A stretch of 64,000 nucleotides of DNA, from positions 7,050,154-7,114,153 of the forward strand of contig NZ_KI632511.1 of assembly GCF_000504285.1 (NCBI RefSeq), read 5' to 3'. The DNA is from Actinospica robiniae DSM 44927 (GTDB taxonomy: Bacteria; Actinomycetota; Actinomycetes; Streptomycetales; Catenulisporaceae). How positions within the stretch are numbered: position 1 is the stretch's first letter; the number at the start of each line of letters is the position of its first letter. The notes beneath the pieces are model-generated. The model made no database searches. It was not told the origin of the DNA and saw nothing but the letters and a program-made list of their open reading frames with translations. This document shows positions 1 to 64,000 of the stretch, one piece after another. The position numbers and the translations under genes are program-made.

Positions 1-1338
1 GTGGCCGCCCGACTCGGCGCCCAGGTGACGGTGGTGGACCGGGACGGCGTCGGCGGCGCCGCGGTGCTCACCGACTGCGTTCCGTCCAAGACGCTGATCG
101 CGACCGCCGACGTGATGACCACCATCCAGGACGCCCCCGCGCTCGGCGTCGACGGCGGCACCGTCACCACGGTGGACCTGGCCCGGGTCAACGAGCGGGT
201 GCTCGCGCTGGCCGCCAAGCAGTCCGAGGACATCACCGAGGACCTGGTCAAGGCCGGGGTGGAGATCGTGCGCGGCTTCGCCAAGCTGGCCGCGGACGGC
301 GGCGGCACCGTCGCGGTCGAGGTGGCCGCCCCGGACGGCGAGGACCTCCTGCTCGAGGCCGACGCGGTGCTGCTGGCCACCGGCGCCCGCCCGCGCGAGA
401 TGGCCTCGGCCCAGCCCGACGGCGAGCGCATCCTGACCTGGACTCAGCTCTACCGGCTCGAGGAGCTTCCGGCCGAGCTGATCGTGGTGGGCTCGGGCGT
501 CACCGGCGCCGAGTTCGCCGGCGCCTACCAGGCCCTCGGCTCCCAGGTCACCCTGGTCTCCTCGCGCGACCGGGTGCTGCCCGGCGAGGACGAGGACGCC
601 GCGCGGGTGCTCGAAGAGGTCTTCCAGCGCCGCGGCATGCGCGTGCTCGGCCGCTCCCGCGCCGCCTCGGCCGTGCGCGAGGGCGACCGCGTCGTGGTCA
701 CCCTCGAGGACGGGCGCACCGTCACCGGCACGCACGTGCTGATGGCCGTCGGCTCGCTGCCGAACACCGAGGGCCTCGGCCTGGCCGAAGCCGGGGTGCA
801 GACCACGCCGTCCGGCCACATCGTGGTCGACCGCGTCTCGCGCACCACCGCCTCGAACGTCTACGCCGCCGGAGACTGCACCGGCCTGCTCGCGCTCGCC
901 TCGGTCGCGGCGATGCAGGGCCGGATCGCGGTCTACCACGCGCTCGGCGAGGCGGTCTGGCCGATCAACCTCAAGCGGGTGTCCGCGAACATCTTCACCT
1001 CGCCGGAGATCGCCACCGTCGGGCGCACCACCTTCAACGCGGAGAGCGGGGACCCGCGCTTCGACGTGGTGAAGCTGCCGCTGGCCACGAACCCGCGGGC
1101 CAAGATGCTCGGTTTCATGGACGGCTTCGTCAAGCTCTACGCCCGCCCCGGCTCCGGCACCGTGCTCGGCGGTGTGATAGTCGCTCCGCGTGCCAGCGAG
1201 CTGATCCACTCCGTCTCGATGGCGGTGGACCTGCACCTGACGGTGGACCAGGTCGCCTCGGTGTTCACGGTCTACCCGTCGCTGTCCGGCTCCATCGCCG
1301 AGGCCGCGCGCCGGCTGCACAGCGACCACGAGGACTGA
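1..1338 (+). CDS. lpdA: LpdA-type NAD(P)H quinone reductase (flavoprotein disulfide reductase family), 5' end missing
   Basis: FAD/NAD(P)H-dependent reductase of the dihydrolipoamide dehydrogenase fold. The first visible residues are already past the FAD-binding GxGxxG element, so roughly 20 N-terminal residues lie outside the window and the GTG at position 1 is probably internal. The redox region reads GGAAVLTDCVPSKTL: only one of the two cysteines of the usual CxxxxC disulfide is present. This matches mycobacterial LpdA (Rv3303c), which reduces quinones rather than lipoamide. The NAD-binding GSGVTGAEFAG, the second FAD motif (VYAAGDCTG) and the C-terminal dimerisation domain are present and complete. 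It converges on the carboxylase alpha-chain gene; a hairpin follows its stop. Family assignment is firm; the quinone substrate is inferred from the missing cysteine. Confidence 0.88.
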   Translation: MAARLGAQVTVVDRDGVGGAAVLTDCVPSKTLIATADVMTTIQDAPALGVDGGTVTTVDLARVNERVLALAAKQSEDITEDLVKAGVEIVRGFAKLAADGGGTVAVEVAAPDGEDLLLEADAVLLATGARPREMASAQPDGERILTWTQLYRLEELPAELIVVGSGVTGAEFAGAYQALGSQVTLVSSRDRVLPGEDEDAARVLEEVFQRRGMRVLGRSRAASAVREGDRVVVTLEDGRTVTGTHVLMAVGSLPNTEGLGLAEAGVQTTPSGHIVVDRVSRTTASNVYAAGDCTGLLALASVAAMQGRIAVYHALGEAVWPINLKRVSANIFTSPEIATVGRTTFNAESGDPRFDVVKLPLATNPRAKMLGFMDGFVKLYARPGSGTVLGGVIVAPRASELIHSVSMAVDLHLTVDQVASVFTVYPSLSGSIAEAARRLHSDHED

Positions 1339-1363
1339 GGGCCGTCCCCGATGGGAACGGCCC
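1339..1363. terminator. Hairpin between convergent genes
   Basis: GGGCCGT pairs with ACGGCCC, with a further CCC/GGG pairing across one bulged A and a CGAT loop. It begins directly after the lpdA stop and ends 26 nt before the stop of the convergent carboxylase gene, so it could terminate from both sides. There is no U-tract, as is common for actinomycete terminators. Confidence 0.55.
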
Positions 1364-1389
1364 CCGCTCGCGCAGCTCGCTGAGTTTCC

Positions 1390-3156
1390 TCAGTCTTTGA
1401 TCTCGCAGAGTGTGGCGCCTGCGGTGACGGTGGCGCCGACTTCGGCGGTCAGGCCGACGATGGTGCCTGTTTTGTGGGCGTTGAGGGGTTGTTCCATCTT
1501 CATGGCCTCGAGGACGACGATCAGTTCGCCGGCTTCGACTTGTCGGCCTTCTTCGACGGCGACTTTCACGATGGTGCCCTGCATGGGGGAGGTCAGGGCG
1601 TCGCCGGTGGCGGCGGTTTTCTTCGCGCCGGTGCCGGCGCGTTTGGCGGCTTTCTTCGCGCCGGTGGCGGTCGGGGTGCCGGCGTTTAGGCCGAGGCCTG
1701 CGGGCAGGACGACCTCGATGCGTTTGCCGCCGACCTCCACGGTGACCGTCTCGCGTCCGGTCTCCTCAGCGGGCTCGCCCAGGGGGCCTGGGTAGGGGGG
1801 GATGGTGTTGTCGAACTCGGTTTCGATCCAGCGGGTGTGGACGGTGAAGGGCTGGGCGGGGTCGGTGGGGGCGAAGGCGGGGTCGTGCACGACGGCGCGG
1901 TGGAAGGTGAGGGCGGTGGCCATGCCCTCGAGTTCGAATTCGGCCAGGGCGCGGCGGGAGCGTTCGAGTGCTTCGGTGCGGGTGCGGCCGGTGATGATGA
2001 GTTTGGCGAGCAGGGAGTCGAAGTTCTGGCCGATCTGTGCGCCTTGTTCGATGCCGGAGTCCAGGCGGACGCCGGGTCCGGTGGGGGGCCGGTAGGTGGT
2101 GACGGTGCCGGGGGCGGGTAGGAAGCCGCGGCCGGGGTCTTCGCCGTTGATGCGGAATTCGATGGCGTGTCCGCGCAGGACGGGGTCGTGGTAGCCGAGG
2201 GGTTCGCCGTCGGCGATGCGGAACATCTCGCGCACCAGGTCGATGCCGGCGACTTCTTCGCTGACGGGGTGTTCGACCTGTAGGCGGGTGTTGACTTCGA
2301 GGAAGGAGATGGTCCCGTCCTGGCCGACGAGGAATTCGCAGGTGCCGGCGCCGACGTAGCCGGCTTCTTGGAGGATGGCTTTGGAGGCGCGGTAGAGCTC
2401 GTCGGTCTGGGCTTGGCTGAGGTAGGGGGCGGGGGCTTCTTCGACGAGTTTCTGGTGGCGGCGTTGCAGGGAGCAGTCGCGGGTGGAGATGACGACGACG
2501 TTGCCGTGGGTATCGGCGAGGCATTGGGTCTCGACGTGGCGGGGGCGGTCGAGGTAGCGCTCGACGAAGCATTCGCCGCGGCCGAACGCGGCGACGGCTT
2601 CGCGTACGGCGGAGTCGAACAGTTCGGGGATCTCCTCGAGGGTGCGGGCGACTTTCAGGCCGCGTCCGCCGCCGCCGAACGCGGCTTTGATCGCGACGGG
2701 TAGTCCGTGCTGCTGGGCGAACGCGGTGACCTCGTGGCTGTCGGCGACCGGGTCGGGGGTGCCGGCGACCAGGGGGGCGCCGGCGCGTTGGGCGATGTGG
2801 CGGGCCGCGACCTTGTCGCCGAGGGCGCGGATCGCGGCGGGGGGCGGGCCGATCCAGGTCAGGCCGGCGTCGAGGACGGCTTGGGCGAACTCGGCGTTCT
2901 CGGACAAGAACCCGTAGCCGGGGTGCACGGCGTCGGCGCCCGCGCGTGCGGCGACGTCCAGGAGCTTGTCCACGGCGAGGTAGGTCTCGCCCGAGGTCGC
3001 CCCGCCGAGCGCGTAGGCCTCGTCCGCGACCCGTACGTGCAGCGCGTCGCGGTCCGGGTCCGCGTACACCGCGACGCTGCCGATACCGGCGTCCTTACAG
3101 GCCCGAGCGACCCGCACGGCGATCTCGCCCCGGTTCGCGATCAGCACCTTATGCAC
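1390..3156 (-). CDS. accA3: Acyl-CoA carboxylase alpha chain (biotin carboxylase plus biotin carrier)
   Basis: 588-residue alpha chain of an acetyl/propionyl-CoA carboxylase; it carboxylates its own biotin with ATP and bicarbonate and hands CO2 to a beta chain such as the one at 10811-12379. Order of domains: biotin carboxylase N-domain ([12 protein letters not shown] at the start), ATP-grasp (glycine-rich [25 protein letters not shown]), biotin carboxylase C-domain, a Lys/Ala-rich linker near 490-520, and a biotinyl domain with EAMKM, the biotinylated lysine being about residue 553. The GTG at 3156 is preferred because GGGAG lies 6 nt upstream; a GTG six codons earlier is also open. Gene content around it (epsilon, beta, BirA, LpdA) parallels the accA3 region of mycobacteria. 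Confidence 0.93.
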
Positions 3157-3387
3157 GTGTGGCTCCCTTGTCACTACTACTCGAAGTCTCCTTGAGTGTA
3201 GGCAAGGTCGAGGCCGGTCCGCGCGGGGGACCTCGTCTGACCGTGCGACCCGGTTTTGTACGCACCGGACAAGAGCGGGGCGCAGGAGGCGTCGGAGCGC
3301 TATGGTGCGAAGAGAAGGGGTGCCGGTCAGGCGGCACCCGCGTACGGCGTGGCGCGCGGGCGGGGCCGGGGCGAGGAGGAGCGGGCG

Positions 3388-4065
3388 ATGTCGTCGAACA
3401 CGATGGTGCTGCGCGGAAGGTCAGCGTTCTACAGCGTGCGCACCGCGCTCGCGGTGACGCTGGCCACGCTGGCGGCGATCTGGGCGGTGCAGGGGTTCAA
3501 CGCGGCCGACGGCTATCGGCTGGACGGATCCTTCGGCCTGGTCGCACGTCAGCTGGGCAGCCTGCCGCACATCATCGCGGTGCCGTTCCTGCACGCCTCG
3601 ATGGAGCACATCGAGAGCAACACGGTCCCGTTGGCGGTCACCACCTTCCTGGTCGCGCTGGACGGGCTACGCCGGTGGGCGAACGTCACCGCCCTGATCG
3701 TGCTGCTCGGCGGCATCGGCTACTGGCTGCTCGGCCCCTCCGGCGTGGCCGTCGTCGGTGCCAGCGGGCTGATCTTCGGCTATCTCGGCTACCTGGTGGC
3801 CCGCGGGTTCTTCGCGCACTCGGTCTGGCAGGCCGTCTGGCAGATCGTGCTCGGCGTGCTCGTCGCGCTCTACTACCAGTGGACGCTCGTCCTGCTCTAC
3901 CCCTCCGCCGAGGTCACCGCGATGCACATCTCGTGGCAGGGCCACCTGACCGGACTGCTCGGCGGCATCGGCGCGGCGATCCTGCTCGGGCGCAGGCCGG
4001 TTCAGCAGGATCCCGGCCTGCCCACCCCGCCGGCGGCCCCGTCGTTCCCCGCGCCGTACCTCTGA
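3388..4065 (+). CDS. Rhomboid family intramembrane serine protease
   Basis: 225-residue polytopic membrane protein. The rhomboid catalytic pair is visible: Ser126 in GASG and His186 in WQGHLTG, each in a predicted membrane helix; H74 and N78 (HIESN) match the conserved loop/helix-2 region. About six hydrophobic segments follow a short cytoplasmic N-terminus. The ATG at 3388 has GAGGAG 8 nt upstream; the open frame extends 44 codons further but those are Arg/Gly-rich and probably untranslated. The C-terminus is a Pro-rich tail. It stands alone between the divergent carboxylase gene and the secreted-protein gene downstream. Substrates cannot be read from the sequence. Confidence 0.88.
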
Positions 4066-4256
4066 GAGCACGCCCGCAGGATCACGCTTCGGAATCAGCT
4101 CGCGTCTCGAATCCATAACCCCGTCAACCGACCGCGTCGCTCACGCGTCTGTCTTCATAGAGCCCGCTTCCATGCAAAAACGCTGATCTCCACGAGCGCC
4201 GACCCGGTGCCGGACCCGTGCAGCCCCCGATCCCACCGTCCCCGACCCGGAAGTCC

Positions 4257-6212
4257 ATGCCTCCCGTGCCGCGTTCCGACCGCATCGCGCGCCCCGTACG
4301 GCGTCGCCTGCTCGCCCCGATAGCCTCGCTCACGGCCGCCGCCGGCATCGCCACCGTGCTGATCACGCTGGTCGGCCCGGCCACGCCGGCCGCCGCCGCA
4401 ACGCCCGGACGCACCCACGGCGTGCCGACCCAGCCGATCGTGGGCACCACCGTCGTCGCCGGCAGCAGCACAGGGCCCTCGACGTCGAGCCCGGTGGTGC
4501 ACACGTCCGCGCCGGTCGTGTCCAACACCAGCCACTCCTCCGGCGTCTCGACCCACCGCGCCGGGGGCGCCCCGCAGGTCAGATACTCCTCGACCTTCAC
4601 GCCGCAGACGCTCACCTCCCGGGCGCCGGTCACGAGTGCCGGCCCGTGCGTCGCGGACACCACCGCCCCCACGAGCGGCGCGGATCTGAACCTGCCGCAG
4701 GTGCCCGGCGACTCGACCGACCGCGGATACGGCGGCTGGCTGCGGGTGGCCTCGGTCGGCCCGGGCGCGATGCTGCCCCCGCCGGACGCCTCGAACCTCT
4801 CCACGCTCACCCTCACCCGCACCGTGGACGCCCAGTCGGCGAACCTGGCCATGGCCGCGAGCTCCGGCGACCGCTTCGCCTGCGCCCGGCTCGACGTCGC
4901 CGCGGGCCAGGGCTACCAGCGGATCGACTTCGCGCTGACCAACGCGGGCTTCATCTCCGAGTACCAGAGCGGCAAGACCGAGTACCTGACGGTCACTTAC
5001 TCGCAGATCAGCTGGAACTACCTGCCGACCGGCGGCAAGAGCGCGCGGACCGGCTCCGGCGCGGTGAGTACGAAGGCGGACCCGTCGCACGCCTCGGTGG
5101 GCCAGGACGCCAAGTTCGTCGGCGCCGGCGTGCTCGGGCTGGCGTTGCTGTGCGCGCTCGGCATGATGGTGCTCACCCTGGTGAGCCGCCACCGCAGGAA
5201 GGTGCGTTACCGCCACGTGCGCGAGCGGTCCCGGGTGGTCCCCTCGCCCGTGCCGACCGTGATGGGTCCCGGCGTCCTGCCGCGGCAGGCCGTCCCGGCG
5301 GCGCAGTTCGCGCAGGCCCGGGTGGCGGAGCCGGTCCTCGTGCTCGCCTCGGCGCAGACGGCCACGGCGCCCAAGCCGGTCGAATCGCCCGTGCCCGAGC
5401 AGCTGCGCGCGGTCAAGGTGACACAGTTCTCGCACACCCGCCCGGAACCCGAGGTCTCAGCGCCGGAACCAGACTCGGCTGCCGACGGGCCGGGCCCGGA
5501 CGGCGAAGTCGGCCCCGGCCCGGCGGATCTGGCCGAGCCGGGCGGGCAGGATGAGCCGGGCGAGCTCTCCGCCGAGGTTGACCCCGACGGCGAGGCCGAG
5601 CCCGACCGAGGCGGCGGAGAAGAGCTGGCTGAAGCCGAGGCCGGTCTGGCCGCGGACGATGAACAGGACGCCGAGGTAGGTGGCGGAGCCGGGCAGCAGG
5701 GCGACGAGCCCGGGGATGGTGAAGGGCAGTCCGGAGGTGACCCCGCGGCGGGCGATGAGCTGCCCGCCGAGCCCGAGCAGGACGCTGGTGACGGTGACGG
5801 CGACGGCCTGGGTGAGCCCGGCCTGGCGCAGGCCGGCGTCGCAGATCCAGGCGAAGGCGGCGCTGACGACGGCGTAGCCGAGGACCTCCCGGCGGACCTG
5901 CAGGATGACGGCGAAGGTGAGCCCGAGCAGAGCGGCGGCGAGGGTCTGCAGGAAGGGCCGGGAGGGGATGACGAGGGTGTCGGCCGGGTTGAGGACGATG
6001 CCGAAGGCGATCCCGGCCCGCAACACGAGGCTGATCCCGCAGATGATGCCGATGACGATGAAAAGGACCTCGAGCAGCCGGGCGGCGGCGGTGATGTAGA
6101 AGCCGGTGAGGGCGTCCTGGACGGCGGCGACGAGGGCGCGGCCGGGGAGCAGGGCGAAGAGCCCGCCGGTGATGACGGCCGAGGACAGGACGTCGGCGTG
6201 GACCAGGTCTAG
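4257..6212 (+). CDS. Exported single-span membrane protein of unknown function; 3' part antisense to thrE
   Basis: The N-terminus has an Arg-rich segment, a hydrophobic stretch and Ala-rich cleavage region (PATPAAAAT), so it is exported. A Ser/Thr-rich linker and a ~150-residue extracellular part containing two cysteines follow, then a membrane helix (about GAGVLGLALLCALGMMVLTLV) and a basic stop-transfer SRHRRKVRYRH, then a Pro-rich cytoplasmic tail. From about position 5457 the frame is exactly antisense to the convergent thrE gene and the translation becomes Gly/Asp/Glu-only, which is what antisense membrane-helix codons give. The natural C-terminus may therefore be near 5420 (a TGA sits at 5419-5421 in the +1 frame) and the long tail an artefact of a frameshift. 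Start could also be GTG 4218; neither has a good ribosome-binding site. No family recognised. Confidence 0.5.
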   Translation: MPPVPRSDRIARPVRRRLLAPIASLTAAAGIATVLITLVGPATPAAAATPGRTHGVPTQPIVGTTVVAGSSTGPSTSSPVVHTSAPVVSNTSHSSGVSTHRAGGAPQVRYSSTFTPQTLTSRAPVTSAGPCVADTTAPTSGADLNLPQVPGDSTDRGYGGWLRVASVGPGAMLPPPDASNLSTLTLTRTVDAQSANLAMAASSGDRFACARLDVAAGQGYQRIDFALTNAGFISEYQSGKTEYLTVTYSQISWNYLPTGGKSARTGSGAVSTKADPSHASVGQDAKFVGAGVLGLALLCALGMMVLTLVSRHRRKVRYRHVRERSRVVPSPVPTVMGPGVLPRQAVPAAQFAQARVAEPVLVLASAQTATAPKPVESPVPEQLRAVKVTQFSHTRPEPEVSAPEPDSAADGPGPDGEVGPGPADLAEPGGQDEPGELSAEVDPDGEAEPDRGGGEELAEAEAGLAADDEQDAEVGGGAGQQGDEPGDGEGQSGGDPAAGDELPAEPEQDAGDGDGDGLGEPGLAQAGVADPGEGGADDGVAEDLPADLQDDGEGEPEQSGGEGLQEGPGGDDEGVGRVEDDAEGDPGPQHEADPADDADDDEKDLEQPGGGGDVEAGEGVLDGGDEGAAGEQGEEPAGDDGRGQDVGVDQV

Positions 6213-6908
6213 CGCGATCGCGGCGGCCGCGGCGGGCATCGCGGCCGCCACGTACTGGTAGAACTCGGGCAGTCCGCGGGTGGCCAGCCACCAGGAGAGC
6301 TGATTGCCCACCAGGGCGGCCGCGCAGGCGCTGAGGAAGACCGTCCAGTGCCCGCCGACCAGCACCGAGGCCGCGCCCGCGAGCAGCGACGTGCTCGCGG
6401 CGAGCATCCAGTCCGGGTACGGGTGCCGGTTGCGCCGGATCCGCAGCAGCCGCCCGTACGCCTCCTCCACCGACACCTCGTTCGCGCTGACGTCCCGGAT
6501 CAGGTCGTGCACCGCGGCGAGCCGGGTGTAGTCCGAGCCGCGCCGGCGCACGCTGCGCGAGGCGGTCCAGGCCGGATCGGCCAGCGTGGCCTGGTGCGAG
6601 ATGGTCAGCAGGGTGAAGGTGACGCTCACGTCGCAGCGTTCGAGCCCGAACCCGTGCGCCACCGCGAGCATCCCGGCCTCGACGTCCTCGGCCGCCTCGC
6701 CGGAGGCCAGCAGCAGCTCGCCGAGCCGCAGCGCGAGATCGAGCACCCGGCGCACGTTCGGCGTCTGCGGATGGGTGCCGGTGGACTCCAGGTCCCCCGC
6801 GCCCGGCGCCGTCTCGAGCCGCGGTTCGCCCGGCCGCTCGGACGGGTTGGTCCGCAGCAGGGCCCGCATCTGGTCCTGCCAAGCGCTCTCCGGCCCCTGC
6901 CCTGTCAC
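5457..6908 (-). CDS. thrE: ThrE-type threonine/serine exporter
   Basis: 483-residue inner-membrane exporter. The N-terminal 170 residues form the soluble DUF1212/ThrE domain (RVLDLALRLGELLLASGEAAEDVE... SVTFTLL), followed by about ten hydrophobic helices covering both membrane halves of the family, which match the fused length of Corynebacterium ThrE. Expected role: proton-driven efflux of threonine and serine; a threonine ammonia-lyase gene is at 62207 but far away. The start is GTG 6908 with no clear Shine-Dalgarno sequence. Its 3' half is covered on the other strand by the open frame of the preceding gene. Function by family; substrate not provable here. Confidence 0.88.
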   Translation of the reverse strand: MTGQGPESAWQDQMRALLRTNPSERPGEPRLETAPGAGDLESTGTHPQTPNVRRVLDLALRLGELLLASGEAAEDVEAGMLAVAHGFGLERCDVSVTFTLLTISHQATLADPAWTASRSVRRRGSDYTRLAAVHDLIRDVSANEVSVEEAYGRLLRIRRNRHPYPDWMLAASTSLLAGAASVLVGGHWTVFLSACAAALVGNQLSWWLATRGLPEFYQYVAAAMPAAAAAIALDLVHADVLSSAVITGGLFALLPGRALVAAVQDALTGFYITAAARLLEVLFIVIGIICGISLVLRAGIAFGIVLNPADTLVIPSRPFLQTLAAALLGLTFAVILQVRREVLGYAVVSAAFAWICDAGLRQAGLTQAVAVTVTSVLLGLGGQLIARRGVTSGLPFTIPGLVALLPGSATYLGVLFIVRGQTGLGFSQLFSAASVGLGLAVGVNLGGELARLILPARLGQIRRAGADFAVRARPVGSRVWFRR

Positions 6909-7013
6909 ACGGATCAGGTTAACCGGCCCGGACGCCCCTCGGCTCCCTTCCTCCCCGCCCGCCTCATCCCTTGCGGCGGCACCGGCCGTCCCGCCGGCGC
7001 CGCCGCGGGCACG

Positions 7014-8183
7014 TCAGCGGAACACGCCGGTGTGGCCCAGCGAGTAGCGTCCCGGCTGCGGGTAGACGCACAGCCCGTGCGGCCCGCTGCCCACCGGGAT
7101 GCGCGCCAGCAGCCGTCCGTCGTCGGTGGAGAGCGCGTACACCTCGGAGTTGTAGCGCCCGGAGAGCCACAGCACCTTGCCGTCGGCCGAGACCCCGCCC
7201 ATGTCCGGGCTGGCCTCGCCGGGGATCCTCCACTTCTGCTTCACGACGCGGGTGGCGAAGTCGAACACGCTGATCGTGCCCTCGCCCCGGTTGGTGACGT
7301 ACATGTTCTGCGAGTCGCGGCTGACGTAGAGCCCGTGCGCGCCCAGCCCGGTCTCGATGAACCCGGTGAGCTTGAAGTCGTCGCCGTTGAGTGTCCACAT
7401 GCCGTTCGCGGCCATGTCCGCGATGTACCAGACCGAGCCGTCCGGCGAGATCTTCACGTCCTGCGGCATCGATCCGCTCTTGAGGTTGATCACGCCCAGC
7501 AGCGTGTGCTTGAGCGTGTCCACCTTGAGCAGCGTGCCGGAGAACTCGCAGGAGGCGATGAAGTAGCTGCCGTCCGGCGAGAAGTCCGCGTGGTTGACCC
7601 CCGCGCAGGGCACGTCCAGCGCCTGCTGCACCGCCATCGTGTGCGGGTCGCGGAAGACGATCTGCTTGTCCTGCTCGGCCATGACCACCGCGGACTTGCC
7701 GTCCGGGGTGAAGTAGAGGTTGTACGGGTCGTGCACGGACACCGGCGTGCCGAACTGCCCGGTGGCCGGGTCGATCGGGGTGAGCGTGTTGCCCTTGTCG
7801 TTGTTGACCCACAGGGTCTTGAGATCCCAGCCCGGCACCACGTGCTGCGGCTGCTCGCCGACCGGCACCGTGCGGATCACCTTGTAGGTCTTCGGGTCGA
7901 TCACCGTCACGGTGTCGGACTCGCTGTTGGGCACGTAGATCAGCGAGGGGAAGTCGCGCACGACCGGCGAGAGCTCGTTCGGCCGGTCGTAGGCGTAGAG
8001 GTCCTTCGGGTCGTACTCGGGCATGCCGGCGATGGCGGCGGCCCGCATCTGCACCCCCGGAGCCGCGGCCGACCTGCCGACGGCCGCGGACGGGCCGGAC
8101 CCGAGCGTGTTGAGGGCGTAGATCACGGCCACGGTCGCTACGGCGCCCGCACCGAGGAAGAGACGACGTGAGGTGGTCTTCAC
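7014..8183 (-). CDS. Exported YVTN/YncE-type beta-propeller protein
   Basis: 389 residues. N-terminus MKTTSRRLFLGAGAVATVAV is a likely twin-arginine (SRRLFLG) signal or signal anchor, so the protein works outside the membrane. The body holds six to seven repeats of the YVTN/lactonase propeller type (IYVPNSESDTVTVIDPKT, LWVNNDKGNTLTPIDPAT, MYVTNRGEGTISVFDFAT). No enzymatic motif is visible; such proteins often bind ligands or metals. GTG 8183 is preceded by AGAGG at 6 nt. It lies 57 bp downstream of the deacetylase-like gene in the same direction, so the two are probably one operon of exported proteins. Confidence 0.85.
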   Translation of the reverse strand: MKTTSRRLFLGAGAVATVAVIYALNTLGSGPSAAVGRSAAAPGVQMRAAAIAGMPEYDPKDLYAYDRPNELSPVVRDFPSLIYVPNSESDTVTVIDPKTYKVIRTVPVGEQPQHVVPGWDLKTLWVNNDKGNTLTPIDPATGQFGTPVSVHDPYNLYFTPDGKSAVVMAEQDKQIVFRDPHTMAVQQALDVPCAGVNHADFSPDGSYFIASCEFSGTLLKVDTLKHTLLGVINLKSGSMPQDVKISPDGSVWYIADMAANGMWTLNGDDFKLTGFIETGLGAHGLYVSRDSQNMYVTNRGEGTISVFDFATRVVKQKWRIPGEASPDMGGVSADGKVLWLSGRYNSEVYALSTDDGRLLARIPVGSGPHGLCVYPQPGRYSLGHTGVFR

Positions 8184-8240
8184 CGGATACCTCTGTGAGT
8201 TCTGAGAAGGTCGAACGGGGGAGTCGGGTGCCCGGAGAGG

Positions 8241-9167
8241 CTAGGAGGGCACGATGGTGGGTGAGGGCGAGATCGGGAAGAGTTCGGAGGCGGTCACCGC
8301 GCGCAGTCCCCGCTGGCGCAGGCCGTCCAGGATCAGCGGCAGGGCGGTGACCGTGCCCGGATGCCCGAGGTGCATCGACACCACGTCCCCGCCCTGGATG
8401 CGGGAGAGCACGTTGTGCACGACGGCGTTGCTGCCGGGATCGCGGTAGTCCAGCGGATCGAGGTCGTAGGAGAGCAGGGTGGTGTACCCCGCCCGCTGCG
8501 CCGCCGCCCGTACCTCGGGCGTGGCGTGCTGCCCCTGCGACTGCCGGAACCAGCGCCCGCGCGAGCCGGTGAGCTTCTCCAGCCGCTTCGCGCAGAGCTC
8601 GATCTCGCTGTAGGCGACCGCCTCCGGCAGATGGTCGATGTTGAGATGGTTCTCGGTGTGATTGCCGAGCTCGTGCCCGCCGTGCAGGACGCGCTCGGCC
8701 ATCTGCGGATAGCGGGCGAGCCAATGCCCGACCGCGAGCACGGTCAACCTGGCCCCCGCCCGCTCCGCCTCCGTCAGCAGGGCGTTGGCGAGCTCGGGCG
8801 ACCCGTCGCCGTGAAAGGTGAGCGCGACCACGTCACTCACCCGGGTCGCTTGCGAGACCTCGGGCGTGGCGCCGTCGGCGCGCAGGTCGGGCGAATCGGA
8901 ACCGGAATCCGGTTCGGTGGTGGAGGCCGACCCCGAGGTTGCGGGGTGCGGCTGCGGATGCGGTGCGCCGGGTGTGCGCCCGGCCGCGGCCGGACCGACA
9001 CGCCCCGAACCGCCGCGCCCCGAACCGCCCGCAGTCTCAGCCGGAGCGGCGCTGTCGCTGCACCCGTCGAGCCCGAGCAGCGGAAGCGGCAGGGTGGGCA
9101 GCGTGAGCGAGCGCAGCACCCTGCGCCGCGACCAGGCGGCGGTGGGGGGTTTGCGGGACGCAGTCAC
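8241..9167 (-). CDS. Polysaccharide deacetylase-fold (NodB) lipoprotein with altered catalytic motif
   Basis: 308 residues. The N-terminus has twin arginines (SRRRVLRSL), a Leu/Pro-rich hydrophobic segment and GLDGC, a lipobox-like cysteine, followed by a Gly/Ser/Pro linker, so a surface lipoprotein is likely. The NodB domain spans about 110-300. Motif 1, normally TFDDG (catalytic base and metal aspartates), reads TFHGDG; motif 2 is intact (GNHTENH, two metal histidines); motif 3 is degenerate (FRQSQGQ instead of RxPxG); SMHLGHP is present near the C-terminus. Either it uses a different chemistry or it only binds glycan. GTG 9167 follows a CATAAA box by 8 nt, so it may be leaderless. The beta-propeller gene follows in the same direction. 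Confidence 0.83.
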   Translation of the reverse strand: MTASRKPPTAAWSRRRVLRSLTLPTLPLPLLGLDGCSDSAAPAETAGGSGRGGSGRVGPAAAGRTPGAPHPQPHPATSGSASTTEPDSGSDSPDLRADGATPEVSQATRVSDVVALTFHGDGSPELANALLTEAERAGARLTVLAVGHWLARYPQMAERVLHGGHELGNHTENHLNIDHLPEAVAYSEIELCAKRLEKLTGSRGRWFRQSQGQHATPEVRAAAQRAGYTTLLSYDLDPLDYRDPGSNAVVHNVLSRIQGGDVVSMHLGHPGTVTALPLILDGLRQRGLRAVTASELFPISPSPTIVPS

Positions 9168-9401
9168 ATGGCGACTTTATGTGATTGACAGTCAGATCGA
9201 GACCTGCGCCACCCACCGGAGTGGTCTGATCATACGTACGGCGTAGCCGATAGTCCGTCAGATACCCGTCACCGAGGGCCTATGGCCGACTTCCCGCCGC
9301 TGCTGCTCTTCCGAGGTGCCGGTCGCGCCGCTTCGCGAAGTGCTCCCGCGCCTCCCGCGCCTCTGCACTTCTGACCTCCCGCACCTCCGTGGCTCCGTGA
9401 C

Positions 9402-10019
9402 TCAGACGTGATGCGTCCGCCAGAGCTCTGCCACCGAGACCCCGACCTCGTTGAGCAGCCGACGAAGCAGCGGCAGCGAGATGCCGACGACGTTGGACGG
9501 ATCGCCCACGATGGACTCGACGAACCAGCCGCCGAGCCCGTCCAGCGTGAACGCCCCCGCGACGTGCAGCGGCTCCTCGCTGGCAAGGTAGGCCTCGAGC
9601 TCCTCGTCCGAGATCTCGGCGAAGCGGACCATGGTGGGATTGACGTCGATGGCCACCCGCCAGACGTCCGGATCAGCCCCCGCCCGCGTGTCCACCACGC
9701 AGTGCCCGGTGACCAGCACCCCGTCCTTCCCCCGCATCCGCCGCCACCGCTGCCGCGCGTCGTCCAGGTCAGCGGGCTTACCGAGCGCATCCCCCTCGAA
9801 GTCCAGCACCGAGTCGCACCCGACGACCACCGCCCCCGCCCCCGCCTGCGCCGCCACCGTCTGCGCCTTGGCGATGGCCAGCTGCAGAGCGAGCTCCGCC
9901 GGCGAGTCGGCGCGGAACGCATCCTCGTCGACGCCGCTGACGATCTGCTCCGGCGCCAGCCCCGCCGCGCGCAGCACAGCGAGCCGAGCCGGGGACTGGG
10001 AAGCGAGGATGAAACGCAT
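9402..10019 (-). CDS. maf: Maf nucleoside triphosphate pyrophosphatase
   Basis: 205 residues, full length for the Maf/YhdE family, cytoplasmic, expected to hydrolyse non-canonical or modified NTPs/dNTPs (house-cleaning, linked to septum control). Recognised by the opening FILASQSPARLAVL, the catalytic-base region VVVGCDSVLDFEG, and the conserved GKP and G-rich VVGISLPLLRRLL end. GGAG lies 4 nt before ATG 10019. It is the last gene of the beta-epsilon-maf run, the same order as accD5-accE5-maf in mycobacteria. Confidence 0.93.
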   Translation of the reverse strand: MRFILASQSPARLAVLRAAGLAPEQIVSGVDEDAFRADSPAELALQLAIAKAQTVAAQAGAGAVVVGCDSVLDFEGDALGKPADLDDARQRWRRMRGKDGVLVTGHCVVDTRAGADPDVWRVAIDVNPTMVRFAEISDEELEAYLASEEPLHVAGAFTLDGLGGWFVESIVGDPSNVVGISLPLLRRLLNEVGVSVAELWRTHHV

Positions 10020-10238
10020 GCGGCTCCTTCGCGGGGCGAGGCAGGGGGACCCTGCTTCGAGTTTGGTTCGTCGCGTGCTTCACGCCGGGCTTCGCAGGAT
10101 ACAGCGTCGAGGTCGGGCGTCGCCCCGGCCGCCGGATGACGCCGACGCCGTCGGCTGGCGCATCGTCGGCTTCCGCGACCACCGAAGGGCGATCCATCGG
10201 CCGATCTATAAGGCTTATATAGACGCGTTACAGGTGTG

Positions 10239-10550
10239 TCAGTTCGGAAGCGCGGACGCCCGCCAGCCGGTGCGAGTGCCGAAGCCTGACCGGCTCGACC
10301 GCACGTACCGCGAGCGATCCGTCCAGGCAGACACCGAGCGCGGCGCATCCGCCTCAGCAGCCCCCGCCCCCGAAGCCGCGCCCGCACGAGCCGCCAGCAC
10401 CACGACCAGAGCCGCAAGCTCCTCGGCAGTCGGCTGCCCGGCCACCACCCGCAACGTCCCAGCTGAGCTCGCCTCAGCCGCTTCCGTCGTCGCTGCTTCT
10501 GTCAGCGCCGCTTCCGTCGTCGTCACAGTCGGCGTCGTCTCCGTCACCAC
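10239..10550 (-). CDS. accE: Acyl-CoA carboxylase epsilon subunit
   Basis: 103 residues. Small epsilon proteins of actinobacterial acyl-CoA carboxylases stimulate the alpha6-beta6 complex. The hallmark is the segment LRVVAGQPTAEELAALVVVL (residues about 32-51) and the terminal GWRASALPN; the N-terminal 30 residues are a Thr/Glu/Ala-rich low-complexity stretch typical of these poorly conserved proteins. GGGAG lies 5 nt before GTG 10550. It sits between the beta chain and maf, which supports the call. The 260-bp gap to the beta-chain stop is long for an operon and contains direct repeats. Confidence 0.85.
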   Translation of the reverse strand: MVTETTPTVTTTEAALTEAATTEAAEASSAGTLRVVAGQPTAEELAALVVVLAARAGAASGAGAAEADAPRSVSAWTDRSRYVRSSRSGFGTRTGWRASALPN

Positions 10551-10705
10551 TACTGCTCCCGTCGCATCCTCGCACTCGCGCGCGCATCGCTGCCGTTGCT
10601 CCCGAAGTCCCTACCGCAGCCGAAGCCGCAGTCGCAGTCGCGGGCGCAGTTGCCTCCGCCGCTGCCCGCCGTCGTGCGCCCGCGCCCACCGTCGCGCGCC
10701 TCACC

Positions 10706-10771
10706 AGCGTGCTTCCGCTCGCTTCACCGGCGTACTCCAGTTCGCTTCGCTAGCGTGCTTCCGCTCGCTTC
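10706..10771. repeat. 20-bp direct repeat in the beta/epsilon gap
   Basis: AGCGTGCTTCCGCTCGCTTC occurs at 10706-10725 and again at 10752-10771, with TTCGCTTCGCTAGCG-like variants between them. The 10551-10810 interval holds no credible gene and is otherwise pyrimidine-rich on the plus strand. Confidence 0.7.
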
Positions 10772-10810
10772 GCTAGCGCCCTCCCACTCGCCTCATCCGC
10801 TCTCTCCCCA

Positions 10811-12379
<1,569 letters not shown>

Positions 12380-12405
12380 GGCTGGTTGAGACTCCCGGGG
12401 TTGCC

Positions 12406-12423
12406 CTCGAGGGTTCCCTCGAG
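12406..12423. promoter_or_regulatory. Perfect inverted repeat in the pccB/birA divergent promoter
   Basis: CTCGAGGG-TT-CCCTCGAG (8-2-8) lies 27 bp upstream of pccB and 53 bp upstream of birA. Its position suits an operator for a dimeric regulator acting on either or both genes. The regulator is unknown; this BirA lacks a DNA-binding domain and cannot be it. Confidence 0.5.
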
Positions 12424-12463
12424 AAACGAACAGCGCCTTCGCCGTCAATCTATCCTGCCGTCG

Positions 12464-12469
12464 TAGGCT
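12464..12469 (+). promoter_or_regulatory. -10 box (TAGGCT) of birA, leaderless
   Basis: TAGGCT ends 6 nt before the ATG of birA, which places the transcription start at the start codon. No ribosome-binding site is visible. Confidence 0.6.
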
Positions 12470-12475
12470 CGACGC

Positions 12476-13324
12476 ATGGTCTCTGCCTACAACGATCTCG
12501 ACCGACCACCGTTGGACGAACGAAGCCTGCAGCGCGCGCTCATGGCGCCGGGCGGGTTCGTCTCGGCCCTGCGGGTGCTGCCGAGCGTCGAGTCGACGAA
12601 CACCGCGCTCGCCGCCGCGGCCGAGGACGGCGCCCCGCACGCGAGCGTGGTGGTGGCCGAGGAACAGACGGCCGGCCGCGGACGGCTCGGCCGAACGTGG
12701 AGCGCCCCGCCGCGCTCGGGTCTGTTCGTCTCGATCCTGCTGCGCCCCGAGGTGCCGTTGGGCGCCTGGACCTGGCTGCCGCTGCTGGCCGGCGTGGCCG
12801 CCCACGAGGCCGTGGGCCGCACCGCCGGACTCGAGGTCGCGCTCAAATGGCCCAACGACATCGTGGTCGCGCAGGGCGAGGCGGAAGACCGGAAGCTCGG
12901 CGGGATCCTGTGCGAGACCGTCTCCGGGCAGAACGCGATAGTGGTCGGGATCGGCCTGAACGTGACCCTGCGCGAGAACGAGCTGCCGGTGCCGCAAGCC
13001 GGCTCCCTCGCGCTCGCCGGCGCCGAGTCGACCGACCGTGACCCGCTGTTGCGCGCGCTGCTTCGGTCCTTCGGCACCTGGTACGGCCGCTGGGCGGAGG
13101 CCGGAGGCGACGCTCGAGCCGCCGGCCTCGCCGAGGCCTACCGCGAATCCTGCGCCACGCTCGGCCGCCGCGTCCGCGCCGAACTCCCCGGCCAGCGCGA
13201 CGTCATCGGCGTCGCGACCGGCCTGGATCCGGCCGGCGCGCTCCTAGTGACCACGGCTGACCAGGAGGAAGTGGCCATCGGCGCCGGAGACGTGGTCCAC
13301 CTGCGGCCGGAGGACGCTAACTGA
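12476..13324 (+). CDS. birA: Biotin-protein ligase, monofunctional
   Basis: 282 residues. Makes biotinyl-AMP and attaches biotin to the EAMKM lysine of carboxylase alpha chains such as the one at 1390-3156. The biotin/ATP-binding loop GRGRLGR is at 67-73, KWPND at about 123-127, and the C-terminal SH3-like domain follows from about 230. There is no N-terminal helix-turn-helix, so it is the class I ligase without repressor function. The ATG is leaderless (TAGGCT six nt before). Divergent from pccB and followed by the PH-domain gene, as in mycobacteria. Confidence 0.94.
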
Positions 13325-13448
13325 TCATCAGATCATAAGGCTGGCCATGGATATTTAATGCTCGGCCATGCCAGGATGGGGCGCACACGTATCACCATAG
13401 CCATGGTCACCTGGGTCGAACCGACTCGAGGGGGAGAGGAATCACAAG

Positions 13449-13967
13449 ATGAGTTACCCGACTCGACTTCTGAGTGAGGGCGAGCGTATCGACCTCGAGC
13501 TGCGCCCGCATTGGAAGGCGCTGGTGCTGCCGATCATCACGCTCGTGATCACGTGCGGCGCGGCGGGCTTCCTGCTGACGATCCTGCCGAGCCCGAGTAA
13601 GACCTCAGGCGAAGCGAGCTGGATAGCCGTCGGCGTGGTGGCGCTCGGTGTGATCATCTACTTCGTCGTGCGTCCCTGGCTGCACTGGCTGTTCAGCAAC
13701 TACGTGGTGACCAACCGCCGCCTGATCATCCGCCTCGGCTTCGTCCACCGTGTCGGCCGCGACCTGCCGCTGGAGAAGATCAACGACGTCTCCTTCCGTC
13801 ACGACTCCCTCCTCGACCGGATGCTCGGCTGCGGCACCCTGGTCGTCGAGTCGGCGGGCGAGCACGGCCAGGTCCTCCTCAACGACATCCCGCGCGTCGA
13901 GGAGACCCAGCGCGAGATCAGCACGCTGATATCGGGCGACCCGGCCGCGGACGCCCGGCACAGCTGA
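13449..13967 (+). CDS. PH-domain (bPH2/YdbT-like) membrane protein
   Basis: 172 residues: a short cytoplasmic start (SYPTRLLSEGERIDLELRPHWK), two membrane helices (about 26-48 and 60-80), then a bacterial PH domain with the typical YVVTNRRLIIRLGFVHRVGRDLPLEKINDVSF and an acidic C-terminus. GGGGAGAG lies about 9 nt before ATG 13449. Members of this family sit next to birA/accD5 in many actinobacteria; their role is not established. Followed by a gene-free kilobase. Confidence 0.85.
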   Translation: MSYPTRLLSEGERIDLELRPHWKALVLPIITLVITCGAAGFLLTILPSPSKTSGEASWIAVGVVALGVIIYFVVRPWLHWLFSNYVVTNRRLIIRLGFVHRVGRDLPLEKINDVSFRHDSLLDRMLGCGTLVVESAGEHGQVLLNDIPRVEETQREISTLISGDPAADARHS

Positions 13968-14314
13968 CCGAAGCCCGCGGCTGGAGCCGAGGTCTGGAGC
14001 CCCGAGGCCCCGAGGACTGGGCACGCCCCCCAGGACGAGAGGGCCATCGCCCCCAGCGCGACGGGTTCCAGCCCAGAGCCGGCCGGCGAAGTGGCATCCG
14101 CCACTGCGGCATCCGGCGCGGAGGCATCCAGCACTGTGGCGGCTGGCACTGTGGCACGAAGGCATAGCGGCATAAGACATAAGGTGTGGCCGACGACGTT
14201 CGGCGGCCTCGCCACCTGGCCTCAGCGGTCATGGACCAAGAAGCGGCAGCGCAGGGGGCGCTGTCCACGGTCTGTGGCCGCTGTGGCTTTCTGTTAGTCC
14301 GATGAGCTGTGCCT

Positions 14315-14386
14315 CGCAGTCGCGCAGTCGCGCAGTCGCGCAGTCCCGCAGTCCCGCAGTCCCGCAGTCCCGCAGTCTCGCAACCC
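14315..14386. repeat. Tandem array of an 8-bp unit (CGCAGTCN), nine copies
   Basis: Units in order: CGCAGTCG three times, CGCAGTCC four times, CGCAGTCT once and a degenerate CGCAACCC. The period of 8 is not a multiple of three, and the array lies outside any supported gene, so it is a non-coding microsatellite-like tract likely to vary in copy number. Confidence 0.85.
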
Positions 14387-14885
14387 TGCAGCCCCGAAGC
14401 GTCGCAGCCTCGTGGCGCCGTGGCGCCGTGGTCTCTCCGACCTCCGCCGCGTCGGCTGCTCGACCGCTCGTCCGCTCAACTGGTCGACCGCTTGACCACT
14501 CGACCGCCCGCAGCCGCGACGAGCGTTGGTCTCGCGCTGGGACCCTCGGGCACCGTTGCCGGTCCACCGTCGTTGCCGTCTCACCCGCTTGTCTCCGGCC
14601 CGCCTGCCGTCCTCCCTCCCGGCCCGAACGTCCTCCAGCTCGCGCCGTCCTCCCGTTCACCCGCGCCGTCGGTCCAGCCGGGTCGTCTCCCGGCCTGCAC
14701 TTCTTCTCGCAAAGACGTGCGATCTTCCCGCGCGTGCTCTCCGGCTGTTTGGCTGGCCGCGCTGTCTGTCCAGCCGAGCGACCCCGACCTGGAACTATTC
14801 GACCTCTGATGTCCTCCGCACATGCGTTGCCGCCGCGCGACCGCAGGGCCGGTGACGATCAAGGCGGACGGTGCCGTATCGTAGG

Positions 14886-14901
14886 TGTAACAGAGCTCAC
14901 A
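14886..14901. promoter_or_regulatory. CRP/FNR-like site upstream of the GGDEF gene
   Basis: TGTAA-CAGAGC-TCACA, 5-6-5 spacing, one mismatch from the actinobacterial CRP consensus TGTGA-N6-TCACA. About 190 bp upstream of the GTG at 15089. An 18-nt sequence sharing 14 fixed positions occurs at 19616 before the next gene. Confidence 0.45.
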
Positions 14902-15088
14902 CTCCGAGTGACGTGAGCGGTCCATCGCGGACGCGCAGAATTGAGGACGTGTTGCCGCACCCGGGCGTCGCGAGAAAGCCGGGATGAGCGGTGGGGTGCG
15001 CGGCAGGGCGATCTGCCCGGCGGCGCGCGGGATGTGAAAGACCTAGCGTGCTCGGTGGTGGCCGAGCGCGGAAGGCAGGGGCGGGCGG

Positions 15089-18000
15089 GTGAACCGGTCG
15101 GGCCGCGGCGATACCGAGGGGCGGGGCAGTGCTCTGGGCGACCAGGGCGTGCCGAGGCCCGAGCGCGCCGTGCCTTCGTGGTCTGCCGGAGACCCCAGAC
15201 GGCGTGACGCAGGATCGCGCGATGCCGATCTGTGGAAGCCCAGCCCACGGGAACAAGAACCGCGAGAGTCGGGACCGCGAGAGTCGGGACCGCGAGAGTC
15301 GGGACCGCGAGAGTCGGGACCGCGAGAGTCGGGACCGCGAGAGTCGGGACCGCGAGAGTCGGGACCGCGAGAGTCGGGACCGCGAGAGTCGGGACCGCGA
15401 GAGTCGGGACCGCGAGAGTCGGGACCGCGAGAGTCGGGACCGCGAGAGTCGGGACCGCGAGAGTCGGGACCGCGAGAGTCGGGACCGCGAGGCGGGGCCT
15501 CGCCGGCCCCTCGAATACGACAGGTGTTGCCGCGTCAGCACGGTCATGACGTCGGCAATCAACGAGCTGCGGACCCACGCGAGATGGACCACTTCGAGGT
15601 CGGTCGGCGCGAGATGGAACGCCGCCTTACTGCCACCGAGCCGGCCGTCACAGATCAGCGGGACGCTGGTCGCGACGCGAGCGCGCGTGACGCAGCCCGT
15701 CGGGAACCCGTATATGGATCCGCGGGGGCAGGGCAGCTGGATGCGAGCGTGTTCGACACCGTCCGCTTCGACGTCCGCATACCCGACGCGAAGGATCAGG
15801 GAATCAGTCGTCGAGGTCTGGGACTGTACGAGCCAGACTCCCGCAACTCGGGACAGCGTCAACCAGGCCCTGGCGATCCCAGCGGATCTCAGTCGGCACA
15901 TGGCGACCAGGTCGAGAGCGAGCGTCCGCCGGTCTGGGCCGACCCAGGTCCGCGCGAGCCGAACAGCGGCGATCCACATCAGCAGCGTGCCAGCGACGGC
16001 CGTCTTGAGCATCACCACCCAACCGAGTCCGATCTTGGACGGCTTCTGTCGGCGGGAATCGAATCCGGCTGGCGTGAGCCCGGTTATGGGATTCAAGGTA
16101 GAGAGTTTGCCAATGGTGACGCGGGCCAGCGTCAGGCTGGCTATGGTGATACTGGGCAGTATGCAGTCAGCCGACGTGATTCCGGACAGCGCGGACTTGA
16201 GGCGCGGGATGCAGAGTTGCGCGATACAGGCCAGAACGATCCACGCGAGGGCGACGCCGATCAGTACAGACCCATGCCGGCGGGCGGGCAAGACGCGGCA
16301 GCACCGAATGGTGCGTCGGCCCTGCCAGGCGCGCCGGCCACGCCACCGCCTTTCGGATCCACCTCGCACGCGCACCAAGTCTTCGCCCCCCACCCGCCGC
16401 TGAACTTCGACGATGCGTCGCTGCGGCCTCCGTTCGCCCTGCAGCCGCCGTTGCCCCCTTACAATCCTCAGCTGTCCGCGTACAGCCAGCCGTTGCCTCC
16501 TCCCTTTCCGGAGGCGCAGACCGCCGATGGTGCGGATGGACTGCAGAGGCCGGCCGCCCCAGCGTTTTGGCCGCAGCCGCAGCCGTACCTGCAGCCGCCG
16601 GATCCGCGGCGTGGAGCTGAGCCTCCAGGTGCGCAGTACCGTCCGCCGGATCAAGGCGCTATGCCCCTGCCTCGCCCGGAGTTCCCCGTCTACGAACCCG
16701 GATCTGGCTACGCCGGAGGCCTTCCTGGCGCGAACTACCCAGGACGCGAACCCGGGCCAGGTGTCGCGGGCCCCGAACCTCGCCCTGTGGAAGCGGGAAG
16801 CGAGCGTGGGCCCGGCTTCGCGGCCGACCCTCCTCGCCCCGCGTACCCGGGAGTCGAGCCCGCGCCTGGCTTTGCGGGCGGCCTCGAACCTCGCCCCGTG
16901 GATGCAGGAGGCGAGCCCTGGCCTGGCTTTGCCGGCCGCGAATTTCGCCCTGACTACCCGGGACGCGAGCTCCAACCCGGTTTTGCGGGCCACGACCCGC
17001 GGCCCGAGTACCGGGGACCCGACCCCGGGCCCGGGCCCGGCTACCCGGCACACCATCTTCGCCCCGACTACCCGCCGCACGAACCTGTGCCTGGCTTCGT
17101 AGGTCCCGATCCTCGGACCGAGTTTCCAGGACGCGAATCCGCGCCTGGTCACGCCGCGCACCATCCCCGCTTTGACTACCCGGGTCCCGGGCCCCAGCAG
17201 CCCTTGGGCGCGCAGTACCGGGCCCAGCCCCAGGATGCCCGGTACACCCCTCAGCCCCAGAACCCGCCGGGCGACCTCACGCCCCTGGGTGGTGGACCCC
17301 ACGTCCCCCGACATTCCGATGCGCCTTACGGCTCTCATGTCACTCCCTCCCCGTTTGTTTCTTCAGACCCGCATTTCCCCTCTGCTTATGACACGCCTCA
17401 GGACCAACAACGGTTGAGTATTTCGCAATACTCAGATAATCCTTCTGGGAGTTGGGCGACTCAATCTCCGAATGCCGCCTTCGGCGCCCAGCCGCCGCAC
17501 ACGCTTCAACCGCCCACGTCCGACCAGTCTCCTGTCGGTCTGCAGGGATTGAACCTTCCGCCTGGCGTTCCCGGGCTGCCTGACATACCACCGCCATCGC
17601 CGCCGCAGCCCTTCTCGCAGGAGCTGGCGCCCTTCACCTCGTCGTCGCAGGGATCCATATTCCAGCCGGCGCAGTCGCGTGTATCGGAGCAGCCGCAGCC
17701 GCCCGGCCAGCTGGAGCACCTGCCGCAGCAACTGCGACAGCAACCGCCGCTGCTGCCGGTCCAGCCTCCGATTCAGCTGCCCGCCTCCTCGTTCCCGTCA
17801 TCGCCGTCAGCGTCGGTGTCCATCCCGGCCTCGCTGGCTCTCGTCGCCCCGGATAGCGATGCAGCGCGGCTGCGTGCGCTCGCCAGGTTCACCAAGTTGC
17901 TGGCCGGCGCGCAGTCGACCACGGATGTGGTCAGCACGGCCGCGGCCGAGGCGCACGGCGTGCTCAGCGCGGACGTCGTCTCCGTCTCGGTCTGGGAGCG

Positions 18001-19516
18001 CGAGACGGGGCTGCTGCGCGTGCTGGTCAACTACGGCAGCCTCGCGTCCGATGAGTCCACTCATCCGGAGGACGAGACGTATCCCGTCTCCGACTTTCCC
18101 ACCGTGCTGCTCAGCGAGGACGACCTCGGCCCCTGGGTACAGCTCGCCGAGAACGGCAGTGGTGACCCCAAGCGTGTCGACCTGCTGCGTCGGCGCGGGC
18201 GTTCTTGCGCGTTGATCGCGCCGATCGTGTTCGGCGGACGTGCGTGGGGCGAGCTCTACGCGGCACGCATCACCGGACGCATCGCCTACACCGAAGCCGA
18301 TCTCGAATATGCCGAGACGCTTTCCGCGCAGATCGCCGCCGGTCTCGCGCGTGCCGGACAGTTGGAGCGGATCGAGCGGCTGGCCCTGACCGACCAGCTC
18401 ACGGGCTTGGCGAATCGCCGAGCCTTCGACGCCCGGCTCGATGCCGCGATGGACCGGCACAACTCGGACGGCACGGTCGTGTCCCTGGTCTTGTGCGACG
18501 GCAACGGGCTCAAGCGGATCAACGACCAGCACGGACACGATCACGGCGACGCACTGCTCGTCGAGCTCGGCTCCTGCGTGTCGGCCGCCGCGTCCCGGCT
18601 GCCGCGTTCGCTCGCGGCACGGCTCGGCGGCGACGAGTTCTGCCTGCTGATCGAGGGGTACACCGCGGACGACGCGGTGGCCGCGGCGGAAGACCTCTGT
18701 CTCCGCGCCCTGACCGTACGCGGCGGCGAGGGAATGGCCTGCGGTGTTGCCTCCACCGGTGATCCGATCGGGCGGGTGGCGACGCGTGACGGTCTGTTCC
18801 GCCTCGCGGATGCCGCGCAGTACCGGGCGAAGCGGTCGCGTTCGCTCTCTCCCGTCGTCGCCGGGCGCGGTCAGCCGCCGGACCCGGAGCTGCCGCAGCA
18901 GCAACGCGGGATACCGGTGGCGCCGGGCCGCGGCCGCGCGTCGGCTTCGATAGAGGCACTGCTCGGGCAGGCGCTCGCCGGCCTCGACAAGCTTCCGCCG
19001 GGAGCGACCACCGCCGACCGGGTCGAGCTGGTGACGGATCAAGTGGCCCGAGGGCTCGACGCAGCCTCCTGGTACGTCTACCGGCGCGAGACGCCGCGTG
19101 GCTCGCTCTACCAGGAGCGTTCGGCGGTTTACCGCGCCGCGTCGGAGTCGGGTGTGCACGCACTTCCCGAGGCGACCGAGCGCCCGCAGGCCCCAGACGC
19201 CGGCGGTGCCGACATACTGCCGACGTCGCCGCCGCAGTGGATCGAGCCGATCCCGCGGATCGCCGAGCAGCTACGCGGCGCGGGCTCGGTGACGACGGCC
19301 GTCGGGCAGGACTCGAACTGGATATCCGGGGATCTCGGAATCTCGCCGGAGTTCCTGGCTGCGGCGGGCTACACCGCGGCGCTCACGGCCGGGGCCACTG
19401 CGCCCGACACTTCGCAGTGGCTCGTCGCGGTGTTGCTCGACGAGATCTCGTTGTGGGCACAGCCGGCGCTCCCGCTTCTGCGGGTACTGCTCGCGATCGC
19501 CTTGGCGACGCACTGA
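15089..19516 (+). CDS. GAF-GGDEF diguanylate cyclase with a very long disordered repeat N-terminus
   Basis: Open for 1475 codons. Residues 58-132 are fifteen copies of PRESG; the next ~750 residues are Pro/Gln/Gly-rich with an imperfect repeat around PxFAGxEPRPxYPG (about 540-700) and then a Pro/Gln tract. From about 925 a GAF-type sensor domain starts (ARLRALARFTKLL), followed by a helical linker and a GGDEF domain with LTDQLTGLANRRAFD and intact ARLGGDEF (GGDEF at about 1180-1184), so synthesis of c-di-GMP is expected. No EAL domain. A ~200-residue alpha/beta C-terminus of GAF-like character follows. Start GTG 15089 is only the longest option with weak ribosome binding; the true start could lie downstream in the disordered part. 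No membrane helix is seen. Confidence 0.75.
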   Translation: MNRSGRGDTEGRGSALGDQGVPRPERAVPSWSAGDPRRRDAGSRDADLWKPSPREQEPRESGPRESGPRESGPRESGPRESGPRESGPRESGPRESGPRESGPRESGPRESGPRESGPRESGPRESGPRESGPRGGASPAPRIRQVLPRQHGHDVGNQRAADPREMDHFEVGRREMERRLTATEPAVTDQRDAGRDASARDAARREPVYGSAGAGQLDASVFDTVRFDVRIPDAKDQGISRRGLGLYEPDSRNSGQRQPGPGDPSGSQSAHGDQVESERPPVWADPGPREPNSGDPHQQRASDGRLEHHHPTESDLGRLLSAGIESGWREPGYGIQGREFANGDAGQRQAGYGDTGQYAVSRRDSGQRGLEARDAELRDTGQNDPREGDADQYRPMPAGGQDAAAPNGASALPGAPATPPPFGSTSHAHQVFAPHPPLNFDDASLRPPFALQPPLPPYNPQLSAYSQPLPPPFPEAQTADGADGLQRPAAPAFWPQPQPYLQPPDPRRGAEPPGAQYRPPDQGAMPLPRPEFPVYEPGSGYAGGLPGANYPGREPGPGVAGPEPRPVEAGSERGPGFAADPPRPAYPGVEPAPGFAGGLEPRPVDAGGEPWPGFAGREFRPDYPGRELQPGFAGHDPRPEYRGPDPGPGPGYPAHHLRPDYPPHEPVPGFVGPDPRTEFPGRESAPGHAAHHPRFDYPGPGPQQPLGAQYRAQPQDARYTPQPQNPPGDLTPLGGGPHVPRHSDAPYGSHVTPSPFVSSDPHFPSAYDTPQDQQRLSISQYSDNPSGSWATQSPNAAFGAQPPHTLQPPTSDQSPVGLQGLNLPPGVPGLPDIPPPSPPQPFSQELAPFTSSSQGSIFQPAQSRVSEQPQPPGQLEHLPQQLRQQPPLLPVQPPIQLPASSFPSSPSASVSIPASLALVAPDSDAARLRALARFTKLLAGAQSTTDVVSTAAAEAHGVLSADVVSVSVWERETGLLRVLVNYGSLASDESTHPEDETYPVSDFPTVLLSEDDLGPWVQLAENGSGDPKRVDLLRRRGRSCALIAPIVFGGRAWGELYAARITGRIAYTEADLEYAETLSAQIAAGLARAGQLERIERLALTDQLTGLANRRAFDARLDAAMDRHNSDGTVVSLVLCDGNGLKRINDQHGHDHGDALLVELGSCVSAAASRLPRSLAARLGGDEFCLLIEGYTADDAVAAAEDLCLRALTVRGGEGMACGVASTGDPIGRVATRDGLFRLADAAQYRAKRSRSLSPVVAGRGQPPDPELPQQQRGIPVAPGRGRASASIEALLGQALAGLDKLPPGATTADRVELVTDQVARGLDAASWYVYRRETPRGSLYQERSAVYRAASESGVHALPEATERPQAPDAGGADILPTSPPQWIEPIPRIAEQLRGAGSVTTAVGQDSNWISGDLGISPEFLAAAGYTAALTAGATAPDTSQWLVAVLLDEISLWAQPALPLLRVLLAIALATH
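15260..15484. repeat. Fifteen perfect copies of a 15-bp unit inside the GGDEF gene
   Basis: CCGCGAGAGTCGGGA repeated without a single mismatch from 15260 to 15484, ending where the next unit diverges (CCGCGAGGC). In the gene's frame it encodes PRESG. Because 15 is a multiple of three, copy-number changes keep the frame, and because the unit has no stop in any frame all six frames stay open across it, which explains several long false ORFs here. Confidence 0.95.
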
Positions 19517-19615
19517 GCCGCGCTCGACACCGCAGCACGAAGGAGCGCGCGGCCGCAGGGAGTAGCGCGTGGGCTGCGATATGTCAGGGCACTCTAGGCA
19601 TATCGCCACAACCAA

Positions 19616-19631
19616 TGTAACACGCGTCACA
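19616..19631. promoter_or_regulatory. CRP/FNR-like site upstream of the cupin gene
   Basis: TGTAA-CACGCG-TCACA, same half-sites and spacing as at 14886. It ends 30 bp before the cupin ATG at 19662, a position where a bound regulator would overlap the core promoter. Confidence 0.45.
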
Positions 19632-19661
19632 CTTGTAGAGATCCGAGTACGGTCCCTTCTC

Positions 19662-20015
19662 ATGGACCGACAAACTCAGCCCGTGAGCCGCGCGATCGTG
19701 CTCGACGTGCCGCTCGACCCCTCTCTCGACACCGGCCGCATGCAGGTGCGCCGCATCACCATGGCGCCGGGAGTTGTGGCAGGAGCGCATGTGCACAATG
19801 GGCCGGTCTTCGGGAACATTGTCGAAGGCTCGGTCGTCTATCAGATCGAGGGCCAGCCGGAGACGCTGCTGCGTGTCGGTGACACCTTCTATGAGCCCGC
19901 AGACACGGTCATCTCCCGCTTCGACGCGACCGACGAAGGCGTCGTCTTCTACGGCTACTTCCCGGTCCGTGCCGATCAGGAGCCCACGCTCACGCCCGTC
20001 GAGCCGCAAGCCTAG
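19662..20015 (+). CDS. Small cupin-domain protein
   Basis: 117 residues from ATG 19662 (MDRQTQPVSRAIV). A single double-stranded beta-helix: MAPGVVAGAHVHNGPVFGNIVEGSVVYQIEG contains the H-x-H and Glu-type ligands of cupin motif 1, and a second motif lies around DTFYEPADTVISRF, where the usual histidine is weak. It could bind a metal and a small ligand; no substrate can be assigned. The open frame starts 31 codons earlier across the CRP-like site, so the later ATG is preferred. Its 3' end overlaps the convergent nucleotidyltransferase gene by 26 bp. Confidence 0.75.
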   Translation: MDRQTQPVSRAIVLDVPLDPSLDTGRMQVRRITMAPGVVAGAHVHNGPVFGNIVEGSVVYQIEGQPETLLRVGDTFYEPADTVISRFDATDEGVVFYGYFPVRADQEPTLTPVEPQA

Positions 20016-20805
20016 CCGCGTCGTCGCATAGCTCGTCGACGAAGTCGGCGAGCGCGAGTCCGTCGCGGGCAACGAAGCCCACGGACTCGTCGCCGAGACG
20101 GCTGGCCTTGGCCCGCATCAGGATCGGTGCATAGGCGGGAAAGATCTCCGCCGAATAGTCCGCCGAGGCGGTCTTCGAGATGATCTCTCCGCTGGAGATG
20201 GTCCGGTGCAGCCGTCCTGGTCCGGTTGCGATCCATACGACGACCTCGGTGGAGAGGCCTGAGTCCGGGTCACGCGCTCCGAGCGAGTCGCGAACGCGCT
20301 GCCCGAAGTTGGGGCGCCAGTAGGACTCCAAGTTGCCCAGGTTCCACGCGCGGAGTTCGGCCGCGTCAGGCGCTGCGTTCCAGGTCCTTGCCTCAGGACC
20401 GCGAAGCCTGATGCCGCACTGGTCCAGAGTCGCCCAGAGCACGAACTCCAGACCGTGCGGGCCGCGAGCAAAGTGTCCGTCCACCACGTGCGCGTGCCCT
20501 GGCGCGTCCTCCTCCGGCAGGAGGCCCACACAATCCCGGGGCACGTACTCGGCGTCGAAATGCGGCTGCGCGCCCTTCTCGAGCGACTGGTGCATCCGGT
20601 CCAACGCGTCGAGTTCGATGTCGGACAGAGGATGCCGGGTCAACGTCAGCATGTCGAGATCGCTCTGGCCAGGGCGGTAGTCGCCCAGCGCCGTCGATCC
20701 GACCAGATAGACGCCGGCGACCGCGGAGGGCGGCACCACTTCATCCAGCGCAGCGAGGTAGGTATCGACTTCGGCGGGCACATGGAGTGGGTGCGTTGAG
20801 TCCAT
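19990..20805 (-). CDS. Nucleotidyltransferase of the aminoglycoside adenylyltransferase (AadA-like) type
   Basis: 271 residues. The N-terminal NTase fold shows GSTALGDYRPGQSDLDM: GS at 36-37 and the two metal-binding aspartates at 49 and 51. The C-terminal helical part (from about 150) resembles the DUF4111 domain of ANT(3'')-type enzymes. It could adenylylate an aminoglycoside, but chromosomal homologues often have other or unknown substrates, so resistance should not be assumed. Start ATG 20805 (MDSTHPLHV) is chosen over one four codons upstream. Convergent with the cupin gene, divergent from the STAS gene. Confidence 0.75.
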   Translation of the reverse strand: MDSTHPLHVPAEVDTYLAALDEVVPPSAVAGVYLVGSTALGDYRPGQSDLDMLTLTRHPLSDIELDALDRMHQSLEKGAQPHFDAEYVPRDCVGLLPEEDAPGHAHVVDGHFARGPHGLEFVLWATLDQCGIRLRGPEARTWNAAPDAAELRAWNLGNLESYWRPNFGQRVRDSLGARDPDSGLSTEVVVWIATGPGRLHRTISSGEIISKTASADYSAEIFPAYAPILMRAKASRLGDESVGFVARDGLALADFVDELCDDAARLAARRA

Positions 20806-20834
20806 CAGCCGATCCAACTACAGGTAAGTGCTCT

Positions 20835-21173
20835 GTGCTCGCTGCCGGGAAGCCGGTGGTGCCGGCCTCATGGACGATTCGGGGAATACGCGGCGACGTC
20901 GACCTTTCGACTGCGGCGTCGGCGAACGACGCGCTATTGCAGGCCGCTATCGCCATGCCGCCGCCTGACCTGATCGTGCTCGACCTGACAGCGGTCACGT
21001 TCCTCGGTGTCTCGGCCGTCCACGCCGTGCAGGACTTCGCCACGGCCTGCGCCCGGCGAGGGATTCGCGTGCGCATGGTCGTCGAACCCGACGGCATCGT
21101 GGGGCGGATCGTGAATCTAAGCGGCCTGGACGCGAGCATTCCGACGTTCCGGACGCTCGCGCAAGCTCTTTAG
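20835..21173 (+). CDS. STAS-domain protein (anti-sigma factor antagonist type)
   Basis: About 112 residues. The STAS fold is visible: a beta strand pair (WTIRGIRGDVDLSTAASANDALL), the core PDLIVLDLTAVTFLGVSAVHAV where SpoIIAA-like proteins carry the phosphorylated serine (here the region reads FLGVSAVH, serine conserved), and a helix-strand end RIVNLSGLDASIPTF. Such proteins bind anti-sigma kinases and release sigma factors. No partner kinase or sigma factor is adjacent. GTG 20835 gives a normal STAS length; the frame is open to 20787, which would run head-on into the divergent gene's start. Confidence 0.75.
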   Translation: MLAAGKPVVPASWTIRGIRGDVDLSTAASANDALLQAAIAMPPPDLIVLDLTAVTFLGVSAVHAVQDFATACARRGIRVRMVVEPDGIVGRIVNLSGLDASIPTFRTLAQAL

Positions 21174-21234
21174 TGCCGGGGGTTCCGGAAACTCCAGGAG
21201 TGCAGGTTCTGCCGCGCAAGCGGCGACCTGGCTC

Positions 21235-21639
21235 CTAGCTTCGGAGCGCTGCCTCCACCTGAGCCGTGTCCTCGCTGGCGCGGTGGTGGGTGATCTTGCC
21301 GTTGTTGAAGGTGAACCAGTGGTGCTGGTTCATGTCCACGCTGCGGCCGGTGACGATGCTGTGGCTTCGGTGGCGTACGACTGTCATCACATCGTCGCCG
21401 CTTGCGGTGTAGGCCAGCAGAGTGAATTCGTCCGTCCGCATGGTGCGGCTGAATTCGCTGAAAAACGCGGCAACCTGCTGCTTGCCATGCCGCACGCCGT
21501 ACCAGGGTGCAGCGGTGGACGCCGCTTCGGTAGCCCAATCGATGTCGTCGCTCAGCACTTCGAGGATGCCGGACATGTCACCTTTGCCGAAAGCGGCGTA
21601 GACAGCCTTGATGGTCTCGATGTTGCTCTCCGCGCTCAC
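21235..21639 (-). CDS. SnoaL/NTF2-like protein
   Basis: 134 residues with the NTF2-like cone fold pattern: ETIKAVYAAFGKGDMSGILEVLSDDIDWA at the N-terminus and HWFTFNNGKITHHRASEDTAQV at the C-terminus. Family members act as polyketide cyclases, isomerases or small-ligand binders; no catalytic residue set can be fixed here. GTG 21639 has GGAG 7 nt upstream. It stands alone. Confidence 0.8.
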   Translation of the reverse strand: MSAESNIETIKAVYAAFGKGDMSGILEVLSDDIDWATEAASTAAPWYGVRHGKQQVAAFFSEFSRTMRTDEFTLLAYTASGDDVMTVVRHRSHSIVTGRSVDMNQHHWFTFNNGKITHHRASEDTAQVEAALRS

Positions 21640-21784
21640 TACCGGCTCCGTTCGGACAAGTTCGGGGGCCGCGGCGATCCGTGATCCGTGATCCGATTTT
21701 CGGAGTCACCGGTCGTTCTCGCATCCGCAGGCAGCCAGGGTAGTGATCACAAAGAACACACTGCGTGCGCAGCTCCGCCAAGAA

Positions 21785-21823
21785 GGCAGGAGGGCGCGAT
21801 GGAATCCATCGCGCCCTCCTGCC
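21785..21823 (-). terminator. Strong hairpin after the GDSL hydrolase gene
   Basis: Two 19-bp arms, GGCAGGAGGGCGCGATGGA and its perfect complement, separated by a single A. It lies 38 bp beyond the stop of the minus-strand GDSL gene and ends before the SnoaL start region, so it most likely terminates the GDSL transcript. It is one of the longest perfect stems in the window. Confidence 0.8.
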
Positions 21824-21861
21824 CCGTGATGCAGGGAAGCCGGCGAGCCCGCCCCGTTATC

Positions 21862-22821
21862 TCACCAGTGCCAGTGACGAGCAGGAAGCTGCGCTTCGAA
21901 GGCTCGCGCGATAACGCGATAGCCCGTGTCATTGGCGTGGATGTTCGGCCCGACCGGGGACGGCGCGCACATCCAAGTCCAGTTGCAGATGTCCGCCACG
22001 TTGACCGGCACGGTCGTCCCGTTCAGCTTGGTGGTGTCCGCGAAGTCCGCAGTCTTGAACGCGTCGGCGACGTCCGCGACCTTGACGCCGTACGCGCTGA
22101 AGGCGGTGTCGAGGATGCCGTTGAACGTGGTGGAAAGACCGACCGATTCCTGCGCGAGCGTCTGGCCGGCCGCGCCGGTCAGCCATTCGGCGAGGAAGGG
22201 GTCGTAGTAGTTCATCCCGATGAACGTCACCTGCTTGCCGGCCGCGGCCTTGAGCTGGGCGAGGATCGTGGGCACGTCGGTGCCGGCCGCGGCCAGGCCC
22301 TGCTCGACACAACTCTCGCTGATGCCGCTTGCGGAAAGGCAGCCGTCGACGTTGTTGGCGCCGATGTCGAGCGTGACGAGGATCCGGGAGTGCGGGTGGG
22401 CCTTGAGGAACGAAACCGCGGCAGCGAGCTGCGCGGAGTACTTCTGGCCGCTGCCGGCGAGGTCGGGGCAGGAACCGTTGATCATCGTCCCGGTGTTCTC
22501 ACCGGGGCAGGAGAGGTTGACGTACCGCAGCTGTCGGTCGTTCTGCGAGCGCAGGTAGGCCGCCAGGTCGTCGGCGTATCCGTGCCCGGATTTGATGCCG
22601 GCGCCGGTCGCATTCGGCTGGTAGCCCCACGCCAACGAGTCGCCGAGGGCGAGGTAGTAGTCGTACTTCGACGCGGCGGGCTGCCCGTGGTGCGCCGAAG
22701 GGGTCGAGCCGAAGCCCTTCGCGGAGACGGAGGACGCATCGGCGGCCCCGGTTCCCGCGACTGTGCCGACGGCCGCCAACGCGCAGGCGATCACCATTGA
22801 CCGCAAGGTTCGACGATTCAT
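21862..22821 (-). CDS. Secreted SGNH/GDSL-family lipase or esterase
   Basis: 319 residues with a Sec signal peptide (MNRRTLRSMVIACALAAVGTVAG...ADA). SGNH blocks are clear: block I ALGDSLAWGYQ with the nucleophile serine at about 62, block II NLSCPGENTG (Gly), block III DIGANNVDG (Asn), block V HANDTGYRVIA with the catalytic histidine. Paired cysteines suggest an oxidised extracellular fold. Similar in size to Streptomyces secreted SGNH esterases of the Rim/SCO group. ATG 22821 is leaderless. Confidence 0.9.
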   Translation of the reverse strand: MNRRTLRSMVIACALAAVGTVAGTGAADASSVSAKGFGSTPSAHHGQPAASKYDYYLALGDSLAWGYQPNATGAGIKSGHGYADDLAAYLRSQNDRQLRYVNLSCPGENTGTMINGSCPDLAGSGQKYSAQLAAAVSFLKAHPHSRILVTLDIGANNVDGCLSASGISESCVEQGLAAAGTDVPTILAQLKAAAGKQVTFIGMNYYDPFLAEWLTGAAGQTLAQESVGLSTTFNGILDTAFSAYGVKVADVADAFKTADFADTTKLNGTTVPVNVADICNWTWMCAPSPVGPNIHANDTGYRVIARAFEAQLPARHWHW

Positions 22822-22828
22822 GGCGGGA

Positions 22829-22834
22829 ATGTTA
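22829..22834 (-). promoter_or_regulatory. -10 box (TAACAT) of the GDSL hydrolase gene, leaderless
   Basis: TAACAT on the minus strand ends 7 nt before ATG 22821. Confidence 0.5.
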
Positions 22835-22904
22835 CGCGCGGGTAGCCTCGCCGGGAAGGGCTCGGAAAGCCCGGGGAAACGGGCGATCGAGCCGGTACCC
22901 GGGC

Positions 22905-23468
22905 TTATTCGTACTCGAACTGGATGGTCAACTCGCGCAGCAGATCGGCCAGCTCGCCCAGCCGCTGGTCGGAGAGCGCGGCGAGCAGTTCCCGTTCGTT
23001 CTTGAGCAGGCTGGTCAGCGCCGCGTCGGCCACCTCGCGCCCGGAGTCGGTCAGCCGCACCAGAACCCCGCGCCGGTCGCTCGGATCCGGGCCGCGCACG
23101 ACGAGGCCCTTGGCCGTGAGCCGGTCGATCCGGTTGGTCATGGTGCCGGAGGTGACCAGCGTCTGGGTGAGCAGCTGGCCGGGGGAGAGCTGATACGGCG
23201 TGCCGGCCCGACGCAGCGCCGAAAGCACGTCGAACTCCCAGGTCTCGAGCCCTCGCTCCGCGAAAGCGGTGCGGCGGGCGCGGTCCAGGTGCCGGGCCAG
23301 GCGGGTCACTCGGCTCAGCACCTCGAGCGGGCTCACGTCGAGATCGGGCCGCTCATGCCGCCACGCTGAGACGAGGCGGTCCACCTCGTCCCGCCGCGAA
23401 CCGGCGGAGGCCTCTTCGTCCGACGCGCCGCCCGGGCGCCCACCCGCCTCGTTCGACTCCGCGCTCAT
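22905..23468 (-). CDS. MarR-family transcriptional regulator
   Basis: 187 residues. A charged ~45-residue N-terminal extension precedes the winged helix: dimer helix VTRLARHLDRARRTAFAERGLETWEFDVLSAL, recognition helix region LTQTLVTSGTMTNRIDRL, wing GLVVRGPDPSDRRGVLVRLTDSG. No cysteine pair for redox sensing. It is leaderless from TAGACT, and a perfect CTTGACGTCAAG palindrome lies just upstream, so autoregulation is likely. No obvious target gene is adjacent: neighbours are a lipase and a TetR gene. Confidence 0.9.
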   Translation of the reverse strand: MSAESNEAGGRPGGASDEEASAGSRRDEVDRLVSAWRHERPDLDVSPLEVLSRVTRLARHLDRARRTAFAERGLETWEFDVLSALRRAGTPYQLSPGQLLTQTLVTSGTMTNRIDRLTAKGLVVRGPDPSDRRGVLVRLTDSGREVADAALTSLLKNERELLAALSDQRLGELADLLRELTIQFEYE

Positions 23469-23474
23469 CCGCCC

Positions 23475-23480
23475 AGTCTA
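23475..23480 (-). promoter_or_regulatory. -10 box (TAGACT) of the MarR gene, leaderless
   Basis: TAGACT on the minus strand ends 6 nt before ATG 23468. The palindrome at 23504-23515 lies 24 bp further upstream, at the expected -35 side. Confidence 0.55.
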
Positions 23481-23503
23481 TCAAGAAGCTCTACGCCAAG
23501 TAT

Positions 23504-23515
23504 CTTGACGTCAAG
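23504..23515. promoter_or_regulatory. Palindromic operator candidate CTTGACGTCAAG
   Basis: Perfect 12-bp palindrome, resembling the A/T-CTTGA-n-TCAAG sites bound by many MarR proteins. Placed 36-47 bp upstream of the MarR start codon, overlapping the -35 side of its promoter. Confidence 0.65.
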
Positions 23516-23660
23516 TCTCCCACCGAGCGGCCCACCGCCGTCGGCCCAGCATCCGCAGCAGGCATCTGGCACCAGGTCAGCTCGCGATCAGAGGCCCACT
23601 CGTAAGCAGTCGTGCCCGCTCGCGACCGCGGGTAACCGGAACGCTGATCCGCCCGCGCGA

Positions 23661-23688
23661 GCTGCCGGCTGCCGGCTGCCGGCTGCCG
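23661..23688. repeat. Four tandem copies of GCTGCCG
   Basis: A 7-bp unit repeated four times in the 227-bp interval between the MarR operator and the TetR stop. Nothing else is seen in this interval. Confidence 0.75.
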
Positions 23689-23742
23689 ACCCGGGCGGGT
23701 GTGTGCGCATCGGGCCCTGAACCTGCGCCCTGCGACCGGCGC

Positions 23743-24474
23743 TCAGGCCCCTGCGTCACCCTGACGGCCCTGCGTGCCGCCGGCCTGCGCCCTGGCCTGC
23801 GCGGCCGCAGCACCACGCGGGACGCGCGGGCCCGGGCCGTTGCCGCGCCGCGTCATCAGCCGGGGCGTGTGCTCCAGCCCGGACAGGCCGTTCCAGGCGA
23901 GATTCACCATGTGCGCGGCCACCTCGTCCTTGCTCGGATGCTGCGCGTCGAGCCACCACTGGCCGGTCAGCGCCACCATGCCGACCAGCATCTGCGAGTA
24001 CATCGCGCCGAACTCGGGATCGTACGCGCGGCGCCGGAACTCGGTCGCCATGATCCCCTCGACCTGCGTCGCGATGTCGCTGATCAGCGAGGCGAAGTTG
24101 CCCGTCGAGGCCGCCACGGGCGAGTCGCGCACCAGGATCCGGAAGCCGTCGCTGTACGTCTCCACATAGTCGAGCAGCGCGAAGGCCGCCTGCTCGAGCA
24201 GCTCGCGCGGATGCCCGCCCGTCAGCGCGGACGTCACCATGTCCAGCAGCGTGCGCATCTCGCGGTCCACCACGACCGCGTAGAGGCCTTCCTTGCCGCC
24301 GAAGTGCTCATAGACCACCGGTTTGGACACGCCGGCCTTCGCCGCGATCTCCTCCACGCTCGTCGCGTCGAAGCCACGCTCGGCGAACAGCGACCGGCCG
24401 ATCTCCAGCAGCTGCTCGCGGCGCTCCTTCCCAGTCATCCGGGTCCGATGCGGGGTGTTCGCTGCGGCGGTCAC
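23743..24474 (-). CDS. TetR-family transcriptional regulator
   Basis: About 243 residues. The N-terminal helix-turn-helix is typical (RREQLLEIGRSLFAERGFDATSVEEIAAKAGVSKPVVYEHFGGKEGLYAVVV). The ligand domain resembles regulators annotated next to acyl-CoA or efflux genes; the ligand is unknown. The C-terminus ends in a Gly/Arg/Pro/Gln-rich low-complexity tail of ~35 residues. Start choice is open: GTG 24474 follows the stop of the upstream AlkZ-like gene within 10 bp, GTG 24501 would overlap it, and ATG 24438 (MTGKERR) also fits. It is probably co-transcribed with the glycosylase gene. Confidence 0.85.
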   Translation of the reverse strand: MTAAANTPHRTRMTGKERREQLLEIGRSLFAERGFDATSVEEIAAKAGVSKPVVYEHFGGKEGLYAVVVDREMRTLLDMVTSALTGGHPRELLEQAAFALLDYVETYSDGFRILVRDSPVAASTGNFASLISDIATQVEGIMATEFRRRAYDPEFGAMYSQMLVGMVALTGQWWLDAQHPSKDEVAAHMVNLAWNGLSGLEHTPRLMTRRGNGPGPRVPRGAAAAQARAQAGGTQGRQGDAGA

Positions 24475-24481
24475 AGACTCA

Positions 24482-25681
24482 TTATGGCTGTTCGACGGCA
24501 CCGACGGCTCTCCGTAACGGTACCGCGAGTGTTTCCGGCACCACGCTCTCCACCCGGATCCCCGCGCAGCCGACCCACGCCGCCGCCTCCCGCAACGCCG
24601 TGGCCATCGGCTCCACCGCGCGAGCCTTCTCGAGCGAGACCTGGCGAGCGATCAGAACCTCGCCCCCAGGGGCCCGCTCACGCGCCGGATCGACCCGGCC
24701 GAGCAGCTCGCCGCCGTGCAACAGCGGCATGGCGTAATACCCGTGCACCCGTTTGGCCTTCGGCACGTAGGCCTCCAACCGGTGGCTCAGCCCGAACATC
24801 CGCTCCGTCCGCGCCCGCTCCCAGATCAGCGAATCGAAGGGGGAGAGCAGTGTCGTACGGTGACGCCCGCGCCCGCCGGAAGCCAGGAACTCCAGCGCCG
24901 TGGGCGCGGCCCAGGCCGGCTGGCCCCAACCCTCCACCGCCACCGGCTCGAGCCCCGCCTCGTACGCCACATCGGGGAAGCCCGCGACGTTCGTCAGGCG
25001 GTAGTAGTCGAGCAGGTCCGCGCGCGTGGCCACGCCCAACGCCCGGCCGGCCCGCGTGACCAGCTCAACGTGGCACTGCCGATCCGTCAGCTCGTCATGC
25101 AGTGACTCCGCCGGCAACGCACGTTCCGGCAGGTCGTACACCCGGCGCCAGCCGCGCCGCTCCACGCAGACGACCTCACCGCAGGCGAGCAGGAATTCAA
25201 CCGCCTGCTTCGCCTCGGACCAGTCCCACCAGCCCGGCGTCTTGCGCGCTCCGCCGAGTTCGTTGGTGGTCAGCGGGCCGTCCACGGCCAGCCGCGACAA
25301 CACGCTCCGGACCGACTCCGACCGCGGCGCCATGCCCCACGTATCGTTACGGTTTCGATACGATTTCCGGCGGAAGGCGAAAAGGGGCCAATCCTCCGCA
25401 GGTAGGACGCAAGCCGCGTGGGCCCAGTACTCGAAGGCCCGCGCGGAACCCGGCCCGCGCGGCTCCCAGAAGGCCTGGTGCACCACCGAACGGCCGACCG
25501 CCCCGAGCCGGGCGAACGGCACAAGCTCCTGCGAGCGGGCCAGCACCGAGATCGTGTCGAGCTGAATCGCCCCGAGTTTACGTAGCAGAGCAGGCACGCT
25601 GCGTGAACGTGGCGCTCCGATCAGGCCTTGAGCATGCAGCGCGGCGCGGCGGGCCTCCGCGGCGGTGAGCGTAGTCCCCAT
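24482..25681 (-). CDS. AlkZ/YcaQ-like DNA glycosylase (winged-helix DNA-binding domain protein)
   Basis: 399 residues, HTH_42 superfamily. The family's catalytic Q-phi-D motif is visible as QLD at 40-42 in RKLGAIQLDTISVLARSQ, as in E. coli YcaQ, which unhooks interstrand cross-links and alkylated purines. Three winged-helix units are expected; the substrate-loop region RGWRRVYDLPERALP and the conserved LLSPFDSLIWERARTERMF...HGYYAMPLL are present. An in-frame TTA leucine codon lies twelve codons before the stop (24515-24517). ATG 25681 (MGTTLTAAEARR) is chosen. In Streptomyces, AlkZ protects the producer of DNA-alkylating azinomycin; no such cluster is seen here, so general repair is more likely. 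Confidence 0.87.
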   Translation of the reverse strand: MGTTLTAAEARRAALHAQGLIGAPRSRSVPALLRKLGAIQLDTISVLARSQELVPFARLGAVGRSVVHQAFWEPRGPGSARAFEYWAHAACVLPAEDWPLFAFRRKSYRNRNDTWGMAPRSESVRSVLSRLAVDGPLTTNELGGARKTPGWWDWSEAKQAVEFLLACGEVVCVERRGWRRVYDLPERALPAESLHDELTDRQCHVELVTRAGRALGVATRADLLDYYRLTNVAGFPDVAYEAGLEPVAVEGWGQPAWAAPTALEFLASGGRGRHRTTLLSPFDSLIWERARTERMFGLSHRLEAYVPKAKRVHGYYAMPLLHGGELLGRVDPARERAPGGEVLIARQVSLEKARAVEPMATALREAAAWVGCAGIRVESVVPETLAVPLRRAVGAVEQP

Positions 25682-26003
25682 GCTCTTCACAGTAACGGCC
25701 GCCACCGACAGAGAATGAAGGCCGGTAACCGCCCGGTCTCCCTGCGTAGGCGGTTGAGGCCTACAGGGTGACGATCTGGCACCGTGTCAAGAATCCGCGG
25801 CGCACCGGGGTGTCGTGTCGGTCCCGCGTTGCTCGTATAATCAAGAGGTAAGCGAGAAGTTCGTTACACCGAGGTGTCCGGTAGGCACCTCCTCCGCGAC
25901 TATCTGCCCCAACGCCGTGGCTGTGCGTCGAGGAACGCATGCAAGGCCACAGCCGCTCGAAGTCGAGCGACCGAAGAAGCAGTAGGACGCGTCGAGAGAA
26001 CGA
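25682..26003. other. Long leader of the ndh gene
   Basis: 322 bp without a gene. It contains a consensus TATAAT, then at 25871-25892 a GAGGTG...CACCTC hairpin with a 9-10-nt loop, then an AG-rich stretch before the start codon. The 160-nt distance from the -10 box to the start leaves room for a structured 5' leader, but no known riboswitch is recognised. Confidence 0.45.
25836..25841 (+). promoter_or_regulatory. -10 box (TATAAT) upstream of ndh
   Basis: Exact TATAAT on the plus strand in a very GC-rich background; the -35 region is poor (no TTGACA). It would give a transcript starting about 160 nt before the ndh start codon. Confidence 0.5.
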
Positions 26004-27428
26004 GTGAGCGAGCCCACTATGACCACAGAAGCAGCAGTGCGCACCCCTGCCCCCGTATCCCCGGCCAACATCCCGCCGCGCATCCTCGTCATCGGCGGTG
26101 GTTACGTCGGTATGTACACGGCGCAGCGGATCCTCAAGAACCTCAAGCGCGGCGAGGCGATCGTCACGGTCGTCGACCCCCGCTCCTACATGACCTACCA
26201 GCCGTTCCTGCCCGAGGCCGCGGCCGGCTCCATCGCGCCGCGCAACATCGTCGCGCCGCTGCGCCGGGTCATCAAGGGCCCGAACGCGGAGGTCGTGACC
26301 GGCAAGGTGGTCTCCGTGGACCACACCCGCCGCACCGCGCGGATCGAGCCGAACGCCGGCGAGCCCTACGACCTCGGCTTCGACCAGCTCGTGGTCGCCG
26401 TCGGCTCCGTGCCGCGCACGCTGCCGATCCCGGGCCTGGCCGAGAACGGCATCGGCTTCAAGCAGGTCGAGGAGGCCATCAGCCTCCGCAACCACATCAT
26501 CGGCCAGATCGACCTCGCCGACTCCATCAAGGACGAGGCGCTGCGTCGTAAGGCGCTGACGTTCGTCTTCGTCGGCGGCGGTTTCGCCGGCGTCGAGGCC
26601 ATCGCCGAGATGGAGGACATGGCCCGCGACGTGTGCAAGTGGTACAACCACGTCGAACCCGAAGACCTGCGCTTCCTGCTGGTCGAGGCCGCGGACCGGA
26701 TCCTGCCCGAGGTCGGCCCCGAGCTCGGCGTGTGGACCGCGGAGGAGCTGCGCAAGCGCGGCATCCAGGTCAAGATGAAGACCTTCCTCAACTCCTGCGT
26801 GGACAAGCACGTGGTGCTCTCCGACGGCACCGAGGTGGACGCCTCCACCATCGTGTGGACCGCGGGCGTCAAGCCGAACCCGGTCGTCAGCAGCCTCGGC
26901 ATCCCGCTCGGCCCGAAGGGCCACGTGGACGCCCAGGCGAACCTGCGCGTGACCGGCACCGAGTACGTCTGGGCCGCCGGCGACTGCGCCCAGGTGCCCG
27001 ACCTGTCCAAGGGCGCCGGCAACTGGTGCTCCCCGTCCGCGCAGCACGCGGTGCGGCAGGCCAAGGTGCTCGCGGAGAACATCGTCGCGGCGCTGCGCGG
27101 CAAGCCCGTCCAGGACTACGTGCACAAGCACGTCGGCTCCGTGGCCGGCCTCGGCATCGGCAAGGGCGTGGCGAACGTCTACGGCACGAAGCTGCGCGGC
27201 TGGCCGGCCTGGTTCATGCACCGGGCCTACCACGTCAGCCGGGTCCCCACCTTCAACCGCAAGGTGCGGGTGTGCATGGACTGGGCGCTGGCCGGCTTCT
27301 TCCGTCGTGAGGCCGTGTCCCTGACCGCGTTCGAGAGCCCGCGCGGCGAGTTCACCGAGGTGGCCGTCCCCGCCCCGGCCGCCGTCGCCCCGGCGAAGAC
27401 CGAGGAGAAGGCGCCCGTCGCCGCCTGA
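26004..27428 (+). CDS. ndh: Type II NADH:quinone oxidoreductase
   Basis: 474 residues. Non-proton-pumping respiratory NADH dehydrogenase, membrane-peripheral. FAD-binding GGGYVGMYTAQRIL at about 31-44, NADH-binding VGGGFAGVEAIAEMED at about 190-205, the second FAD motif YVWAAGDCAQVPD, the quinone-side AQHAVRQAKVLAENI, and a C-terminal amphipathic region (KLRGWPAWFMHRAYHVSRVPTFNRKVRVCMDW) for membrane attachment. An Ala/Pro/Glu/Lys-rich tail follows. Starts at GTG 26004 or ATG 26019. Transcribed from its own promoter at a distance; the SanA-like gene follows after 26 bp. Confidence 0.95.
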   Translation: MSEPTMTTEAAVRTPAPVSPANIPPRILVIGGGYVGMYTAQRILKNLKRGEAIVTVVDPRSYMTYQPFLPEAAAGSIAPRNIVAPLRRVIKGPNAEVVTGKVVSVDHTRRTARIEPNAGEPYDLGFDQLVVAVGSVPRTLPIPGLAENGIGFKQVEEAISLRNHIIGQIDLADSIKDEALRRKALTFVFVGGGFAGVEAIAEMEDMARDVCKWYNHVEPEDLRFLLVEAADRILPEVGPELGVWTAEELRKRGIQVKMKTFLNSCVDKHVVLSDGTEVDASTIVWTAGVKPNPVVSSLGIPLGPKGHVDAQANLRVTGTEYVWAAGDCAQVPDLSKGAGNWCSPSAQHAVRQAKVLAENIVAALRGKPVQDYVHKHVGSVAGLGIGKGVANVYGTKLRGWPAWFMHRAYHVSRVPTFNRKVRVCMDWALAGFFRREAVSLTAFESPRGEFTEVAVPAPAAVAPAKTEEKAPVAA

Positions 27429-27441
27429 GTCACCGCCCTGT

Positions 27442-27447
27442 TATGCT
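27442..27447 (+). promoter_or_regulatory. -10 box (TATGCT) of the SanA-like gene, leaderless
   Basis: TATGCT ends 7 nt before ATG 27455. It supports that ATG over the ATG contained in the box itself. Confidence 0.5.
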
Positions 27448-27454
27448 GGGCATC

Positions 27455-28213
27455 ATGCCAACGCCCCGTTCCCTGCGAACGGGGCTTGGTGTTGTCCGGA
27501 GGTTTTTCCGGCGCGGCAGCAAGGCGTTCGCGAAGGCATTCAGCCTTCGTACACTCCCCGGCCGGCGCCGCTCGTTCCAAGCGCTGTCGATCGCGACGAT
27601 CCTGCTGTTCGTCCCGATCGTCTACGTCCGAGCCGTGGCCGACACGTACGTCTACTCGGCGGCGGACGTGCCCGTGGAACCGGTCGGCATCGTCTTCGGC
27701 GCGGGCGTGCAAGGCGACCAGCCCACCGGCTACCTGACCGGTCGCCTGAACCTCGCACTGCAGCTGTGGCACGCGGGCAAATTCAAGGTCTTCCTCGTCA
27801 CTGGCGACAACTCGACGCCGACGTACAACGAGCCGAAGGCGATGCGCGACTACCTCGAAGCGCACGGCGTCCCGTCCGATGTCATCGTGCTCGACTACGC
27901 CGGCTTCGACACCTGGGAAAGCTGCGACCGAGCCAAGCGGATTTTCGGCGTCGACCACGCAATCCTGATCAGCCAAGGCTTCCACGTCCCCCGCGCCGCG
28001 TACCTCTGCCGCGCCGCCGGCATCGAAGCGTACGGCGTGGGCGACCCGAACGGGCTGAGTGAGGGTCCTGAGAGCCAGTGGATCCAGGACAACCTGCGTG
28101 AGGTGGCGGCGTCGTTCAACGCCGTCTACCAGGCCACGATCCAGCCGGATCCGAAGTTCCTCGGGCCGCAGGACGACGGGGTCGCGCAAGCGCTGCAGAA
28201 TTCTGCGAAGTAG
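27455..28213 (+). CDS. SanA/YdcF-like DUF218 membrane protein
   Basis: 252 residues. A basic ~40-residue cytoplasmic N-terminus and one membrane helix (SIATILLFVPIVYV) place the DUF218 domain outside. Conserved blocks: GIVFGAGVQGDQPTGYLTGRLNLALQLW, FLVTGDNSTPTYNEPKAMRDYL, DYAGFDTWESCDRAKRIFGVDHAILISQGFHVPRAAYLCRAAGIEAYGV. SanA-type proteins affect envelope barrier function; the biochemical activity is unknown. It starts leaderless at ATG 27455 and lies directly behind ndh. Confidence 0.87.
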   Translation: MPTPRSLRTGLGVVRRFFRRGSKAFAKAFSLRTLPGRRRSFQALSIATILLFVPIVYVRAVADTYVYSAADVPVEPVGIVFGAGVQGDQPTGYLTGRLNLALQLWHAGKFKVFLVTGDNSTPTYNEPKAMRDYLEAHGVPSDVIVLDYAGFDTWESCDRAKRIFGVDHAILISQGFHVPRAAYLCRAAGIEAYGVGDPNGLSEGPESQWIQDNLREVAASFNAVYQATIQPDPKFLGPQDDGVAQALQNSAK

Positions 28214-28435
28214 TCGGGGCATCGCACCCTCCACCGCATTTCCGCGAGCGGATCGATTCGTGCGCGCGCACCGCGCCGGACATGTCGTCGCGCCGTGGCC
28301 ACCGCCGCCGTGAGCCGTCGCCGACCTCTCCAAAAAAAGTCTCAGAGTCCGGGGAACCGGACCCACGGGTCACGCGTGATACTCCGGACAGCGACCGCTG
28401 GGGTGCTGGAGAAACAAGGGTCAGAGGGGGCGGAA

Positions 28436-29026
28436 GTGGCCGCAGGGCTCGACTTTGACGAGTTCTATCACGGGACGTTCCACCGTGTGGTCGGCCAGGT
28501 GTTCGCGATGACGGGAAGCCTCACCGAGGCAGAGGACTCGGTGCAGGAAGCCTACGCGCGAGCTTGGCAGAACTGGAGCAAGATAAGCCAATACGAGGAC
28601 ATGGAGACGTGGGTGCGCGGCGTCGCATTCCGCGTCTCGGTCTCCAACTGGCGCAAGACGGTCAACAGATTCAGCGCCCACAAGCGTGGGGCGAAACCCG
28701 ACGGTGACGCGGGATTGAGCCCGGACCGCCTCGCCATCATCATCGCACTGCGTCAGATCCCGGCCGACCAGCGGCAGGTCATCGTGCTCTTCCACTTCCT
28801 CGACCGCTCGGTCGAGGAGATCAGCCGGGAGATCGGGGTGCCCGCGGGCACGGTCAAGTCGCGCCTCGCCCGAGGGCGCAAAGCCCTGGCCCCGCACCTG
28901 TCCGAATTCGCGGAGACGGCCATCGCCGCCGCGACGTCGCGCACCGCTTCCACCTCGGCCCCAGCCGTCAGCCGCAAGACCGACCCCAAGCGCACGTCCC
29001 GTAAGGAGGGTGCTCCCCATGTCTGA
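28436..29026 (+). CDS. ECF RNA polymerase sigma factor (SigE-like group)
   Basis: 196 residues from GTG 28436. Region 2: FDEFYHGTFHRVVGQVFAMTGSLTEAEDSVQEAYARAWQNW; region 4: LRQIPADQRQVIVLFHFLDRSVEEISREIGVPAGTVKSRLARGRKAL with the helix-turn-helix. A basic, Thr/Ser/Ala-rich ~40-residue C-terminal extension follows. AGAGGGGG lies 5-6 nt upstream of the GTG; the frame is open another 47 codons upstream but those are Arg/Ser-rich. Its stop overlaps the start of the next gene by 8 bp, with the AAGGAGG of that gene inside this one, so the two are translationally coupled and the partner is a candidate regulator or target. Confidence 0.88.
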   Translation: MAAGLDFDEFYHGTFHRVVGQVFAMTGSLTEAEDSVQEAYARAWQNWSKISQYEDMETWVRGVAFRVSVSNWRKTVNRFSAHKRGAKPDGDAGLSPDRLAIIIALRQIPADQRQVIVLFHFLDRSVEEISREIGVPAGTVKSRLARGRKALAPHLSEFAETAIAAATSRTASTSAPAVSRKTDPKRTSRKEGAPHV

Positions 29027-30488
29027 GCGTTTCGATGACTTCGTGGACGGCCTGGTGGAGCGGGCCTCCGCGAGCTCCGCGCCGGGGCCGGATCTCGCCC
29101 GCAAGCGGGCCAAGCAGCGCCGCAACCGCCAGCGCCTGGCCGCTTCCACGCTCTCCCTCGCACTGCTCGGCGGCGCCGGCGGCATCGCCGCCGCGAACCT
29201 GGGCAGCGTCAGCGGAAACCCGGCCCCGACCGCGCACAACGGCACCTCGATCACCCCGGTCACCTCGGCGCCCGCGTCGCCCCGGCCGAGCGCCACGGCT
29301 ACCACGGCCACGCCGACCGCGGGCCCCAGCACCGGCTCAAGCAGCGCGACGAGCTCGAACTCTGTCTCGTCGCTGACCCCCGGGGTCTACGAGGCGGGCA
29401 ACTGGTTCGACCCCTCTGACGCGCCGTGGGCCTCCTCGTCGATCAGGTGGGAGCCCGTGACCGAGCTGAACGGCCCGTGGATCGGTGGGTACGTCGCGGA
29501 AGTGAAGTCCTCCGACGCCGGCTCCGACAACGAGAACTTCTTCGGAGACGGGTGCGAGGTCCGAAGCCTGTCCAGCGGATTGACCGCCACCGAGTACGAG
29601 TACTACACGGGCTACGACAACAACGCCTTTCTGAATGACGCCGACACTGCCATCGCGGCCGGCATGACCCACCTGGTGTACTTCTATCCGGACGCGACGT
29701 CCGCGGATTCCGCCTGGAACGAGATCCAGGCACAGTTCTCCGCCTGCGCCACAGCGGAGACCAAAGTGAACCCGACGACGGGTGGCGACCAGACCGGAGC
29801 CACCACCCAGACGACTCACGCCAACGCCGACCAGTGCTGGTCGAACGTCGTCACGCCCGCCAACAACCCCAAGGGTGGCGGATCGCTGGACCATGTCTGC
29901 TTCGTCCGGCAGGGCAACGTAATCGCGGCCGTGGACCTGGCGGTGAACTTCAGCAAGTCCGCATACGTCTCCACCGTCGCTTTCGGATCTCTCGACACGA
30001 CTCTGCTCCAGGACATCGATGCGGGCCTCGGCGGAAGCCTTCACACCGGTAGCGCCCCCGTGTGCGGCACGGGCAAGGTCAGCGTGGCCTACGGACCGAG
30101 CGGCAAGTACAGCTCGAACGGTGCTCCCTACCGCGTCCTCGTTCTGACCAACACGAGCGGTTCTGCCTGCACGGTGGAGGGATACGCGAGAGTCTCCCTG
30201 GTGAATGCCTCGGGCAAGGTCGTGGACACCGCAGAGGACGGGCTTGCGGATCCCAACGACTCGAAGGTCTACTCCGACAGCCAGCTCACCCTGGCTCCCG
30301 GCGCCACCGCCTCGGCCATCCTGTCCTGGGACAGCGACTCCAGCGGCGGAACGTGCGATCATGCCGGCGTGAGTTCGGTCGCCGTGGCGGCCCCCTACTC
30401 AGGCACCACGAGGACAGTAGGCACGCTGACCGACGACTGCGGCAGGCCAGTCATCACCCCGCTGCAGCGGGGGACGGTCACCCCGTAG
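29019..30488 (+). CDS. DUF4232-containing membrane-anchored exported protein coupled to the sigma factor
   Basis: 489 residues. A ~40-residue cytoplasmic basic N-terminus (SERFDDFVDGLVERASASSAP...KRAKQRRNRQR), one membrane helix (LAASTLSLALLGGAGGIAAANLG), a Thr/Ser/Pro linker, and an extracellular part of two domains: an unassigned ~200-residue domain with four cysteines, then a DUF4232 beta-sandwich (YRVLVLTNTSGSACTVEGYARVSLVN). The arrangement (short inside, helix, long outside, coupled to an ECF sigma) is that of an anti-sigma factor or a sigma-controlled surface protein, but no zinc-binding HxxxCxxC motif is present. ATG 29019 has AAGGAGGG 8 nt upstream. A strong terminator follows. Confidence 0.8.
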   Translation: MSERFDDFVDGLVERASASSAPGPDLARKRAKQRRNRQRLAASTLSLALLGGAGGIAAANLGSVSGNPAPTAHNGTSITPVTSAPASPRPSATATTATPTAGPSTGSSSATSSNSVSSLTPGVYEAGNWFDPSDAPWASSSIRWEPVTELNGPWIGGYVAEVKSSDAGSDNENFFGDGCEVRSLSSGLTATEYEYYTGYDNNAFLNDADTAIAAGMTHLVYFYPDATSADSAWNEIQAQFSACATAETKVNPTTGGDQTGATTQTTHANADQCWSNVVTPANNPKGGGSLDHVCFVRQGNVIAAVDLAVNFSKSAYVSTVAFGSLDTTLLQDIDAGLGGSLHTGSAPVCGTGKVSVAYGPSGKYSSNGAPYRVLVLTNTSGSACTVEGYARVSLVNASGKVVDTAEDGLADPNDSKVYSDSQLTLAPGATASAILSWDSDSSGGTCDHAGVSSVAVAAPYSGTTRTVGTLTDDCGRPVITPLQRGTVTP

Positions 30489-30503
30489 TTCGTCGTCTGG
30501 ATC

Positions 30504-30547
30504 AGCTGCTTGGGCACCCCGCGCACCAGCGGGGTGCCCAAGCAGCT
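30504..30547 (+). terminator. Strong terminator after the sigma/DUF4232 operon
   Basis: Perfect 19-bp stem (AGCTGCTTGGGCACCCCGC and its complement) with a 6-nt loop, 16 bp after the stop codon. Confidence 0.85.
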
Positions 30548-30612
30548 TCCGGCCGAGTTCACGGTTGTGCACCCGCGACGAGCTGCCGGCGGTGGATCAT
30601 TCCGCGGCTCGG

Positions 30613-31371
30613 ACGTGACCGGCTCGATTGACGCGCTCAAAATGGCCGTCCGACGTGGACGGGTCGCACGGAACGTTGCGACACTCATCAAGCGGCCGGT
30701 GTATCGGGACTGGAGATCGAGCCGCTCAGCCAGGAAGGCGCTCGGCGGATTCTCGATCTCCCGATGCGCGTCTATCAGGTCGGGCGGACGCGCTATCGGC
30801 ATGGGTGCGACGACCCGCGCGCGTGCGGTGTGAAGTGGCACAAGAAGGCCCGTGCCACGCCCTACAAGCGGCACAAGAAGCGCTGCCCGGTCCGTGTCGG
30901 GACGGCTGCCAGTTCCACGCGCAGCACTGCCCGAAGGGGCTTGGCGGGGCGTGGGCGTTCAAGTTCAAGGAGCCGAGGGGCGCGAAGGCGCGCACGCTGG
31001 CGCTGCCCGCACCGCTGGTCCGTGAGCTCAGAGCGCACTGGCGCAAGCAGAAGAAGCAGCGGGAGGCGGCCGGCGAGGCGTGGGAGGACTGGGATCTGTG
31101 CTTCCCCAACTCCCTGGGCAAGCCGATGGAGCCGCGCGACGACTGGGCGGACTGGAAGTGGCTTATCAAGGCTGCAGGCGTCCGAGACGCGCGGCTCCAC
31201 GACGCGCGCCACACTGCGGCGACACTGCTGCTCGAACAGGGCGTCGATATCAGCGTCGTCCAAGAGATCCTCGGCCATTCCACCTTGGCCGTGACGAAGC
31301 GCTATACGCACGTGACGACCCGGCTCACTCAGGACGCCGCCGCGCGCATGGAACGGGCTCTGTGGACGTAG
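30613..31371 (+). pseudogene. Remnant of a tyrosine integrase (actinomycete pSAM2/phage type)
   Basis: Pieces of one integrase are found in different frames. About 30613-30715: the core-binding end [23 protein letters not shown]. About 30710-30900, shifted: [17 protein letters not shown] then [18 protein letters not shown]...KRHKKRCP, the Cys/His insert seen in Streptomyces integrases. From about 30900, shifted again: [11 protein letters not shown]...[17 protein letters not shown] and the catalytic end [39 protein letters not shown] with Arg II, His and the nucleophilic Tyr. The segment that should carry catalytic Arg I is deleted between the second pieces. The gene is inactive. Its 3' end is 71 bp from the 3' end of the tRNA-Leu gene, the usual place of an integrase next to its attachment site. 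Confidence 0.88.
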
Positions 31372-31442
31372 TTGAGACCATGGGCCCGTTTTTGATCACT
31401 ACGAATAAGCAGATTGATTCACGGGCTGCAGCTCAGGGGCCG

Positions 31443-31525
31443 TGCCCGGAGCGGGATTCGAACCCGCACGGCCTTGCGGCCTGGGAGGTTTAAGCTCCTT
31501 GTGTCTGCCGTTCCACCATCCGGGC
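31443..31525 (-). tRNA. bldA: tRNA-Leu (anticodon UAA), bldA type
   Basis: 83 nt. The acceptor stem GCCCGGA pairs with TCCGGGC, discriminator A at 31443; T-arm GCGGGTTCGAATCCCGC; long variable arm GGCC-GCAA-GGCC typical of leucine tRNAs; anticodon loop CTTAAAC gives anticodon UAA (31492-31490), which reads the UUA codon. CCA is not encoded. In Streptomyces this tRNA is encoded by bldA, and because TTA codons are very rare it gates development and antibiotic synthesis. Whether it has that role here is inference, but TTA codons in this window occur in regulators and accessory genes only. Confidence 0.93.
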
Positions 31526-31566
31526 GCATGGGGTGCGTCGGGACAGCGTACCGGCTCGGCGGGGTG

Positions 31567-31797
31567 CTAGGCGAAGGCTCGGGCCGCCTTTTGCAGGTCG
31601 TGCTCGTGGACGATGGCGCTGGCGTAGCTGTGGGGGAGGTTGAACTCGTAGCGCAGCCAGTTGACGCGCTCCTCGAAGCGGGTCAGGCCGGGGCCGGCGT
31701 CGACTTCGCGGATCCAGTCGGCGAGGGCGCGGCCGGTGACCTGCGGGATGCGGGCGAGCAGGTTGCGATGGGTTTGGTCCGAGTGGTGCATCGACAT
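31567..31797 (-). CDS. DUF4287-type small protein
   Basis: 76 residues (MSMHHSDQTHRNLLARIP...). The sequence NLLARIPQVTGRALADWIREVDAGPGLTRFEERVNWLRYEFNLPHSYASAIVHEHDLQKA matches the helical DUF4287 domain found alone or fused in actinobacteria; function unknown. ATG 31797 has GGGAG 10 nt upstream. It is transcribed towards the tRNA gene, 41 bp away, in the same direction. Confidence 0.78.
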   Translation of the reverse strand: MSMHHSDQTHRNLLARIPQVTGRALADWIREVDAGPGLTRFEERVNWLRYEFNLPHSYASAIVHEHDLQKAARAFA

Positions 31798-32146
31798 GAA
31801 AGCGTCTCCCAAGGGTGAACCGGGCTACCGGGATGGGGAAATGACGGCTGTCGGGGGCGTGACCGGCCCGTGACTTTGACTGTGCCTGAGCTTCGCTTCG
31901 GTGGCAACCCCCGAGCCCGGGCGAATCGGGGCGGATTCCGAGGTTTCGCGGGGCGGACGGGTGCGGTGAACGGGAGATTCGCGGCTCCTCATCTGCCGGT
32001 TTCGGGGGCGATGCCGAGCTCGTCGTGGGGCGGGCCGGGGGCTTCGGCGACGGCGCGGCGGGTGACTGGGACGGCGGGGGTGGCGTGGTCGTGGCGAGAG
32101 GTGGGGTGGGCGGTGAAAGCGATACCCGGTCGATTAGGCTGGATGG
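31798..32146. other. Divergent intergenic region, DUF4287 gene / TTA-containing gene
   Basis: 349 bp without a credible gene. Apart from the TAGGCT box before 32147 and the ribosome-binding site of the DUF4287 gene, nothing is seen. Confidence 0.5.
32135..32140 (+). promoter_or_regulatory. -10 box (TAGGCT) of the gene at 32147, leaderless
   Basis: TAGGCT ends 6 nt before GTG 32147, the same spacing as in birA, cbs and the cystathionine gamma-synthase gene. Confidence 0.6.
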
Positions 32147-32623
32147 GTGCAAGACGTGGATACGCTGGAGTCGGTCTGCGAGCGACTCGACTCTTTACTT
32201 ACCCGGCTGGCCTCGGCTTATCGCTCACTTCCCGAGTCCAAGCTTGTCGGCCGGCTGCCGGACGGGCGCACGCGCGCGGCGGCGGGGCATGAGCTCGCTG
32301 TGCTCATCGCGACGGCGGCGCAGGGCGTCGAAGACCGCTCGCGGCCGTCGGCGCCTTCTTGGCGGCCGCTGCCTTACGAGGGGCCCTTCGTGGTCGGGGA
32401 CCAGATCGGGGTCACCGGGCACGATCTACTCGCGGCATGCGCGCGGCTGGCTCTGGGACCGGCGGCGGCTCCGGGAGCGGCATCGGCATCGGCGTCAGGA
32501 GAAGTGTCGGCGTCGACGGCGGTCTGGGCGCCGCCGGGGGTGCGCTGCGACCGAACGGGTGTGGGGACGCTGCTGACGCGCGTGCTGACGGCTGCGGAGG
32601 AACTGTCGGGCGGGTTGTACTGA
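32147..32623 (+). CDS. Conserved-looking helical protein of unknown function with a TTA codon
   Basis: 158 residues. N-terminal helices ([30 protein letters not shown]) and a middle segment [20 protein letters not shown] resemble four-helix proteins of the DinB/maleylpyruvate isomerase kind but lack their metal histidines, so no function is given. The C-terminal third has an Ala/Ser/Gly-rich insert. Codon 17 is TTA (32195-32197), just inside the start where the ribosome would pause if tRNA-Leu(UAA) is scarce. It lies beside the tRNA gene and is leaderless from GTG 32147. Confidence 0.7.
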
Positions 32624-32746
32624 GGCAACGGCGCGCGGGATGGCGAGGGACGTTGAGAGACGCCGGAGGGCGTCGCGGAGGGGCGTTCAAAGCGCGAGCG
32701 GCGAGCGAGGCGATCGAACCGATCGCGGGAAAGACGCGGGAAAACG

Positions 32747-32787
32747 CAGCCACCGGATACGGAAGGACGATCCGGATCCGGTGGCTG
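32747..32787. terminator. Hairpin between convergent genes
   Basis: CAGCCACCGGAT and its complement form a 12-bp stem around a 17-nt loop, placed between the stops of the 32147 gene and the thiolase gene. Confidence 0.65.
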
Positions 32788-32818
32788 AAGTAAACGGCGA
32801 GATACGGCAGGCCGCGGC

Positions 32819-34039
32819 TCAGCTCAGCCGCTCCAGGATCAGCGCCATGCCCTGGCCGCCGCCGACGCACATGGTCTCCAGGCCGAACTGCTTGTCGTGC
32901 GTGCGCAGCGAGTTGATCAGCGTCGTCGTGATGCGGGCGCCGGTCATGCCGAAGGGGTGGCCGACGGCGATGGCACCGCCGTTGACGTTCAGGCGGTCGA
33001 GGTCGATGCCGAGGTCGCGGTAGGACGGGATGACCTGGGCGGCGAAGGCCTCGTTGATCTCGACGAGGTCGATGTCGCCGATCTCCATGCCGGCGCGCCG
33101 GAGGGCCTGCTTGCTTGCTTCGACCGGGCCGAGGCCCATGATCTCGGGGGACAGGGCGGTCACGCCGGTCGAGACGATCCGGGCGAGCGGGGTCAGGCCG
33201 AGGTCGCGGGCCTTCGTGTCCGACATGATCACCAGGGCGGCGGCGCCGTCGTTGAGGGGGCAGCAGTTGCCCGCGGTGACGGTGCCGTCGGGGCGGAAGA
33301 CGGGCTTGAGCGCCTCGACCGCTTCGAGCGTGACGCCGGCGCGCGGGCCGTCGTCGGCGCTCACGACCGTGCCGTCGGGCGCAGTGACCGGGGTGATCTC
33401 GCGGGCCCAGAAGCCCTCGGCGATCGCCTTCTCGGCCAGGTTCTGCGAGCGCACGCCGAATTCGTCCATGTCGCGGCGGGTGACGCCCTTGATCTGGGCC
33501 AGGTTCTCGGCGGTCTGGCCCATCGCGATGTAGATGTCCGGCAGCTCGCCGCTCTCGCGCGGGTCGGACCAGGTCCCGGCGCCGGCTTCGGCGCGCTGGG
33601 CGGTGCGCTCGACGGCGGTGCCGAACAGCGGGTTGAGCGTGTCGGGCCAGGAGTCCGAGCTGCCGCGGACGAAGCTGGAGACCGATTCCACGCCGGCGCT
33701 GATGAACACGTCGCCCTCGCCCGCCTTGATCGCGTGCAGGGCCATTCGGGTGGTCTGCAGGGACGAGGCGCAGTACCGGGTCAGCGTCGTGGCGGGCAGG
33801 AAGTCGTAGCCGAGCAGCGTGGCGACGACGCGGGCCATGTTGAATCCGGACTCGCCGCCGGGCAGTCCGCAGCCGAGCATCAGGTCGTCGATCTCGCGTG
33901 GGTCGAGTGCGGGGACCTGCTCGAGCGCGGCGCGCACGGCGGCGACGGCGAGGTCGTCCGGGCGCACGTCCTTGAGCGAACCTTTGCCGGCCCGGCCGAT
34001 GGGGGTGCGGGCGGCGGCGACGATGACGGCTTCAGGCAT
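32819..34039 (-). CDS. Acetyl-CoA acetyltransferase / thiolase
   Basis: 406 residues, full thiolase length. Catalytic residues: nucleophile Cys90 in [10 protein letters not shown], His in [10 protein letters not shown], and the second Cys at 391 in CVGGGQG; NEAFA is also present. It forms or cleaves acetoacetyl-CoA or 3-ketoacyl-CoA. ATG 34039 opens [35 protein letters not shown] palindrome lies 57-70 bp upstream, suggesting control by a TetR-type acyl-CoA regulator. The SGNH hydrolase gene ends there, so read-through is also possible. Confidence 0.94.
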
Positions 34040-34095
34040 CGGTCAGACTCCTGGCGTTCGGATGGCTGCTGGTGCCTGAGACGCTACCGGAAATG

Positions 34096-34109
34096 TTACC
34101 GGTCGGTAA
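34096..34109. promoter_or_regulatory. TetR-type operator candidate TTACCG-GT-CGGTAA
   Basis: Perfect 6-2-6 inverted repeat upstream of the thiolase gene, overlapping the stop codon of the SGNH gene. Similar ACCG/CGGT palindromes are bound by TetR regulators of fatty-acid degradation in actinobacteria. Confidence 0.55.
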
Positions 34110-35136
34110 GAGAGGGGCGGGGGAAGCCGGGATGGGCCGGGGCGGGGCGGACCAGGGGGATGGTGCCGCCTTCGGGGACGTCGGCGGCCTCGACGGGCGC
34201 GACGTCGGCCGGGTCCGCGGACGGGACGGCGGAGGGCACCGCGTCCAGCGCGGCCGGCGGCACGGCCGCGGGGGCGCTCGCCTCGGGCGGCACCTGCGGC
34301 GACTCGACCACGGCCAGTCCGATCGCGGTGCGCGGCGTCAGCCGCCAGGCCGCCGAGGCCAGGGTCGGCAGCAGGGCCGATACGGCGGTGGCGTAGCCCT
34401 CGGCGGAGGGGTGGAACCGGTCCGGGCCGAACAGCTCGGCGCGGCTGGCGAACTCGGGGCCGAGCAGCGCGCCGATCGGCACCGAGCAGCCGCCGGCCGC
34501 GGTCACGGCCTGGCTCTGCAGCAGCGCGAGCTTGCGGCTCCAGTGCCGGGCGAGCCAGCGCAGCGGGGGCTGCACCGGGCGGATCGTGCCGAGGTCGGGG
34601 CAGGTGCCCACCACCACCTCACAGCCCGCCGCGCGCAGGCGCTCGACCGCCTCGCCGAGCGCGGCCGCGGCCTCGGCGATCGGAGCGCGGTGGGTGATGT
34701 CGTTCGCGCCGATCATGATCGCGGCCAGCTGCGGGACGTGCTCCTCGTCCGCGAGTACGCCGTCGACCTGCTCGGCCAGGCTGTCCGAGCGGGCACCGAC
34801 TCGGGCGAGGTTGGCCAGCAGCACGGGTCGGCCGGTGTGCGCCACCAGGGCGCCGGCCAGCAGCGCTCCCGGGGTCTCCTGCGGCAGTTCGACGCCGTAG
34901 CCGGCCGCGGTCGAGTCTCCGAGCATGGCGAAGCGGAGCGGGCGCTCCGCGGCCCAGGCCAGGTGGGCTCCGAAAAGGCCGTCGGCCCGGGGTGGGATCT
35001 GCTCGGCCCGGCCGATCGCCTTGCGCGCGAGTTTCGCCTCGGCCACCACGAGGCCGATCGAGGCGCCGGTCAGTACCGTCAGCCCGCCGCCGCTCACCAG
35101 AGCCGCGGCGGCCGCCTTACGCGGTGATACGCCCAT
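34096..35136 (-). CDS. Membrane-anchored SGNH/GDSL hydrolase
   Basis: 346 residues. An N-terminal hydrophobic segment (AAAAALVSGGGLTVLTGASIGLVVA) serves as anchor or uncleaved signal. SGNH blocks: AMLGDSTAAGYG (nucleophile Ser about 74), NLARVGARSDSL (Gly), IGANDITH (Asn), DRFHPSAEGY (Asp/His). The C-terminal 80 residues are Ala/Pro-rich and probably disordered. GAGGAG lies 7 nt before ATG 35136. This gene next to cystathionine beta-synthase and thiolase is a familiar arrangement in actinomycetes. Substrate unknown. Confidence 0.88.
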   Translation of the reverse strand: MGVSPRKAAAAALVSGGGLTVLTGASIGLVVAEAKLARKAIGRAEQIPPRADGLFGAHLAWAAERPLRFAMLGDSTAAGYGVELPQETPGALLAGALVAHTGRPVLLANLARVGARSDSLAEQVDGVLADEEHVPQLAAIMIGANDITHRAPIAEAAAALGEAVERLRAAGCEVVVGTCPDLGTIRPVQPPLRWLARHWSRKLALLQSQAVTAAGGCSVPIGALLGPEFASRAELFGPDRFHPSAEGYATAVSALLPTLASAAWRLTPRTAIGLAVVESPQVPPEASAPAAVPPAALDAVPSAVPSADPADVAPVEAADVPEGGTIPLVRPAPAHPGFPRPSLTDR

Positions 35137-35257
35137 CAGCCTGCTCCTCTCCCCAGCTAACAGGAAGATACCCGCCCAATGATCGTCTGTGCATGCATTA
35201 ACGGGGTTTCCCCTGTGTCCGGGCCTTCGGGCACCCCCTACCGGGGCGGGGTGAGGT

Positions 35258-35263
35258 TAGGCT
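35258..35263 (+). promoter_or_regulatory. -10 box (TAGGCT) of cbs, leaderless
   Basis: TAGGCT ends 6 nt before ATG 35270; no Shine-Dalgarno sequence is present. Confidence 0.6.
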
Positions 35264-35269
35264 GCAGTC

Positions 35270-36640
35270 ATGCGCTACGTCGAATCCGTGATCGATCTGG
35301 TCGGGGACACCCCGCTGGTCAAGTTGAACTCGGTGACCGCGGGTATCCGGGCCACGGTGCTGGCCAAGATCGAGTATTTCAATCCGGGCGGCTCGGTCAA
35401 GGACCGGATCGCGGTGCGGATGATCGAGGCCGCCGAACGCAGCGGGCAGCTCAAGCCCGGCGGCACGATCGTCGAGCCCACCAGCGGGAATACCGGGGTG
35501 GGGCTGGCCATGGTGGCGCAGCGCAAGGGCTACAAATGTGTGTTCGTATGCCCGGACAAGGTCTCCCAGGACAAGATCAACGTTCTGCGGGCGTACGGCG
35601 CGGACGTGGTGGTCTGCCCGACCGCGGTGGCGCCGGAGCACCCTGATTCGTACTACAACGTCTCGGACCGGCTGGTGCGCGAACTGCCCGACGCCTGGAA
35701 GCCGGACCAGTATTCGAACCCGAACAATCCGCTCTCGCACTACCACTCCACCGGGCCGGAGGTCTGGGCCCAGACCGACGGACGGGTCACCGCGTTCGTG
35801 GCGGGGGTGGGCACCGGCGGCACGATCAGCGGCACCGGGCGCTACCTCAAGGAGGTCTCGGAGGGCCGGGTCAAGGTGATCGGCGCGGATCCGGAGGGCT
35901 CGGTCTACTCCGGCGGCACCGGGCGGCCGTACCTGATCGAGGGGGTCGGCGAGGACTTCTGGCCGGCCTGCTACGACCCGGACGGCACGGACGAGGTGCT
36001 CGCGGTCTCGGACAAGGACGCGTTCTTGATGACCCGCCGGCTGGCCCGCGAGGAGGGGCTGCTGGTGGGCGGGTCGTGCGGCATGGCCGTGGTCGCGGCG
36101 CTGCGTTATGCCGAGCGGCTGACCGAGGACGACGTGGTCGTGGTGCTGCTGCCGGACTCGGGTCGCGGCTACCTCTCCAAGATCTTCAATGACGATTGGA
36201 TGGCCGACTACGGCTTCCTGACCCAGGCCGGGCACGAGGCCACCGTGCTCGAGGTGCTCGAGAGCAAGGGGCCGGCGCTGCCCGACCTGGTGCACGTCCA
36301 CCCGCACGAGACGGTGGCGCTGGCGATCGAGACGCTGCGCGAGTACGGCGTGAGCCAGATGCCGCTGGTCAAGGAGGAGCCGCCGGTGATGGCGGCCGAG
36401 ATCGTGGGTTCGGTGGTCGAGCGCGACCTGCTCGACGCGCTGTTCACCGGCCGGGCCAGCCTTCAGGACCCGCTGGAAGAGCACAAGAGCGCGCCGTTGC
36501 CGCAGGTCGGCTCGGGTGAGCCCATCAGTGCACTGATGTCGGTGCTGGAGAAGGCGGACGCGGCGGTGGTGCTGATCGAGGGCAAGCCGCGCACGGTGAT
36601 CTCCCGGCAGGACCTGCTCGCCTTCCTGGCCGGGCGGTAG
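35270..36640 (+). CDS. cbs: Cystathionine beta-synthase
   Basis: 456 residues. PLP enzyme that condenses serine (or acetylserine) with homocysteine to cystathionine, first step of reverse transsulfuration. PLP lysine K44 in NPGGSVKDR, substrate loop EPTSGNTGVGLA, phosphate-binding GVGTGGTISGTGRYL. Two CBS domains at about 335-456 (VHVHPHETVALAIETLREYGVSQMPLV and PISALMSVLEKADAAVVLIEGK) make it the regulated full-length type that may respond to adenosyl compounds. The gamma-synthase partner is at 53051. Confidence 0.94.
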   Translation: MRYVESVIDLVGDTPLVKLNSVTAGIRATVLAKIEYFNPGGSVKDRIAVRMIEAAERSGQLKPGGTIVEPTSGNTGVGLAMVAQRKGYKCVFVCPDKVSQDKINVLRAYGADVVVCPTAVAPEHPDSYYNVSDRLVRELPDAWKPDQYSNPNNPLSHYHSTGPEVWAQTDGRVTAFVAGVGTGGTISGTGRYLKEVSEGRVKVIGADPEGSVYSGGTGRPYLIEGVGEDFWPACYDPDGTDEVLAVSDKDAFLMTRRLAREEGLLVGGSCGMAVVAALRYAERLTEDDVVVVLLPDSGRGYLSKIFNDDWMADYGFLTQAGHEATVLEVLESKGPALPDLVHVHPHETVALAIETLREYGVSQMPLVKEEPPVMAAEIVGSVVERDLLDALFTGRASLQDPLEEHKSAPLPQVGSGEPISALMSVLEKADAAVVLIEGKPRTVISRQDLLAFLAGR

Positions 36641-36764
36641 ACGCGGCGCGGGGAAGGGTAGGGCCAACCCCACCCCGAGGACGGCGGCGCACCGGCTGGG
36701 GCGGGCGTCGCCGGCCGGGCAGACTCGAGATCGTCAAGCCCCCGCCACGTCCACGGAGTCGAGA

Positions 36765-38144
36765 ATGTCCAGCACTCACGCGTTTCCCGCGGATGCGCCG
36801 CCGCCCGGGCCTCCGGCCGCCCCGGAGCCCTCGCTGCCGCGCGCCGAACGGGCCTCCTTCCTGCGCACGCCCTTCACCAGCCGCACCTGGGCCGAATGCC
36901 TGTACGGGCTGATCGGCCTGCCGCTGGGTGTGTTCGGCTTCGCACTGACCGTGACCTTCCTGTCCCTCGGGGCCGGTCTGCTGGTCACCGTGATCGGTGT
37001 GTTCGCGCTCGGGTTCGCCGTCGTGCTCGGCCGTTGGCTGGGCGCGCTCAACCGCGGCTTGCTCAATACCCTGCTGCACGAGCGGATCAAGTCGCCGGGG
37101 CGGTTCCGGGGGCGGCGCAAGGGCTTCTTCGGCTGGGCGATCGGCCGGGTGGCGGACCCGGTGGGCTGGCGCGGCCTGGCTTACGCGCTGGTCCGGTATC
37201 CCTTGTCGGTGGCCACTTTCGTCGTCACCGTCGCGTTCTGGGCGTACACGCTGGCCGGGCTCACCTACTGGTTCTGGTGGCGGTTCCTGCCGGAGCAGCG
37301 CGGGCCGAACGGGGTGATGCACCGCGGTGCCTCGCTGTGGAACACCGAGCACTCGGCTTACTTCCTCGACACGCTGCCGCGCCGGCTGATGCTGGTGGGG
37401 ATCGGACTGGTGCTGCTCTGGCTGACGCCGTGGATCGTGCGCGGGTTCGTGTCCCTGGACCGGCTGCTCGGGCGGGCTCTGCTCGGGCCGGTCTCGGTCT
37501 CGCAGCGGGTGCGCGATCTCGAGGCGAGCCGTACGGATGCGGTCAACGTCTCGAACGAGCAGCTGCGCCGGATCGAGCGCGATCTGCACGACGGCACCCA
37601 GGCGCGCCTGGTCGCGCTGGCGATGAATCTGGGGCAGGCCAAGGAGGATCTGGCCAGCGGCGACGCGGAGGCCGCCGAGCGTGCCAGAGGGCTGATCGAC
37701 GGGGCGCATCAGCAGACGAAGGAGACTCTCACCGAGCTGCGCGACCTGGCTCGGGGGATCCACCCGCCGGTGCTCGACAACGGTCTCGAGGCCGCGCTGG
37801 CCTCCATGGCGGCGCGCAGTCCGATCCGGGTGACGCTCGCGGTGGATCTGAGTCGGCGGCCCTCGCCGGTGGCCGAGACGATCTGCTACTTCGCCGTGGC
37901 GGAACTGGTCACCAACGCGATCAAGCACAGTACGGCCAGCGGTATCAGCGTTCGTATCCGTGAGCGCACCGGCGACCTGGTGTTCGCAGTGACGGACAAC
38001 GGCCGCGGCGGCGCGCTGCCGGGCGCCGGAAGCGGGTTGGCCGGCGTGGAACGGCGGCTGCGCACGGTGGACGGCACGCTGGACATCGACAGCCCGATAG
38101 GCGGCCCGACCACCATGACCGGCGTGCTGCCGCTCGAGGCCTGA
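36765..38144 (+). CDS. Two-component sensor histidine kinase (HisKA_3 type)
   Basis: 459 residues. Sensor part with four to six membrane helices (about 45-90, 140-178, 207-228) of the actinobacterial 'putative sensor' type, then a cytoplasmic dimerisation domain with phospho-acceptor H275 in RRIERDLHDGTQARL and an ATPase with VAELVTNAIKHS, DNGRGG and GSGLAGVERRL. ATG 36765 has GGAG 7 nt upstream. The response regulator follows after 14 bp in the same operon. The signal is unknown. Confidence 0.92.
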   Translation: MSSTHAFPADAPPPGPPAAPEPSLPRAERASFLRTPFTSRTWAECLYGLIGLPLGVFGFALTVTFLSLGAGLLVTVIGVFALGFAVVLGRWLGALNRGLLNTLLHERIKSPGRFRGRRKGFFGWAIGRVADPVGWRGLAYALVRYPLSVATFVVTVAFWAYTLAGLTYWFWWRFLPEQRGPNGVMHRGASLWNTEHSAYFLDTLPRRLMLVGIGLVLLWLTPWIVRGFVSLDRLLGRALLGPVSVSQRVRDLEASRTDAVNVSNEQLRRIERDLHDGTQARLVALAMNLGQAKEDLASGDAEAAERARGLIDGAHQQTKETLTELRDLARGIHPPVLDNGLEAALASMAARSPIRVTLAVDLSRRPSPVAETICYFAVAELVTNAIKHSTASGISVRIRERTGDLVFAVTDNGRGGALPGAGSGLAGVERRLRTVDGTLDIDSPIGGPTTMTGVLPLEA

Positions 38145-38158
38145 GGAGAGGGACGGGA

Positions 38159-38803
38159 ATGCGCATCGTCATCGCGGAGGACTCGGCCATCCTGCGGGAC
38201 GGGCTTGCCCATCTGCTGACCCTGCGCGGCCACGACGTGGTCGCGCAGGTGGCCGACCCGGCGTCGGCCGTCACAGCGGTGGACGAGCACCGGCCGGACG
38301 TCACGGTGCTCGACATCCGGATGCCCCCGACGTTCACGGATGAGGGCATCCGGGTCGCGCTCGCGCTGCGTGGCGCGCATCCCGATCTCGGCATCCTGGT
38401 GTTCTCCCAGTACATCGAGGCGCGGTACGCGGCCACGCTGCTGGAGCACGGGGCGCGCGGGATCGGCTATCTGCTCAAGGACCGGGTCGCGGACGTATCA
38501 GAGTTCATTGATGCGCTGGACCGGGTGGCCTACGGCGGGACGGCGCTGGACCCGGAGATCGTCACGGCGATGCTCGGCGCCCGCCAGGATCGGGCGCTGG
38601 AGTCGCTGACCCCGCGCGAGACCGAAGTGCTGAGTCTCATGGCCGAGGGGCGTTCGAACGCTGCGATCGGACGCACGCTGGTGGTCTCGGACGGCGCGGT
38701 GGAGAAGCACATCGGCAACGTCTTCGCCAAGCTGGGGCTCGAGCCGGGCGCCGATGAGCATCGCCGCGTGGTCGCCGTGCTGCGCTACTTGGACCGGCGC
38801 TGA
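38159..38803 (+). CDS. NarL/FixJ-family response regulator
   Basis: 214 residues. Receiver domain with the acidic pair E7/D8, phospho-acceptor D52 in VTVLDIRMPP, and K in YLLKDR; C-terminal LuxR helix-turn-helix LTPRETEVLSLMAEGRSNAAIGRTLVVSDGAVEKHIGNVFAKLGL. Cognate partner of the kinase just upstream. AGGAGAGGGACGG lies before ATG 38159. The 3' end overlaps the convergent epimerase-like gene by 19 bp. Confidence 0.94.
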   Translation: MRIVIAEDSAILRDGLAHLLTLRGHDVVAQVADPASAVTAVDEHRPDVTVLDIRMPPTFTDEGIRVALALRGAHPDLGILVFSQYIEARYAATLLEHGARGIGYLLKDRVADVSEFIDALDRVAYGGTALDPEIVTAMLGARQDRALESLTPRETEVLSLMAEGRSNAAIGRTLVVSDGAVEKHIGNVFAKLGLEPGADEHRRVVAVLRYLDRR

Positions 38804-39735
38804 ATCCAATCCACATAGTCCGCGACGGCTCGCGTGGCATCGTATGACGGCTCGTATCCGGTGTCGTGACGCAGCCTGCTGATGTCGAGCCACAGGGCCG
38901 GGAAGCGCGGACACGGATCGTCGCCCGGCGTGAGTACCGTCTCGTGGCCCGGCAGGGTCGCTGCCAGGCCGTCCGCGATCTCGCGATACGTGGTCATGCG
39001 TCCGCCGGAGACGTTGTAGACGCCGTGCTCGAGCCGTTCGGCGAGTTGCAGGCTTGCCAGAGCCCTGCCGCAGTCGCGCACGTACAGCAGGTCCATTCCG
39101 TCGTTCTCGTAGGGCAGCGCGCCGCCAGGCAGGGTACTGATGTCTACCGGCGTTCCGGCCACCGCGGCGTGGATCAGCTGTGGCACGGCGAAGAAACGCG
39201 ACGCTGTGCGGCCGAGCGGGCCCCAGATCGCGCCGATGCGCGCGCAGTACATCTCGATACCGGTCGCCGCGCTCAGTTGGGAGACGAGGATTTCATAGAT
39301 CTTCTTCGCCGCTTCGATGTCGTGGCGCGCGGTGAGGGGAAGTGGCTGGTCTTCGCGCAGAGGGCTGACACCTCCGCCGTAGACGCCGATCGTGCTGGCC
39401 ACGCCGATGCGTTCGACGCCCCACCCGCGCGCGGCGTCGATGAGGTTCAGCAGGCCGGCCGGATTGGCCCGCGCGTCGGCGACCGGGTCGCCGAAGAAGG
39501 AGCCGGCCAGATGCACGATGCCGGTGATGTGGTGCTTGTCGCCGAGGCGGAACAGCGCTTCCCGGTCGGTGACGTCCACCTGCTCGATCTGGACGCGTGT
39601 GCCGATTTCGTCCGGGAACAGGGGTGCCTCGAATTCCGTGCGGCGCTGCGCGAGCACGCAGGACTCGCCGCGGTCGAGTAGCGCCCGCGTCGTGTGGGAC
39701 CCGATGAAGCCGAGACCGCCGGTGAGGAGTATCAC
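38785..39735 (-). CDS. NAD-dependent epimerase/dehydratase-family protein lacking the catalytic tyrosine
   Basis: 316 residues, extended short-chain dehydrogenase fold. NAD motif TGGLGFIG at 5-12; the Ser/Thr of the active site is in VASTIGVYG. Where the family has YxxxK the sequence reads RHDIEAAKKIYE, so the lysine is kept but the tyrosine is missing (Ile or Glu at that place). A changed mechanism or a binding role is possible. GTG 39735 has GGAAGG 9 nt upstream. Divergent from the MarR gene at 39804, whose operator candidate lies between, so it is a probable target of that regulator. Confidence 0.8.
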   Translation of the reverse strand: MILLTGGLGFIGSHTTRALLDRGESCVLAQRRTEFEAPLFPDEIGTRVQIEQVDVTDREALFRLGDKHHITGIVHLAGSFFGDPVADARANPAGLLNLIDAARGWGVERIGVASTIGVYGGGVSPLREDQPLPLTARHDIEAAKKIYEILVSQLSAATGIEMYCARIGAIWGPLGRTASRFFAVPQLIHAAVAGTPVDISTLPGGALPYENDGMDLLYVRDCGRALASLQLAERLEHGVYNVSGGRMTTYREIADGLAATLPGHETVLTPGDDPCPRFPALWLDISRLRHDTGYEPSYDATRAVADYVDWIQRRSK

Positions 39736-39767
39736 CGTTCGCCACCTTCCATCTGTCAGCTGAACTG

Positions 39768-39788
39768 ATCGTCAGTACTGCTGACGAT
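39768..39788. promoter_or_regulatory. MarR operator candidate (inverted repeat)
   Basis: ATCGTCAG-TACTG-CTGACGAT, a perfect 8-5-8 inverted repeat between the divergent epimerase-like and MarR genes. It abuts the -10 box of the MarR gene, so binding would block both promoters. Confidence 0.7.
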
Positions 39789-39794
39789 TAGGCT
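39789..39794 (+). promoter_or_regulatory. -10 box (TAGGCT) of the MarR gene at 39804
   Basis: TAGGCT directly follows the inverted repeat and ends 9 nt before ATG 39804; leaderless or nearly so. Confidence 0.55.
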
Positions 39795-39803
39795 AGCCCT
39801 ACG

Positions 39804-40301
39804 ATGAGGGACATGTCGAGACTGCCGCAGGATCCTCTCGGGCCGGAGTCGAAGCCGCAGCTCACGTCCCGGCTCGGCTACCTGTTCAAGCACGCGCAGC
39901 AGACGCTCGCCGAGTTCACGGCGCCCGCGCTCGCGCCTTTCGGCCTGACCGGCCGGGACCTCGCGGTGCTGATCGTGTTGGACGGGCTCGGTCCGGCGTC
40001 TCAGCAGGATGCGGCGCGCGGACTCGCCGTCGACCGCACGACGATGGTCGCGCTCCTGGACGGGTTGGAGGCGAAGGGGATCGTGGAGCGCCGGCCGGCC
40101 GAGCAGGACCGTCGCCGCAACGTCGTGCAGCTCACCGAGCGCGGTCGCCGCACGTTCGCCGCGGCGCTGGCCGCGAGTGACGAGGCGGAGCGCGCGTTCA
40201 TCGGCACGGTCATGGACGAGGTCCGTGCCGCCGAGTTCAAGGAGCTACTGCGCGCGCTCGTCACGCAGGAGCGCGGCGTGGATCAGGACCCTGGCGTCTG
40301 A
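39804..40301 (+). CDS. MarR-family transcriptional regulator
   Basis: 165 residues. Dimer helices LTSRLGYLFKHAQQTLAEF, winged helix with GLAVDRTTMVALLDGLEAKGIVERRPAEQDRRRNVVQLTERGRRTF. Start ATG 39804, or ATG three codons on. The adjacent inverted repeat and divergent epimerase-like gene form a classic MarR divergon. Its 3' end overlaps the convergent secreted-protein gene by 19 bp. Confidence 0.9.
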   Translation: MRDMSRLPQDPLGPESKPQLTSRLGYLFKHAQQTLAEFTAPALAPFGLTGRDLAVLIVLDGLGPASQQDAARGLAVDRTTMVALLDGLEAKGIVERRPAEQDRRRNVVQLTERGRRTFAAALAASDEAERAFIGTVMDEVRAAEFKELLRALVTQERGVDQDPGV

Positions 40302-41227
40302 ACGAGGTCCCAGTGCGTGCCGAGGATCGCCTGGATCTGCGCCGCGGCCTGTTGGCCGTCGGCGAGCGCCGGCTCGTTGTAGCCGTTTATGCTCACCTGC
40401 ACCCGCTGACAGCCCAGGACTCCGATCACGACGTCGGCGAGGGTCGTGTTCTGCGCGTCTTCGAAGTCCAGCGCCATTCCGGCGCCGTTGTCGAGGGGAC
40501 AGTGGGCTGAGGTGGTCGGCGCCTTGGGCAGTGCGTCGATGACCTGCTCGATCCGGGCGATCTGGCTCGAGTCGGTGAGGGTAACCTCGGCTGCCGTTTC
40601 CTTGCTGCCTACCGGGAACGTGGGCACGACGATGAGCTGCGACGCGGCGGGCAGGGTCTCGCTGGTCGGGCGCGGCGGCACGTAGTCCACGTCGGCGACC
40701 ACGCGCAGCACGGTCGAATCGTCGGCGAGCGCGTACGCGGTCACGGTGAGCTGGATGCCGTCGAGGCTCGCCGCGTCCGGGCGCCCGGAGAACGTGATCG
40801 TCTGGGAGTCCGAGCTCGCCGCGCCGTCTCCCGCGACCGACGTGAGGCCCCGCTCAGGGTGCTGACCAAGCCACGTCATCAGATCCTTGAGCGGCTGAGC
40901 CGCCTGCCACCATGCGGTTTCGCTGACCTGGTAGGGCATCGCCATCACGCCGGCCTTGCCCGTCGAGACGTCGACGTTCGTCGGTCGGCCGGGCAGCCGG
41001 TTCGATCCGGTCGGCGCCAGGAACTCGTCGAGCAGCTGCTGCGCCTCGGCCGTGGCGACGGCGAGGTTGGAGGGACGGGGCTCGGTGCTGTGATCCGTCG
41101 CGGCGGCGGGGGAGGAGCGGACCAGCACGGCGCCGACCGTCGCGCCCCCGGCGACGGCGACCGTGACCACGAGCCGGGCGATCAGCCCGAGGCGCGATGG
41201 CCGCCGGATTCCTGCTGTGCTGGTCAT
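40283..41227 (-). CDS. Exported protein of unknown function
   Basis: 314 residues. Basic start and membrane helix (IARLVVTVAVAGGATVGAVLV) followed by a likely cleavage or anchor region; the rest is predicted outside the cell. One pair of cysteines (SAHCPLDNG and VLGCQRV) could form a disulfide. No family was recognised. AGGGA lies 2-3 nt before ATG 41227 and the upstream HD gene ends only 5 bp away, so the two are translationally coupled; this may be a lysis-of-ligand or envelope partner, but nothing in the sequence proves it. Confidence 0.75.
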   Translation of the reverse strand: MTSTAGIRRPSRLGLIARLVVTVAVAGGATVGAVLVRSSPAAATDHSTEPRPSNLAVATAEAQQLLDEFLAPTGSNRLPGRPTNVDVSTGKAGVMAMPYQVSETAWWQAAQPLKDLMTWLGQHPERGLTSVAGDGAASSDSQTITFSGRPDAASLDGIQLTVTAYALADDSTVLRVVADVDYVPPRPTSETLPAASQLIVVPTFPVGSKETAAEVTLTDSSQIARIEQVIDALPKAPTTSAHCPLDNGAGMALDFEDAQNTTLADVVIGVLGCQRVQVSINGYNEPALADGQQAAAQIQAILGTHWDLVQTPGS

Positions 41228-41232
41228 GTCCC

Positions 41233-42000
41233 TCAGACGGTCGCGGCTGCCGGGCGGTTCCCGGGGTCCTCGGCGAGGATAGCGGTGAAACGCTCGGCCG
41301 CGGTGGCCAACTGGTCGTCGATGTAGGACTTCACTTCATCGGACAGCGGCGTGTCCGGGCGGGCCGCCAGTTCGCGCATCAACGGGACGAGCGGCGCGTA
41401 TTTGGCGGCCAGCCGGCGTTCCATCGCCTCGTCCTCGGTGTGGATCAGGCCGACGCCGTTGTCGGTGTAGTCGGAGAGTTTCACGACGCGGGCCCACGGC
41501 TGGTGCTCGAGGCTCGCGGCGACGTGCTCACGGTACTGGGTGTGCTTGTCCCTGGCCGGGTCCCATGCCGGGTTGGTCACCGCGCGGATCAGCGCGGCCA
41601 CTCGCGGATTGAACGAGCGCTCGATCACGGCCAGAGCCGCTTCGACCGACCCGCGGGCGCGTTCGGCGTCGGTCGCGAGGGTGGCGAGATCCTTGTCGTG
41701 ATCCTCGACTGAGTCGTGCAGCAATGCCGCGCAGACGACGTCGATATCCGAGACCTGATAGTGGCGGATGATGCGGATCGCTACGCGCAGCACGTGATTC
41801 GCGTACGGCTCGCTCACGCGCTGGTCCTGAGCGTGCAGCAGTAGCGCTAGACGCAGGGCGCGGGCGATCTGCTCCCGGTCCGCCGGCGCGAATCCCTCGA
41901 CCTCCGCGGCGAGCAGCTCGCGCAGACCCGGCAGGCCGTAGCGTGAGGTGACGATGTGGATCGGCATGGCTAACAGCTTCTTGCGATTGAACCGCTCCAT
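41233..42000 (-). CDS. HD-domain phosphohydrolase (RelA/SpoT-hydrolase-like)
   Basis: 255 residues. The HD domain resembles (p)ppGpp hydrolases of the SpoT/MESH1 kind: PYANHVLRVAIRIIRHY, the metal pair in CAALLHDSVEDH, and VVKLSDYTDN with the conserved aspartate. No synthetase domain. Hydrolysis of ppGpp or another nucleotide is expected but unproven. ATG 42000 is leaderless (TACCCT 8 nt before); from this start codon 10 is TTA (41973-41971). If translation begins at MPIHIV (ATG 41967) the TTA codon is avoided. First gene of a two-gene operon. Confidence 0.85.
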   Translation of the reverse strand: MERFNRKKLLAMPIHIVTSRYGLPGLRELLAAEVEGFAPADREQIARALRLALLLHAQDQRVSEPYANHVLRVAIRIIRHYQVSDIDVVCAALLHDSVEDHDKDLATLATDAERARGSVEAALAVIERSFNPRVAALIRAVTNPAWDPARDKHTQYREHVAASLEHQPWARVVKLSDYTDNGVGLIHTEDEAMERRLAAKYAPLVPLMRELAARPDTPLSDEVKSYIDDQLATAAERFTAILAEDPGNRPAAATV

Positions 42001-42008
42001 GGCCAATC

Positions 42009-42014
42009 AGGGTA
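42009..42014 (-). promoter_or_regulatory. -10 box (TACCCT) of the HD hydrolase gene, leaderless
   Basis: TACCCT on the minus strand ends 8 nt before ATG 42000. Confidence 0.45.
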
Positions 42015-42044
42015 GCGACAGGCCCTGACATCGGGCCAGCTTCC

Positions 42045-42707
42045 TCAGGCCCCTGGTTCGTCGAGCCCCTGGGCGATCGCGTAGCGCGCCAGCTCGACCC
42101 GGTTGTGCAGATGAAGCTTGTTCAAGGTGTTCTGCACGTGGTTCTGCACGGTCCGATGCGAGACGGTCAGCCGCTGTGCGATCTGCTTGTAGGAAAGGCC
42201 GGAGGCCACCAGCCGGAGCACCTCGGTCTCGCGCTGGGTCAGCTGCGGGTTCACCGACTCCGGGCTCGGTCCCTGCACGGCCAGACGTCGATACTCGCCG
42301 AGCACCAAGCCCGCGAGTCCAGGGGTGAAGACCGGCTCGCCGACGGCCGTGCGCTCGAGCGCGGAGCGGAACTCGTCGGCCGCCGCGGACTTCAGCAGAT
42401 ACCCGGTGGCGCCGGCTTTCACCGCGTCGAGCACGTCCTGGTACTCGCCGCTTGCCGAGAGGATCAGGATGCGGATTCGCGGGTCGGCTCCGAGCAGGTT
42501 GCGGATGACCTCCACGCCGTTCAGGTCCGGCAGGCGCAGATCGAGCACCACGACGTCCGGCCGCACCGCCGCCGCGAGCCGCAGAGCCTGGCCTCCGTCG
42601 CCCGCGGTGGCGACGACCTCATAGCCGGCTTCGCCGAGGTCGCGAGCCAGCCCGTCGCGCCACATGGGGTGATCGTCGACGACCATCACTCTGATCCCCT
42701 TCTCCAT
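42045..42707 (-). CDS. NarL/FixJ-family response regulator (MacR-like)
   Basis: 220 residues. Receiver with D11/D12 acidic pair, phospho-acceptor D56 in VVVLDLRLPD and K in GYLLKSA; LuxR helix-turn-helix LTQRETEVLRLVASGLSYKQIAQRLTVSHRTVQNHVQNTLNKL. Start ATG 42707 (MEKGIRVMVVDDHP) is supported by a TACCTT box 6 nt before; the longer frame is not. The kinase gene lies 50 bp upstream in the same direction. The pair resembles Streptomyces MacRS, which influences development and antibiotic formation; that link is inference. Confidence 0.92.
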   Translation of the reverse strand: MEKGIRVMVVDDHPMWRDGLARDLGEAGYEVVATAGDGGQALRLAAAVRPDVVVLDLRLPDLNGVEVIRNLLGADPRIRILILSASGEYQDVLDAVKAGATGYLLKSAAADEFRSALERTAVGEPVFTPGLAGLVLGEYRRLAVQGPSPESVNPQLTQRETEVLRLVASGLSYKQIAQRLTVSHRTVQNHVQNTLNKLHLHNRVELARYAIAQGLDEPGA

Positions 42708-42713
42708 ACCCCC

Positions 42714-42719
42714 AAGGTA
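42714..42719 (-). promoter_or_regulatory. -10 box (TACCTT) of the response regulator, leaderless
   Basis: TACCTT on the minus strand ends 6 nt before ATG 42707, in the short gap after the kinase gene, so the regulator can be made independently of the kinase. Confidence 0.5.
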
Positions 42720-42757
42720 GTGGGCGAGCGCAGGCACCGGTCCCCCCGGCGGCCGAT

Positions 42758-43930
42758 TCAAGCTGACTGCCGCGGTATGCGCAGCACTGCCTCAGTACCC
42801 TCATTCGGCCGGGCTTGCACGGTCGCGTCGCCGCCGAGGTCGCGCACACGTCCCACGATCGACTGGGCCACGCCGAGGCGCCCGAGCGTCGCTGCTTGCT
42901 CCAATCGTCCGGGATCGAAGCCGGGACCGTCATCGCGCACCGTCAGGGTGACCGCGTCCGGCTCGTCCTCGATCAGGATCCACGCATGCGCCTCCGGACC
43001 CGCGTGCTCCTGCACGTTGTCCAGGGCGGCCCGTACCGCCAACGAGATTTCGTGTGCGACCTCCGCGGGCATGAGCACGGGCGTCGCCGGTGCGGCAACG
43101 GTGACCGCCGCGGTGCCGAGCGCCGTTATCGGCACGCGGAGGTCGGTCTGACCGGCGACGCCTTCGGTCAGATCCGCCGTGGATGTCCCGATCAGAGCAC
43201 GAAGGGCGGCCTCCTGCTCACCGGCCAGGCGGCCGAGTTCAGCGGCTTCGCCACCGGCAGCAAGGCCTTGTCTCGCCACTCGGGTGAGCACCTGCAGAAC
43301 GGAGTCGTGCACGGCACGAGCCAGCCGCTCCCGTTCCCTGGCCACCGCCTCGACCCGGGCGCCGCGCTCGATCGCCGTCTGCGCTTCGACCGCGAGCCGA
43401 GCGAGGTGCCCGACGGCTGCGCCGCACAGCAGCAGAAGCCCGGGTGCGAAGGTGAGCTGAGCGATGCTGTAGTGCGCCCACGGGACGTGGATCGCCAGGT
43501 TGCAAGCGGCGATCGCGGCACCGGCGAACAATCCCGCGCGCCGGCCGTGCGCGACCGCCCAGACCAGTACCGCCGCGCCCATCCACATCACCGTCATCGG
43601 CGGCGCCCCGGCCGCGAGGCGCGCCGGCGTCTCGATCCACGCGGTGGAGATGAGGCAGAGTCCTGTCAGGGACAGGTCGATCGCCGGCAGCAGCCGGGCC
43701 CTCGGACCCGGCGGGTATCGCAGAACCGCGATGACGGTCCAGATCGTCATCACGCCGAGCACGATCCAGCCGCCGACCGGATGCCGGTAGTGCGGGAAGT
43801 CCTCGGAGACGGTGATCGCCGCGTAGACGAGGGCTGCGACGCGGAACACCGCGACCGCCCGCCACAACGGCATCAGGTAGTCCGGCGTCGCCCGGCCGGT
43901 ACGGGGCGTGCGGTCAGCGTCGTCGGCCAC
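42758..43930 (-). CDS. Sensor histidine kinase (MacS-like, DUF5931 type)
   Basis: 390 residues from GTG 43930. Five to six membrane helices in the first ~180 residues (MPLWRAVAVFRVAALVYAAITV onwards), then HisKA_3 with phospho-acceptor in ERLARAVHDSVLQVL, and an ATPase with AALDNVQEHAG, DDGPGFD and RLGVAQSIVGRV. The GTG start is 43 bp from the divergent DUF72 start and follows a CAGACT box by 7 nt; 58 upstream codons of the open frame are antisense to DUF72 and not used. Partner of the response regulator next door. Confidence 0.9.
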   Translation of the reverse strand: MADDADRTPRTGRATPDYLMPLWRAVAVFRVAALVYAAITVSEDFPHYRHPVGGWIVLGVMTIWTVIAVLRYPPGPRARLLPAIDLSLTGLCLISTAWIETPARLAAGAPPMTVMWMGAAVLVWAVAHGRRAGLFAGAAIAACNLAIHVPWAHYSIAQLTFAPGLLLLCGAAVGHLARLAVEAQTAIERGARVEAVARERERLARAVHDSVLQVLTRVARQGLAAGGEAAELGRLAGEQEAALRALIGTSTADLTEGVAGQTDLRVPITALGTAAVTVAAPATPVLMPAEVAHEISLAVRAALDNVQEHAGPEAHAWILIEDEPDAVTLTVRDDGPGFDPGRLEQAATLGRLGVAQSIVGRVRDLGGDATVQARPNEGTEAVLRIPRQSA

Positions 43931-43960
43931 GCCGCCCAGTCTGCTCCACCCGGACTCGGC

Positions 43961-43966
43961 TACGCT
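43961..43966 (+). promoter_or_regulatory. -10 box (TACGCT) of the DUF72 gene, leaderless
   Basis: TACGCT ends 7 nt before ATG 43974. Confidence 0.5.
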
Positions 43967-43973
43967 CGGATGC

Positions 43974-44825
43974 ATGGAACTGCACGTCGGCTGCGCGATG
44001 TGGACGCACCCGGCCTGGCCGGGTCGATACCTGCCGCAGCCGCTGCCGCCGCGCGAGCGCCTGCGCACGTACGGTAGCTGGTGCAATGCCGTTGAAGGCA
44101 ACACGACGTTCTACGCCGTCCCGTCTCCGGCCACAGTCTCCTCGTGGGTCGAGCAGACGCGGCCCGACTTCCGGTTCCTGCTCAAGCTTCCCCGGCTGAT
44201 CACGCACGAGCGCCGTCTCATCGACGTGCGCGAACCGGTGGCCGCGTTCGTGAACACGATCGCGCCGCTCGGCCCGCGTATCCACGCCCTGTGGATCCAG
44301 CTCCCGCCGTCGTTCGTCCCCGCCCAACTCGATACGCTCAGCGTCTTCCTGCGCAGCCTGCCACGGTCGTACCGGTACGCCGTGGAGGTGCGTCACCGGG
44401 CGTTCTTCGAGGATCCGCGCTGGGAGCGGGCGTTGGAGGAGTTGCTTGGTGAGCACGAAGCCGAGTGGGTGCCGTTCGACACGACGGCACTGTTCGCCGA
44501 ACCCCCCTCGACCGCCGACGAAGTCGAGGCCTGGGCGAAGAAACCGCGCCTGCCTCGGCGCACCCGTGCGCTGACCCGCTACCCGGTCGTGCGCTACATC
44601 GGTCGCGACGACGCGGAAGCCACCGCTCGCGGCTGGACGCCGTGGCTCGACACGGTCGTGCAGTGGCTGGCAGAGGGCCGCACGCCGACAGTGTTCGTAC
44701 ACACTCCGGACAACGTCGACGCCATCGCACTCGCCCGCCGCTTCCACGACGAGGTGCGCGCCCGCGTGCCCGAGCTGGCACCGCTGAGCGAACCGATCCC
44801 GGTCGGGCCGCCGACCTTGTTCTGA
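43974..44825 (+). CDS. DUF72 (YecE-type) TIM-barrel protein
   Basis: 283 residues. Recognised by VGCAMWTHPAWPGRYLP at the start, GSWCNAVEGNTTFYAVPSPATVSSWVEQTRPDFRFLLKLPRLITHERRL, EVRHRAF, and the C-terminal YFIHTPDN-like FVHTPDNVDA. The family has a TIM-barrel fold; a nuclease or iron-linked role has been suggested but is not settled. Leaderless from ATG 43974, divergent from the sensor kinase. Followed by a palindrome-rich interval. Confidence 0.88.
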   Translation: MELHVGCAMWTHPAWPGRYLPQPLPPRERLRTYGSWCNAVEGNTTFYAVPSPATVSSWVEQTRPDFRFLLKLPRLITHERRLIDVREPVAAFVNTIAPLGPRIHALWIQLPPSFVPAQLDTLSVFLRSLPRSYRYAVEVRHRAFFEDPRWERALEELLGEHEAEWVPFDTTALFAEPPSTADEVEAWAKKPRLPRRTRALTRYPVVRYIGRDDAEATARGWTPWLDTVVQWLAEGRTPTVFVHTPDNVDAIALARRFHDEVRARVPELAPLSEPIPVGPPTLF

Positions 44826-44988
44826 ATAGGGCTTAAACAGGATACGAGTATCCGATTTCACATACGTCGCTCGCGAGCATTATTCACGCTGCTTGAAATC
44901 AAGCTCGATCCCCCTCCATGCAACGTGGTTGTAACCTAGCGGGCTCCCTCAAGCAGCCTAGATCGCGACGCATTCGGGGCCCGGACTC

Positions 44989-44999
44989 CGAAAATTTCG
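44989..44999. promoter_or_regulatory. Xylanase-type operator candidate CGAAA-A-TTTCG
   Basis: Perfect 5-1-5 inverted repeat about 250 bp before the xylanase start. CGAAA/TTTCG repeats have been reported in xylanase promoters of Streptomyces; the assignment here is by resemblance. Confidence 0.5.
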
Positions 45000-45127
45000 A
45001 AGCTCGTCCGGAATCATATCAATTTTTTGTCTCTTTCCTCCGGCTTGCTCCCATCTTCGCTTATCGGCTCTGCTCACAACCATCGCTCCAGCATCAGCGA
45101 TAACAAGACAGGGTGTCGCGGAATCTC

Positions 45128-45137
45128 GAAACTTTTC
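45128..45137. promoter_or_regulatory. Second GAAA/TTTC inverted repeat next to the xylanase promoter
   Basis: GAAA-CT-TTTC, ending 9 bp before the TTGACA box, so a repressor bound here would hinder RNA polymerase. Confidence 0.5.
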
Positions 45138-45146
45138 CGAAAGCAA

Positions 45147-45175
45147 TTGACAGCTCTGTTCGGCGATCCAACACT
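45147..45175 (+). promoter_or_regulatory. Promoter of the xylanase gene (TTGACA-17-AACACT)
   Basis: Consensus -35 TTGACA at 45147-45152 and a 17-bp spacer to AACACT at 45170-45175. It would give a leader of about 65 nt containing the AGGAGG ribosome-binding site at 45233-45238. Confidence 0.55.
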
Positions 45176-45247
45176 GCGCGTTAAGCCGACCGGCCCTTCC
45201 CCGGGCGACTGCGCAAGACCCCTCTAGCCATCAGGAGGCGCACGCAC

Positions 45248-46285
45248 GTGCACACCCACCTAAGTCTCCCTCGCTCACGAGGCGGCAGCCGGCTGCGGCT
45301 GTTGCTCGGCCTCGTCGTGGCCACGGTCACGGCCATCGTCGTGCCCTGCGGTGCTGCATCCGCGGCTACGAGCATCTGCTCCAGCCAGACCGGCACGAAC
45401 AGCGGCTACTACTACCAGATGTGGACCAACGGCCAGGGTTCGGCCTGCATGACGCTCAACTCCGGCAACAGCTACTCCACCACGTGGAGCGGCGTCGGCG
45501 ACTTCGTCGACGGCGTGGGCTGGAACCCCGGCAGCAGCCACACGGTCAGCTTCAACGCCAGCCTCAACGCCTCCGGCGGAACCACGCTAGTCTCGCTCTA
45601 CGGTTGGTCGACCAACCCGCTGGTCGAGTACTACGTGGAAGAGGACTACACCGGGTCGCCCAACACGGCCGGCACCTACATGGGCCAGGTCTCAAGTGAC
45701 GGCGGCACGTACAACATCTACGAGCACCAGCAGGTCAACCAGCCCTCCATCCAGGGCACGACGACCTTCGAGCAGTACCTGGCGATCCGCACCTCGCCGA
45801 CCAGCAGCGGCACGATCACCATGCAGAACTTCATCAACGCCTGGTCCAGCCACGGCATGAACCTCGGCTCGATGAACTATCAGATCCTCGCCACCGAGGC
45901 CTGGGGCGGCGGTAGCGGAAGCGACAGCGTCACCGTGAACACCGGCGGCAGCTCAGGCGGCGGCGGTGGCGGCGGCACCGGCGGTGGGGGTGGCGGCACC
46001 GGCGGCGGTGGCGGCTCCAGCGGCTGCACCGCGACGCTGTCGGCCGGATCCACCGGCAGCAACTGGTACAACCTCAACGTCAACGTCACCGGTTCGAACA
46101 CCTGGACCGTGACCATGAAGATGGTCTCGCCGTCGGTCGTCTACTCGACCTGGAACGTCGCGGCCACCTGGCCGAGCCAATACGTGATGACCGCCAAACC
46201 CAATGGGAGCGGCAACAGTTGGGGCGTGACGATCTCCACGAACGGCACATGGACGTGGCCATCGGTCTCCTGTAGCACGTCCTAG
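45248..46285 (+). CDS. Secreted GH11 endo-1,4-beta-xylanase with C-terminal CBM2
   Basis: 345 residues. Signal peptide to about ASA|ATS (40). GH11 jelly-roll at 42-230: GYYYQMWTNGQGSACMTLNSGNSYSTTW, catalytic nucleophile E127 in PLVEYYV and acid/base E217 in ILATEAW. Then a poly-Gly linker (about 232-260) and a family 2 carbohydrate-binding module with bounding cysteines (SSGCTATL...VSCSTS) and tryptophans for cellulose or xylan binding. AGGAGG lies 9 nt before GTG 45248. Degrades xylan outside the cell. The linker is unusually pure glycine. Regulated by the palindromes upstream, if they are functional. Confidence 0.93.
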   Translation: MHTHLSLPRSRGGSRLRLLLGLVVATVTAIVVPCGAASAATSICSSQTGTNSGYYYQMWTNGQGSACMTLNSGNSYSTTWSGVGDFVDGVGWNPGSSHTVSFNASLNASGGTTLVSLYGWSTNPLVEYYVEEDYTGSPNTAGTYMGQVSSDGGTYNIYEHQQVNQPSIQGTTTFEQYLAIRTSPTSSGTITMQNFINAWSSHGMNLGSMNYQILATEAWGGGSGSDSVTVNTGGSSGGGGGGGTGGGGGGTGGGGGSSGCTATLSAGSTGSNWYNLNVNVTGSNTWTVTMKMVSPSVVYSTWNVAATWPSQYVMTAKPNGSGNSWGVTISTNGTWTWPSVSCSTS

Positions 46286-46303
46286 CGGCAAGCGATGCAT
46301 CAG

Positions 46304-46352
46304 GCCCCTGCGGTCGAGCAGTACGTCGTCAGACGTCCTCGTCCGCAGGGGC
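46304..46352. terminator. Hairpin between the xylanase and SARP genes
   Basis: GCCCCTGCGG and CCGCAGGGGC form a 10-bp stem; a small ACGT/ACGT stem lies in the loop. Situated between two convergent stops and able to serve both. Confidence 0.65.
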
Positions 46353-46376
46353 GCACGCGCTGAGTGGGGTCGGGTT

Positions 46377-49300
46377 CTAGCTCGGGTTCGGGCTCGGCGG
46401 TGAGACGAGGTATCGCTCGGTCTCGGCCACGTCGAGCGCGGATCCCATACGCCGGTACAGCGCGATCGCCTCCCGCACATGTGCGGCCCCTGATTCCCGG
46501 TCGCCGGTCTCGAGTTCGCACCGGCCGAGTCCGACCAGCGCGGCAGCCTCTTCGCGTGGATGGCGAGTCTCGCGAGCGGACTCGAGGACTTCGCGGTAGA
46601 GCGACAGAGCGGCGGCGGCACCGTCACGAACGTGCGCCAAGACGCAGAGGCCGACCTGGGCCTCAACGCGACAGGTGTGATAACCGCCGTGTCCGCCGGC
46701 CTTGAGGCTCAGGCGCAGCTGCTCGTCCGCGGCCGAGAGCTCGCCTCGGGCGATGTGTGCATAGCCCAGGCTCATCCGCACGAAGCTCTGGGCATACAGC
46801 TGTCCGGAATCGAGGGCGAGGCGTAGTGCGCCGCCCAACTTGGCCATCGCCGCGTCGGGATCGCCGAGCTTGAGATCGATTCGGGCGAGCTCCCCGTACG
46901 CGTAGCTCATGCCGAGCGCGAAGCCCAGCTCCGTGAACTCCTGCAGGGCCTTCTCCAGATACTCCGAGGCCTCGGCGTATTGGCCGCGCAGCATCCGTAG
47001 CCGCCCGAACTCTTGGATGACGCCCGCGGTCGACCGACGCGAGCCGCGAAAGGCCTCGAGCGCTTCGGTGAGCGCCGGCTCGATCTCATCGAACCTTCCG
47101 AGGAAGTAGAAGGCGTGACTGAGGCTGAAGAGCGCGAACCCTCGCAGGGCTGGCTGCCCGGCTTCGCGGGCGTGGTCCATCAGCATCTCGGCGTATTTCA
47201 CGCCCTCTTCGATCCGGCCGGTCTGATTGGCGATGACGGCGAGAGAGTGGAGGACGGGCGCTGCGTCGGCCGGCCTGACCTCGCGGTAGATCTTCAGTGA
47301 TTGATAGGCATAGTCCAACGCGAGCGAGCTCTCTGTTGATACGAAGGCCCAGCTCAAACTCTGCAGAACCTGAGCCTCGCCCAGCCGATTGCCCGACTTG
47401 CGATGGATCTCCAGCGCACGGTTCAGGAAGACGATCGCATCGTCCTGCTTCCCCACGTCGCTGCACGCGCTCCCCAGATCGCGTAGTGCGCAGGCCTCGC
47501 TTTCGGTGTCATCGAAGCGATTGGCGAGCTCCACCGTCTTGAGTAGGAGGTCTGCGGTTACATCCCAGGGTCCGTTGCGACGCAGATACGGGGCCAGGTT
47601 TGCCGAGAGCTCGATTTTCCGTTGCCCATCCAGCGCTTCGTGATTGAAGGCGGCGATGAGGTTCTCGCGCTCGGCTTCGAACCAGGTCTTTGCGTCATTC
47701 GAGTCTTCGACGCCGTATGCCCTGCTAGTGACACGCCTCGGTCCCGGAACCCCGTGGAGCCATAGTTCGTGCGCTGCGCTCGCCGTCTCCACGTAGTAGT
47801 CCAGCAGGCGACTCCGCGCGTCTTCGAGCTCCGTGTCGACCTCGCCCGCTCTGGAGCGGGCATAGGCCCTCAGCAGGTCGTGCAGGTGATACCGACCCGC
47901 TGCGTGCTGAATAAGGAGGCTGTGATCGAGGAGAGAGTCGAGCTGTCGCTCTGCTTCCGCCACGTCCGTGTCCTGCAGGGCCGCCGCGGCGAGCGCGTCG
48001 AAGTCCGGGCCCGGTACGAGACCGAGTCGGGTGAAGAGTTGCTGCTGGTCCGCCGGCAGCACCGCGAGAGAGGAGGCGAAGACACGGGTGATGTCCCGGT
48101 CTTCGTCCTTGAGCAGTGCGAGCGGGTCGCCGTCGGCGCGCAACGACGCCATCAGCGACTCCGGGCTGAGCAACGGCCGGTGGCGCAGACGAGCGCCGAT
48201 GATCCTGATCGCCAGCGGGAGCCGCCCGCACCATTGCGTGAGCTGCCGGGCGGCCGGGTCGTCCGCGTCGACGCGCCCGGGCCCGGCCGCGTTGGCCAGC
48301 AGCGCGAGCGCTTCGTCCGGCGGCAGCGCGTCGAGCCGGAGGAAGTCCGCGTCGTCGAGCGCGGTGAGCTGGTTGCGGCTGGTCACGATGACCAGGCAGT
48401 CGGGCTCGGCCGGAATCAGTGGTTTGATCTGCGCCGGATCGCGCGCGTTGTCCAGCACGACAAGGGTTTTCGTGCCGGCCAAGCGCGAGCGATAGAACGC
48501 CGCGCGTTCCCCCGGCTCCTGCGGGATGGCCTTGGCCTCCACGCCGATGGAGCGCAGCAGGTAGTCGAGCGCGTCCTGAGAACTGACCGGACTGAGGTCG
48601 GCGGAGTGGCCGTGCAGGTCGATGAAAAGCTGGCCGTCCGGATAATGCGCAGTCAGGCTGTGGGCGGCACGTACGGCCAGTGTCGTCTTCCCGATACCGC
48701 CCATGCCGTTGATCGCGGAGACGACGACGGTCGGAGTCGCGGCGTTCTTCCCACGGGCCGTGGCGATCAGAGCCTCAAGCTCCGCCTCGCGGCCGGTGAA
48801 CGCCCTCGTGTCCGGCGGCAGTTGCCGTGTCGGAACGCGTCCCGGGAGCCGCACCGCAGCGGGCTGTCCGGCCGACGGTTGCGGCGCAAGGGAGAGCGTG
48901 GCGTCAGATTGCAGGAGCCTGTCGTGCAGGTCGCGCACGTTCTCGCTGGGCTCGACTCCGAACTCCTCGGCGACGGCATGACGTAAGTTGCGGTAGACGT
49001 CGAGGGCCTCGGCTTGGCGCCCGGCGCGGTACAAGGCGAGCATGAGCTGGCCGTGGAACGCCTCGCGCCAAGGGTGCAGATCAATCAGGGTACGTAGTTC
49101 GCCGATGACCTGGTCGTGCCGGGCCAGGTGCAGGTCGGCTTCGATCCGCCCCTGAATGGCCAGAATCCGCTCCTCGCCGAGTTGGTGGACAGCGGCCGAG
49201 GAATGCAGAGCAGGCACGTCGGCCAGCGGTTCGCCGCGCCACAGCGCAAGCGCCGCGGCGTACTCCTGCGCGGATGCGGCCCAATCGCCGCTGCGGGCAG

Positions 49301-49631
49301 CTTCCGCGGCGGCGGCGCGGCGCTCGGCGAAGACGGCGATGTCGAGCTCGCCATGTTCGACATCGATGATGTAGCCGGGTGGCACGGCCCTGATCCGGCC
49401 GGCGTCCGGGCCGAGCGCCTGGCGCAGGCGCATCAACTGGTTGTAGAGCGAGGTGGTGGCCGAGACGCTGGGCCGATCCCCCCACAGTACGTCGGCCAGC
49501 TCGTCCGCCGAGACGACCTCGTTAGCGCGCAGCAGCAAGGCCGCCAGGAGCGTACGCCGCAGTGTCCCGTTGATCTCGAGCGGCCCCGCCGCGCCGCCCA
49601 CCCCGATCGGCCCAAGCAATGCGAACTGCAC
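46377..49631 (-). CDS. AfsR-like SARP regulator: winged helix-BTAD-NB-ARC-TPR, with a TTA codon
   Basis: 1084 residues. OmpR-type DNA-binding domain at 1-95 (VQFALLGPIGVGG...ADELADVLWGDRP...PPGYIIDV), bacterial transcriptional activation domain at about 100-245, NB-ARC ATPase with P-loop NGMGGIGKTTLA near 308 and a Walker B-like region TLVVLDNARD, then about ten tetratricopeptide repeats (700-1080). AfsR-type proteins activate secondary metabolism genes. GTG 49631 has GGAGGG 7 nt upstream; the 27 codons before it are ignored. Codon 216 is TTA (48984-48986), which in Streptomyces would put synthesis under bldA control. No biosynthetic cluster adjoins it, so its targets are probably elsewhere. 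Confidence 0.92.
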   Translation of the reverse strand: MQFALLGPIGVGGAAGPLEINGTLRRTLLAALLLRANEVVSADELADVLWGDRPSVSATTSLYNQLMRLRQALGPDAGRIRAVPPGYIIDVEHGELDIAVFAERRAAAAEAARSGDWAASAQEYAAALALWRGEPLADVPALHSSAAVHQLGEERILAIQGRIEADLHLARHDQVIGELRTLIDLHPWREAFHGQLMLALYRAGRQAEALDVYRNLRHAVAEEFGVEPSENVRDLHDRLLQSDATLSLAPQPSAGQPAAVRLPGRVPTRQLPPDTRAFTGREAELEALIATARGKNAATPTVVVSAINGMGGIGKTTLAVRAAHSLTAHYPDGQLFIDLHGHSADLSPVSSQDALDYLLRSIGVEAKAIPQEPGERAAFYRSRLAGTKTLVVLDNARDPAQIKPLIPAEPDCLVIVTSRNQLTALDDADFLRLDALPPDEALALLANAAGPGRVDADDPAARQLTQWCGRLPLAIRIIGARLRHRPLLSPESLMASLRADGDPLALLKDEDRDITRVFASSLAVLPADQQQLFTRLGLVPGPDFDALAAAALQDTDVAEAERQLDSLLDHSLLIQHAAGRYHLHDLLRAYARSRAGEVDTELEDARSRLLDYYVETASAAHELWLHGVPGPRRVTSRAYGVEDSNDAKTWFEAERENLIAAFNHEALDGQRKIELSANLAPYLRRNGPWDVTADLLLKTVELANRFDDTESEACALRDLGSACSDVGKQDDAIVFLNRALEIHRKSGNRLGEAQVLQSLSWAFVSTESSLALDYAYQSLKIYREVRPADAAPVLHSLAVIANQTGRIEEGVKYAEMLMDHAREAGQPALRGFALFSLSHAFYFLGRFDEIEPALTEALEAFRGSRRSTAGVIQEFGRLRMLRGQYAEASEYLEKALQEFTELGFALGMSYAYGELARIDLKLGDPDAAMAKLGGALRLALDSGQLYAQSFVRMSLGYAHIARGELSAADEQLRLSLKAGGHGGYHTCRVEAQVGLCVLAHVRDGAAAALSLYREVLESARETRHPREEAAALVGLGRCELETGDRESGAAHVREAIALYRRMGSALDVAETERYLVSPPSPNPS

Positions 49632-49820
49632 GAACGACCCTCCACACACCACCCCGCGCATCACGGCCAGCGTGCTGCTGCGGCTGCCGCGGCGTCGCGG
49701 GCTGTGACTCACCCGAAACGCTGCGACAAGCGATGCTAGCGGCGGTCAGGCGCGAGCGGAATGACTGTCCGGTCACACTCCGCAGTGAGATTCGGCCATG
49801 CTGGGCGGCTGCAACTGCGC

Positions 49821-50237
49821 TCAACGAATGAGCTGGCGCAACATGTCCTGAGTCGGTGGGTCGGTTGAGTACACGACGGTTCCACACATCGCTCGGGTGA
49901 GGAGCACCGTGTAGGCGTTGCGCACGGATGTCGCGAAGTCCTCGCTGGATTTGCTCTTGGACTTCAGCTTGCGGTCGCGACTGGCTTCGCGCACTGCCTG
50001 CCAGGCTCCATCGCGCCACACAAGGTCGTCCCCGACGATGACCCCGGCCCAGTCGTACTCCAAGCCTTGCGCCGTGTAGACGCAGCCCAACTGCTCGAAG
50101 CCGCCCGGAGTCGTGGCCCACAGCAGGCTGGGCGGCACGTCTCCGCGCCTGGTGAGCGACTTCGCGTTCCACGGCCGGTGCCAACCGCCGATCTTGACGT
50201 CGTTCACCAATGTGCCGTCTGCACGGACAGCGACCAT
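49821..50237 (-). pseudogene. C-terminal part of the nuclease-DUF2075 protein, separated by a frameshift
   Basis: In the -1 frame relative to the preceding part. The translation ADGTLVNDVKIGGWHRPWNAKS...TPGGFEQLGCVYTAQGLEYDWAGVIVGDDLVWRDG...VRNAYTVLLTRAMCGTVVYSTDP continues the DUF2075/helicase C-terminal domain without loss, including the YTAQGLEYDWAGVI and LLTRAM blocks. It has no start of its own with a ribosome-binding site. Joined to 50204-51691 by one missing base near 50225. Either a recent pseudogene, an error in the sequence, or a frameshifted translation product. Confidence 0.8.
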
Positions 50238-51691
50238 TTCCAGCAGAATCCGGCGGCCATCCGAGCGGTGCGTCCCTCGGAGATCCGCGCGCGAAGCAGC
50301 TCTTCCATCTGCGCGGGGGACTCGGCGAGCACCAGCCCGAAGGGGTCCTCGCCGGCCCAGTGCAGCGGCGTCGGATCGGCGCGGCCGAGCAGTCGCTTGA
50401 CCCAGGTGTCGTAGCTGAGGCTGCCAGCTCCACGCATGGGGCGGCGTAGTACGCGCGAGGAGAGGGAGACGCTGTGGATGTTTCGTGCGTGCTCTTCGAT
50501 CTGCTGGGCCGAGACGATCTCATTCGGCCGAACCCGCTGGTCGTCGTCGATGAAGAAGACGGGGATCCGCGCCCGGCTGAGCACGATGTCGATGGACTCC
50601 TCTCCTTCGCGCATGGTGCCTGCGCTGTTGATGACGGGGAACTGGGTCAGGCGGTGGGCCTCGTCGACGACGATGAGGTCCAGTGACTTCGGTTCGTGGT
50701 TGCCCGCGAGGGAGTTCAGCGTGGTGAAGAGCTTGCCGTAGCCAGGGGAGTTCTTCTGGAACGTCGTCCTGGACGCCGTGCCGCCGGACACGAAGCGGCA
50801 CTGATAGCCCTTCGCCGCGGCCCATCGGAGCAGGTGCACGGCGATGACGCTCTTTCCCGTTCCCGGTCTGCCCTTGACCAGGAAGACATCCTGAGCTGCG
50901 CCGGTCGGACGCTCGAGGGCTGCGGTGATCTCCGTGAAAGCAGTGAGTTGGTCGTCGACCAGGTTGAACGCCCGTCTTCCGGCGAGGATGTCGCCGAAGA
51001 CCTCCTGCAGGGGAGAGGGCGGAAGCACCCTGCTGTTCGCCAGCTGCTCGGCGGCCTTTGCCGCGGCGTTGCCGACGTCGGTGGTGGAGAGGTGCTTGAG
51101 CAGGTTCTCGCGCAGCACGTCCGGTGTAAGGCCGGTGATGACCTTGCTAAACGGACTGGGCGAGTAATGCGTGACCCACTGGTTCGGCGCGCCGTTGAGA
51201 TTGTGCAGGTAGGCCAGCGCGGAGATCGTGACGTACCTGTTCGAGAAGAGCTCGAGATGCTTGATCAGCCGCTGGCGATTATTGTCCACCTGAACGGCTG
51301 GATGTAACTTCGCTTTCTTATATTGGGGAACGCGGACCTTGGTCGGGTCACCGTCCACTCGGTCGACCGTTTCCCATTGCTTCAGCTCGACCGCGACGAA
51401 ACTGGACTCACCGGTCTTCGGGTGGGCTCCAGCGAGCAGTACGTCGATCGGCGCCGGGTCCAGGCCGGTCAACGCCGGGTCGACGTCGTACTCGATGAAC
51501 ATCTGGACGTGGCCGAGCCCGTAGCTCTGCAGATCCTGGGCGAGCTGAGTCACGCTGCGACGCCAAGACCGGACGTCTCCCGGCGATGCGGGCTTGCGAT
51601 TCACGTGCCGCATTCGGTAGTCGGACCGCAGGTTCACCAGGAAGTGCGGATCGCTCGCGATGCTCTGAGCGGTAGCGCGGTGCAGCCACAT
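50204..51691 (-). CDS. PD-(D/E)XK nuclease-like domain fused to DUF2075 ATPase, N-terminal part; TTA codon
   Basis: 495 residues to a premature stop. N-terminal ~140 residues look like a restriction-type nuclease: IDVLLAG...SSFVAVELKQWE supplies the D-ExK pattern. The DUF2075 (Schlafen group-3-like) P-loop ATPase follows: VFLVKGRPGTGKSVIAVHLL (Walker A), LDLIVVDEAHRL (Walker B), FIDDDQRV. It ends in AAGFCWKWS and then leaves frame; the missing end is at 49821-50237. A TTA codon is at 51305-51307 (AKLHPAV). ATG 51691 is a likely start; the frame is open to 51760. Divergent from the MazG-like gene 164 bp away. Related nuclease-ATPases occur in defence islands. Confidence 0.82.
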   Translation of the reverse strand: MWLHRATAQSIASDPHFLVNLRSDYRMRHVNRKPASPGDVRSWRRSVTQLAQDLQSYGLGHVQMFIEYDVDPALTGLDPAPIDVLLAGAHPKTGESSFVAVELKQWETVDRVDGDPTKVRVPQYKKAKLHPAVQVDNNRQRLIKHLELFSNRYVTISALAYLHNLNGAPNQWVTHYSPSPFSKVITGLTPDVLRENLLKHLSTTDVGNAAAKAAEQLANSRVLPPSPLQEVFGDILAGRRAFNLVDDQLTAFTEITAALERPTGAAQDVFLVKGRPGTGKSVIAVHLLRWAAAKGYQCRFVSGGTASRTTFQKNSPGYGKLFTTLNSLAGNHEPKSLDLIVVDEAHRLTQFPVINSAGTMREGEESIDIVLSRARIPVFFIDDDQRVRPNEIVSAQQIEEHARNIHSVSLSSRVLRRPMRGAGSLSYDTWVKRLLGRADPTPLHWAGEDPFGLVLAESPAQMEELLRARISEGRTARMAAGFCWKWSLSVQTAHW

Positions 51692-51855
51692 GGCAGGGGG
51701 ACCTCGGATTACCCGGTCGGACCACCCCGGCCGGAGTGTCGGCGTGAGCCGACAAGGCATGGTCAGACTGCTGATATGAGATGTTGGACCTGCCGAGCGT
51801 ATCAGGAGGCCCCCGCAGTACGCTGCCGAGTTACCCGTGTGGTAGAAAGCCCCTC

Positions 51856-52188
51856 ATGGAGGATTCAGTCTCCGAAATCGACCTGGTCATCGAGCGGCTG
51901 CGGCAGTTTGCCGCGGCGCGTTCCTGGGAGCGTTTCCACACTCCGAAGAATCTCGCCACGGCCCTCGTCGTCGAGTCGGCCGAGCTGGCCGAGATCTTCC
52001 AGTGGCTCACGCCCGAGGAGTCGATCGACGTGATGGCGACAGAGGAAGCAGCGTTCCGGGTTCGTGATGAGATCGCCGACGTCCTGGCCTACCTGCTGCA
52101 GATCGCCGACGTTTGCGGAGTGGACCCCATCGCAGCGCTCAACGCGAAGATCGACCGCAACGAGACGCGGTTCGCGAAGACCACGTGA
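51856..52188 (+). CDS. MazG-like nucleotide pyrophosphohydrolase
   Basis: 110 residues from ATG 51856. All-alpha NTP-pyrophosphatase fold: IERLRQFAAARSWERFHTPKNLATALVVESAELAEIFQWL with the ExxE metal motif and VRDEIADVLAYLLQIADVCGVD with the ExxD motif. Closest in type to the single-domain dCTPase/iMazG group. It hydrolyses dNTPs or NTPs to the monophosphate. Divergent neighbour is the nuclease-DUF2075 gene; together they could deplete nucleotides and cut DNA upon phage attack, or this may be simple house-cleaning. TAGAAA lies 7 nt before the ATG, so it may be leaderless. Confidence 0.88.
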   Translation: MEDSVSEIDLVIERLRQFAAARSWERFHTPKNLATALVVESAELAEIFQWLTPEESIDVMATEEAAFRVRDEIADVLAYLLQIADVCGVDPIAALNAKIDRNETRFAKTT

Positions 52189-52222
52189 GTCGTGCCGTGT
52201 GCCGGTGTAGCCCCGTCGAGCG

Positions 52223-52891
52223 TCAGCTCTCCGCCGTCGCGAGGCCGACTGGGCAGGCCACGCCGGTGCCGCCGAGGCCGCAGTAGCCGTCGGGGTTCTT
52301 CGCGTCGCTGAGGTACTGCTGGTGGTAGTCCTCGGCGTAGTAGAACTCCGTGGCGGGCTCGATCGTGGTGGTGATGCCGCGGTGGCCGGCGGCGGTGAGG
52401 ACCTGCTGGTAGGCGTCGCGGCTGGCTCCGGCGGCGGCCTGCTGGGCGGGGGTCGTGTACTGGATGATCGAGCGGTACTGGGTGCCTGCGTCGTTGCCCT
52501 GGCGGTTGCCCTGGGTCGGGTTGTGGGACTCCCAGAACAGCTTGAGCAGGCTCTCGTAGCTCACTTCCTGGGGGTCGTAGACGACGCGGACGACTTCGGC
52601 GTGGCCGGTGCGGCCGCTGCACACCTCTTCGTAGGTGGGGTTCGGGGTGCTGCCGCCGGCGTAGCCGACGGCGGTGGCGTAGACGTCGTCGTGCCACCAG
52701 AACTTGCGCTCGGCGCCCCAGAAGCAGCCGAAGCCGAAGACGGCCTCCTCGTAGCCTTCGGGAGTGCCCTGGATCTGCGTGCCGAGGACGGTGTGGGTTC
52801 CGGCGAGGCGGAACGGGCGCGCGGGGCGGCCGGGGAGGGCCTCCTCGGCCGTCGGCAGGTGGTTCTTGAAGGGGTTGCCGAAGATGCTCAC
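52223..52891 (-). CDS. msrA: Peptide methionine sulfoxide reductase MsrA
   Basis: 222 residues, longer than the minimal enzyme through an N-terminal ~45-residue extension found in many actinobacterial MsrA proteins. Catalytic Cys56 in GFGCFWGAE; the resolving cysteines are near the C-terminus ([15 protein letters not shown]). Conserved [29 protein letters not shown] and [16 protein letters not shown]. Reduces methionine-S-sulfoxide. GTG 52891 opens [13 protein letters not shown]; the frame continues far upstream as antisense of the gamma-synthase gene and is not used. Divergent from the cystathionine gamma-synthase gene, 159 bp apart. Confidence 0.94.
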
Positions 52892-53038
52892 GCCTGCGTC
52901 AACTGCGGCGTCGGGAGGAATGTTCCGGGCGGGGCGCGCGGGGGACGGCGCCGGCGAGGGTGGGTTGCGTGCGGCGCGCGGGGTGACGCGGAGGGCGCGG
53001 GGTGCGCGGGTTGCGCACCGGGGGCAGGGGGTTCGCAC

Positions 53039-53044
53039 TAGGCT
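53039..53044 (+). promoter_or_regulatory. -10 box (TAGGCT) of the cystathionine gamma-synthase gene, leaderless
   Basis: TAGGCT ends exactly 6 nt before ATG 53051. Confidence 0.6.
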
Positions 53045-53050
53045 GCGGGT

Positions 53051-54217
53051 ATGACGCAGCGCGATCCCCTCGACGGCCTCGGCTTCTCCTCGCTCGCCAT
53101 TCACGCAGGCCAGGAGCCTGACCCGCTGACCGGCGCGGTGGTGCCGCCGATCTACCAGGTCTCCACCTACAAGCAGGACGGGGTCGGCGGGCTGCGCGGC
53201 GGCTACGAGTACTCGCGCTCGGCGAACCCGACCCGGACGGCGCTGCAGGAGTGCCTGGCGGCGATCGAGGGCGGGCGGCACGGGCTGGCCTTCGCCTCGG
53301 GGCTGGCGGCGGAGGACTGCCTGCTGCGGACGGTGTGCAACCCGGGGGACCACGTCGTGATCCCGTCCGACGCCTACGGCGGCACGTTCCGGCTGTTCGC
53401 CAAGGTCTACGAGCGGTGGGGGGTGACCTGGACCGCGGCGGACCTGTCCTCGGTGGAGTCGGTGCGCGCTGCTATCGCCTCGGTGCCCGGGCAGACCCGC
53501 GCGGTGTGGGTGGAGACGCCGTCGAACCCGCTGCTGGGGGTGTGCGACATCGCCGCGCTGGCGGAGGCGGCGCACTCGGCCGGGGCGCTGCTCGTGGTCG
53601 ACAACACCTTCGCCACTCCTTATCTCCAGCAGCCGCTCGCGCTCGGCGCGGACGTGGTCGTGCACTCCACCACCAAGTACATCGGCGGGCACTCGGACGT
53701 GGTGGGCGGCGCGCTGATCGCGGCGGACGACGATCTCGGGGCGCGGCTGGCCTTCCACCAGAACTCGATGGGCGCGGTCGCAGGGCCCTTCGACGCGTGG
53801 CTGACCCTGCGCGGTATCAAGACCCTGGGTGTGCGGATGGACCGGCACAGCGCCAACGCGCAGGCGGTGGCCGAGATGCTGGCCGAGCATCCCAAGGTCT
53901 CCGCGGTGCTCTACCCCGGGCTGCCCTCGCACCCGGGGCACGAGGTTGCCGTGAAGCAGATGCGCGGCTTCGGCGGCATGGTCTCCTTCCGGCACGTGGA
54001 GGGCGAGGCGGCCGCGGTCGAGGTGTGCAACCGGGCTCGGCTCTTCACCCTCGGCGAGTCGCTGGGCGGGGTCGAGTCGCTGATCGAGCACCCGGGGCGG
54101 ATGACGCACGCGTCCGCGGCCGGATCTCCGCTGGAGGTGCCGGGGGACCTGGTCCGGCTCTCGGTGGGGATCGAAGACCTCGACGACCTCCTCGCGGACC
54201 TGGACCAGGCGCTGTAA
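53051..54217 (+). CDS. metB: Cystathionine gamma-synthase (or gamma-lyase), PLP-dependent
   Basis: 388 residues, full length for Cys/Met metabolism PLP enzymes. PLP lysine K209 in [18 protein letters not shown]; phosphate-binding [21 protein letters not shown] near 53-62. Mycobacterial MetB-type enzymes of this subfamily can work in either direction, so synthase versus lyase is not settled from sequence. With the beta-synthase at 35270 it makes the reverse pathway from homocysteine to cysteine possible. Leaderless from ATG 53051. Confidence 0.9.
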
Positions 54218-54419
54218 CCGCGCCGCCCGGCAACGGGAAGACGGCCGCGCGACAACGGAACGACGGCCGAACGGCGACGGAGCTACGGCCGGGAGACGAA
54301 CCCGGCCGTAGTACGGGCGAAGCCCGGTCGAACAGGGCCTTTATCCCTTGATCCACCTGGGGATTCGGCGCATATAACGATACGTATCCTCCGCTACCCG
54401 GAGCACCGGCGCCATGCAC

Positions 54420-54425
54420 TATGCT
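54420..54425 (+). promoter_or_regulatory. -10 box (TATGCT) of the pseudokinase gene, leaderless
   Basis: TATGCT ends 6 nt before GTG 54432. It argues against the upstream ATG 54414, which lies before the box. A GATACGTATC palindrome is at 54379-54388, near the -35 to -50 side. Confidence 0.5.
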
Positions 54426-54431
54426 GCGCGC

Positions 54432-56363
54432 GTGGTGGAGGGTATATCTGAGCTCAGGGAAGGCGTCCTGCTCGGCGAGCGGTATCGGCTCGCGCGGCGC
54501 CTCGAGGTCTTCTCCGTGGGCGCCGAGCGCGTCGCCGGAGTCGAGTACGAGTACTGGGTCGCGCTGGACGAGAGGACGGCCGCCGAGGTCTGGATCCAGT
54601 TCGCGGCGGCCGGGGGCGTGTACGCGGAGGGGGCGGCGCTGGCGGGGGCGGTGGCCGGGCTGCGCCGGATCAACCATCCGGCCGTGCCCGCGGTGCACGC
54701 CTTCGGCGAATACGAGTTCGAATTCAACGGCGAGCTGCGCACGGTGGGCTACTGCGCGATCCCGGCGCTCGAGGGGGAGACGCTCGCGGCCGCGATGGTG
54801 CGCGAGACGCTCGACCGGGCCGAGATCCTGCTGGCGCTCGGGCAGATCGCCGAGGTGCTGCAGCTGCTGGGCGAGTTCGAGCTCGTACACGGGCATCTGA
54901 GCGCGCATTCGGTGCTGCTGACCGCGACCGCGGACGCCGGGTACGAGGTCGTGCTGATCGACCTGCCGGCCTCGCTGGCGCTGGAGACGACGCTCGAGTC
55001 CGAGCTCACCGCGGCCGCCGACGTGTACGCGCTGGCCTGGCTGACCGTGCTGGCCCTCGTCGGGCCGGGCGTGCTCGAGGCCGAGTTCGGCGTCGGATTC
55101 GCGGCGACGCTGGAGTACGAGCTGCTCGCGCTGCAGGTGATCGAGCAGCGCCGGGCCTGGGCGGCGGAGAACCTCGAGGTGCTCGGCGTCTCGGCCGCGC
55201 TGGCCGAGGTGCTGCTGTTCGCACTGGGCGAGGCCTCGACCCGGCCGCGGGTGACGATGCTGGCGGCGGCGATCCGCGCGGCCTGGGTGGAGATCCAGCA
55301 GCAGGCCGCGGCGGTGGAGTCGGCCGGCGTGATCGAGCAGGCGCTCGCGGTGGCCGCGGCCGTGGAAGCGGTCGAGGTCGTCGAAGCGGCACAGGTCCTC
55401 GAGACGGCGCAGGTCGCCGAGTCGGTGGGAGTCGTCGAGTCGGCCGAGGTGGTCGAGATCGGCGGCGGGCAGGCGCGGACCGGCGCCAAGGGCGCGGCGA
55501 AGAAGCCGACGAAGAAGAAGGCCGCGGCGGAGAGCGCTTCGGCGGCTGCGGGAACGGCGACGGGCTCCGCGACCTCGGTCGCCGAGTCGGTCTCGGTCGA
55601 GGAGGTCCTGTCGGCGCAGGAGTCGGCGGGGGCGGTCACCGAGGTCATTCCGATCGTGGGCGGCGGCGCGGGCCGCACCCGGACGGCGTCCCCGAGCGGG
55701 CCGACCGGCGGCGGATTCGGCACGGGGTCGGGCGGCGGCGCGGGATCCGGTGGCGGCACGAGCGCGGCCCATGCCCACCGGCGTCGTCCGCGGCGCGGCC
55801 TGTTCGTGGGCGTCGGCGCCGGCGTGGTGATCATCATAGTTCTGATCATCGTGGCCACCCAGGGCTCCGGTAAGAACTCGAACACCGCGAGCAACACGTC
55901 GACCACCACGGCGGCTTCGCCGTCCAGCGGCTCGACCGCCGCAGGTGGCGCTCAGGCCTCGCCGAGTGCGAGCCCGGCGGCTTCGCCGAGCGCGGTGGCC
56001 GCCTCGTCCCCGGGTGCCTCGTCCCCCGCCGGTTCGACGACGCAGTCGTCCGGCACTTCGACCACCCCGGCCGAGAGCGTGACGTTCCCGGCCACGCTAG
56101 AGACCTACCCGGCCACGCCGAGCCAGGCCGTGCAGGAGATCCAGCAGGCGGTCACCAAGGCGCAGGGCGAGCTCTCGCAGACCGAGCAGGCGCAGCTGAG
56201 CCAGATCATCGGCACCCTGCAAAGCGAAGTCAACAACAACGAGAGCACGTCCACCGGTGCGGCGCAGCTGTGGGGCCTGCTGCACTCCGGCGAGCTGCCG
56301 ACCTCTTTGAACAACTACCTGGAAGAGCTCGCCAGCTTCCTCTCCAGCAGCGGCGGCAGCTGA
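54432..56363 (+). CDS. Membrane-anchored pseudokinase
   Basis: 643 residues. The first ~280 residues follow a Ser/Thr kinase fold (GVLLGERYRLARRL; HPAVPAVHAFGEYEF; LLALGQIAEVLQLLGEFELVHGHL) but all catalytic residues are altered: the beta-3 lysine region reads AEVWIQF, HRDxxxxN is HGHLSAHSV, and DFG is IDLPAS. Such inactive kinase domains usually bind ligands or FHA partners. Then a Glu/Val/Ala helical region (about 300-345), a Lys-rich and Gly-rich linker, one membrane helix (about 455-478, VGAGVVIIIVLIIVATQG) and a Ser/Thr/Ala/Pro-rich outer segment ending in a ~70-residue helical domain. Topology matches PknB-like receptors without kinase activity. No active kinase gene adjoins. Confidence 0.8.
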   Translation: MVEGISELREGVLLGERYRLARRLEVFSVGAERVAGVEYEYWVALDERTAAEVWIQFAAAGGVYAEGAALAGAVAGLRRINHPAVPAVHAFGEYEFEFNGELRTVGYCAIPALEGETLAAAMVRETLDRAEILLALGQIAEVLQLLGEFELVHGHLSAHSVLLTATADAGYEVVLIDLPASLALETTLESELTAAADVYALAWLTVLALVGPGVLEAEFGVGFAATLEYELLALQVIEQRRAWAAENLEVLGVSAALAEVLLFALGEASTRPRVTMLAAAIRAAWVEIQQQAAAVESAGVIEQALAVAAAVEAVEVVEAAQVLETAQVAESVGVVESAEVVEIGGGQARTGAKGAAKKPTKKKAAAESASAAAGTATGSATSVAESVSVEEVLSAQESAGAVTEVIPIVGGGAGRTRTASPSGPTGGGFGTGSGGGAGSGGGTSAAHAHRRRPRRGLFVGVGAGVVIIIVLIIVATQGSGKNSNTASNTSTTTAASPSSGSTAAGGAQASPSASPAASPSAVAASSPGASSPAGSTTQSSGTSTTPAESVTFPATLETYPATPSQAVQEIQQAVTKAQGELSQTEQAQLSQIIGTLQSEVNNNESTSTGAAQLWGLLHSGELPTSLNNYLEELASFLSSSGGS

Positions 56364-56404
56364 GCCTTCGGGCGCAGCGCTGAACCGGCGCGCAGTGCTG
56401 AATC

Positions 56405-57340
56405 TCAGTACTGCGCGCCGCAGGGCCGCGACGGCGCGGCCCAGGCGAGGTACGACTGCGCCCAGTCCGTCGCGATCGCGTCCACGCCGTCGGCCTTCAT
56501 CCCCTGCCACTGCGCGCGCGACGAGGGCGTCCACACCCACACCTTCAAGCCGCCCCGGTGCCATCGGCGCACGCGCGCCGCGGTGACGCCGCGGAAGTCG
56601 ATGTAAAGGATGCGCGTCCCGGCGGCCGTCAGTTGTGGGGCGGCCGGGTATCCGGGCGCGCCGATCGTCTCGAACAGGTACGCCAGCGGTGTGCGTGGAG
56701 CGACGGCGTGGAACGCGGCCAGATCCGCCAGGGTCCAGCCGGCCACGATGACGCGGGCGGAGCCGGCGGAGCGCTCGACGACCCGGGCGAGGTTCGCGAA
56801 GGCCTGCGCCGGCTGCGCGGCCGACCGGTACGGATCGCCCTCCATCTGCACGATGATCGGCCGGCCCGTCGGGGCCACCGCGGCCAGCATCTGGGCGAGC
56901 GTCTGGGGGTGGACCGTCGAGACGACCTCGCCCCGGCCGGTGTCGCCCGCGTACGCACGCGCGTTCAGGGCTGTGTACTGATCCGCCGTCAGTGAGGTCA
57001 CCGGCGTCTGCGGAACCTGCTCGGACGTCGTGCGGTCGACGGTCGCGTCGTGCAGCGCCACCGGCACCTCGTCGCTGGTCCAGCGCACGTCGAGATTGAG
57101 GTACGTCGCGCCCTCGGCGGCCGCCGCCAGCTCCGCCTGCGCCGAGTTCTCCGGGAGCGCGCGGCCGTCGCCGGTCTCCCCGCGGTGCGCGATGACCGAC
57201 GGCGCGTCACATCCGGCGCCGGGCGCGCCGGCACCGCGCGGCTCGGGCCGGGCCGACGAGCCCGCGCACGCCGCGGGCATACCCAGCATCAGGGCAGCGA
57301 CGAGCCAGGCCGCGGCCCGGGTCCGGAACCGTTCGCCCAC
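56405..57340 (-). CDS. Glycerophosphodiester phosphodiesterase-family lipoprotein with altered metal site
   Basis: 311 residues. Lipoprotein signal (LVAALMLGMPAACAG, lipid-modified Cys about 25). GDPD TIM-barrel: AHRGETGDGRALPENSAQAELAA has the catalytic His and the PEN metal ligand; VALHDATVDRTT holds the second catalytic His; ATDWAQSYL closes the barrel. The metal-binding E-x-D after strand 2 reads LNLDVRW, so the Glu is replaced by Asn, and activity may be reduced or different. GGAGG lies 8 nt before GTG 57340. Divergent from the FIST gene. It would act on glycerophosphodiesters at the cell surface. Confidence 0.85.
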   Translation of the reverse strand: MGERFRTRAAAWLVAALMLGMPAACAGSSARPEPRGAGAPGAGCDAPSVIAHRGETGDGRALPENSAQAELAAAAEGATYLNLDVRWTSDEVPVALHDATVDRTTSEQVPQTPVTSLTADQYTALNARAYAGDTGRGEVVSTVHPQTLAQMLAAVAPTGRPIIVQMEGDPYRSAAQPAQAFANLARVVERSAGSARVIVAGWTLADLAAFHAVAPRTPLAYLFETIGAPGYPAAPQLTAAGTRILYIDFRGVTAARVRRWHRGGLKVWVWTPSSRAQWQGMKADGVDAIATDWAQSYLAWAAPSRPCGAQY

Positions 57341-57456
57341 GTATGCGCCCTCCGTGACGGTTTGTCGCCCCGTCAGACCAGGTTAGTGGACCGATCTGAC
57401 ACGACCGCGTCTGCGTGCCACCCGCTCAGACGCTCAGGCGGTGAGATCATTCCGGC

Positions 57457-58719
57457 ATGAGCCGATTCGGTGCGGCGTTCGCCGCGGACCCCGACGCCGA
57501 ACGGGCTGCCCGCCACGCCGCCCACGGCGCCCTCGGCCGGGTCGCGGGCGCGCCGGATCTGGTCGTGGTCGCCGCCGCGCTGGCCGACCCGGACTGCGCC
57601 GACCAGGTGGCCGCCGCGGTGGCCGAACAGGTCGCGGCCACCGGCAACGAGCGCTGCGCGGTGATCGGCGCGATGGCCGAGAGCGTGATGGGCGAGAGCA
57701 GCCTGGGCGACGCGGCGGAGGGCGACGGCCTGCCCGGACGCGGCCGTACGTCGGTCGCGGTGTGGGCCGCGCGGCTGCCGGGCACCCGGGTGCGCCCGTT
57801 CCGGCTGCACTCGCACCGGGTCTCGCCCCCCTTCGAGAGCGAGTCGGCGAGCGGGTCCGCGCCGGCCACCATGGCGGTCGGCGGCCTGCCCGACCCCTGG
57901 CCGGACGAGCGGGTGGGGCTGCTGTTCGCAGACCCCTACAGCTTCCCGGTGGACGGGTTCCTGGCGCGGTGCAACACGCTGCTGCCGGACCTGCCCTTCG
58001 TCGGCGGCCTGGCGCCCGGACCGGCCGGGTACGGCTCGGCCCGGCTGCTGCTCGGCGCCGACGCGTACGCCACCGGCGCGGTGGGTGTGCTGCTCGGCGG
58101 CGAGGTACAGGCGGCGATCGCGGTCAGCCAGGGCTGCCGGCCGATCGGCCCGGCCATGACGGTGACCGCGGCCGAGGGCGACCTGCTGCTCGGGCTGGCC
58201 GGACGGCCCGCCTACCGGCGGCTGCGCGAGGTCCTGGCCGAGCAGAGCGCCGAGGTCCGGGCGCAGGCCTCGACCGGGCTGCACCTGGGCATCGCGCTCA
58301 ACGAATACGTGGACGAACACGACAGCGGCGACTTCCTGATCCGCGGCGTGGTCGGGGTGGACCCGGAGACGGACGGGATCCGGGTGGGCGACCACGTCGA
58401 GGTGGGCCAGACCGTGCGCTTCCAGGTGCGCGACGCGGCCAGCGCGGCCGAGCAGCTGCGCAAGGTACTGCGGGCGACGCGGGCCCGGCCGGGCTACCAG
58501 ACCATAGGCGGTGCGCTGCTGGTCTCCTGCAACGGCCGGGCGGCCGGGCTCTTCCCGCCGCCGTTCGGGGCCGGGCACGACCTGCACACGGTGTGCTCCG
58601 AGCTGGGCACGGCCGCGGTCGCCGGGTTCTTCGGCACCGGCGAGATCGGACCGGTCGGCGGGCGCAACCACCTGCACGGCTACACCGCCTCGGTACTGGC
58701 CTTCGCCGACGGGGACTGA
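57457..58719 (+). CDS. FIST-domain sensory protein
   Basis: 420 residues. FIST N domain (about 20-240: LVVVAAALADPDCADQVAAAVAEQV...TSVAVWAARLPGTRVRPF...VGLLFADPYSFPVDGFL...FVGGLAPGPAGYGSARLL) and FIST_C (250-405: AVSQGCRPIGPAMTVTAAEGDLLL...GGALLVSCNGRAAGLF...GFFGTGEIGPVGGRNHLHGYTASVLAF). FIST proteins bind small ligands, amino acids have been proposed, and usually pair with kinases or cyclases; this one is alone. ATG 57457. Confidence 0.87.
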   Translation: MSRFGAAFAADPDAERAARHAAHGALGRVAGAPDLVVVAAALADPDCADQVAAAVAEQVAATGNERCAVIGAMAESVMGESSLGDAAEGDGLPGRGRTSVAVWAARLPGTRVRPFRLHSHRVSPPFESESASGSAPATMAVGGLPDPWPDERVGLLFADPYSFPVDGFLARCNTLLPDLPFVGGLAPGPAGYGSARLLLGADAYATGAVGVLLGGEVQAAIAVSQGCRPIGPAMTVTAAEGDLLLGLAGRPAYRRLREVLAEQSAEVRAQASTGLHLGIALNEYVDEHDSGDFLIRGVVGVDPETDGIRVGDHVEVGQTVRFQVRDAASAAEQLRKVLRATRARPGYQTIGGALLVSCNGRAAGLFPPPFGAGHDLHTVCSELGTAAVAGFFGTGEIGPVGGRNHLHGYTASVLAFADGD

Positions 58720-58802
58720 CCGGGGACTGACCGGGAACCGACCGCGGACTGAGCGGGGCCGAACGCCGTATCCGCTGCTGGTGTATCGATCACGCCCTGA
58801 GT

Positions 58803-58808
58803 TAGGCT
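58803..58808 (+). promoter_or_regulatory. -10 box (TAGGCT) of the ROK kinase gene, leaderless
   Basis: TAGGCT ends 8 nt before ATG 58817. Confidence 0.55.
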
Positions 58809-58816
58809 CGGTTTCC

Positions 58817-59773
58817 ATGCAGCAGCAGCAGCTGGTCTTGGCGATCGACATCGGCGGAACGAAGCTCGCCGTGGGCGTGGTCGACGAAGAGGGGCGGGTG
58901 CTGGAGAGCCGGCGCGCGCCCAACCCCAACCCGCCCACCGGCGACGGGGAGACGCTGCTGCGGGCCCTGCTCGCGCTGATGGACGAGCTGAGGACGGATC
59001 GGGCGGCGCTGAGCGGCATCGGCATCGGCTGCGGCGGCCCGATGCGCTGGCCGGCCGGCGAGGTCTCCCCGCTCAACATCCCGAGCTGGCGCGACTTCCC
59101 GCTGCGGGCGCGGCTGGCCGAGGAGTTCAAGCTGCCGGTGCGCATCCACAACGACGCGATCTGCGTGGCCATCGCCGAACACTGGCGCGGAGCCGGGGTG
59201 GGCGCGGACAACGTGCTGGGCATGGTCGTCTCCACCGGCGTGGGCGGCGGCCTCATCCTCGGGGGCAGGCTGATCGACGGCGCGTCCGGCAACGCCGGGC
59301 ACATCGGCCACGCGATCGTGCACGAGAACGAGCCGGTCTGCCGCTGCGGCGCGGTCGGCTGCCTGGAGGCGATCGCCTCGGGGCCGAACCTGGCCGCGTG
59401 GGCCTATCAGCAGGGCTGGCGCTCCGGCTTCCCGGTGGACCAGCGCACCGGACGCGACCTGGTCGACGACGCCCGCCGCGGCGACCCGACGGCCGTGGCC
59501 GCGATGAACCGGGCCGGGCGCGCGCTCGGCATCGGGATCGCGTCGGCCACGACGCTGTGCGACCTCGACGTGGTCGCGATAGGCGGCGGGCTCTCCCAGG
59601 CCGGGCCGCTGCTGTTCGACCCGCTCGAGGCCTCGCTGCGGGAACGGATCGGGCTGGAGTTCGCGCGCTCGGTGCGGGTGGTCCCGGCCGGTCTCGGGCA
59701 GGAGTCGGGGCTCGTCGGCGCGGCCGCGCTGATCATCCATCCGGAACGGTACTGGTCCGCGGATCAGGGCTGA
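58817..59773 (+). CDS. ROK-family glucokinase-type sugar kinase
   Basis: 318 residues. ATP site LAIDIGGTKLAVGVVD at about 8-23, phosphate/sugar motif with catalytic Asp in RIHNDAICVAIAE, ROK signature with GNAGHIGHAIV and the zinc site CRCGAVGCLEAIASG. No N-terminal DNA-binding domain, so it is a kinase, not a repressor. Phosphorylates glucose or a related hexose, possibly N-acetylated. Starts leaderless at ATG 58817. A terminator follows. Confidence 0.92.
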   Translation: MQQQQLVLAIDIGGTKLAVGVVDEEGRVLESRRAPNPNPPTGDGETLLRALLALMDELRTDRAALSGIGIGCGGPMRWPAGEVSPLNIPSWRDFPLRARLAEEFKLPVRIHNDAICVAIAEHWRGAGVGADNVLGMVVSTGVGGGLILGGRLIDGASGNAGHIGHAIVHENEPVCRCGAVGCLEAIASGPNLAAWAYQQGWRSGFPVDQRTGRDLVDDARRGDPTAVAAMNRAGRALGIGIASATTLCDLDVVAIGGGLSQAGPLLFDPLEASLRERIGLEFARSVRVVPAGLGQESGLVGAAALIIHPERYWSADQG

Positions 59774-59783
59774 TCAAGCACGG

Positions 59784-59812
59784 AGTCCCCCACGGCAGGG
59801 CCGTGGGGGACT
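59784..59812. terminator. Bidirectional terminator between ROK kinase and exporter genes
   Basis: AGTCCCCCACGGC and its perfect complement, loop AGG; 13-bp stem between convergent stops at 59773 and 59834. Confidence 0.8.
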
Positions 59813-59833
59813 CGCTCTCTACGCCGACCGCGG

Positions 59834-61456
59834 TCAGTGCACCGCGGGCGCCAGGTCCTCGGTCTTGGCCGGGGCCTTGCCCGCGCCGCCCTTCGCCGAG
59901 CGCAGCTCCACCTGCTTGAGGAAGAAGCTGAGCACGAAGGCGATGACCATGATCGCCGCAGCGCTGACGAACACCACCGACATGGCGCTGGTGAAGTCGC
60001 GCAGAACCGTGTCGATGATGTGCTGGTCGCCGTGGCTCTCCTGCACCAGCTGAGCCCGGCTCAGGCTGGTGCCGCCGCCCGTGCTGCCCGAGTTCATCTG
60101 CGGCAGGTCGCGGTGGGTGTAGGCCACGAGCCGGTTGCTCAGGATGGCACCGAAGATCGCGGTGCCGAACGAGCTGCCCATGTTCCGGAAGAACAGGTTG
60201 CTCGAGGTGCCCGTGCCGATGTCCTTGAGCGGCAGTGCGTTCTGCACCGCCAGGGTCAGCACCGGCATCACCATGCCGAGGCCGACGCCGAGCACGAACA
60301 TGTACACGCCGCGCTCGGTGGCCGAGGTGTGCACGCCCAGCCGGGACATCAGGTACATGCCGATCACCGAGATGCCGGTGCCGAAGATCGGGAAGATCTT
60401 GTACTTGCCGACCTTCGAGATGGTGATACCGGCGATCATCGAGGTCGGGCCCACGCCCAGCATCATCGGCAGGATCGCCAGGCCCGCGCCGGTCGGCGAG
60501 TAGCCCACCACGAACTGCAGGTAGACGCTGAGGTAGATCAGCGATCCCATCATCGTGATGCCGACCACCAGCGCCATGGCGTTGGACACCCGGAAGACCG
60601 AGTTGCGGAACAGGTGCATCGGGATGATCGGCTCGCTGGCGAACTTCGACTCCCACACCACGAAGAAGACGGTGAGCACGAGGCCGGCCGCGAACAGCGA
60701 GATGACCTGCCACGAGCCCCACGGCTCCTGGCCGTTCGCACCGAGCTGGGTGGCCAGCAGCAGACCGCACGCCGCGGCCGTGATCAGCGCCGCGCCGAAG
60801 TAGTCGATCTTGTGCTTGACCTGCGACGGCCGCACGTGCAGCACCGCCGAGATCACCACCAGGGCGACCGCGCCGATGGGCAGGTTCACGTAGAAGATCC
60901 AGCGCCAGCCGCTGATCCCGAACAGGGTGGAGCGGTCGGTGAAGAAGCCGCCGATCAGCGGGCCGATCACCATCGCGAACATGAAGGTCGCGGTGAAGTA
61001 GCCCTGGTACTTGCCCCGCTCGGCCGGGGTGACGACCTGTCCGATGATGGTGAACACCAGCGCCATCAGGCCACCGCCGCCGAGGCCCTGCAGCGCGCGG
61101 AACGCGATCAGCTCGACCATGTTCTGGGACATGCCGCACAGCGCGGAGCCGGCCAGGAACAGCACGATCGAGAAGATGAAGATCTTCTTCGGGCCGAACA
61201 GGTCGGCCAGCTTGCCGTAGATCGGCGCCACCGCGGTGGAGGCGAGCATGTAGGCGGTCACGACCCAGGGCATCTCGCCCGAGCCGTTGCGCGGGTTGAG
61301 CTCGTTGACGATCGTGAGCAGCGCCGTCGAGACGATGGTCTGGTCGAGTGCGGCCAGCAGCAGCGCGAGCATCAGGCCGCTGAAGATCACCATGATCTGG
61401 CGATGCGTCAGCACCTTCTGCTCGGCCGCCTGGGGCGGGGATATCGCTTCTGACAT
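59834..61456 (-). CDS. DHA2-family (14-TMS) MFS multidrug exporter
   Basis: 540 residues with fourteen hydrophobic helices. Motif A GKLADLFGPKKIFI between helices 2 and 3, motif B RALQGLGGGGLMALVFTIIGQVV, motif C-like region GYFTATFMFAMVIGPLIGGFF, and the QxxIVSTALLTIV start LDQTIVSTAL common in EmrB/QacA drug:proton antiporters. It follows the MarR gene after 7 bp and would be derepressed with it. Substrate unknown. Confidence 0.94.
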   Translation of the reverse strand: MSEAISPPQAAEQKVLTHRQIMVIFSGLMLALLLAALDQTIVSTALLTIVNELNPRNGSGEMPWVVTAYMLASTAVAPIYGKLADLFGPKKIFIFSIVLFLAGSALCGMSQNMVELIAFRALQGLGGGGLMALVFTIIGQVVTPAERGKYQGYFTATFMFAMVIGPLIGGFFTDRSTLFGISGWRWIFYVNLPIGAVALVVISAVLHVRPSQVKHKIDYFGAALITAAACGLLLATQLGANGQEPWGSWQVISLFAAGLVLTVFFVVWESKFASEPIIPMHLFRNSVFRVSNAMALVVGITMMGSLIYLSVYLQFVVGYSPTGAGLAILPMMLGVGPTSMIAGITISKVGKYKIFPIFGTGISVIGMYLMSRLGVHTSATERGVYMFVLGVGLGMVMPVLTLAVQNALPLKDIGTGTSSNLFFRNMGSSFGTAIFGAILSNRLVAYTHRDLPQMNSGSTGGGTSLSRAQLVQESHGDQHIIDTVLRDFTSAMSVVFVSAAAIMVIAFVLSFFLKQVELRSAKGGAGKAPAKTEDLAPAVH

Positions 61457-61463
61457 AAAGTTC

Positions 61464-61979
61464 TCATGCCCCCTTAGGCAAGGTCTCGGCGAGCGCGGCC
61501 TTGTGCGCCGCTCTCACTTGTTCCAGGTCCGGCATCTCGATCGGATGCTCCTGGCCCAGATCGGCCGCCAGCCGGCGGGCGAGTGTGGTCAGTGTCTGCG
61601 CGTCCTGCGGGCTCCAGTGCCCGATGAGGTCGCGGAAGTTCTCGATCCGGGCCCGCCAGAGTCCGTCCACGTGCTCGATGCCCGCGTCGGTCAGCGCGAG
61701 CCGGTGTGCCCGCCGGTCCGCCGGGTCGGCGACCTTGGCCACCCGGCCGGCCTCCTCCTGCGTGCGGGCGTAGCGGCTGACCGTCGACATGTCGAGGCCG
61801 CAGGCCTGCGCGATGTCGGACGGCCGTACCGGGCCGAGCCGGTAGAGCATGCTCAGGACGACGGCCGCTCCGTGGTCGATGCCCTCGTGTTCCGCGTAGA
61901 GGTGCTTGATCGAGCGCATGATCCCGCCGACCGAGGTGAGCATCGCCACCGCGTCGTCCTGAGAGATCTTCTCGCTCAT
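61464..61979 (-). CDS. MarR-family repressor of the exporter
   Basis: 171 residues. Winged helix GAAVVLSMLYRLGPVRPSDIAQACGLDMSTVSRYARTQEEAGRVAKVADPADRRAHRLALTDAG. Two consecutive ATG codons; the second (61979) has GGAGG 6 nt upstream. First gene of a two-gene operon with the DHA2 exporter. Two TTGTA-NCN-TGCAAC boxes upstream are the likely operators. Confidence 0.92.
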   Translation of the reverse strand: MSEKISQDDAVAMLTSVGGIMRSIKHLYAEHEGIDHGAAVVLSMLYRLGPVRPSDIAQACGLDMSTVSRYARTQEEAGRVAKVADPADRRAHRLALTDAGIEHVDGLWRARIENFRDLIGHWSPQDAQTLTTLARRLAADLGQEHPIEMPDLEQVRAAHKAALAETLPKGA

Positions 61980-62018
61980 CATCTGCCTCCGTCCTCGCGC
62001 GGAGCCGGAACAAGTTGC

Positions 62019-62061
62019 TTGTACCCTGCAACCATAGGGCAACTTGGTTGTAGCGTGCAAC
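62019..62061. promoter_or_regulatory. Two operator boxes of the MarR-exporter operon
   Basis: TTGTACCCTGCAAC at 62019-62032 and TTGTAGCGTGCAAC at 62048-62061, nearly palindromic and 29 bp apart, which puts them on one face of the helix. They overlap a possible minus-strand promoter TTGCAC-18-TATGGT. Confidence 0.65.
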
Positions 62062-62193
62062 GAAATAACGGGTAAGGGACGACATCGTTATGGCCCTGTT
62101 ACGGCGGGGCGCCGAGGGCCCGTCGGCGCCCCCGCCCGGCCGCGTCCGGCCGCGTCCGGCCCGGCGTTCACGGACCCGCGCGGGCCCGGCCCT

Positions 62194-62199
62194 TAGCCT
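62194..62199 (+). promoter_or_regulatory. -10 box (TAGCCT) of ilvA, leaderless
   Basis: TAGCCT ends 7 nt before GTG 62207. It decides the start: the 39 codons upstream of this GTG encode an Arg/Pro/Gly-rich stretch unlike the family. Confidence 0.55.
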
Positions 62200-62206
62200 G
62201 AAAGGC

Positions 62207-63421
62207 GTGCGTAACCCCGTCACGCTCGATGAGATCCAGGCCGCGCGCAAACTGCTGGCCCAGATCACCCGGCCCACACCGCTGGCCTGGTCCCGGCCGC
62301 TGTCCGAACAGGTCGGCGGCGAGGTCTACTTCAAGTGCGAGAACCTGCAGCGCGCCGGCTCGTTCAAGGTGCGCGGCGCCTATGTCCGCATCCACAACCT
62401 GCCCGCGGACGAGCGGTCCCGCGGCGTGGTCGCGGCCAGCGCCGGCAACCACGCCCAGGGCGTCGCGCTCGCCGCCACTCTGCACGAGATCCCGTCCACC
62501 GTCTTCATGCCGGAGGGGGCGCCGCTGCCGAAGGTGGCCGCCACCGAGTCCTACGGCGCCACGGTCCGGTTCGCCGGCTCCACCGTGGACGAGGCCCTCG
62601 TCGCCGCGCGGGCGCACGCCGTCGAGACCGGCGCGGCGTTCATCCACCCGTTCGACCACCCCGACATCATCGCCGGACAGGGCACCGTCGCCCTCGAGAT
62701 CCTCGAGCAGCTGCCCGACGTGCGAACGGTGCTGCTCGGGCTCGGCGGCGGCGGGCTGCTCTCGGGAGTGGCGCTGGCCCTCAAGGCCCTGCGACCCGAG
62801 GTGCGGGTGATCGGCGTGCAGGCCGCCACCGCCTCCTCGTGGACGGCCTCGCTCGCGGCCGGGCATCCCACTTCGATCTCCGGCATGTCGACCATGGCCG
62901 ACGGCATCGCCGTCGGACGGCCGGGCGACCTGACCTTCCGCCTCGTGCGCGAACTCGGCGCGCAGGTGCGCACCGTCTCCGAGGAGTCGATCTCGCGCGC
63001 CCTGCTGCTTCTGCTGGAACGCAACAAGCTCATGGTCGAGCCGGCCGGCGTGGTGGGCGTCTCCGCGTTGCTCGAGGCGCAGGAGGAGTACGAGACGCCC
63101 GCGGTGGCCGTGCTCTCCGGCGGCAACGTGGACCCGCTGCTGCTGCTCCGGCTGATCCGGCACGGCCTCTCCGCCGCCGGGCGCTTCCTGTCGCTGCGGC
63201 TGCGCGTGCTAGACCGGCCCGGCGCGCTCGCCCACATACTGGGCGAGATCGCGGCCGCCGACGCCAACGTGGTCGACGTCGAACACGGCCGGATGGCGCC
63301 GCGCCTCGGCATCGGCGAGGTCGAGATCGGGCTCACCGTGGAGACGCGCGGGCCGGCCCACGCCGCGAACGTGATGGGCCGGCTGCGTTCGGCGGGCTAC
63401 CCGATCGTGTCCTCCGAGTGA
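62207..63421 (+). CDS. ilvA: Threonine ammonia-lyase with ACT domain
   Basis: 404 residues. PLP enzyme making 2-oxobutanoate from threonine; PLP lysine K54 in RAGSFKVRGA, phosphate loop GLGGGGLLSGVALAL, catalytic-core AASAGNHAQGVA. The C-terminal ~75 residues are a single ACT domain (LSLRLRVLDRPGALAHILGEIAAADANVVDVEHGR), the form called catabolic/short in Gram-positives, which responds to allosteric ligands. GTG 62207 gives a family-typical N-terminus (NPVTLDEIQAARKLLAQITRPTPL). Confidence 0.93.
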   Translation: MRNPVTLDEIQAARKLLAQITRPTPLAWSRPLSEQVGGEVYFKCENLQRAGSFKVRGAYVRIHNLPADERSRGVVAASAGNHAQGVALAATLHEIPSTVFMPEGAPLPKVAATESYGATVRFAGSTVDEALVAARAHAVETGAAFIHPFDHPDIIAGQGTVALEILEQLPDVRTVLLGLGGGGLLSGVALALKALRPEVRVIGVQAATASSWTASLAAGHPTSISGMSTMADGIAVGRPGDLTFRLVRELGAQVRTVSEESISRALLLLLERNKLMVEPAGVVGVSALLEAQEEYETPAVAVLSGGNVDPLLLLRLIRHGLSAAGRFLSLRLRVLDRPGALAHILGEIAAADANVVDVEHGRMAPRLGIGEVEIGLTVETRGPAHAANVMGRLRSAGYPIVSSE

Positions 63422-63612
63422 GGGACGGGTTGCGGCCAGGTGAGGCAGCGCCCTCCGAGTGAGCTTTCTGGGCCGAGTGAGGGACCGTGAGAGACCCTGA
63501 TGGGCGCCCGGATACGGGCCGTTCGGGTGGCTTGAGCGGGTTTTCGCACCGCCCCGGCGCGCCCGCGTACGCGGCGCATATGTCCACAGTCTGGTCCAAC
63601 GGCCCCCCTAGC

Positions 63613-63642
63613 TTGGACCAGAGCCGGGGCAGGCGGGATACT
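63613..63642 (+). promoter_or_regulatory. Promoter candidate of fdxA (TTGGAC-18-GATACT)
   Basis: -35 TTGGAC at 63613 and -10 GATACT at 63637, giving a leader of about 65 nt with AGGAGG at 63699. The rest of the 291-bp gap after ilvA holds only a CTCCGAGTGAG direct repeat around the ilvA stop. Confidence 0.4.
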
Positions 63643-63712
63643 GGATCGACGTGAACAGGAGAGGACCGGGACCGCGCTGCGGCTTCCGGCCCGCAGCCAG
63701 GAGGATCCGGAC

Positions 63713-64000
63713 GTGACCTACGTCATCGCGCTGCCGTGCGTGGATGTGAAGGACAAGGCCTGCATCGAGGAGTGCCCGGTCGACTGCATCTACGAGGGCG
63801 AGCGCTCCTTGTACATCCACCCGGACGAATGCGTCGACTGCGGTGCCTGCGAGCCGGTATGCCCCGTCGAGGCCATCTTCTACGAGGACGACACGCCCGA
63901 CCAGTGGAAGGACTTCTACAAGGCGAACGTGGAGTTCTTCGAGGACCTCGGCTCGCCGGGCGGCGCCTCGAAGCTCGGCCAGATCGCCAAGGACCACCCG
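63713..64000 (+). CDS. fdxA: Seven-iron ferredoxin, 3' end beyond the window
   Basis: First 96 residues; no stop before the window edge. Opens VTYVIALPCVDVKDKACIEECPVDCIYEG. Cysteines 9, 17, 21, 25, then 40, 43, 46 and 50 (CVDCGACEPVCP) give a [3Fe-4S] and a [4Fe-4S] cluster as in actinobacterial FdxA. The acidic C-terminal part (YEDDTPDQWKDFYKANVEFFEDLG) is typical. Cytoplasmic electron carrier, for instance for cytochromes P450. AGGAGG lies 8 nt before GTG 63713. The family is about 105-110 residues, so only some ten residues are missing. Confidence 0.95.
   Translation, partial: MTYVIALPCVDVKDKACIEECPVDCIYEGERSLYIHPDECVDCGACEPVCPVEAIFYEDDTPDQWKDFYKANVEFFEDLGSPGGASKLGQIAKDHP

Follow-up and report, generated by a model that had tools for sequence, protein, structure and literature searches.

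TTA codons placed as composition predicts in Actinospica robiniae, and recurrent integration of AICE-like elements in its family at the tRNA-Leu(UAA) gene, a likely orthologue of bldA

Two described systems lie closest to the locus considered here: the tRNA gene bldA of Streptomyces, and the AICEs (actinomycete integrative and conjugative elements) that reside in tRNA genes. AICEs integrated in the 3' ends of tRNA genes are well known, and a long variable arm is usual in tRNA-Leu. According to the accessible part of a study of mycobacterial AICEs (PMC3218068), those found in a tRNA-Leu gene use serine recombinases. For bldA, a review, in the portion available (PMC4255298), confines the bldA-adpA link to the Streptomycineae and doubts developmental roles of bldA elsewhere. 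A 2023 survey, likewise available in part (PMC10327506), gives 51-505 TTA genes per Streptomyces genome, reports that in 64% of Streptomyces species transcription genes are over-represented among TTA genes, and considers TTA possibly relevant in most Actinobacteria. We found no literature on the TTA codon in Actinospica, and our search, for which subscription papers were mostly outside reach, returned no paper naming bldA as an integration site of AICEs or other elements.

The window, by which we mean the whole 64,000-nucleotide stretch of DNA analysed, corresponds to positions 7050154-7114153 of the single 9,918,887-bp contig of the 9.9-Mb genome of A. robiniae. An initial annotation of its letters had proposed a bldA-type tRNA, TTA codons in specific genes of the same window and, from the presence of a SARP regulator among these, plausible developmental gating. 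The features around the tRNA gene are as follows (window coordinates).

31442-31525, minus strand: tRNA-Leu(UAA), likely orthologue of Streptomyces bldA (ARAGORN, Rfam, fold, relatives)
31442-31494, minus strand: 3' part of the tRNA, from anticodon loop to 3' end, counterpart of a 53-bp att repeat of A. acidithermotolerans
30628-31371, plus strand: decayed tyrosine-integrase gene pointing at the tRNA (Pfam Phage_integrase, profile positions 73-169 of 172)
31567-31797, minus strand: gene for a DUF4287 small protein, conserved neighbour (profile match, relatives)
32147-32623, plus strand: small conserved gene with TTA as codon 17, conserved neighbour (relatives)
32819-34039, minus strand: thiolase gene, conserved neighbour of the tRNA locus (profile match, relatives)
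26037-27428, plus strand: NADH dehydrogenase-like gene, common to locus L200 of the Streptomyces-like genome G039 and locus L201 of genome G015

The assignment of the tRNA as a reader of UUA is borne out by ARAGORN, which on the minus strand calls tRNA-Leu with anticodon TAA (31442-31525), by the Rfam tRNA model (51.5 bits), and by a cloverleaf fold whose variable arm is long; the gene is one base longer than initially annotated, 31442 and not 31443 being its lower boundary. An Rfam search of the genome found 53 tRNAs, all of which were typed by ARAGORN, and seven of these were called as leucine tRNAs: CAG and GAG twice each, UAG, CAA and UAA once each. The UAA anticodon thus occurs in one of the 53 only. 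A pattern combining anticodon loop and T arm matched seven places in the genome, this tRNA and six others, two of which are tRNA-like places not called as tRNAs by ARAGORN. A second UUA-reading tRNA-Leu, which the initial annotation had named as an observation that would speak against its proposal, was therefore found neither among the 53 typed tRNAs nor at the two tRNA-like pattern matches. As a side observation, three tRNAs with leucine anticodons (GAG, CAG and UAG) are only 74-75 nt long and lack the long variable arm (L182:156-336 and L183:120-194; near 4332100 and 5446530 of the contig, C1), and among the 53 tRNAs UAG-Leu is represented by this short one only. One loose match to what we take to be the consensus of a BldD-like box lies at 31873, outside the tRNA gene.

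Comparison of 41 genomes, A. robiniae and 40 relatives, returned a match to the tRNA in every one, with only the 3' part present in A. durhamensis. At 28 of 29 returned loci of relatives ARAGORN called the UAA anticodon, and it failed to do so only at that partial copy (L125). Identity to the tRNA is 82-84% in the genus we denote g2 and 77-86% in the Streptomyces-like genus g4, so named from its best adpA matches, which in 25 of 26 genomes are 88-99% identical to the query and in the remaining one 96% over part of the protein. The small gene, the DUF4287 gene and the thiolase gene are common to the four g2 loci compared (L196-L199), to G004 of genus g3 (L195) and to G015 (L201). Positional orthology with Streptomyces bldA itself runs through the NADH dehydrogenase-like gene and one Streptomyces-like genome, G039; in both G039 and G015 this gene lies near the tRNA, with the tRNA inverted relative to it. 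Sequence and neighbours together show a vertically inherited tRNA gene that is likely the bldA orthologue. The small gene has no Pfam or NCBIfam match. The DUF4287 gene shares the strand of the tRNA, precedes it and ends 41 bp from it, so that transcription may read through from one into the other; A. acidithermotolerans has the same gap of 41 bp, against some 340-420 bp in the loci of g2 and g3 that were compared.

Within the window, all five in-frame TTA codons were found where the initial annotation had placed them, with codon numbers that depend on the gene starts chosen.

24515-24517, minus strand: TTA, codon 336 of 346, AlkZ-like gene (24482-25522)
32195-32197, plus strand: TTA, codon 17 of 158, small gene (32147-32623)
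41971-41973, minus strand: TTA, codon 10 of 255, HD-domain gene, only if it starts at 42000
48984-48986, minus strand: TTA, codon 216 of 1084, in the BTAD domain of the SARP/NB-ARC/TPR regulator (46377-49631)
51305-51307, minus strand: TTA, codon 129 of 495, SLFN-g3/DUF2075 gene (50204-51691)
49821-50207, minus strand: 3' part of the SLFN-g3/DUF2075 gene in another frame (profile positions 238-354)

In the HD-domain gene, a second ATG stands at codon 12, after the TTA. The SLFN-g3 profile is split over two frames, positions 2-227 falling in 50204-51691 and 238-354 in 49821-50207, and this gene is therefore frameshifted as sequenced, be it a frameshifted gene or a sequence error. Fifty of the 54 called genes of the window contain no TTA, and the small gene was missed by our gene caller; the four TTA genes among the 52 complete called genes compare with 3.1 expected from length and GC3 (GC content at third codon positions).

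The small gene and the SARP are the two genes whose TTA sites could be compared, and neither site is conserved. At the place corresponding to codon 17 of the small gene, none of 19 other loci has TTA, several of these alignments starting later so that the place was extrapolated. TTA as such does recur in the gene among the relatives compared (L232-L251): seven of 13 members of the family f1, including one whose gene is truncated at a contig end, hold it, at codon 17, 95, 133 or 137, and in genus g2 six of ten genomes have it at positions other than codon 17; the seven weaker matches outside the family have none. Nine of 71 called genes in four g2 loci contain TTA, the small gene included, and this high local rate may explain the recurrence. 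Conservation of TTA in the small gene was accordingly dropped as a signal, since codon 17 is seen only here and the g2 region is rich in TTA anyway. A TTA column common to SARPs was also considered and rejected; when aligned, the site of the window SARP and that of the L028 SARP do not share a column, and the former is not conserved in seven other BTAD genes of our genome sample.

To place these few genes in the context of the genome, we consider a sample of 120 evenly spaced 20-kb stretches plus the window, which amounts to 2.464 Mb (25% of the genome) at 70.1% GC. Genes were called with a codon model of our own that gave no weight to TTA, and of the 2113 genes called, the 1967 not cut by stretch ends were analysed, 146 being dropped; TTA genes may be undercounted, as the missed small gene indicates. 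None of the 61 sense codons is rarer in the sample than TTA, at 0.178 per 1000, with TTT next at 0.701; TTA is rare because the genome is 70% GC. It occurs in 109 of the 1967 complete genes, from which we extrapolate to about 470 TTA genes genome-wide, a number within the range of 51-505 given for Streptomyces genomes in the available part of the survey (PMC10327506).

Composition and gene length suffice to reproduce how TTA is distributed over genes. A Poisson model using gene length and GC3 only, applied to this genome alone, expects 107.3 TTA genes against the 109 observed, with a dispersion of 1.05, and 7.5 genes with two or more TTA codons against seven observed. TTA genes gather at low GC3, 73 of the 109 lying below 0.90 compared with 725 of all 1967 genes, and the synonymous codon CTA behaves alike: the TTA/CTA ratio is 0.173, 0.187 and 0.177 across GC3 tertiles (p = 0.95), and the GC3 slopes of the two codons are -14.2 and -13.6, respectively. 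Nor is TTA avoided beyond composition: it makes up 121 of 3106 TTR codons, and CTA 680 of 39447 CTR codons. Since a leucine tRNA with the anticodon UAG exists for CTA, UUA is purged from high-GC3 genes no more than a control codon is. The claim that TTA sits in specific genes did not survive this comparison, length and GC3 predicting its placement and CTA tracking it closely, nor, in this sample, did the expected enrichment in regulators and accessory genes beyond composition. The opposite pattern that the initial annotation had set against its own proposal, TTA spread evenly over housekeeping genes, is not seen either; genes of high GC3 hardly ever contain TTA, and the same holds for CTA. GC3 may itself follow gene function, so that composition and function are confounded.

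Two further aspects of TTA placement deserve attention. Codons 2-20 hold 19 of 116 TTA codons (16.4%) versus 6.1% of all codons. Similar shares are found for AGA (15.7%), ATT (15.0%) and ATA (13.9%), and lower ones for CTA (7.3%, 48 of 655), TTG (9.1%), TTT (9.7%) and AAA (10.7%). By Fisher tests, with p values uncorrected for multiple testing, the 5' excess of TTA stands out against CTA (p = 0.0025), TTG (0.010), TTT (0.035) and AAA (0.049), less so against the pooled AT-rich codons (p = 0.06), and not against ATA, ATT and AGA (p = 0.28 to 0.47); among 1693 high-confidence genes, 16 of 75 TTA codons lie in codons 2-20 versus 12.2% for the pooled AT-rich codons (p = 0.019). A real 5' effect of TTA may therefore exist. 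The last tenth of genes holds 19.0% of TTA, 15.7% of CTA and 17.5% of AGA codons.

The other aspect is gene class. Three of eight sampled SARP genes contain TTA against 1.9 expected from the Poisson null, and we set SARP enrichment aside as not clear; of 34 BTAD places in the genome only eight fall within sampled sequence, which makes this a small test. The 109 TTA genes were scanned with Pfam alongside 109 control genes of matching GC3 and length. The TTA set matched AAA_22 in seven genes, TPR_12 in six, NB-ARC and Trans_reg_C in four each and BTAD in three; the controls matched TPR_12 and NB-ARC in two each, and AAA_22, Trans_reg_C and BTAD are absent from the 25 families listed for them. 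The TTA set matched 184 families and the controls 249. These numbers, small and picked post hoc, hint that the TTA set leans to STAND/SARP-type regulators and to less annotated genes. Seventy-nine genes have an internal TTA, and 20 from the top 23 of these by GC3 were scanned for families. They include an HSP90-family gene (TTA at codon 33), a RipC-like hydrolase, ABC permeases and a SpoIIE phosphatase; none of the 20 is a ribosomal, tRNA-synthetase or other clearly essential gene, and ten have no family match at the cut-offs used.

The adpA gene provides a direct comparison with Streptomyces. Its orthologue in A. robiniae (C1:6457298-6458287, 61% identical) has no TTA, nor have those of G002 (A. 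acidithermotolerans) and G015, and in G004 TTA occurs only upstream of the conserved part; these four genomes were those compared outside g4, ten g2 genomes and G001 (A. durhamensis) being left out. In the Streptomyces-like genus, adpA carries an interdomain TTA in 22 of 26 genomes, a TTA at another site in two, and no TTA in two. The TTA-free adpA of A. robiniae agrees with the restriction of the bldA-adpA link to Streptomycineae as described in the accessible part of the review (PMC4255298).

The second property of the locus concerns mobile DNA. The remnant at 30628-31371 is open over the C-terminal half of a tyrosine integrase, with the 5' part missing or out of frame, and ends 70 bp from the 3' end of the tRNA; its protein is 79% and 82% identical to longer integrases of A. 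acidithermotolerans (L193) and A. durhamensis (L194). In L193, the tRNA (819-902) is followed by a gene for a 447-aa integrase and by excisionase-type, FtsK/TraB-like, DUF2637, NUDIX and regulator-like genes. The last 53 bases of the tRNA recur without change 14,867 bp on and delimit a 14.9-kb element. The excisionase domain (L193:2367-2582) scores above its cut-off, and L193:2695-4467 matches FtsK_SpoIIIE at 37.3 bits (cut-off 24) and the plasmid TraB model at 144 bits, below the cut-off of 800 for that model. No replication gene was recognised among the eight of 14 called genes of the element that were scanned. The repeat starts at position 32 of the tRNA, in the anticodon loop, and the partial tRNA copies of both A. 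durhamensis and A. acidithermotolerans keep the UAA anticodon bases.

In A. durhamensis, L194 carries 56 bases of the tRNA 3' part, without a mismatch to the tRNA of the window, adjoining a 20-aa integrase tail homologous to the window remnant; the far end of the contig holds another integrase, a 428-aa frame whose last residues are replaced by other sequence. We infer that a younger element was inserted there between the tRNA and an older remnant common to the A. robiniae genome. An intact tRNA-Leu(UAA) was not found in the A. durhamensis assembly. A survey of about 3 kb at 29 relatives' loci, some shortened by contig ends, found an integrase of this family beside the tRNA in A. acidithermotolerans and scars of 38 aa in G004 (g3) and 46 aa in G010 (g2), and detected no trace in the other 26 loci (G001, nine g2, 15 Streptomyces-like genomes and G015); G001 is counted among these 26, yet its 20-aa tail was seen separately. 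Traces thus exist in three of three Actinospica genomes, the one g3 genome and one of ten g2 genomes. A second att copy was not found in the genome of A. robiniae. Judged from these repeats and scars, elements have integrated recurrently at the likely bldA orthologue in the family. We regard this as mildly new, the locus as a tRNA gene being ordinary.

Viral contigs yielded no relatives of the integrase, and plasmid and phage relatives are at most about 41% identical among the matches listed (15 each), with three further records in the 60-80% identity band of the plasmid search. An Actinomadura locus (L255) with a 52% identical integrase has no tRNA within it. In A. durhamensis, two related integrase genes (contigs L253 and L254, integrase end near 7221-7400) are interrupted at the same place by one common stretch of about 180 bp, which runs to both contig ends; the break falls just after the Tyr-Thr of what is presumably the catalytic-tyrosine motif. 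The other junction may be at about L194:4441, following a block (L194:36-4440) with genes for a 360-aa tyrosine recombinase, a 111-aa protein, an 810-aa protein and an Imm21 gene. This sequence is perhaps a transposon that targets integrase genes.

Taken together, we favour, with a probability of roughly three in four, the reading that this is an ordinary sole UUA tRNA, that TTA codons are placed by composition with no firm selected target set, and that the tRNA gene is, separately, a recurrent att site of AICE-like elements. The tRNA would translate rare UUA codons as any tRNA does, and the places of these codons would follow from composition and gene length, with most of them in genes of low GC3; if the tRNA is scarce, UUA genes may be weakly or late expressed. 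The elements have inserted repeatedly at the tRNA 3' part, probably preserve an intact tRNA by bringing their own copy of that part, as the repeats suggest, and leave integrase scars such as that in the window. The competing idea that the tRNA is abundant late, so that UUA in the SARP, the small gene and others delays their translation as in bldA-type gating, draws on a sole UUA tRNA orthologous in all likelihood to bldA and on the rarest codon, as well as on a SARP among the TTA genes, the 5' excess of TTA over CTA, TTG, TTT and AAA, and the enrichment in transcription genes stated for 64% of Streptomyces species, with the wider relevance suggested for most Actinobacteria, in the available survey text (PMC10327506). 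Set against it are the composition null and the parallel course of CTA, which leave the "specific genes" unsupported; SARPs that are not clearly enriched; a TTA-free adpA, together with the doubts about roles outside Streptomycineae voiced in the accessible portion of the review (PMC4255298); the two comparable TTA sites, neither conserved; and a frameshift in one of the listed TTA genes. UUA gating in Actinospica is possible, and the sequence gives no firm sign of it; we consider it unlikely. Somewhat less doubtful, and compatible with the composition reading, is that the tRNA serves ordinary housekeeping and is needed for growth, not dispensable as in Streptomyces. TTA in 109 of 1967 sampled genes (some 470 genome-wide), with core-like genes such as one of the HSP90 family, and with a RipC-like hydrolase and ABC permeases, among those of high GC3, is in keeping with such a role, against which we note that the 20 high-GC3 genes scanned include no clearly essential one and that ten lack a family match.

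As for the integrase, its remnant might lie beside the tRNA by chance, and the lack of a second att copy in the genome would fit; the integrase of A. acidithermotolerans, of the same family, orientation and position at the tRNA 3' end and flanked by perfect att repeats, the att half in A. durhamensis, and the scars in G004 and G010 make such a coincidence extremely improbable. At the other extreme, an AICE lineage might have specialised on the bldA orthologue, with element traffic that could tune or interrupt UUA decoding and so tie the spread of the elements to host development. If the crossover occurs at the start of the repeat, each insertion would swap the anticodon and 3' part of the tRNA for the copy of the element. 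We hold specialisation of this kind to be quite improbable. The preferred reading, an ordinary UUA tRNA that happens also to be an att site, separates having a bldA tRNA from using UUA as a switch. The comparison of TTA with CTA at matched GC3 shows that rarity of the codon and a TTA-bearing SARP do not by themselves speak for gating, a point of weight for surveys in which TTA genes are named as bldA targets across Actinobacteria. The locus also offers a case of mobile DNA repeatedly inserting in one particular tRNA gene, and a possible vector integration site for Actinospica.

Returning to the described systems, the locus resembles bldA of Streptomyces in the sole UUA-reading tRNA, in the rarest codon, in a probably orthologous sequence and in one neighbour gene common with a Streptomyces-like genome. 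It differs in an adpA without TTA, as opposed to the interdomain TTA of 22 of the 26 Streptomyces-like genomes, and in a TTA placement that matches composition. With AICEs in tRNA genes it has in common a tyrosine integrase beside the tRNA, excisionase-type and FtsK/TraB-like genes, and direct repeats of the tRNA 3' end; the target here is, in contrast, the UUA-reading tRNA-Leu, the repeat starts from the anticodon loop, no replication gene was recognised in the scanned part of the A. acidithermotolerans element, and the window keeps only one att site and a decayed integrase. The mycobacterial AICEs, as far as the accessible text describes them (PMC3218068), likewise occupy a tRNA-Leu gene, whereas the integrases here are tyrosine recombinases.
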